DNA of 26,636 nt from a virus. Shown here piece after piece: positions 1 through 26,636 of the stretch. The position numbers and the translations under genes are program-made. The notes beneath the pieces were generated by a model, which was not told where the DNA came from, searched no databases, and was given only the letters and a program-made list of their open reading frames with translations. Positions within the stretch are counted from its first letter, which is position 1. The number at the start of each line of letters is the position of its first letter. The stretch is from positions 1 to 26,636 of IMG/VR virus record IMGVR_UViG_3300047299_000097; one strand, written 5' to 3'.

Positions 1-2644
1 GTTGTCCAGATTGGTATGGAATAGTGTTATAGTACGTACCTGAATTAACTGTGTTTTGATCTAAGTTTTGGTATACTACTGGAACCAAATCATATTTACC
101 TTCTGTTGTGTAATATGTGTCAGCTGCTACCGTTGAATCTGGCGTAGTTCCGGGTGCAACACCTAACGTAGCTGAATTACCAGAAGCATACGCTTGTTTT
201 GTTCTATCACCAACTAATCTAGAAACTAATTCTAAATCCGTGGCTTTGCTATTCGCTAATTTTAATTTAAAGCTCTTAGTTACAATTGCACCCTTTCTAT
301 CAATTTGATTTGTGATCTCATCAACATAATAACCTGCAAATAACTTAACAGATGTGTTATTAGAAATTGATGTTTGATTTCCAGCCTGATCTTCAATATA
401 AACATGAAGTTCGCCAAGTGTTCCAGCAATTTGAGCTTTAAGTGCTTCAATTTGAGATTGCATTTCTACTAATTTGTCAAATAAGCTAACTGGATTTTGC
501 TCGGCTGTTAAGAAGCCTGACGCAATTGTTGTAGCGTTATGCGAGAAATATTTAGAGTTTGCAGTAAATGAATCTGAAATATGAGAATAAACACCTGCTG
601 AAGTTAAATTCTGATCAATCTCAACTTTAATTACTTCTAATGAATTTTGATTGATAGCTTCAATGATAGTGTCTCCGGCAAATTGACCTTCTGGAAATTC
701 AATCTTAACGATATCTGACCATGGAGATTCTACTGGATTTGAAGGGAATCCCGCTTCAGATAAAGACTTAATTGAAATTTCAACTGCTTCACCGGTTTGA
801 ATAGGAATATCTAATGAATTAAAGTTAACAGCTTGCGCGTCTTCTTCATTTTGAATTTCCCAATAATATTTACCGTTAACATCTTTTTTTCTACCTCTAA
901 CTGGACCAGCAACTTCAACCCAGTTTGAAAAGGCTGCAGTCTTTTGCGTATTGTTAGTAGTATCATTAAATGGAATTTGTTCAACTTGACTAGTTGTTCC
1001 AGTAGTTGACAAATAACGGTATCTGATTTTAAATTGAACAATCTCTTGCGGAATTGCATTTGAAACTTGTTTCGCTGCTGGAATTGACCAGAAACCTCTA
1101 ATTTTAAATTTAGGTGTAACGTTAGCTAAATTGTTTGATGACGCAATCGATTGAATCTGCGTTACAATAGATGAATACATTTCTGATTCAGCTGCTCTTT
1201 GCGCAATTAATGAATTTAATTCATTAGTGTCTCTATCTTTCGAAACAGTAGATGTGTATTTCTTAGAACTTACGGTTCCTTTCTTTTTAGCAATTGAATC
1301 ATCTAACTTTTTCAAGTTTTGCTCAGACGCTGCTTTATCGGCCTTTAACTTTTTAATTTTGTTAGTAGCATCGTTATCAGTCAAGTGAGTATTAACCTGA
1401 ACAACTTTAAAGTTATTAGTATCTAAAACTGGAGCGTCAGGTACAATACCAACTGTTGCAGGTGGAATAAAATCATTTTTAAGACTTTTAATAAATTGAC
1501 CAAAGTCAGCAACTTCAGATTTATAATAATCCGCAAGAGTCATGATAGAACCATCCTCCATTGTAATCTGCAATTCATTCGAGTAGAATGCAGTACCTGG
1601 TGAAAATTCTTCAGCTTCAATTTTAGAAATAGGATCGATTGCTTTAACAAAAACAACTTGTCTTTCGTCAAAAGCAACGTTAATTTCAATGTTAGTGTCA
1701 GCATTAAGTTCTTTGTAGATCTTAAGCTGATTTGCACCTATAGTAATACTTTCAAATCCTTCAACTAAAGATAATTCAGCTTGTAAAGTATCTGTGTTTA
1801 GAGATGTGATAATATATCTTGTAGATAATGTACCTGAATTTACAACTAAGGAATCTCCAACTTTCAAGGTTTCTGTGTCTTGAAGCGTTTTGGATGAATC
1901 CGTGTAATTCAGCTTATTTATAGTAAATAACCTAACTGTAGTAGTTTGAGTTACACCGTCAACGATCTGTGTCTTCTGGACATTATCAATACCTAATACG
2001 TCAAAGGTACCATAATATTGTACTTTCTTAGATGGCAATTCAATAGTAGAAGCATCTAATGAGTACTGATATTTGTTTTGAGCCAATTCATTTTTGAATG
2101 TTTTGTAATCAATCGTATTAGCTCCCTTATATAAGGTATCGAATGCCTGTGCAGTAGCTACGTTAGTGCTATCAAACACATATCTTTCCACGTATGCTTT
2201 TTCAGTATCTGGCGCAATTTGACCAGAAACATTTAAAGTAATGTGTAATAATGGGTTTAAGAAGTCTTCAAAAAATTGATTTGATTTTGTTTTGAAAACA
2301 GTAGGTGTATAAACCCCAGTAATTTTAGAAGCTGGTCCGTTCAATCTGCTTGAATAAACTCTTCTAAAAGTACCATCCTTTAATTTAACGTTTGAAGCAG
2401 AATCTCCAACGGCTGTTAAAGTTTCTACATTTTTATTAAGTCTTTCAATTTCTCTTTTTAAATAGCCGAATGAAGGAACCTGAACGCTAGTAAGTGCTCC
2501 AGTAGTCGGGTCAGACAAATTAATAATTACCGATTCTTTATCAGAAGTAATTGCTTCATTTGTTTTCTCAAATGTATTTAATGAGTTATTATACAATTCG
2601 ATGAATTGTTCTAGTAACTGTGAAATTGAATTGTTTGCGCTCAT
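1..2644 (-). CDS. Large virion structural protein, baseplate or fibre (3' end off window)
   Basis: The frame is open from an ATG at 2644 to the left edge, giving 881 codons with no stop, so the C-terminus is missing. It starts MSANNSISQLLEQFIELYNN and begins one base after the stop of the preceding gene (TAATATG). A charged coiled-coil segment lies at about residues 430-460 (KKLKADKAASEQNLKKLDD) and a shorter one at about 720-740. Between them, at about residues 505-650, is a beta-rich region resembling a fibronectin-III-like module. Its last strand reads SLSEAGFPSNPVESPWSDIV, a type of segment I associate with large phage structural proteins. Size, position at the end of the baseplate block and composition suggest a baseplate-attached protein, a short fibre or a host-contact protein. 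The exact T4 counterpart is not recognisable. The coding call is firm; the role is inferred. Confidence 0.85.
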   Translation of the reverse strand, partial: MSANNSISQLLEQFIELYNNSLNTFEKTNEAITSDKESVIINLSDPTTGALTSVQVPSFGYLKREIERLNKNVETLTAVGDSASNVKLKDGTFRRVYSSRLNGPASKITGVYTPTVFKTKSNQFFEDFLNPLLHITLNVSGQIAPDTEKAYVERYVFDSTNVATAQAFDTLYKGANTIDYKTFKNELAQNKYQYSLDASTIELPSKKVQYYGTFDVLGIDNVQKTQIVDGVTQTTTVRLFTINKLNYTDSSKTLQDTETLKVGDSLVVNSGTLSTRYIITSLNTDTLQAELSLVEGFESITIGANQLKIYKELNADTNIEINVAFDERQVVFVKAIDPISKIEAEEFSPGTAFYSNELQITMEDGSIMTLADYYKSEVADFGQFIKSLKNDFIPPATVGIVPDAPVLDTNNFKVVQVNTHLTDNDATNKIKKLKADKAASEQNLKKLDDSIAKKKGTVSSKKYTSTVSKDRDTNELNSLIAQRAAESEMYSSIVTQIQSIASSNNLANVTPKFKIRGFWSIPAAKQVSNAIPQEIVQFKIRYRYLSTTGTTSQVEQIPFNDTTNNTQKTAAFSNWVEVAGPVRGRKKDVNGKYYWEIQNEEDAQAVNFNSLDIPIQTGEAVEISIKSLSEAGFPSNPVESPWSDIVKIEFPEGQFAGDTIIEAINQNSLEVIKVEIDQNLTSAGVYSHISDSFTANSKYFSHNATTIASGFLTAEQNPVSLFDKLVEMQSQIEALKAQIAGTLGELHVYIEDQAGNQTSISNNTSVKLFAGYYVDEITNQIDRKGAIVTKSFKLKLANSKATDLELVSRLVGDRTKQAYASGNSATLGVAPGTTPDSTVAADTYYTTEGKYDLVPVVYQNLDQNTVNSGTYYNTIPYQSGQ

Positions 2645-2645
2645 A

Positions 2646-4616
2646 TTATTTCAATATATCTAGTTCGAATGTCTTGTTTATTTCGTCAACACATACAACT
2701 TCGATGTGAGGTTTATTTGTTATTAATGAAGATCCATCTAATGTTCCAATTAAAGACCATCCGTTTGAAACAGTTTTGTTACTGTAAATTTTAACGGAAT
2801 ATGCATCTAAAATCAAATTAGAATTGAAAACTAGTTTTACAACTTGTCCTCTTTTCCATGCATTTGTTGTATCGTCTATGTATATATTAATATCATTCGA
2901 TAGTGAATTTGATGAATCAATGAAAATTGAACATCTATTTGTGTATGGTTTTAATCTCATCCACATACCATTTGTTGAAGCTGTGGCAGGATTCCATAAA
3001 TTAATAGCATCAATTTTTGAAGTTACGTTCCAGTTTAAGTATGAAGAGTTTGCAATATCATAATTAAATGGATCTACTATTTCATATCCATATACCTTAT
3101 TAATTATCTTAATTTCATTGGTAACTGATTTATCTAACACTACACCAGATCCGCTTTTTAAAACATCTACATTATATTGAACGCTGGTTGGAACAGTACC
3201 ATCCAACATTTGATTGATTCTAGCGTTAGTTGCTTGAATCAATTGTAACAATGTACTAGGAGATGACATGCTCAATTTAGCATTTTGAACCTCTTGTTCT
3301 AATGTATTTAATTGATTTTGTAAAGCAGCTAGTTCAGTTCCGGTGTATGCCAAAGTTTTTAAATCTTCAACATCTTGCGCAATCTTTGAGTATTTTGTAG
3401 TAGCATCATGTAATAACGCAGTTGCATGTGATAAGCTTGAAACAGTATCTAAGAAAATGTCCATTCCAAACGTGCTGAAATCGTTGATGTTATTTTCAAC
3501 ACCAACATTTTCCATCGATGAATTAAACTTAACGTTTAACTTTAATGCGTAAGCATTACCATTTAAACCAGTAACATCGTTAGGCTTGTATTTAGATTGA
3601 GTTGGAATGTACCATCCACTTGTATTAGGATCTTCTTTAAAGTTATCTAAAATTAAGATACCATATAAGTTAGTTGCTTTATTAACTGGTGTTGATTTTG
3701 AATAAATGTCATAATACACCAAAATAGCGTTAAAGCTAAAATCTCCACCTAATTTTGAATAGTCAAATAGATTATTTAAAGTTGTCGAGTTGACAATTTT
3801 AGCGTATGATGTTGCATCAAAATCTATACCCACCGCGTTTTCAACAAAACCAGCTTCATTTGGATCAATTGAAATTAAACCGTTTGCATCATCAACAACT
3901 GAGTTTAAATTTAAATTAGCATCAGGATGGGTTTGTCCAGCTCTACCAGCAATATAAGTATCTGGTACATAAGATAGTGCAGCCGTGTTATAAGTCTTTT
4001 GTGATAAAAGAACTTCAGGCGTAAAACCAACAGCCGAAGGAACGTTAATGAAAATTTCATTATAAGTATCTCCTTCATAGTTTTTATCGTTAGAAACGTC
4101 AATGTTTCCAACATATTTAATAATTCTTTCATATTCAGCCCCAGTTAACGATGAATTATCTTTTTCAATAACTCTACTTAATCCATTGCTAGCTTCTTGC
4201 GAAGTTGCTGGTCTAACTGAAAATGCGCCAATGCGATTCAAATACTTAAAGAAAATAGATTCAGCGTCAGACTTTAAAATAGTTGAATCAAAACTAGCAT
4301 CTGTTAAAATCAACTGTTCAAGATTTAATGCATAGTTTTGTAAAGTTTGAGCAAAATGAACGTTAGCATCTCCATTAATTGTAGTGTCATCGTAAGCGGC
4401 ACCTGAATGATCGAATAAATTATTAAATTGAATATAGTTATTTGTAGAACCTTGAGCAGGCGCAGAAACCACCGGTACTTTAATTAGAGCAAACTTTGAA
4501 AAGTTAAAGTTTAAATCTGGATTATAGTACGATCTCGTCAAATCTCTGGCAGCATTTGCAAATGCATAAAGGGTGCCTCCTTGTTCCTGTGGTATTCTGA
4601 TTAATGGTGTTGCCAT
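2646..4616 (-). CDS. Virion structural protein, probable baseplate/tail fibre component
   Basis: A 656-aa protein starting MATPLIRIPQEQGGTLYAF. It is rich in Asn, Ser and Thr, with no signal peptide, membrane segment or enzymatic motif. The N-terminal 100 residues look globular. A coiled-coil stretch at roughly residues 410-470 (ALQNQLNTLEQEVQNAKLSM) suggests oligomerisation, and the C-terminal third is predicted beta-rich. It lies between a small fibre-like protein and the very large protein at the left edge, within the co-directional wedge and fibre block, and its stop is one base from the next ATG. This fits a trimeric or hexameric baseplate-peripheral or fibre protein. I do not recognise a named family with certainty, and gp8-, gp9- or gp10-like assignments cannot be separated by eye. 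Confidence 0.8.
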   Translation of the reverse strand: MATPLIRIPQEQGGTLYAFANAARDLTRSYYNPDLNFNFSKFALIKVPVVSAPAQGSTNNYIQFNNLFDHSGAAYDDTTINGDANVHFAQTLQNYALNLEQLILTDASFDSTILKSDAESIFFKYLNRIGAFSVRPATSQEASNGLSRVIEKDNSSLTGAEYERIIKYVGNIDVSNDKNYEGDTYNEIFINVPSAVGFTPEVLLSQKTYNTAALSYVPDTYIAGRAGQTHPDANLNLNSVVDDANGLISIDPNEAGFVENAVGIDFDATSYAKIVNSTTLNNLFDYSKLGGDFSFNAILVYYDIYSKSTPVNKATNLYGILILDNFKEDPNTSGWYIPTQSKYKPNDVTGLNGNAYALKLNVKFNSSMENVGVENNINDFSTFGMDIFLDTVSSLSHATALLHDATTKYSKIAQDVEDLKTLAYTGTELAALQNQLNTLEQEVQNAKLSMSSPSTLLQLIQATNARINQMLDGTVPTSVQYNVDVLKSGSGVVLDKSVTNEIKIINKVYGYEIVDPFNYDIANSSYLNWNVTSKIDAINLWNPATASTNGMWMRLKPYTNRCSIFIDSSNSLSNDINIYIDDTTNAWKRGQVVKLVFNSNLILDAYSVKIYSNKTVSNGWSLIGTLDGSSLITNKPHIEVVCVDEINKTFELDILK

Positions 4617-4649
4617 TTAAATAAGGTTTCTTTATTCTATTTATTTAGA

Positions 4650-5198
4650 TTAGATAATTGTACAGTTGTAACTTCCAACTACATACCATGAAGTTCCTAA
4701 GAATTTCAATGAAATAGCACCATGGTTAAGGACTGTAAGACCAGTAACACCGGCAACATTGGTTGGATCTACTGTTACGTCTCCACCTTCGGCTGCAATT
4801 ACAATTTCTTGACCTGTATCTGCAGTATTTAAGTTAACATTTGTAACTGCAGTTCCATCGATATTATAAATGTAATGCGCAAATTGACCAGCTAATGGTA
4901 AATCTCCAGTGTTTACGTTTTTAATTGATTGAATCGATGCACCGCCTAATGTGAATTTGTTGTTAATCGTTGTAGGTAAAGTTGTTGTGAAAGCTGTAGC
5001 ATTCATAATAACTTTATTGTTTGCGATATTAACAGATCCAAATGCAGCTGCGCCTGATAATGAAATCGTTTCATTTGTTGTATCTAATACACCTGCGATA
5101 TCTGCTAATTCATTATTGATTGAAGCAAAGTTATCGTTGATGATAACTCTTGAAGAAGATACGCTATCTGTACCTAAGATGTTTGTGATGTTTGCCAT
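4650..5198 (-). CDS. Small tail-fibre-like virion protein
   Basis: A 182-aa protein starting MANITNILGTDSVSSSRVII. The segment SSRVIINDNFASINNELADI at about residues 14-33 matches the pattern common at the N-terminus of phage fibre and appendage proteins (a short helix containing N-D-N-F followed by N-x-E-L). The rest is a low-complexity beta pattern rich in Thr, Asn, Ala and Gly and almost without charge, ending in GTSWYVVGSYNCTII. That is the profile of a trimeric beta-structured fibre tip or spacer. It lies 12 bases after the 927-aa wedge gene and 33 bases before the 656-aa gene, so it is very likely co-transcribed. The function is inferred from composition and context. Confidence 0.8.
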   Translation of the reverse strand: MANITNILGTDSVSSSRVIINDNFASINNELADIAGVLDTTNETISLSGAAAFGSVNIANNKVIMNATAFTTTLPTTINNKFTLGGASIQSIKNVNTGDLPLAGQFAHYIYNIDGTAVTNVNLNTADTGQEIVIAAEGGDVTVDPTNVAGVTGLTVLNHGAISLKFLGTSWYVVGSYNCTII

Positions 5199-5210
5199 TT
5201 TTGAACAGTT

Positions 5211-7994
5211 TTATATTATTGTTATTATATTTCTTTTGGTTTGGTTTTTATTACCATTACAGTCAGTTAACTCTAATTCAAGAACATAGTCACCTCGTTC
5301 CTTGAAAAGGTAAGTTAGCCACTGATTATCGTAATATATATCACCATCATTTTTGCTAATATTCGTTAACTTCCATCTTTGACTTACAATACCTGGCATA
5401 TTACCCTTATCGTAAGAGAAAGTAACGTGGTTTAAAATGCTAATGTTTTGATGCCCATATATGATTCTAAGGTCATTATATGTAGGATTATAGCCTTTAT
5501 AGTTAACTTTTCCATCTATTAAACCGCCTGTAGAATTAGTAAAATATACATTAGTAAAGTCGTACGAAGAAGAATATTCCTTACCCACGGCCAAAATGAA
5601 CACACAAATATCTTCATTTCCATCTCCATTTAAATCTTTTAGAACTGTATTATACGTAAATTTAGAAATTAATGGATGTTGGGTCTGGTTTACGTTATTT
5701 AATTCATCGGCTACATTTTGCCAAACCGCGATATCATTATCGCTTAATGGATATGTAGTTTGAATTTGATATTGATCAGTTTCAACTAATCCAGTTGCTT
5801 GATTATACCATTCAATTTTCAAGTAAGAGTTATTCGTATAACCTTGATCTTGTCTTATATCCATTGTAAATGAAGCAGCTAAATCAGCTCCAACTCTCAT
5901 TGAATCCCAATTAACAAATTCACCATCATTCCAAGTTGCTTCCTTTAAAGCCTTCCAAACGTAAGGTCCAGTAGTTTCAGAAAAACCGGTCGGTGAATTC
6001 GGGTCAATATATCTTCTAACTGTTGTAAATTCTAATGCGTTATTTTCAGCAGTATGGACATAATTAGCTCTATCGAGAGTTAAATACCATGTTGCACATA
6101 CGTCCTGAAGCTGCGTTGGATTTTCTTGAGGTAAATCGAAAGTACCACCCGCCATACCAATTAAAGCAGTGTAATCATTCCAAGTGTCAGCTTTTTTCTT
6201 CCATTCATAAACTCCGTATATTTCAACAGATTTATTATTTACAACAATACCTGATTTTTTATCTCTGTAAGATCTAGCATTATATAAATCATATAAATTT
6301 AATGTAACGTCATACGAACCAGAATACGGCAAAACTAATGGCATTGACATTAAATCATCTACTGATTTTCTAACGCTGTAATAGTAATTGTTAGGTCCAC
6401 TCACAATCCATTCTGCCTCATAAACTCCTCTATGCCACCAATTATCCATAGTGACTAAAGTTGCATTCATTCCCGTATAATCGTTTGCGGCTAAATCCGC
6501 ATCATTCCATGTAAAATCAGCTGAATCCCAATCTTGAGGTAAACTTGTGATATTTAATACGATTGGACATCCAATTGGAGTAGGGCTTAATGTTGGAAAT
6601 GTATTTAATTCCTGATTATAATAAGAGCCATAAAAACCATGAATATCTTCAATCGCGACTGAAGGGTTTGTTTCACAATAGGATTGATTAAACGAATAAT
6701 TTATCAATCTTAAATCTTCAATAAATAATTGTCTTTCCGGAAAAATCTGAAATTCAGTTTCAACGCCAGAGCTTTGTACCTTAATTGTTTGTTGATTGTT
6801 CCAAATATTTTGTTTAAACTGTGAAAAGAAATCAGCTTCACCAGTAATATCTACGATCTTTGCCTGTAATGGCAAATATTCTTTTTGTAACTTTTTCTTT
6901 AAACCATATAACTTAATTAAGATCTCATCTGGAGAAAATACAGATGTCTCCTGGGTTAATGGCAAATCTAATTCGTTAAATTTACCGGTCGGCTCATTTA
7001 TTCTGTAGTGTAAAGAAAATCTAGAAGTCTTTTTAAGATTTGAACTTGGTAATTCAACTCTATCGGCCTTTTCAATTAAAAAACCCTTTTCATTTTGATT
7101 GGGAATTGCAATTGCCTTTAACTTGCCAAAATTCTCAGACTGCTCATTTATATTTAACCAGTATTCTTTCATGGTTAAATTATCATAACCATAAAACTTA
7201 ATTGCGTTCAATAACGCTTTATATGTTCCAATGAATGGAGCAATATTATGTGCTTCTAATAAAAGTTCTTTTCTCTTATTATTAATAATCTGCCAATCGG
7301 TTGATAACTCATTAACGTCAGATTCTTTAAAAATAATAGTGTCTTCTTCGTTAATACTTAATCCCATATTAGATAAAAGGACTTTAAGTCTTTCATCTTC
7401 TTCAACTGTTTCTCCATAAAATCTAATAGCAGCAAACACCTCTCCTTCAACACCGTTAATAACTTCATAGATGTTTAATAATCGAGTATGATGTTTTTCT
7501 TCACTAGAGTTAATAGCAACGCTAAAGTGAATTGCATCCTTTTCATACGGATGTTGATTTCCAACCGTTTTATATTCTACACTTTTAGTAACATTCCCAG
7601 CGGATGAATTTGATTCGGTATATAGAGAAATTCCTTGATTTGCTGAAATTAAGTTTGGATCAATATCGGCATAATCTTTGATTTGTATCTCATACTGTCC
7701 ATTTGAATCTATTACTGCATCATAAATAAAGATGGCATCGCTAGATCCTTCTTCGTCAAAGAACTTAAATCTAAATGTAGTGGAATTATTTTCAGCGATT
7801 GGTCTAATCCATTCAATCGCACCGTTATCTCCCATCACCTCTTCAAAAATGAATAGGTTTGCTGTTTCATATAAGCCTGCAGAAACCTTAGGCAGATAAA
7901 CAACACCTGACCAGTATTGTTCATCCTGATCATAGTAAAAGTCTAATTCTCCTGAATTGCCATTAAAGAATTTAAGGTTCTGGTATTTAAGCAT
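5211..7994 (-). CDS. Very large baseplate wedge protein (gp7-like by position) with C-terminal PKD/Ig-like domain
   Basis: A 927-aa protein. The middle part (about residues 240-420, FIGTYKALLNAIKFYGYDNL followed by a conserved-looking KEYW and later KKLQKEYLPLQAKI) resembles the helical core of large wedge proteins that follow gp6 in myoviruses. T4 gp7 is about 1030 aa and also follows gene 6. Residues from about 450 onward look like repeated beta-sandwich modules. At about residue 786 there is a calcium-loop-like DLNGDGNED sequence. The last ~80 residues (SYDKGNMPGIVSQRWKLTN... to RGDYVLELELTDCNGNKNQT) fit a PKD/Ig-like fold, with the typical G-x-Y-x-V/L-x-L-x-V/L-x-D ending. It starts by a TAATG overlap with the 91-aa gene. 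The wedge role is inferred from size and order; coding status is certain. Confidence 0.88.
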   Translation of the reverse strand: MLKYQNLKFFNGNSGELDFYYDQDEQYWSGVVYLPKVSAGLYETANLFIFEEVMGDNGAIEWIRPIAENNSTTFRFKFFDEEGSSDAIFIYDAVIDSNGQYEIQIKDYADIDPNLISANQGISLYTESNSSAGNVTKSVEYKTVGNQHPYEKDAIHFSVAINSSEEKHHTRLLNIYEVINGVEGEVFAAIRFYGETVEEDERLKVLLSNMGLSINEEDTIIFKESDVNELSTDWQIINNKRKELLLEAHNIAPFIGTYKALLNAIKFYGYDNLTMKEYWLNINEQSENFGKLKAIAIPNQNEKGFLIEKADRVELPSSNLKKTSRFSLHYRINEPTGKFNELDLPLTQETSVFSPDEILIKLYGLKKKLQKEYLPLQAKIVDITGEADFFSQFKQNIWNNQQTIKVQSSGVETEFQIFPERQLFIEDLRLINYSFNQSYCETNPSVAIEDIHGFYGSYYNQELNTFPTLSPTPIGCPIVLNITSLPQDWDSADFTWNDADLAANDYTGMNATLVTMDNWWHRGVYEAEWIVSGPNNYYYSVRKSVDDLMSMPLVLPYSGSYDVTLNLYDLYNARSYRDKKSGIVVNNKSVEIYGVYEWKKKADTWNDYTALIGMAGGTFDLPQENPTQLQDVCATWYLTLDRANYVHTAENNALEFTTVRRYIDPNSPTGFSETTGPYVWKALKEATWNDGEFVNWDSMRVGADLAASFTMDIRQDQGYTNNSYLKIEWYNQATGLVETDQYQIQTTYPLSDNDIAVWQNVADELNNVNQTQHPLISKFTYNTVLKDLNGDGNEDICVFILAVGKEYSSSYDFTNVYFTNSTGGLIDGKVNYKGYNPTYNDLRIIYGHQNISILNHVTFSYDKGNMPGIVSQRWKLTNISKNDGDIYYDNQWLTYLFKERGDYVLELELTDCNGNKNQTKRNIITII

Positions 7995-8269
7995 TATTTA
8001 ACTTTCTTATAATTTTTATCAACAGTATAAGACTTATAAATCTTTAAGTGCGTAACCGTATTAATATATTTAACTAAAATAGTTTGCAGCAGTATTAGAA
8101 AATCCTTTAAATAAATGTTTCTAGCTAATACTGGTGAAACACTTCTAAATAGCAAATCCTTGGTAAAATCTCTACCAAGGTGCTTTCTATTATCTTTTAT
8201 TCCAGTTTGAACTTCATATATGCTTTTCTGTTCTGACTGAAATAAGCCGTTATGTAAATTATCTGCCAT
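7994..8269 (-). CDS. Small hypothetical protein in the baseplate operon
   Basis: A 91-aa protein starting MADNLHNGLFQSEQKSIYEV. It is basic at the C-terminus (VDKNYKKVK) and probably mostly helical, with one moderately hydrophobic helix (IYLKDFLILLQTILVKYINT) that is amphipathic and not a convincing membrane span. Both ends overlap their neighbours by one base: its ATG is in the TAATG that ends the gp6-like gene, and its stop is in the TAATG that starts the 927-aa gene. This implies translational coupling and matched amounts with the two wedge proteins. It may be a small wedge connector, but I recognise no family. Confidence 0.75.
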   Translation of the reverse strand: MADNLHNGLFQSEQKSIYEVQTGIKDNRKHLGRDFTKDLLFRSVSPVLARNIYLKDFLILLQTILVKYINTVTHLKIYKSYTVDKNYKKVK

Positions 8270-10089
8270 TAAATTCTTTTTCTATTTTGTGTTTGCAATT
8301 TAGAATAAATCGTGTTTGGAACCGCTGGATCTTCGAAATATAAAGACATTGCTGCCATTTCGCCGGCTTTAGCATCATCTAAAACTGAAACACCATCTCT
8401 ATCCACCCATCCACCTCTAAATAATGCAACATCCTCTTTTCCTAAGATAATATCTCCAAATGAATCCATTCCAATTACCGTTTCTGGTAATGCATCACCT
8501 GGTGTAATATTAACTTTTGTTGTTTTAGTAGTTTTCTTAAAGAACACATATTTCTGTTGACCATTTCCAATGTCTTGTAAAATTGGAGTTGATGGAGTTA
8601 CAATCGTAGTGTCTACTGTGTAATATCCATTTCTTCTAATAGTTTCTTCTGCTTCAGAAACAAATTTTAAGTTTACAGAATCAATTCCTTCAATTGCTTC
8701 CAATACGGCAATTAAGTCTGACTTAGGCAATTTATCTCTTCTAGTAATATTCAACAAATATTCAGAAACCTTAGAACGAACTTCATTGAATAATTGAACT
8801 TTTGAAAAGCCTTCAAAATATCTAACTTTAATGTCTATTCTAAATAATTTAACATTAGGTTTTACGATTTGAACTTCAGTTGTAACCATTTGTTGCCCTG
8901 ATTTTTCAAGTACACCTAATATAGCGTTATTTTCATCTTGTGAAAAGAAAAATTCATCAGGAGATACACTGAAATAATCTTGATTCTTCGTTAATTTTTT
9001 CTTAACATCAGGTAACATAAATAGGTAGATTACGTTATCATCATCTAAGTATCCATCATCAGTCGTATTATACGCATCTAAATATGAGAACATTCCATAT
9101 TTAGATAAAAAATATTCATAGTTATCCGGTGTTGCTAGTACAAATGACTTAGAAGCCATTGGCGCAATTAATTTAGTTAAATTAATATCTTCAGCATCAG
9201 CGCCCATTCTCGGAGCAACTGTACACTGTAAATCTAACATGTCATTTAATTTATATGAATTTCCAAAAGAGTCATAACCTTCAGTTACAAATTTAAAAGT
9301 TAAATCTTTTGAGTCTGTTAAATTTCCAAGAGATCCTCTTGTAATAATATATGAAATGTCAATGGATGAACCAGCAACTGGCATCATACCAAAGGATCCA
9401 TTTCCAAAATAAACATCTAATCCTCCAGTGATAGCCGTTTTAACTAAGTAACCTTTGGTAGTTGGCAACATATCATATAATGAATCATATTTTTGCCATT
9501 TTTCGCCATTAACCGAGACAGTCACATTATCATGATCAGTATCAGCATTTGTAATAATATTAAAAGATTGTAACGCAGCGCCAGTTCCAGTAACCGTTTG
9601 AGTTTCAAGTTTACCTTGAATAATTGGAATGTATATGTAATTTGAATTTGATTTCTCAATTCTAAATTGATCTGAATTAGTTCTTAAAATATATTCTAAG
9701 CCATTTGAATTTGAAGTAATAATAGCATTCGCAGGTATATTTAAGGCATCACCCGCGATGTCACCAAACGCAGAAGTATTTAATCTAATTGCGATCTCTC
9801 CAAAGGCACTAGCACCTCTATATGCATCATGGCCTGCTAATCTAGCTAAACCATACACTGATTCGGGCTGTTGTGCCGTTAAAATGTTTTGTTCAACGGT
9901 TGAATCTTCTATATAGAAGAAAATTAATTCACCTAGTTCATTAATAACCTCTAAAATTTGAGAGAAAGGTGATGCTGTTGTAAACATTTCACCTAAACGA
10001 CCATATAACCTAGTGATATAGGTTTTACTGTCAGCTATCATTTCAGATGCTTTAATTCTTGATGCCTGTAAGAATTTTAAGTCTGCCAT
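8269..10089 (-). CDS. Baseplate wedge protein, gp6 / baseplate-J family
   Basis: A 606-aa protein with the core pattern of the gp6/baseplate J family. A helical N-terminus (residues 1-90) is followed by a beta domain. VSVNGEKW lies near residue 191, and DVYFGNGSFGMMPVAGSSID at about 225-244 leads to a G-x-L-G-N near 252-256. This 'FGNG x FG x x P x G' loop is the hallmark of the family in T4-like and P2-like contractile tails. In T4, gp6 dimers form the inner ring of the wedges and couple hub changes to sheath contraction. T4 gp6 is about 660 aa, so the length fits. It lies 14 bases after the gp25-like gene, the classical pairing of two interacting wedge proteins. Confidence 0.93.
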   Translation of the reverse strand: MADLKFLQASRIKASEMIADSKTYITRLYGRLGEMFTTASPFSQILEVINELGELIFFYIEDSTVEQNILTAQQPESVYGLARLAGHDAYRGASAFGEIAIRLNTSAFGDIAGDALNIPANAIITSNSNGLEYILRTNSDQFRIEKSNSNYIYIPIIQGKLETQTVTGTGAALQSFNIITNADTDHDNVTVSVNGEKWQKYDSLYDMLPTTKGYLVKTAITGGLDVYFGNGSFGMMPVAGSSIDISYIITRGSLGNLTDSKDLTFKFVTEGYDSFGNSYKLNDMLDLQCTVAPRMGADAEDINLTKLIAPMASKSFVLATPDNYEYFLSKYGMFSYLDAYNTTDDGYLDDDNVIYLFMLPDVKKKLTKNQDYFSVSPDEFFFSQDENNAILGVLEKSGQQMVTTEVQIVKPNVKLFRIDIKVRYFEGFSKVQLFNEVRSKVSEYLLNITRRDKLPKSDLIAVLEAIEGIDSVNLKFVSEAEETIRRNGYYTVDTTIVTPSTPILQDIGNGQQKYVFFKKTTKTTKVNITPGDALPETVIGMDSFGDIILGKEDVALFRGGWVDRDGVSVLDDAKAGEMAAMSLYFEDPAVPNTIYSKLQTQNRKRI

Positions 10090-10103
10090 TTTTGTTTTTT
10101 ATT

Positions 10104-10457
10104 TTAAATAAGTACTTGCAACAAGTATTGTGAATCAATTAGGATGTCAACAAACACTGCGTCTCTTTCAACACCTGATGCAAATTCAACCGTTACTTCT
10201 ACTGCAAATTTTCTCGCCAACGGAACGTAATTCATAATTTGATTATTGATTTCGTTCTCAATCTGCGAAATGTTATAATTTAATTCATATACTAAATCTT
10301 CTAAATTACAACCTAAATCCGGTGCACCCATAACCTCACCTCTTCTAGTGAACATAATCACCTCAAGCTGTGCAATCAATTGCGCAATTTCGCTCTCTGA
10401 CTGTAATTTAGTTGGATCGAAATTAGGTTCATTTTTTGATTTAATATAGAATTCCAT
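10104..10457 (-). CDS. Baseplate wedge protein, gp25 / GPW family
   Basis: A 117-aa protein, close to T4 gp25 (132 aa). The signature is at residues 30-50, LEVIMFTRRGEVMGAPDLGC: the 'T-R-x-G-E ... P-x-x-G' motif, with RRGE in place of the usual R-P-G-E/EPR-type core. It is followed by a helix (NLEDLVYELN) and the beta strand VEVTVEFASGVERDAVFVDI. Gp25 sits at the baseplate core, where the EPR-like loop contacts gp6 and nucleates the sheath. Gene order gp25 then gp6 is preserved. The assignment is firm from motif, size and neighbour. Confidence 0.93.
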   Translation of the reverse strand: MEFYIKSKNEPNFDPTKLQSESEIAQLIAQLEVIMFTRRGEVMGAPDLGCNLEDLVYELNYNISQIENEINNQIMNYVPLARKFAVEVTVEFASGVERDAVFVDILIDSQYLLQVLI

Positions 10458-10472
10458 AGTTTATATATTTTC

Positions 10473-11303
10473 TTAAGAATGCATCATCCAGTCAGTACCT
10501 TCATCACCTTTAATCTCTTCGATAACTGCATCTAGCTCTTCTTTTCCTAAATCTTGAATAACGCTTGCATTTACTTTAACATTACCAGGTAATGTGTAAT
10601 CAAAGATTTGCATCTTTTGACCTAATGCTATTTTAATTTTAGCAGAGCAATATCTAAAGAAAGCTTCGTCTTGGAATAGAGCACATTCTGGAATAGTCTC
10701 ATACACATCTAGAATAATGTCTTTCTTTGGAGTTTCACCCGTAAATCTAAATTCATGAGTTAATTGGCTGTAATGAAACGAAAGAGTATTTTCAATAATT
10801 TGCCTAGACAAATCAAAGTAACTTTCGTTAATCACATAGTATTGCAGGTTTTCAGAACCGGCAACAGTACCGGTACCACCATAAAGACCACCATAAAGCA
10901 TTCTTTCAAGGGCGAAATCACCTGTTGTAAAGTTAACTGAAGTACCTGCACCATATCGGCTACCAGTTTGATAAACACCAAACACTGACCATATTTCACC
11001 GCCGCCAGTGGATGGATCTTCTTTAGGAAGAGTCAAACTTCTAGTTCTTTTGAAGTATTCGCTTTCAAACGTAGAAACAGGAATATAGAACATATTCTCT
11101 CTTACGCTATATTCATAGTTTTTGTGAAACCATTTCTTAGCTCTCTGTACAATATTATATACTTCCTTTTTAGGTAAGTTCATTGGAATCATACAAGCTC
11201 CTGTGATTTCAGATGCTAACTCCTTTAAGAAGTTATCAACACACATACTATCCCATGATGGTGGTAATAGTGTGCTGTCATCTGCTTGAAAAATATCACT
11301 CAT
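10473..11303 (-). CDS. Conserved virion structural protein, probable baseplate or neck component
   Basis: A 276-aa protein starting MSDIFQADDSTLLPPSWDSM. It is mixed alpha/beta. A helical segment with KKEVYNIVQRAKKWFHKNYE at about residues 45-64 is followed by strands with a TLPKE motif and a glycine-rich patch (LYGGLYGGTGTVAG). The long C-terminal part, from about residue 155 on, has many aromatics (YYVINESYFDLSRQIIENTL; FFRYCSAKIKIALG). The aromatic, strand-rich make-up and its place directly before the gp25/gp6 pair point to a baseplate or neck structural role. I cannot tie it securely to gp53, gp13 or gp14. It begins 4 bases after the amidoligase stop. Confidence 0.8.
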   Translation of the reverse strand: MSDIFQADDSTLLPPSWDSMCVDNFLKELASEITGACMIPMNLPKKEVYNIVQRAKKWFHKNYEYSVRENMFYIPVSTFESEYFKRTRSLTLPKEDPSTGGGEIWSVFGVYQTGSRYGAGTSVNFTTGDFALERMLYGGLYGGTGTVAGSENLQYYVINESYFDLSRQIIENTLSFHYSQLTHEFRFTGETPKKDIILDVYETIPECALFQDEAFFRYCSAKIKIALGQKMQIFDYTLPGNVKVNASVIQDLGKEELDAVIEEIKGDEGTDWMMHS

Positions 11304-11307
11304 ATCT

Positions 11308-12609
11308 TTAATCTATTTTTGTCGAATTTACTATTTCTACGTCATTGAATTTAGCGTGCTTAACGCTATAATTACCTTCTCTGAAAATACCGCCATCCAT
11401 CGTTCCTTTAAATTTAGAATCAATGCCGTAAACATAACAGTTCTTTAAAACAACTGTGTTTGCAACATAGGAAGATCCAACTTTAGAATCATTAATTTGG
11501 GTATTTTGATAAAAGTTGCAATTTTTAATATCTGAAGCTTTCACATCGCATTTAAAAAAATCACAGTACGTAACCTCACCTTGTACGTATGAATCAATGA
11601 ATTCATATCCATTTAATTCAAAACAATAAGGTAATTTGCCATCCTTAATTTGGATGCGGCCGGTATCTGAATCATAATTGATGTGACCTTTTTCTAGTTG
11701 ACCATGCGTGAATAGATGAGATACTCTATCTTTAACTTGTGGCCAATATAGATCTATTATGTTAGCATCTGAAGATAAATCTACAGTGAAGTTACACTTT
11801 GGAAAGTTCTCTCTGATCTTTCTCCAATCAACACGAACCTCAATAATTCTTTTATTGTTTGCCAATACTCTCTTAAGTTCAAGTTTATTAGAATCGCTAA
11901 ATGAAGCTCCAGCTTGTGCTGAATTCCATAGTTGAATTAAAAAAATATCGAGCATATTTAAAATCTTTGCAGATTTTTTATGCCAATCTTCACCACCAAG
12001 GTATCTAAATTCTAAATAGTTTTTCTGTAACTTATCAAAATTTACACCATAGTATTTGGTTTTAGGAAAGATAAAATTGTTTTGGCTAATGTGTTCTCCG
12101 TTATAAACGTATGATTCAACTCTTGGAATTACAAATTTAATAGATTTTGCATACGTTGAATCCTTTCTATTTGGGAATGATTTCCAAACAAGATCTTCAT
12201 TAAAGTCTAAAATAAACTTCAACGGACTCATTTTTGAAATTAGATTTTTATTGCCAGATAATTTAGGATCGAAACTTAAATTTAAGTGAATTGAAGATCT
12301 ATCAGTCGTATAACCGTTATCCTTAATCCATTCACACATCTTAATTATCATTAATCTGGCTGCGGTATAAGGCAACGCAGCTGTTACCAATTCATTTAAA
12401 CCAGCACCACCGCTCATGTCTGGTTCAATTTTAAATTCATCAGGTGTTGGTGAAAATGTACTATGCGCCTTTTTCTCAACTTTGATTTTCTTGCCTAACA
12501 GTTTTTCAAGCTGTTTTGCTGTTTCTTCCAAACTATGATTGGAGTAGAATTCGAATTCTACTCCAACCAAAGCTTTGGATAAAATATCTGAATCTTTAAG
12601 ATCTATCAT
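11308..12609 (-). CDS. Amidoligase (COOH-NH2 ligase, glutamine synthetase-like fold) with C-terminal pentapeptide/beta-helix-like tail
   Basis: A 433-aa protein. Residues 14-22 (LVGVEFEFY) carry the metal-binding G-V-E-x-E strand of the amidoligase_2 family. They are followed by IEPDMSGGAGLNELVTAALP (61-80), the D-x-S-x-x-x-x-x-E-L-V-T loop, by the helix YTAARLMIIKMCEWIKDNGY, by SSIHLNLS (105-112) with its conserved His, and by NYLEFRYLGG (197-206) with the conserved E-x-R. These enzymes use ATP to join amino groups to carboxylates, making small peptides or modifying proteins. The last ~100 residues (330-433) read as short repeats (CDFFK, CDVKA, SDIKN, CNFYQ) typical of a pentapeptide-like or right-handed beta-helix. 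The substrate is unknown. It lies between an S1 homologue and structural genes, so virion-protein modification is a reasonable guess. Codons 12-24 contain two abutting DNA palindromes. Confidence 0.85.
   Translation of the reverse strand: MIDLKDSDILSKALVGVEFEFYSNHSLEETAKQLEKLLGKKIKVEKKAHSTFSPTPDEFKIEPDMSGGAGLNELVTAALPYTAARLMIIKMCEWIKDNGYTTDRSSIHLNLSFDPKLSGNKNLISKMSPLKFILDFNEDLVWKSFPNRKDSTYAKSIKFVIPRVESYVYNGEHISQNNFIFPKTKYYGVNFDKLQKNYLEFRYLGGEDWHKKSAKILNMLDIFLIQLWNSAQAGASFSDSNKLELKRVLANNKRIIEVRVDWRKIRENFPKCNFTVDLSSDANIIDLYWPQVKDRVSHLFTHGQLEKGHINYDSDTGRIQIKDGKLPYCFELNGYEFIDSYVQGEVTYCDFFKCDVKASDIKNCNFYQNTQINDSKVGSSYVANTVVLKNCYVYGIDSKFKGTMDGGIFREGNYSVKHAKFNDVEIVNSTKID
12539..12566. repeat. Perfect 28-bp palindrome inside the amidoligase gene
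   Basis: The half-site TTGGAGTAGAATTC is followed immediately by its exact reverse complement. It covers codons 15-24 of the amidoligase gene, including the G-V-E-F-E-F catalytic strand. In mRNA it could fold into a hairpin of up to 12 bp about 45 bases after the start codon. It could also be a protein-binding site. Confidence 0.9.
12567..12578. repeat. Perfect 12-bp palindrome abutting the 28-bp one
   Basis: CCAAAGCTTTGG reads the same on both strands and touches the 28-bp palindrome with no spacer. It covers codons 11-15 of the amidoligase gene. In mRNA it would be the first of two adjacent stem-loops. Confidence 0.85.
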
Positions 12610-12659
12610 CTATATAGCGAATTTTTGTTGTTCACTATATATATATCGTCTTAAAACGA

Positions 12660-13916
12660 TTATAACTTTAAGAATACCTTTCTTGTAGCTTCATCGATTC
12701 TAGTCATCATTACCGTGATAGGATCTCCTTTCTTAATCGCATTAATATCGATACCTTCTAATTCAGAGATATGTAATAAACCAACAATACCTTCTTCAAT
12801 CGTTACAAAGATACCATAATCTTTAATGGACTTAACTGTTCCTTGAATTTGGCAAGGTACTGTATATCTTTCCGAGATATTCGTCCATGGATTTGCAGTT
12901 GCTGATTCAGCAGAACCAACTACCTGTGTTAACGTGATTTTCTTATCACTAATAATTTCTTTAATCATGAATGAAATTTCAGAACCAGCTTCAATTTTAC
13001 CAGAAGCCTGTAATTTAGACATTTCTTCATTTAAATCATTTACGTGAATCATACCCGTTAAGCATCCATTGAATTCAACGAATACACCAAATTTAGCGGT
13101 TCCTGTTACGTTACCAGTTATCATAGTTTCAGCTGGCAATTCTCTCAATTTGTCAATTTCATGAGGAATCATCGCTTGTAAGTATTTTCTATGAGATACC
13201 ACAATAGTTCCTTTATCAGTTGAGAATGAAACTGGAACTACATATAAATCAGTTCCGATGATCGATTCAAAATCTGCTAATTTATTAGCACCAGCTAATG
13301 AACCTGGCATGAAACAGTCAATACCTTGAACATTCACGATGTAACCACCGCCTGGAATCATTTGAGTAACTGTACCAGTGTATGCAGTTTTACCTTCATC
13401 GATAGATTTACGTAATTCAGCAAATATAGCTTGTCTTGTTCCTTCGGTAACTGAACCTGAGATAATACCTCTACTTCCTTCTTCTTTAGCCGTTGTGATC
13501 TTAACCATGAATTCTTTTCCTGGCATGATTAATTTTCTAAATTGAGGAGATTCTGCGCTTAAGTTAATATAAATTAACTCTCTATAACCAATATCAATCA
13601 TCGCAGTATTTTCTGTAACTGAATAGATTGTACCAGTGTGGTGTTCACCCTTTTGAACTGTAGTTACTTTCATGCTGCCTGTCACACCATCATACAGGTC
13701 GTATAATTGTTGCGCGTAGCTTTCTCGACAATAGACTTTATCTCCGTTTTGAGTTTTAATAAAAGGATTTCCTTTTCTTAAAACAGAAGGACAAGATGCT
13801 TCAAACGCATCCCAGTCAAAATTAGGATCTCCAGTAACTGGAACTTCTTGGACTTTACCAATTTTAACGGTTTTCACCGCTACATCGATGTTTTGTTTTT
13901 TTAGTTGTGTTGTCAT
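12660..13916 (-). CDS. Ribosomal protein S1 homologue, four S1 (OB-fold) domains
   Basis: A 418-aa protein with four S1 RNA-binding domains at about residues 92-156, 177-243, 263-332 and 353-418. Each has the G-x-V ... G-x-x-V/I ... G-x-x-H pattern; examples are GTVTQMIPGGGYIVNVQG, GNVTGTAKFGVFVEFNGCLT and GTVKSIKDYGIFVTIEEGIV. Near the N-terminus FDWDAFE (33-39) resembles the N-terminus of Bacteroidota S1. The second domain's GGGYIVNVQGIDCFMPGSL resembles the KGG-type domain 2 of bacterial S1. Cellular S1 brings mRNAs to the 30S subunit. A phage copy could bias translation to phage mRNAs with A/T-rich, SD-less leaders. It is shorter than typical cellular S1 (usually six domains). The gene lies inside the virion block, 50 bases before the amidoligase. 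Domain assignment is secure; the role is inferred. Confidence 0.93.
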   Translation of the reverse strand: MTTQLKKQNIDVAVKTVKIGKVQEVPVTGDPNFDWDAFEASCPSVLRKGNPFIKTQNGDKVYCRESYAQQLYDLYDGVTGSMKVTTVQKGEHHTGTIYSVTENTAMIDIGYRELIYINLSAESPQFRKLIMPGKEFMVKITTAKEEGSRGIISGSVTEGTRQAIFAELRKSIDEGKTAYTGTVTQMIPGGGYIVNVQGIDCFMPGSLAGANKLADFESIIGTDLYVVPVSFSTDKGTIVVSHRKYLQAMIPHEIDKLRELPAETMITGNVTGTAKFGVFVEFNGCLTGMIHVNDLNEEMSKLQASGKIEAGSEISFMIKEIISDKKITLTQVVGSAESATANPWTNISERYTVPCQIQGTVKSIKDYGIFVTIEEGIVGLLHISELEGIDINAIKKGDPITVMMTRIDEATRKVFLKL

Positions 13917-13955
13917 TTAATTGTTATTTAATAAGATATTTATTACTTTAAGAAA

Positions 13956-14528
13956 TTAAGGCATTGGAATTGATTGAATCATTGATTTAATATCAGCCAA
14001 TTTTTCGATAGTTGCCACGATAGTATCGGGTAATTCAAACGCAATTTTAATGGCTGCTGAAATTAAATTAACAAACCACGTTGCAATTGCATTTAAGACT
14101 GTCAAGAAACCATTTAATTTTTCTTTGTTTCTTAATAAAAAGCTCATTGGGTTTGGAATTCCCGGAGCAGTAGGCACCGGAATTGTAGGTGGAATTAAAT
14201 TTCCGGCAATCATAGTTTGAATTTCAACCGGCAATTGTTTAACCCCATCAGTAGCCGCCTTAAAATTAATTTTAATTTCGCTAATAGATTTTTTAATTTC
14301 AATTTTAGCCTGGCCAGAATTATAGTATGATGTAAGACGTTCTTTTACTGCTTTAGCTTCTTTTTCAGCAGCTTCAGTGTCAGTTATGTATGTTTTAATC
14401 TGATCAAGTTCTTCTTTATATTGTACCTCTATCAGATTTTTGATAACTGCTTCTGGTTCTAAACCCGGTAAACTTATGTCAGCCGTTAATTTATCTAGAG
14501 CAGTTTGTAGCTGTTCAATTGATGCCAT
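13956..14528 (-). CDS. Hypothetical helical protein with proline-rich hinge, baseplate operon
   Basis: A 190-aa protein. The N-terminal 110 residues are helical and partly coiled-coil (AAEKEAKAVKERLTSYYNSG). A hinge rich in Pro follows (PPTIPVPTAPGIPNPM, about 113-128), then a hydrophobic helical pair (LNGFLTVLNAIATWFVNLIS, about 138-157) and a helical C-terminus ending SIPMP. The hydrophobic helix could insert in a membrane or pack inside the tail tube. It lies 28 bases after the spike/hydrolase gene and 39 bases before the S1 homologue. A tail-tip or hub accessory is plausible. A holin is possible but less likely because the hydrophobic part is interrupted and late in the protein. No family is recognised. 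Confidence 0.72.
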   Translation of the reverse strand: MASIEQLQTALDKLTADISLPGLEPEAVIKNLIEVQYKEELDQIKTYITDTEAAEKEAKAVKERLTSYYNSGQAKIEIKKSISEIKINFKAATDGVKQLPVEIQTMIAGNLIPPTIPVPTAPGIPNPMSFLLRNKEKLNGFLTVLNAIATWFVNLISAAIKIAFELPDTIVATIEKLADIKSMIQSIPMP

Positions 14529-14556
14529 TATTATTTAATTTAACAAGTTATATATC

Positions 14557-16101
14557 TTACGCAGATGGCGCTTTAAATAGCAATAAATTCCATTTTGAAT
14601 GAGATTTACCGCCATACACGAAATTAGTATTGTAATTATTCCTGTTATCGGTCGACCACTTATGACCGTTAGATCTTTGATGAAAGGCTCCTGTGAAAAT
14701 TTGAGTGTGACCATATTTTCTACAACTTGCTTCTGCATCACCAGCCGTTGCCCAATATACAACAACGTCTCCGATATCATAATCCTGTTTTAGCGCGTTT
14801 GCTAATTCTCCCTTCGATATGTTAGTTCCTAACACCATTTTTCTATAACCTAATGAAGTTAATGCAGAATGATAACCCGAACCGTTTGCATTTCCTCCAG
14901 CAGCAGATATAGCGCCTTTAGTCATTTTTTTACCCGATAAACCAGCTATATAATTTTTAGCATGATTATATGTAAATCTTGCGCAACTTCCATGTTTTTC
15001 ACCGGCAGCCAACGTTGATTCAACCGTGTTAATGATTGAGTTTAATTGTTTGCTGCTAGCATTTCCATTATAAAAAGATGTGGATAGATCATTACCTGAA
15101 TTTTTGTCATCATTGTCTATTTCTTCATCACCTGTCGTAACACCAGACACTGCAACTGGAGCTCCGTTTGGATCTAATATGATTTCATCTACGGTGCTAT
15201 AAGTGACTGGTGTTTCATTTGAAACGCCAGGTTGAGCGCCTTGTGCCCCAGTAGCAGTCGTCGTAGATGTCGCAGCCCCAGCCGAAACTGAAGGAGCCGG
15301 TGAAGCAGGACCTGATCCAGTTGAACTTGAAGTAGCATTAGCTCCACCTCCAGTAGAATTAGCAGCAGTTCCAGATGACGGTGTGCCTCCTGTGTTGCCG
15401 CCACCACCCGATGTTGATGAACCTGCTTTAACTTGTTTAATTGTCTCTAGTTTACCCTTAATAGCGGAAACTTTAGTTGAATCAGCCGGTAGTGGAGGAC
15501 CAGATGGTCCATTTGGAGTTGGATGCTTATGAGCTACGAATGCAGCCATAAAATCATCTAATATCTTTCTTAATGTTTCTCCCTTAACAGCTGGCTCTTT
15601 TTCATCTTGCCAATTTGAAGATATAAAAATGCTTTCGGCATTTAAATATATCTTGCCATCATTAAATCTGATCATTGGTGATTTATGGTTGTCTTCACCC
15701 GTTGTTAAAATTAAACCATCTTCCTTACTTACGTAAAATCTAAAATTACGCATTGCGTCATAAATCAATGAAATAACGTCATGCGCATTTGCAGCGCCGT
15801 CTAGGACTTCTTTCTTTAATTCTGCGTTTTGATTGATGTGATATGAATACATTGGTAAATATATGTTACCATTATCAAATGTTATAGCAACTATATCACC
15901 AACCCTTGGAACGAAATGTTGACCGGGAGCCAAAGTATTTGATGGTGCCGCCCATGGAATTGCATCGGTTGGAATAGTATCGAACTTTCCATAAACCTTA
16001 ACTTTACACCTACCGTGCTTAAGTGGATCGTTGTTATCAACAACTTCTCCAAGCCAGTGTGTATCCCTAATGTTGTCTGAACCTAATTCGTTTTCTGTCA
16101 T
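14557..16101 (-). CDS. gp5-like baseplate spike: OB-fold, short spike stem, low-complexity linker and C-terminal CHAP-like hydrolase
   Basis: A 514-aa protein with a recognisable order of parts. Residues 14-90 form the gp5/gpV-type OB-fold (WLGEVVDNNDPLKHGRCKVK ... VPRVGDIVAITFDNGN). Residues 110-165 are a short beta-stem segment (ILTTGEDNHKSPMIRFNDGK). AHKHPTPNGPSGPPLP (190-205) is the H-x-H-P-T ... G-P-S-G-P-P motif typical of tail-spike proteins. Residues 225-295 are a Gly/Ser/Thr/Ala linker. Residues 350-514 look like a CHAP/NlpC-P60-type cysteine peptidase, with candidate Cys373 (HGSCARF), His465 (YGHTQIFTG) and Asp485. It would pierce the envelope and cut peptidoglycan on injection. In T4 gp5 the enzyme is a lysozyme placed between OB and stem, so this is a different layout. 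The catalytic residues are assigned by pattern only. Confidence 0.87.
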   Translation of the reverse strand: MTENELGSDNIRDTHWLGEVVDNNDPLKHGRCKVKVYGKFDTIPTDAIPWAAPSNTLAPGQHFVPRVGDIVAITFDNGNIYLPMYSYHINQNAELKKEVLDGAANAHDVISLIYDAMRNFRFYVSKEDGLILTTGEDNHKSPMIRFNDGKIYLNAESIFISSNWQDEKEPAVKGETLRKILDDFMAAFVAHKHPTPNGPSGPPLPADSTKVSAIKGKLETIKQVKAGSSTSGGGGNTGGTPSSGTAANSTGGGANATSSSTGSGPASPAPSVSAGAATSTTTATGAQGAQPGVSNETPVTYSTVDEIILDPNGAPVAVSGVTTGDEEIDNDDKNSGNDLSTSFYNGNASSKQLNSIINTVESTLAAGEKHGSCARFTYNHAKNYIAGLSGKKMTKGAISAAGGNANGSGYHSALTSLGYRKMVLGTNISKGELANALKQDYDIGDVVVYWATAGDAEASCRKYGHTQIFTGAFHQRSNGHKWSTDNRNNYNTNFVYGGKSHSKWNLLLFKAPSA

Positions 16102-16107
16102 GATATA

Positions 16108-17334
16108 TTATTTATACACATTTCCAAGACCAGCTGCTGCAGCTTGGTTTAGCGCATTTACAATCGACTGACCGGCACTTATGCCATAGACATTTCCTTT
16201 AACTGTTTCTTCAATAGCTTTAGGCGTTAATAAATTGTTAACGTTACTAGCCTGATCTATTTTATTAACAGCATTCATTAATACGTTTTCAAACGTAGGA
16301 ATTTTATCATTAATAGTTGAAGTAACTTTTCCTAAAAGTTCTTCTTTCTTCTTATTTGCTAAATTAGTTAATTGATCTTTTGCAAGTTCCTGTGCTTGCT
16401 TAAATTTATCATTAAGCGCATCTTTAGAAAACTTTTTCTTATATGCATCTACCGTCTTATTTAAATTTAATGGATCGTTTGGAATGCTTTTAGTATTTAC
16501 TGTAGGTGGAACTTTAATATCCGTTTGATTTATTGATTCAGCAGTTTCAACAATAACACCTTGCAAATATTTGCCATCAACCCTATTCATTCTTCCATAG
16601 TTGATAGAAATTTCTTGAGATGCTTGCGAATATTCTGCGTTTGATAAAGTTTCTAAAGCTTTAGATCCAGATGCAATATCAAATTCACAATATGTTAATA
16701 AAAAAGCTAAACCAGGAGTGTTTCCGCCAGTTATTTCTTGGTTGATAGGTGCATTATCTGCGTATTCCGCAGTATCTATTGTTCTAATGTCCTTAACGTA
16801 AATCCACATTGAAAAACGTCTTAAGTTAGCTGGTAATACGTAACACCATTTTTCTTCATCAAATACGGCTTTTCTATATAAAGCCATTAAACCAGTGATA
16901 GCTAAATTAATTGTTTCTAAACATGTGATAGTAATTTTTGCGTCAGCTCCTCCCCAGTATGGTTTTAATGGATCAAACTGTACCATTTTATCTACGCCGG
17001 CTAACGATTGCCAGTACCATGGCATTTCTGAATTTATTCTAAATAAAGCTTCTTTAAAATCTTTAAGAGCTTGTAATTTTTCATCGTATCGCTTATCTGC
17101 ACCGTTTTGCAATTTAGCTAAAAAATCTTCAGCGTCTTTACTAAATAGTGGGGACTCGTATTCGGCTTTAACTCCATTTGGATTTGTTGAAGCTCCACCA
17201 CCTGGCACAAACATTAAGCTAAATGTTAGATATGTAGGGTCTTGGTATCCTTTATGTAATTTACCCCCACTAGCGCCAGCCGTATAGAGACCTGATTTTA
17301 TAAAGTCATAAAAGGGTGCGTTAGTTTCTGCCAT
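16108..17334 (-). CDS. Probable tail-tube/baseplate junction protein (gp48/gp54-like by context)
   Basis: A 408-aa protein starting MAETNAPFYDFIKSGLYTAG. The first ~250 residues are beta-rich with aromatic strands (KGYQDPTYLTFSLMFVPGGG; PWYWQSLAGVDKMVQFDPLK; LPANLRRFSMWIYVKDIRTI). The last type of strand is what I would expect in tube-like proteins that cap the hub and start tail-tube polymerisation. The C-terminal ~130 residues are helical and lysine-rich (DALNDKFKQAQELAKDQLTN), perhaps an extension into the tube. It lies between the hub gene and the spike gene, 6 bases before the latter. Assignment to gp48 or gp54 is by position and fold impression, not by a motif match. Confidence 0.8.
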   Translation of the reverse strand: MAETNAPFYDFIKSGLYTAGASGGKLHKGYQDPTYLTFSLMFVPGGGASTNPNGVKAEYESPLFSKDAEDFLAKLQNGADKRYDEKLQALKDFKEALFRINSEMPWYWQSLAGVDKMVQFDPLKPYWGGADAKITITCLETINLAITGLMALYRKAVFDEEKWCYVLPANLRRFSMWIYVKDIRTIDTAEYADNAPINQEITGGNTPGLAFLLTYCEFDIASGSKALETLSNAEYSQASQEISINYGRMNRVDGKYLQGVIVETAESINQTDIKVPPTVNTKSIPNDPLNLNKTVDAYKKKFSKDALNDKFKQAQELAKDQLTNLANKKKEELLGKVTSTINDKIPTFENVLMNAVNKIDQASNVNNLLTPKAIEETVKGNVYGISAGQSIVNALNQAAAAGLGNVYK

Positions 17335-17347
17335 TTTTATTATATAT

Positions 17348-18865
17348 TTATATATTATTTAACCTGCTCGGCCATTCTCTTCTCAATAGAGTTATTTTCT
17401 GATAAAATAACGTGGGTGAGTCTGGATCATATACATAACTCATATCATCTATAATATAAAAGCCGGATAACAATTCATTGATGGATTGCTTATTAATTGC
17501 ATTTAAATTATTAGGATCCGCATTTTCAGTTTTTATATCTTTACCTTCGCTAGCAAATCCTTTCTCTTCTTTAATTTGAGTTACGTTTCTATTCAAATTA
17601 TTCTCCTGCAGGGTTTGAGAAAATATCAAAACAGGAATTTTCATATATCTGTAAAGCCCTGGATTAATTGTATCTAAATGAATTTCAAGTTTCATTTTAT
17701 GAACTTCATTTAAATTCATTTTATTATGAATAGAAGCATAAAAATAATTGTGATTGATATTGCCATGTTGAGGATCGGCATCAATTCTTCCAACATATTT
17801 CTGTTTAGTTTCATTTTTGTATCGGTCCTCATCTCTTCTACCCTTCATTGGTTCTTCAATTTCTTTCATTTTTTTAGAACTCAATGGTTGAACATCGAAT
17901 GAAACTAATTTTTCTTTCGAATTATTTTCAAAGTATTGTAATTTTCTAGAATAACCGTTAGATAAACTAATTGCAGTAGAGTTATTGATTATTTGGTATG
18001 ACGTAATAAATTGTGAAGTTCCTCCCCAATCTTTATGGTTACTTAACACCATCTGTGCCTTTAATTTATTTAAAGCATTCTCATCGCCTGGATTAACGTT
18101 CCAATCCACACCAAACATATTAATGATTGTATTTTCTAATTCGTTATGAGAATTGAACAATTTATTTAAATTAACAAAATTAAGATAATAATAAGGATCA
18201 ATGCTTCCTACTTGAAAAGAATCTTCATCCACGTATGAATGATCTATGGTTCCTTTAATAAAACTAAGTTTAGACATGTATGGGCATAACCTTGTCATTT
18301 TGTCATCGGCTGCATCAACGTTACTTGCAAATCCTAATTTTAGTTCGGTTGCTATTTTTTTAAGATGTTCAATTGATGTGTTTGAGCTATAACTAAAACA
18401 CGTTTCAGCCATTAGGGTTGGTACTTTTAAAATGCCGCTGACCATATATGTTCTTGCTTCATTTGGGTTGATATTTAAGCCAGCATTACCAATAAAACTC
18501 GTAATGTCAAAATCTGCTCTAATATCTTTAAATGTATCTTCTTGCTTTGATGCTATTCTAACACTTATCACATCGCCATCTCTTGGTAATGAATCTAGAT
18601 GAAAAACACGTTTAAGATCTGTGAATGTAAACGAGATAATTGGCATAAAACCACCTGCATTTAATGTAAATGATTCTATTTCGCCAGGTTCAATTGTTAT
18701 GTTGTTAATTTTAATATATGGAGCCCAAGATCCATTTTCTCTAGATTGCTTTGGACCCTTTGAATCACCTTCATGCATATCCTTAAATTGTATAGGATCT
18801 AACTTGATGGTAGGTTCTGTGATAGCTAGAATATGTCTATCTAATGATGTGCTTGTTGATGCCAT
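17348..18865 (-). CDS. Baseplate central hub protein, gp27 / gpD-like
   Basis: A 505-aa protein. Residues 48-75 (APYIKINNITIEPGEIESFT) and the following strands (ISFTFTDLKRVFHLDSLPRD, then DVISVRI) have the look of the first tube-like barrel of gp27/gpD hub proteins. A family-typical C-terminal end is present: LLSGFYIIDDMSYVYDPDSP followed by FYQKITLLRREWP, the 'G-x-Y-x-I-x-x-x-x-x-x-Y' strand pair that closes the second barrel. The hub trimer binds the gp5-like spike and the tube. The spike gene is two genes downstream, and a LysM/gp53-like gene lies 8 bases upstream. T4 gp27 is about 390 aa, and the extra length here is in the middle, polar part (about 300-400). Confidence 0.82.
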   Translation of the reverse strand: MASTSTSLDRHILAITEPTIKLDPIQFKDMHEGDSKGPKQSRENGSWAPYIKINNITIEPGEIESFTLNAGGFMPIISFTFTDLKRVFHLDSLPRDGDVISVRIASKQEDTFKDIRADFDITSFIGNAGLNINPNEARTYMVSGILKVPTLMAETCFSYSSNTSIEHLKKIATELKLGFASNVDAADDKMTRLCPYMSKLSFIKGTIDHSYVDEDSFQVGSIDPYYYLNFVNLNKLFNSHNELENTIINMFGVDWNVNPGDENALNKLKAQMVLSNHKDWGGTSQFITSYQIINNSTAISLSNGYSRKLQYFENNSKEKLVSFDVQPLSSKKMKEIEEPMKGRRDEDRYKNETKQKYVGRIDADPQHGNINHNYFYASIHNKMNLNEVHKMKLEIHLDTINPGLYRYMKIPVLIFSQTLQENNLNRNVTQIKEEKGFASEGKDIKTENADPNNLNAINKQSINELLSGFYIIDDMSYVYDPDSPTLFYQKITLLRREWPSRLNNI

Positions 18866-18873
18866 AATAATTA

Positions 18874-19377
18874 TTATTTACCGGGTCCATTTACGGTAAT
18901 TACGCCGTTTGAAATTGAAATATTTGTCTTACCAGTTTTTAAAACGTTTGGGGGCAATATCTCAGTTGCTCCGTTTTTATATTCTGCCGCTTTTCTTAAT
19001 AAATATTCTACTCTCTTTTGATCTTGTACAGACAATCTCTTTGTATTTAAGAACTTATCTTTAACTTCATTTTTCTCAGCCGATTTAAGGGCTGGTTTTT
19101 TCCATTCAGCTAATACAACACTCTTGTCTGGAATTAATAGGATGTCACCTGTTTCAATCAAAAAAGGATTTGATATGCTATTATACTTTAAAATGTAGTC
19201 AGCGTAGCTTGAATCGGAATAACAATCTAATGCTATTAAATCTATTCTACCGGCAGATCTATCATCAACAGTATATCTCGCAAAATATTCAGTACCACTA
19301 TTAAACAAAACAGTAGGTTCTGTCATAATAAGTTTACCGTTTTCTATTCTTTTTTTATTTAGTGTATTTAAGTCCAT
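18874..19377 (-). CDS. LysM-like baseplate protein (gp53 / tail protein X type)
   Basis: A 167-aa protein. Residues 44-85 (GRIDLIALDCYSDSSYADYI, then KYNSISNPFLIETGDILLIP) match the LysM-like repeat of T4 gp53 and of gpX-type tail proteins: D-x-I-A x x x Y, a short helix, then N-x-I-x-N-P-x-x-I-x-x-G-D-x-L-x-I-P. In T4, gp53 clamps neighbouring wedges around the hub. The C-terminal half is lysine-rich and helical, ending in short beta strands (TNISISNGVITVNG). Its ATG overlaps the stop of the 596-aa gene (TAATG), which suggests coupled translation, and the hub gene follows 8 bases later. The domain is clear; equivalence with gp53 is likely but not proven. Confidence 0.82.
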   Translation of the reverse strand: MDLNTLNKKRIENGKLIMTEPTVLFNSGTEYFARYTVDDRSAGRIDLIALDCYSDSSYADYILKYNSISNPFLIETGDILLIPDKSVVLAEWKKPALKSAEKNEVKDKFLNTKRLSVQDQKRVEYLLRKAAEYKNGATEILPPNVLKTGKTNISISNGVITVNGPGK

Positions 19378-21167
19378 TATCCGTTAGCAAATTTTCTCAT
19401 ATCGTCAGCTTGATGCTGAGCTAAGTTTAAGTTTCCATTACCCCATTTAGCGCCACCTTTTTTATGTCCATACGTATCGACATCCGTTGTTGCGTTAACG
19501 TCAGGTGTGCCGTGAGGTTGAATATAGAATCTTCCTTTACCAGCGTTGAACATACTTTCAATTTCAGCTTTATCTCTTGGTCTAGCTGGTTTTAATTTAA
19601 CAGTAACTACTAATTCTTCTGGAAAGTCTTGAACTCCTAATCCTCCTTTAAAATTAATTCTAGTATCTTCACATGTTAAATTACCCATTACCATGATTGG
19701 ATTTAAAGGATTTCCAATAGTAACATGCCATTGTCCAGTCGAATCACCTGTTAATAACGCGTTTGCAATTTCACCTCCTTGTGGAGTATTAAACATTTCC
19801 AATAAACTACCTCCTAATAAATTATTAACAAGTTTATTACCCATCAAACCATTAGCTTTAATATCGCCAACCAGTGTTGAAGCCATTTTACCAATATCTG
19901 ACATAACGCTTGTTAAAAATCCTTTGTAATCTCCGTTTCTAATCATTTCGGCGTTACCTAAAGGTTTACCAATGGTTCCAGCTCCACCGCCAATGTATCT
20001 AACAGCGCCTCCCCAGAATGGAGCGTTTGAATAAGTTAGCGCTAAAATCTGTCCCATTAAATCCATAAACATCACCTTTGGATTTGCTCCGTGTAATGCT
20101 CTTAATTCATAATGAAAATGTAATTCAAATTCCTTTGTAAATTCTAAACCCTTATCATCTCTAACTCTCATTCTTCTAATAGAATTGTAAGGTCCAAACA
20201 CGTGATTTGGGTACGTTGAAGTTATAGGGTCAAAATCAGAAGATTGCGTCTGTTTAGCAATACGTTCATTTGCACCAACTCCATTTGCAGCTGCGTTAAC
20301 AGAACTTAAAAATGAATTACTATCCATTAATGCACCAAATTTACCTCTTCTATTAGCTGTTTGCGCGTTTAGAGTTTGAACCTCTGCGTTTTTATCTTCC
20401 CATCCATATTGGTATGTGAACGATAATAATTCGTCTAATTTATTTTCAGTCTCTTCTGACATCCATGTAATTGCTCTAGCAATGTCTGGCGCTGGCTTTA
20501 ATAATTTTTGGCCTCCTTTACCAATTTGAAATGGAGTAATAATATCATCTTCAATTGGGAATGGAAATCTTCTTAAAGTAACCATATAGTTATTTGGAAT
20601 CTTTCCTAAATATTTACATAATGCAAAATCAGAATATGCATATCTATAACCCAATCCTCCAGAAGCTGTAGTTCTTTCTATGATTTTTTGAACAGATGGA
20701 TTCGTTAACACATCTGGATTAAAATCCAATTTGTTATATTCTCCATATTTAACGCCAGTACCAGTACCTTGAAGAGGAGTACCTCTATAATTTATTAAAG
20801 AGTATGGGTTAAATGCAGAATAAACCATTTTACCCTCATGAACATCTTTACCATTTACTTTATAAACAGCAGATTGCGTAATTCTATCGTATAAAACTAT
20901 GTTTGTATTCTCAGGAGCTGTTCCAGTGGCAGGTTTAGTAGTTTCTGCCATTGCGACTTTAGAGGTTTGTTCTCCTTTAGTAGCAGCATCAGATTGTAAT
21001 ACTTCACCCTCACCCGCAACAGCGGCAGGTCCTTTTAATGGATCTGTAATCGAAGAATTTGATGTATCTACCGGATTTTCTACCTTTACTTGAGAAGTTT
21101 CTTCTTTCAAAGTAGCTATAATTCCTTTATTCTTAGGATCCGGTTTAACTTGTTTTGGTATTGGCAT
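19377..21167 (-). CDS. Large tail-tube/baseplate junction or hub-associated structural protein
   Basis: A 596-aa protein. Residues 1-85 are low-complexity, charged and Thr/Ala/Glu-rich, probably disordered. A folded region follows with NYMVTLRRFPFPIEDDIITP (about 190-210) and a conserved-looking ELHFHYELRALHGANPKVMF (about 345-365). A glycine-rich helical insert follows, then a beta domain (WHVTIGNPLNPIMVMGNLTC) ending in FPEELVVTVKLKPARPRDKA and SMFNAGKGRFY. The last part resembles tube-like barrels in tail-tube initiator proteins. It opens the hub block and is preceded by a 51-base gap with a promoter candidate. I infer a gp48-type or hub-cap role; no secure family name. Confidence 0.82.
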   Translation of the reverse strand: MPIPKQVKPDPKNKGIIATLKEETSQVKVENPVDTSNSSITDPLKGPAAVAGEGEVLQSDAATKGEQTSKVAMAETTKPATGTAPENTNIVLYDRITQSAVYKVNGKDVHEGKMVYSAFNPYSLINYRGTPLQGTGTGVKYGEYNKLDFNPDVLTNPSVQKIIERTTASGGLGYRYAYSDFALCKYLGKIPNNYMVTLRRFPFPIEDDIITPFQIGKGGQKLLKPAPDIARAITWMSEETENKLDELLSFTYQYGWEDKNAEVQTLNAQTANRRGKFGALMDSNSFLSSVNAAANGVGANERIAKQTQSSDFDPITSTYPNHVFGPYNSIRRMRVRDDKGLEFTKEFELHFHYELRALHGANPKVMFMDLMGQILALTYSNAPFWGGAVRYIGGGAGTIGKPLGNAEMIRNGDYKGFLTSVMSDIGKMASTLVGDIKANGLMGNKLVNNLLGGSLLEMFNTPQGGEIANALLTGDSTGQWHVTIGNPLNPIMVMGNLTCEDTRINFKGGLGVQDFPEELVVTVKLKPARPRDKAEIESMFNAGKGRFYIQPHGTPDVNATTDVDTYGHKKGGAKWGNGNLNLAQHQADDMRKFANG

Positions 21168-21205
21168 CTGTGAACTTATATGTTTAGGGTATTATCCTCT
21201 TAACA

Positions 21206-21218
21206 TATATATTCATTT
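21206..21218 (-). promoter_or_regulatory. Shared AAATGAATATATA element upstream of the hub block
   Basis: The same 13-base minus-strand sequence as at 25094-25106, here with 38 bases between it and the ATG of the 596-aa gene, in the 51-base gap that opens the hub block. Same element, same strand and similar spacing suggest a promoter for the virion genes. Confidence 0.4.
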
Positions 21219-21812
21219 TTAAACGGACTCTATTCCATCTAAATTATCTTGATCTGGTCTAAATAGGAGTTTATCAAAAAAGTTCTTGTCTTCTGGAACT
21301 CTATCTCCTAAAAATTTCTTTAAGGATGCTTCGAATTGATCCCTGGTATGATAATAATATGAACCCTTTGAATATTGTCTTCTTGTGGTTATTTCATATA
21401 ATTCTTTCATCGTTTTCTCTGCGAAAAAATTCTGAAGAGAATTAAATAGCTCGATTTGTTCAACTCTAGTTTTAACGCAAAACACGGAATCAACTACAAT
21501 CAAATAACTTTCCCATTTTTCTGCAAAATGTCTCTCTAATTCTTCGATATTAGAATACAGAGATCTCTTTAAATTTATCTTGGTTTGTTTATCTTCAAAG
21601 CTACCTTTAAAAGTTAAACCAAAGAAATATCTTTTTAAAAATGAAATATCATCATATAGACTGACGATTTTAACTTGATATTGTGGCATAATAGAGTCAA
21701 ACTTAACATCATATATTATGCACTTTACTGGGAATACAATATTCGGGTGTCTGAAATTAGAAAGCAGCGCATATACCGTATCGCCCTTTGAAAATAGAGT
21801 ATGTCGAACCAT
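21219..21812 (-). CDS. Hypothetical phage protein
   Basis: A 197-aa protein starting MVRHTLFSKGDTVYALLSNF. The N-terminal ~75 residues look like a small beta barrel of SH3/KOW type (FSKGDTVYALL ... VFPVKCIIYDVKF ... YQVKIVSLYDD). The remainder is helical and charged, with an aromatic patch RQYSKGSYYYHTRDQFEASL. No enzymatic motif is visible. It begins 2 bases after the 131-aa gene, and its stop lies before the 51-base gap that precedes the hub block, so it is the last gene of the small-gene cluster. I do not recognise it. Confidence 0.78.
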   Translation of the reverse strand: MVRHTLFSKGDTVYALLSNFRHPNIVFPVKCIIYDVKFDSIMPQYQVKIVSLYDDISFLKRYFFGLTFKGSFEDKQTKINLKRSLYSNIEELERHFAEKWESYLIVVDSVFCVKTRVEQIELFNSLQNFFAEKTMKELYEITTRRQYSKGSYYYHTRDQFEASLKKFLGDRVPEDKNFFDKLLFRPDQDNLDGIESV

Positions 21813-21814
21813 AA

Positions 21815-22210
21815 TTAATAGTCAATAAATTTAACGTTATCGAACTGGGAAAGAACTCCTCTTTTTGGATAATCAATTCTGTTGATTATGTACAGATTGA
21901 ATTTAACTGTTTTTTCTGTAGAATTGTTGACAAACTCTTTTAAATTTTCTACAGTTTCTAGATTTAGATTTTTAAGAGTATAAAGTAATTTAATAGACGG
22001 CATTTCTTTTTCTAATACCTCGTTTAATTGCTTTACTAAATGTAAGCCTACTACGGTCGCAGGCGGTTCGGCATTATGAATATCTGATTTTGACAATTTT
22101 GTAATGATCGCATGGTAATCTATCACGAAATCATATTCGTCTGAGTTCTTAGTGAACTTAGCAAAATCCTTTCGGGATAGGTACCATGCGCAATCAATTG
22201 TTAATTCCAT
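21815..22210 (-). CDS. Hypothetical phage protein
   Basis: A 131-aa protein starting MELTIDCAWYLSRKDFAKFT. The pattern of alternating strands and helices (EYDFVIDYHAIITKL; TVVGLHLVKQLNEVLEKEMP; VKFNLYIINRIDYPKRGVLS) suggests a compact alpha/beta domain. No catalytic motif is identifiable. Its ATG overlaps the stop of the 107-aa gene by one base (TAATG), implying translational coupling, and the 197-aa gene follows after 2 bases. Function unknown. Confidence 0.76.
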   Translation of the reverse strand: MELTIDCAWYLSRKDFAKFTKNSDEYDFVIDYHAIITKLSKSDIHNAEPPATVVGLHLVKQLNEVLEKEMPSIKLLYTLKNLNLETVENLKEFVNNSTEKTVKFNLYIINRIDYPKRGVLSQFDNVKFIDY

Positions 22211-22533
22211 TAATCATTAAGCCTTTTCTCTAATTGAGAAATAGTAGCTTTTAATTCCTCAATTTTTTTAGAGATCTCTTCTTTGGTTGGCGTATATGCA
22301 TCTCCCCAACCATGAGATATTTTTATTTGCGTTTTATCACGTGGACTTCCAAGTACCACGCCAGCATCCATTGCAATATCCATTAAAAACTTAATTTTAG
22401 TATTTAATGCGTCTACTCCTTCAAAGTCATAGACTGTAACAGATTGATAGTCCTCACCAGCCGCGTTGATGTTATCATCATTAACGATCTTGATTAAGCC
22501 ATTGTCTGCTAATTCTAATGTGATGCTGTGCAT
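22210..22533 (-). CDS. Small hypothetical phage protein with C-terminal coiled coil
   Basis: A 107-aa acidic protein starting MHSITLELADNGLIKIVNDD. The first ~75 residues are probably alpha/beta. The last 25 (EEISKKIEELKATISQLEKR) have clear heptads and should form a coiled coil, so it may be an oligomeric accessory factor. One base separates it from the upstream 128-aa gene, and it overlaps the next gene by one base. No family is recognised. Confidence 0.76.
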   Translation of the reverse strand: MHSITLELADNGLIKIVNDDNINAAGEDYQSVTVYDFEGVDALNTKIKFLMDIAMDAGVVLGSPRDKTQIKISHGWGDAYTPTKEEISKKIEELKATISQLEKRLND

Positions 22534-22534
22534 A

Positions 22535-22921
22535 TTATTTTGTTCTTGAAGTTAAAGATGCGTGAGCTTCTTTTTCTAATCGTTTAGCTTCTTTTTTATC
22601 TGCTCTACGAGTTTCTTTATTTTTAACTGATCTTAAAGCGTAGGCTTCTTCTAACATTTTTAATTCAGCTTCATTATAGCCCATGCCAGTCAGAGTTTCA
22701 ACCTGCTTATTCCAAATAATTTGCAATTGGTTTTCAATACTTTCTTGTGAAGCTCTTTCGTTAGCTTCCTTTAAAGTATTACCTTCTTCTCTGGTTTTAG
22801 CGTACCACGCATTTAACACTGGACTATTAAAAGCATAACCGTTCTTAATTCTTAAGAAACCAGCTTGTCTGTACATTGCTCTTCTGTAACGTCTGCTCTG
22901 AGATTGTGTTTTTCTACTCAT
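22535..22921 (-). CDS. Small basic hypothetical protein
   Basis: A 128-aa, very basic protein. The N-terminus MSRKTQSQSRRYRRAMYRQA and the C-terminus KETRRADKKEAKRLEKEAHA are both rich in Arg and Lys, with a helical, more neutral centre (QLQIIWNKQVETLTGMGYNE). The composition suggests binding to nucleic acid or to a strongly acidic partner. The acidic 223-aa protein encoded just upstream (25058-24387) is one conceivable partner, but this is speculation. The start overlaps the end of the preceding gene by 8 bases. Unrecognised. Confidence 0.76.
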   Translation of the reverse strand: MSRKTQSQSRRYRRAMYRQAGFLRIKNGYAFNSPVLNAWYAKTREEGNTLKEANERASQESIENQLQIIWNKQVETLTGMGYNEAELKMLEEAYALRSVKNKETRRADKKEAKRLEKEAHASLTSRTK

Positions 22922-23573
22922 TGTAATAATTTTTAATGTGTGAGTTTATTTGTTCTTCTAAATATTCTTGTAGGTTATTTATACTTATTTGTGAGATAGC
23001 CATTTTAGTGATTGAGCTCATGATGGTAGTGCGATCTTCATCTGAGTTCTCTACTAGCATGTCTACTACTTCTTTCTTTGGAATGTTTATATTGATTTGA
23101 ATATTTACATTCTCTATATTCTTTTGAGATAGTTTGAGAATTAGTTTTTCCAGTGGCGTCTCTTCAGGGGTTTTTGGGGAAGTTTGGGGAGATTTCTGGG
23201 GGGAATTTTCAGCAGCTAAATTTAGGCTACTATTTTGGGCCCCCTGAGGAACATCAACCCCTTTATTGAATAACGATTTCTCTAATCCCGGTAAAGGCAA
23301 TTCATCGCCCTCTATCTGCATTAGAAATTCGGACTGCATTGACCTAAAAATTCTTTCACCATTGGTAAACACTAAAAAATCACCGTGTTCTTCCTTTAGA
23401 GTAACTATATCTCCGAAGTTATCTCCTTTAATCCATTGAAACCTCTTAGGGCTTTCAGCTTCTTGTTTCTCTAATTCTGCCATTTTACTTTTATTCTTCA
23501 TATCTATGTCTGATTTACTCTGATGCTTATTCAGTTTACTCAGAGAGGTTATGAAACTCAATATTTGTTTCAT
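22914..23573 (-). CDS. Hypothetical protein with Ser-Pro-rich linker (start uncertain)
   Basis: Up to 219 aa. The longest version starts at 23573, overlapping the previous gene by 38 bases. A start at 23483 (MAELEKQEAESPKRFQWIKG), preceded by an A-rich leader, gives 189 aa and a 52-base gap and may be the true one. After it comes a small beta domain (FGDIVTLKEEHGDFLVFTNG, SH3-like). A Ser-Pro-rich linker (NSPQKSPQTSPKTPEETP, about residues 123-140 of the long form) follows, then a helical C-terminal domain (ISINNLQEYLEEQINSHIKN). The linker is written with runs of C on the coding strand, unusual next to the usual CCA/CCT codons, and makes a G-quadruplex motif on the opposite strand. Function unknown. 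Confidence 0.78.
   Translation of the reverse strand: MKQILSFITSLSKLNKHQSKSDIDMKNKSKMAELEKQEAESPKRFQWIKGDNFGDIVTLKEEHGDFLVFTNGERIFRSMQSEFLMQIEGDELPLPGLEKSLFNKGVDVPQGAQNSSLNLAAENSPQKSPQTSPKTPEETPLEKLILKLSQKNIENVNIQININIPKKEVVDMLVENSDEDRTTIMSSITKMAISQISINNLQEYLEEQINSHIKNYYNE
23167..23203 (+). other. G-quadruplex motif on the plus strand (template strand of the Ser-Pro-rich gene)
   Basis: Four G tracts of 4, 4, 4 and 6 bases are separated by loops of 5, 6 and 8 bases. This meets the strict four-tetrad pattern and is exceptional in a sequence this AT-rich. The tract is on the template strand of a minus-strand gene, so the mRNA is C-rich here and encodes the Ser-Pro linker. Confidence 0.85.
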
Positions 23574-23748
23574 TGTATTTCTTCATAAAATTTTCTATAA
23601 AGAGTTCAGATTCTTTTGATTTATCAGAACCCATCCAACACTCTACTCGTTTAATATACATGTTATAAAAATAATGAGATCCTTCTCTTGCTAATTTATC
23701 TTTTAATATCTGTACATCTTCTGGATAGTGTCTAATCGTAAATCCCAT
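23536..23748 (-). CDS. Small hypothetical protein
   Basis: A 70-aa protein starting MGFTIRHYPEDVQILKDKLA, helical and rich in aromatics and charge. It starts 11 bases after the dCMP deaminase stop, in the same direction, and its end overlaps the longest form of the next gene. Spacing and lack of any competing frame support it as real. No family recognised. Confidence 0.68.
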   Translation of the reverse strand: MGFTIRHYPEDVQILKDKLAREGSHYFYNMYIKRVECWMGSDKSKESELFIENFMKKYNETNIEFHNLSE

Positions 23749-23759
23749 ATATAGTTTAT

Positions 23760-24275
23760 TTAATCGTTATTCCATACGATAACTTGTGTAACTTCGATCC
23801 CTGCGCGCTGTAATAACATAATACCTGACATGTCTCTGTAGTCTTCGCAATAGAATACTTCTTTAACGCCGGCTTGAATGATTAGTTTAGCACAATCAAA
23901 ACATGGCAGTGTAGTAGTGTAGAGGATAGAATCCTTGCATGACATAGTAGATTTTGCCAATTTCATTAATGCATTTGATTCTGCATGCAATACTTCTCTC
24001 TTCGTTATTTCTTTATGACAACTGCATGAATTGTCATTTGAGATAGTCCATCCCTGATCTTCTAGCATTGCAGCGCCATCTGGGCTTTCATAATAACGGG
24101 TAATAGTTTCTTCACATTCGTTTTCAAAACCATGTGGAGTGCCATTATAGCCAAATGAAATGATTTGCTCGTCTTTAACAATAACACATCCAACCTTACG
24201 TCTCTCGGCATAAGATAGTTTTGCCACTTGGTAGGCAATTTGCATATAGATTTTATCGATCGGAATTCTTGGCAT
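23760..24275 (-). CDS. Deoxycytidylate (dCMP) deaminase
   Basis: A 171-aa zinc-dependent deaminase converting dCMP to dUMP, which feeds thymidylate synthesis during phage replication. The catalytic HAE lies at residues 97-99 (LHAESNAL) and the zinc ligands in PCFDCAK at 124-130 (Cys125, Cys128). The N-terminal strand carries RKVGCVIVKDEQIISFGYNG (26-45) with the substrate-binding G-Y-N-G. The insert at about 46-95 contains CSCHKE, consistent with the second structural zinc site of the T4 CD/DCTD type. The length is typical (about 150-195 aa). It is the first gene after a terminator and has a TATAAATA element 17 bases upstream of the ATG, so it probably opens a transcription unit with the small genes downstream. 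It is equivalent to the T4 cd gene in function. Confidence 0.95.
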   Translation of the reverse strand: MPRIPIDKIYMQIAYQVAKLSYAERRKVGCVIVKDEQIISFGYNGTPHGFENECEETITRYYESPDGAAMLEDQGWTISNDNSCSCHKEITKREVLHAESNALMKLAKSTMSCKDSILYTTTLPCFDCAKLIIQAGVKEVFYCEDYRDMSGIMLLQRAGIEVTQVIVWNND

Positions 24276-24292
24276 ATTAATAGCTTATTGTT

Positions 24293-24300
24293 TATTTATA
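24293..24300 (-). promoter_or_regulatory. T4-late-type promoter candidate (TATAAATA) for the dCMP deaminase unit
   Basis: TATAAATA on the minus strand, the exact consensus of T4 late promoters, lies 17 bases upstream of the deaminase ATG and just after a terminator. If used as in T4, transcription would start about 11-12 bases before the ATG. The octamer also occurs by chance in this AT-rich sequence, so only its position supports it. Confidence 0.45.
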
Positions 24301-24328
24301 CTGATTAGTTAGGAATAGTTTCTTAAAG

Positions 24329-24355
24329 AAAATGGCTCCCATAAGGAGCCATTTT
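24329..24355 (-). terminator. Rho-independent terminator after the acidic-protein gene
   Basis: An 11-bp perfect stem (AAAATGGCTCC at 24329-24339 with GGAGCCATTTT at 24345-24355) closes a 5-base loop. On the minus strand it ends in TTTT then CTTT. It is 32 bases after the stop of the acidic-protein gene and upstream of the deaminase promoter candidate, so it isolates the two units. Confidence 0.85.
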
Positions 24356-24386
24356 ACCAAAAAATATATGTAATATAGTTTTAATC

Positions 24387-25058
24387 TTATGCTTTCGCAG
24401 CTGGATCTTCTTCTGCAGCTGGTTCTTGTGCTGAAGGAGCCATGTTAGCTTCTTTAGCTTCATCAACTTTTTTGCAGAACGCTTCTTTAATAGAATTACA
24501 TGCAGCTTCATAAGCTTCTAATTCGTAGTCTTCCTTTAAAGACTTTAACGAGTTAGCAGCATAGTTGCCTAATAAAGCAGCAGCTTCACACATGTAAGTT
24601 TCAACAGTGTGCTCATCGTGCTCATCGCTTTCCCATGCTTTAGCTTCATTCTTCATAGCTTCCATGCACTCTTTCATTAAGTCAATAGCTGTTTTAGGCT
24701 CTTCACCTTCTGAAGCTTCTGGAGCTTCTTCAGTTTCTTCTTTCTCTTCGTCTTCGTTTACCTCTTTGCCAGCTTCATCTTCACCTTTTAAATCCTTGTT
24801 TAATTCAGCAGAATCGTCTTGTGCATCTTGGTTTACTTCTTTATCATCGAATTCGATTTTACCAGAAACATCTTTAGTTTTACCATCTAAGTCTTCAGCA
24901 TCTACGCCAGCCTCAGCTTCGTTAGCCTGTTGAACTTGATCGGCTTCTTCTTCAGAATGCTCTTCAGGAGAACCCATGTCTACAATATCCTTTTCGATTT
25001 CATCAGCTCTATCCATTTCAGATACAAACTGCTCGAAAGATTTCAATTTTTGTGCCAT
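24387..25058 (-). CDS. Very acidic low-complexity phage protein (possible scaffold or internal virion protein)
   Basis: A 223-aa protein. The N-terminus MAQKLKSFEQFVSEMDRADE contains a F-E-Q-F-V-x-E helix of a kind that recurs at the start of phage head-core and internal proteins. Residues 25-120 are dominated by Glu and Asp (for example KEVNEDEEKEETEEAPEASE) and are probably disordered. Residues 120-200 form a helical domain with four cysteines (CMEAM, YMCEAAALL, AACNSIKEAFC). The tail is Ala/Glu/Pro-rich. It forms its own unit, with a leader holding a promoter candidate, and a strong hairpin terminator 32 bases after the stop. Scaffold or internal-protein role is inferred from composition only. 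A DNA-mimic inhibitor is another possibility for such acidity. Confidence 0.82.
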   Translation of the reverse strand: MAQKLKSFEQFVSEMDRADEIEKDIVDMGSPEEHSEEEADQVQQANEAEAGVDAEDLDGKTKDVSGKIEFDDKEVNQDAQDDSAELNKDLKGEDEAGKEVNEDEEKEETEEAPEASEGEEPKTAIDLMKECMEAMKNEAKAWESDEHDEHTVETYMCEAAALLGNYAANSLKSLKEDYELEAYEAACNSIKEAFCKKVDEAKEANMAPSAQEPAAEEDPAAKA

Positions 25059-25092
25059 AATTTGTATTTTATTATTTTAATATGTTAGTAAT

Positions 25093-25106
25093 CTATATAT
25101 TCATTT
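25093..25106 (-). promoter_or_regulatory. Shared AAATGAATATATA element upstream of the acidic-protein gene
   Basis: Minus-strand AAATGAATATATAG begins 48 bases upstream of the ATG, leaving 34 bases between them. The first 13 bases recur exactly before the 596-aa gene at nearly the same distance, and the site directly follows a terminator. A phage promoter is the simplest reading; untested. Confidence 0.4.
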
Positions 25107-25147
25107 AATTTTCAGATTTATCACATATCTGTTTGATTATATATCCA

Positions 25148-25176
25148 ATTAAAAAAGGGACACATGAGGTCCCTTT
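25148..25176 (-). terminator. Rho-independent terminator after the 76-aa gene
   Basis: An 8-bp perfect stem (AAAGGGAC at 25154-25161 with GTCCCTTT at 25169-25176) closes a 7-base loop. Read on the minus strand the stem ends in CCC followed by six T. It lies 20 bases beyond the 76-aa gene's stop and separates that unit from the acidic-protein gene. Confidence 0.85.
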
Positions 25177-25195
25177 CTAATTTAAGTATATACTA

Positions 25196-25426
25196 TTACG
25201 ATTGTGAATCTTGATTAGCACCTTTCACATCAGATGCAACCGAAAATGCTTTGTTAAGAACATCAAGTCTGTTAACTGCATTAGTTAATTTCCCCATGGC
25301 TTCATCCATATCATCTATTTTAATAGCATCACCTGAATGGAACATGCTATCTAATTCTGCAAGTGCTTCAATTCGTTGAGCATCATATCGTGCTCTTAAT
25401 GCGTTTAATCTGTGAGTTGCTGACAT
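25196..25426 (-). CDS. Small helical hypothetical protein
   Basis: A 76-aa protein starting MSATHRLNALRARYDAQRIE. It is almost entirely helical with a heptad-like spacing of Leu, Ala and Ile and ends in a polar tail (KGANQDSQS). The upstream leader contains AAAGG five bases before the ATG, one of the few Shine-Dalgarno-like sequences in the window. It lies 44 bases after the cytochrome-like gene and is followed by a clear terminator 20 bases past its stop, so it closes that transcription unit. Function unknown. Confidence 0.75.
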   Translation of the reverse strand: MSATHRLNALRARYDAQRIEALAELDSMFHSGDAIKIDDMDEAMGKLTNAVNRLDVLNKAFSVASDVKGANQDSQS

Positions 25427-25470
25427 ATTACCTTTATTTTTTTATATAAACTATTTTATTTTAGTTTCAA

Positions 25471-26636
25471 TTACATTGCGTTTACTGCTGCTATAATTTG
25501 ATCCATTCGAGTTAATAAAGACTCTTTAGAACTTCCTGCCTTTTGTTCAATAAAGCCTCTTGCAGCTTTAAGATCTTCTAAAGACCATTTTTTATTATCA
25601 CCTGTTACTTTGGCTCCAGCTGGATTTGTAGCAATTTTGTTAAGAACATATCCAATCATAAAGTCTAAGCACTTATCAAAGTTTCCAGTATTAGGATCGA
25701 TATTGCGTCCAGCTGTTCTTAAATCATCATAAAGCGCTTGTGTATTATTAGGACGATTTACTAAAGATTTCATGATTACGGCTTGCGACAGGTACTGAAA
25801 ACCTTTACTTAATAAAGCTTCTGAAATATACTTAGATTCAAAGTTAGCCGTTTTACCATAGTTACCAATCCATCCAAGATATAACCAAGTAGAACGAACT
25901 TGATCTCTTTCCTGTAACTGCTGAGATAAACTTCCATTATCTAAACTTCGACGAGCAATATCTCCAGCAAACCAGATAGGATCTAAAACAGATTCATATA
26001 CGTTATCAGATAATTGTCCGTCAACCGTAATATCGAAGGTACCAAATTTACCATCACGGTATCTAATAACATGCTGAATATACATGCTTGACATCCACTT
26101 CATCGTGTTATATGATTCCATAAAGTCAGAATAACCGTGCTCACCTGGGTGTTTTTGACCTTCTGTCAAGTTATTAAACACAGTACGCTTAAATCTAACA
26201 TAGTTTTCATCAGATGGACTATTCAAGTATTGATTGTATGCGTGCTTAACTTGCGCATTATTTTCTTTAAGAAGCTGCAACGGTTTATCTGGCATAATAT
26301 CATTAATAGATGTAGTGTCAATCCACGCTGGTAATATAATAGGTGCCTTGATTTGAGTAAAATCCCATCCATTAATTTGGCCTAAAGAATATGAAGTTTT
26401 GTTTAAACCGATTGATGTTGCAAATTGACCTTCAGTCACAACGTCAGCTCCCGGCTGATATACGTTTTTAAGAGAATTTCGAGGTGTAACCTTACCTTTG
26501 GTTAAACTTTTAATATAATTCATCACGTCAATTGCATCTTGTGTAGAAACGTGTTTTAAAGCTCGATGAAACGTTCGATTCATCAAACCAATGCTGTCAA
26601 TATTGTTGAACAGCGCAATATCGTAACCATCTTTCG
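25471..26636 (-). CDS. Possible cytochrome c-family protein, 5' end off window
   Basis: The reading frame is open to the right edge. In-frame residues before the first ATG (DGYDIALFNNIDSIGL) continue the domain, so the true start is outside and at least 388 residues lie inside. The segment MNRTFHRALKHVSTQDAIDV-MNYIKSL strongly resembles the C-terminal helix of a cytochrome c domain: an axial-ligand Met, then 'Ser-x-x-D-A-x-D-V-x-x-Y-I-K-S-L'. The heme-binding CXXCH would lie outside the window. The following ~300 residues are Trp- and Tyr-rich with no family I can name (ILPAWIDTTSINDIMPDKPL; MKWMSSMYIQHVIRYRDGKF; STWLYLGWIGNYGKTANFES). Eleven of its 16 arginines use CGN codons; in the S1 gene only 2 of 12 do. 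This suggests a different origin or recent acquisition. The family call is tentative. Confidence 0.75.
   Translation of the reverse strand, partial: KDGYDIALFNNIDSIGLMNRTFHRALKHVSTQDAIDVMNYIKSLTKGKVTPRNSLKNVYQPGADVVTEGQFATSIGLNKTSYSLGQINGWDFTQIKAPIILPAWIDTTSINDIMPDKPLQLLKENNAQVKHAYNQYLNSPSDENYVRFKRTVFNNLTEGQKHPGEHGYSDFMESYNTMKWMSSMYIQHVIRYRDGKFGTFDITVDGQLSDNVYESVLDPIWFAGDIARRSLDNGSLSQQLQERDQVRSTWLYLGWIGNYGKTANFESKYISEALLSKGFQYLSQAVIMKSLVNRPNNTQALYDDLRTAGRNIDPNTGNFDKCLDFMIGYVLNKIATNPAGAKVTGDNKKWSLEDLKAARGFIEQKAGSSKESLLTRMDQIIAAVNAM

What the first reader, a model, noticed from the sequence alone, without database searches (positions are those of the whole stretch)
12660..13916. Phage ribosomal protein S1 homologue embedded in a baseplate operon
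Four S1 domains are seen in the protein, with an N-terminus (FDWDAFE) and a second domain like Bacteroidota RpsA. Nearly all genes in the window have A/T-rich leaders and no Shine-Dalgarno sequence, which is how Bacteroidota mRNAs look and where S1 matters most for initiation. A phage S1 could redirect ribosomes to phage mRNA. Phage-borne ribosomal proteins, S1 included, have been reported in large phages, so the family is not new. Its place among hub and wedge genes, expressed with virion proteins, is unusual and could also mean packaging into the virion.
Basis: partly seen in the sequence, partly recalled or inferred. Interest (0 to 1): 0.72.

Follow-up and report, generated by a model that had tools for sequence, protein, structure and literature searches.

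The report
Late phage ribosomal protein S1 homologue
A large bacteriophage carries its own four-domain version of ribosomal protein S1, the protein that loads mRNA onto ribosomes; the gene is fixed in this phage family, looks switched on late with the particle genes, and probably steers host ribosomes to phage messages, an idea already proposed for huge phages but not yet tested.

Summary
In detail: window 12660-13916 is a minus-strand, 418-aa protein with four S1/OB domains equivalent to domains 1-4 of ribosomal protein bS1. Relatives (48-73% identity) occur in at least 80 IMG/VR contigs, always next to an amidoligase and a gp25/wedge baseplate cluster; S1 is present in 68 of 68 wedge loci with enough upstream sequence. 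It is not a recent Bacteroidota RpsA: with S1 of Lak phages and published 460-735 kb phages it forms one clade (100/100) apart from all bacterial RpsA sampled; its bacterial source cannot be resolved. It keeps residues that anchor bS1 to uS2 and the RNA-binding aromatics/His of domains 3-4, and adds a conserved basic N-terminal arm. Shine-Dalgarno motifs are depleted in the family. A strand-specific promoter-like motif (GATATATAA/T) shared with capsid, protease and tail-tube genes precedes S1 or the gene before it, and a terminator often follows, so S1 is a late transcription unit of its own rather than a baseplate gene. Best reading: a late, phage-dedicated mRNA-loading ribosomal protein. Nothing supports virion packaging beyond gene position. 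rpS1 in huge phages was already reported (PMC7162821), so this is a new member of a known kind.

The parts
12660..13916 (-). S1-domain protein, 418 aa, four OB/S1 domains equivalent to bS1 D1-D4
13800..13820 (-). FDWDAFE motif (residues 33-39), shared with Bacteroidota RpsA N-termini; F33 and W35 invariant in 24 phage relatives
13728..13799 (-). phage-specific basic arm (residues 40-63, consensus CPSxxRKPNPHIKTxNGxKVYS); also recognisable in Lak phages; absent from bacterial RpsA read here
13680..13721 (-). predicted N-terminal helix (residues 66-79) with invariant Y67-A68-Q69, matching E. coli bS1 F5-A6-Q7 that docks on uS2
13449..13652 (-). OB1 (about residues 89-156); R112 (R22/K2 of 24) at the position of bS1 Lys43
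13194..13388 (-). OB2 (about residues 177-241), FMPGSLAGxNKL signature; a scan of 84,980 genomes for it returned only four relatives, all in MAG contigs
12921..13127 (-). OB3 (about residues 264-332), RNA-binding-type Y/F276, F279, H291
12663..12863 (-). OB4 (about residues 352-418), Y367, F370, H382
13956..14528 (-). 190-aa gene before S1, variable in the family; in this window it probably shares the transcription unit with S1
14548..14556 (-). GATATATAA promoter-like motif that would serve gene 13956-14528 and S1
12639..12647 (-). GATATATAT promoter-like motif of the downstream amidoligase-baseplate unit
11308..12609 (-). amidoligase (PF12224), neighbour of S1 in all 80 relatives of this family
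14557..16101 (-). baseplate hub/spike protein (gpV/gp5-type OB domain), conserved upstream neighbour
8269..11303 (-). baseplate wedge cluster: phrog_211 head-tail adaptor-like, gp25, and gp6-like wedge

Best explanation
The gene encodes a phage-dedicated ribosomal protein S1. Made late in infection from a promoter class shared with capsid and tail genes, it docks by its N-terminal helix and OB1 on uS2 at the mRNA exit of the host 30S subunit, in place of or in competition with host bS1. Its OB3-OB4 domains then capture the unstructured A-rich, SD-less leaders of phage late mRNAs and deliver them for initiation. The conserved basic arm before the docking helix may add contacts to the ribosomal platform and help it displace host bS1. 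Shown here: domain content, conserved docking and RNA-binding residues, fixation in the family, purifying selection, SD depletion, and the shared promoter-like motif. Inferred: ribosome binding, displacement of host bS1, preference for phage mRNA, late timing.
For: Co-linear match to RpsA D1-D4; best structural neighbours are bS1 on 30S complexes, aligned from the N-terminal helix onward (9guq, 9gup, 8peg, 9guv). Y67-A68-Q69 invariant in 24 of 24 relatives at the place of bS1 F5-A6-Q7, and a basic residue at the K43 position in 24 of 24 (docking residues from PMC10123108). Aromatic-F-His triads retained in OB3 and OB4. S1 in 68 of 68 wedge loci with upstream room; dN/dS 0.08-0.16 in close pairs. 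SD motifs depleted, A-rich leaders, as in Bacteroidota, where S1 is proposed to act (PMC3155529, PMC6847099). GATATATAW 207:5 strand bias; before S1 and amidoligase and, in a 256-kb relative, before Gp23 capsid, prohead protease and tail tube genes. bS21, a contact partner of bS1 OB1, is encoded in 10 of 20 S1-phage records including the closest relative.
Against: No biochemical or expression data. Score far below the RpsA equivalog cut-off (156 against 577 bits), although most bacterial RpsA of the control genomes also miss it. bS1 F9 is usually replaced by L/Y and the helix register is not fixed by the model (pTM 0.46; N-terminal arm pLDDT below 60). Lak homologues lack OB4 and the K43-type residue. 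No bS21 was found in half of the records, although most are fragments, and no control set of S1-less phages was run. The motif is called a late promoter only by the genes it precedes.
Confidence: 0.66

Rival explanations
1. The S1 protein is a virion or baseplate-assembly protein (or is packaged and injected), explaining its place between hub and wedge genes.
For: Position between spike and gp25/wedge genes conserved in 80 loci and in the 462-kb phage LR756500. OB folds occur in phage baseplate proteins (neighbour 14557-16101).
Against: S1 has its own promoter-like motif and often a terminator. Its sequence keeps ribosome-docking and RNA-binding residues. In Lak phages the orthologue sits by Thg1 and DnaB genes, and in four huge phages away from the amidoligase. 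The match is to RpsA, not to baseplate OB proteins.
Confidence: 0.1
2. The protein is a translation shut-off factor: it takes the uS2 site or sequesters mRNA so that host initiation falls, without itself loading phage mRNA.
For: Docking residues kept but domains 5-6 absent; separate phage clade.
Against: RNA-binding residues of OB3 and OB4 are invariant, and phage leaders are of the S1-dependent type themselves. The apparent late promoter class argues against an early shut-off role.
Confidence: 0.1
3. Off-ribosome RNA role: mRNA stability, a cofactor of a phage RNase (as host S1 is for T4 RegB), replication or transcription, or autoregulation.
For: Host S1 has such roles with T4, Q-beta and lambda (PMC13157829); Lak S1 lies near replication genes.
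Against: The N-terminal uS2-docking helix would not need to be conserved; bS21 is found in 10 of 20 of these phages.
Confidence: 0.14

Closest known systems
rpS1 of huge phages (Al-Shayeb et al. 2020, PMC7162821), here records LR756500-LR756504 and LR745206
   Same: Same clade (100/100), same multi-domain architecture, same link with missing SD sequences. LR756500 also shares the gene order hub-tube-spike-S1-amidoligase.
   Different: 27-34% identity overall in the alignment; in the other four the gene lies elsewhere; this family is known from contigs up to 256 kb and has a more conserved basic arm. That these records come from the 2020 study is from memory.
Lak megaphage S1 (Prevotella phages, MK250015-MK250029)
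   Same: Same clade, same N-terminal FDW...KTKNxEKVYSxESYAQxLYDxY segment.
   Different: Only OB1-OB3; gene beside Thg1 and DnaB helicase; no amidoligase or bS21 found in the two genomes searched.
Bacteroidota RpsA (for example Bacteroides, Prevotella)
   Same: Domains 1-4 and the F[DN]W[DE] N-terminal motif.
   Different: Host protein has six domains and a tail; lacks the basic arm; separate clade.
E. coli bS1
   Same: uS2-docking segment ESFAQLFEES resembles RESYAQQLYDL; K43 equivalent basic; OB3-OB4 RNA-binding triads.
   Different: Six domains, no N-terminal arm, SD-using host.
Phage-encoded bS21 of Bacteroidota phages (PMC9723584)
   Same: Translation-initiation protein of the mRNA exit platform, encoded near structural genes and expressed with them late.
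   Different: A different ribosomal protein; host-like, with clear Bacteroidota affinity.
bS1 of cyanophage PhiMa05 (PMC13157829)
   Same: Phage-encoded bS1.
   Different: Groups with bacterial RpsA, not with this clade; lies near other ribosomal-protein genes of cellular origin.

Membership tests
bS1 / RpsA (bacterial ribosomal protein S1) | tandem S1 (OB) domains co-linear with RpsA D1-D4 | tested here: met
bS1 / RpsA (bacterial ribosomal protein S1) | N-terminal uS2-docking helix (F5, Q7, F9, E10) and K43 | tested here: inconclusive
   Y, A, Q and a basic K43 equivalent are conserved, F9 and E10 are not strictly; binding itself not testable
bS1 / RpsA (bacterial ribosomal protein S1) | score above the NCBIfam RpsA equivalog cut-off | tested here: not met
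   155.7 against 577 bits; only 2 of 14 control genomes pass this cut-off either, so the test is strict
bS1 / RpsA (bacterial ribosomal protein S1) | falls inside the bacterial RpsA tree | tested here: not met
   separate clade, 100/100; only 16 non-clade RpsA rows, no Flavobacteriia
bS1 / RpsA (bacterial ribosomal protein S1) | binds the 30S subunit and recruits mRNA | not testable with these tools
   needs biochemistry
Bacteroidota RpsA specifically | sister to Bacteroidota RpsA | tested here: inconclusive
   AU p 0.368; two other phyla fit as well
huge-phage rpS1 | common clade with rpS1 of published huge phages | tested here: met
huge-phage rpS1 | carried by phages with few SD sequences | tested here: met
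   published correlation
phage virion/baseplate protein | present in purified virions | not testable with these tools
   no proteome available

The most novel reading that the evidence does not exclude
These phages build a hybrid ribosome during the late phase: phage S1, often with phage bS21, replaces the host proteins at the mRNA exit platform, and the phage-specific basic arm of S1 gives it an advantage over host bS1, so initiation is selective for SD-less, A-rich late phage mRNAs. The S1 would be an ancient, phage-specific branch of the ribosomal protein, maintained across phages of different genome size and habitat.
Probability: 0.3. Interest if true: 0.78.

Novelty: new member of a known kind. 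Interest (0 to 1): 0.52.

Why it matters
It turns the published suggestion that huge phages use their own S1 to take over translation into a testable case: a compact, highly conserved protein with a recognisable ribosome-docking end, an apparently late promoter, and probable hosts whose ribosomes ignore Shine-Dalgarno sequences. If true, the ribosome's mRNA-loading protein is a phage-replaceable part with its own long viral lineage.

Tried and rejected
Recent transfer from a Bacteroidota host: rejected as unsupported; the branch to the phage clade is long and AU tests cannot choose a phylum. S1-amidoligase functional pair: weakened, since the amidoligase is present but unlinked in four huge phages and absent in two Lak genomes. 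S1 co-transcribed with the baseplate genes: not supported in most relatives; own promoter-like motif and often a terminator; in this window it follows one small gene. Generic sigma-70 promoter and terminator scan of 10-18 kb: no excess over shuffles, uninformative. PHROGs gave only a chance-level hit for S1. The genome-contig scan, meant to collect Bacteroidota RpsA, returned only four MAG contigs, at least one with a member of the phage clade, so RpsA rows were taken from plasmid-collection records and contaminant contigs instead; Flavobacteriia and Cytophagia RpsA are missing from the tree. No paper was found on S1 in purified virions of such phages. Several 'phage' records with RpsA hits (MT83xxxx, OR84xxxx) are probably bacterial contamination and were used only as bacterial rows.

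Full report
What is there. The ORF at 12660-13916 is real and lies on the minus strand like nearly all genes in this 26.6-kb virus record. Pfam S1 scores 1.3e-21. RpsA models cover residues 75-417 against D1-D4 of RpsA at 1e-45 to 1e-48, while PNPase and RNase R match one domain at a time. AlphaFold2 on 24 family members gives four OB folds and a helix at 66-79. VIA-align ranks bS1 in 30S mRNA-delivery complexes first, aligned from the N-terminal helix (Z 13-14).

Family and place. Eighty IMG/VR loci carry relatives at 48-73% identity; 32 of 49 full-length sequences are distinct at 95%. All 80 have the amidoligase next, followed where the contig reaches by the phrog_211-like, gp25 and wedge genes. 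Starting independently from the wedge gene, S1 was found in 68 of 80 loci. The other 12 are cut off by the contig end within about 0.9 kb upstream of the amidoligase, or before it, so there was no clear case of loss. The 462-kb phage LR756500 keeps the same order at 36% S1 identity, but four other huge phages and two Lak phages do not. In Lak-B5 the orthologue lies beside a tRNA-His guanylyltransferase and a DnaB helicase. S1 evolves under purifying selection (dN/dS 0.08-0.16).

Ancestry. A maximum-likelihood tree of D1-D4 puts this family, Lak S1, the huge-phage S1 and a contig in an Erysipelotrichaceae MAG in one clade with full support, apart from RpsA of Bacteroidota, Chlamydiota, Proteobacteria and gut/Firmicutes-type rows and from the cyanophage PhiMa05 bS1, which groups with cellular RpsA. 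Forcing the clade next to Bacteroidota, Proteobacteria or Firmicutes/PhiMa05 costs under 1 log unit each. A scan of 84,980 genomes for the clade's OB2/OB3 signatures gave only four relatives, all in MAG contigs. The F[DN]W[DE] motif before domain 1 was seen otherwise only in Bacteroidota RpsA, a hint of Bacteroidota ancestry or convergence, no more.

Anatomy for function. E. coli bS1 binds uS2 through F5, Q7, F9, E10 and K43 (PMC10123108). In all 24 relatives the helix begins Y-A-Q, and the K43 position is R or K; F9 and E10 are replaced by L/F/Y-type residues, and the exact register is not certain. OB3 and OB4 keep the aromatic, Phe and His of RNA-binding S1 domains without exception. Domains 5-6 of the six-domain bacterial protein are missing. 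Between the FxWD motif and the helix lies a 24-residue arm, CPSxxRKPNPHIKTxNGxKVYS, net charge +1 to +6, with invariant Cys and Asn. It is recognisable in Lak phages and absent from the bacterial proteins read here. This recalls the basic N-terminal extensions described for phage S21 (PMC7162821).

Expression context. SD motifs of 5 nt or more are found in 0.3% of 378 family leaders against 7.4% of random positions, and A is enriched at -3 and -12 to -14. That resembles the pattern described for F. johnsoniae (PMC6847099) and the proposed S1-led initiation of Bacteroidota (PMC3155529). A motif GATATATAA/T occurs 207 times on the gene strand and 5 times on the other strand of the 80 loci. It sits about 35-40 nt before S1 and amidoligase starts, and before gene 19377, but not before hub, spike or wedge genes. 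In a 256-kb relative it occurs 22 times, always on the minus (main coding) strand, before Gp23 capsid, prohead protease and tail tube genes among others. Fifty of 80 loci have a terminator-like hairpin after S1 (loci not dereplicated). S1 is therefore most likely a late unit inserted between structural units, not a cistron of the baseplate operon. In this window the motif at 14556 would serve the 190-aa gene and S1, and the next one at 12647 the amidoligase.

Partners. bS21, which bridges bS1 OB1 and 16S rRNA in E. coli, is encoded in 10 of 20 S1-phage records, including the nearest relative and four of the huge phages. No control frequency was measured.

Judgement. The protein most likely works as a phage ribosomal protein S1 used late in infection to favour phage mRNA. 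Docking, competition and mRNA choice are inferred. Membership: it meets the architecture of bS1 but fails the equivalog score and the position inside the bacterial tree, so it is filed as a member of the huge-phage rpS1 clade, working like bS1. Packaging in the virion has no support beyond gene position. The kind of gene and the SD link were published in 2020; the clade, its fixation in this family, the late promoter-like unit, the conserved docking residues and the basic arm are what this analysis adds, as far as the papers held here show.

Noticed in passing
window 12611-12641: Palindrome overlapping the promoter-like motif between S1 and amidoligase (TATATAGTGAA..TTCGCTATATA). Relatives keep a stem with different sequence (L001 GATATATATAGTGAA..TTCACTGTATATATC; L046 GAGTGTGATAT..ATATCATACTC). 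Operator or RNA hairpin, unexplained.
   Followed up: partly
window 11308-12609: Amidoligase_2 homologue with invariant E18, E20, E62, D64, E73, H108, N110, E200, R202 and a repeat-like C-terminal half. Present in 80 of 80 relatives and unlinked in four huge phages; substrate unknown.
   Followed up: partly
window 14548-14556, 12639-12647 and 25145; L210-L222: GATATATAA/T, a strand-specific promoter-like motif, mostly 28-49 nt before starts, resembling but distinct from the T4 late promoter TATAAATA; 22 copies in a 256-kb relative.
   Followed up: partly
between spike and S1 in relatives, and the S1 to amidoligase gap (about 950 bp in L002-L012): Variable accessory genes inserted on one or both sides of S1, suggesting a small cargo site around it.
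   Followed up: no
window 23760-24275: dCMP/cytidine deaminase-like gene upstream of the structural cluster, named from its sequence only; no family search was run on it.
   Followed up: no
L091 (uncultured Erysipelotrichaceae MAG RUG187, contig of 43 kb): Member of the phage S1 clade in a bacterial MAG, probably a mis-binned phage contig.
   Followed up: no
public records MT835643, OR846962, OR846668 and others: Records labelled phage that carry full cellular-type RpsA, likely bacterial contamination.
   Followed up: no
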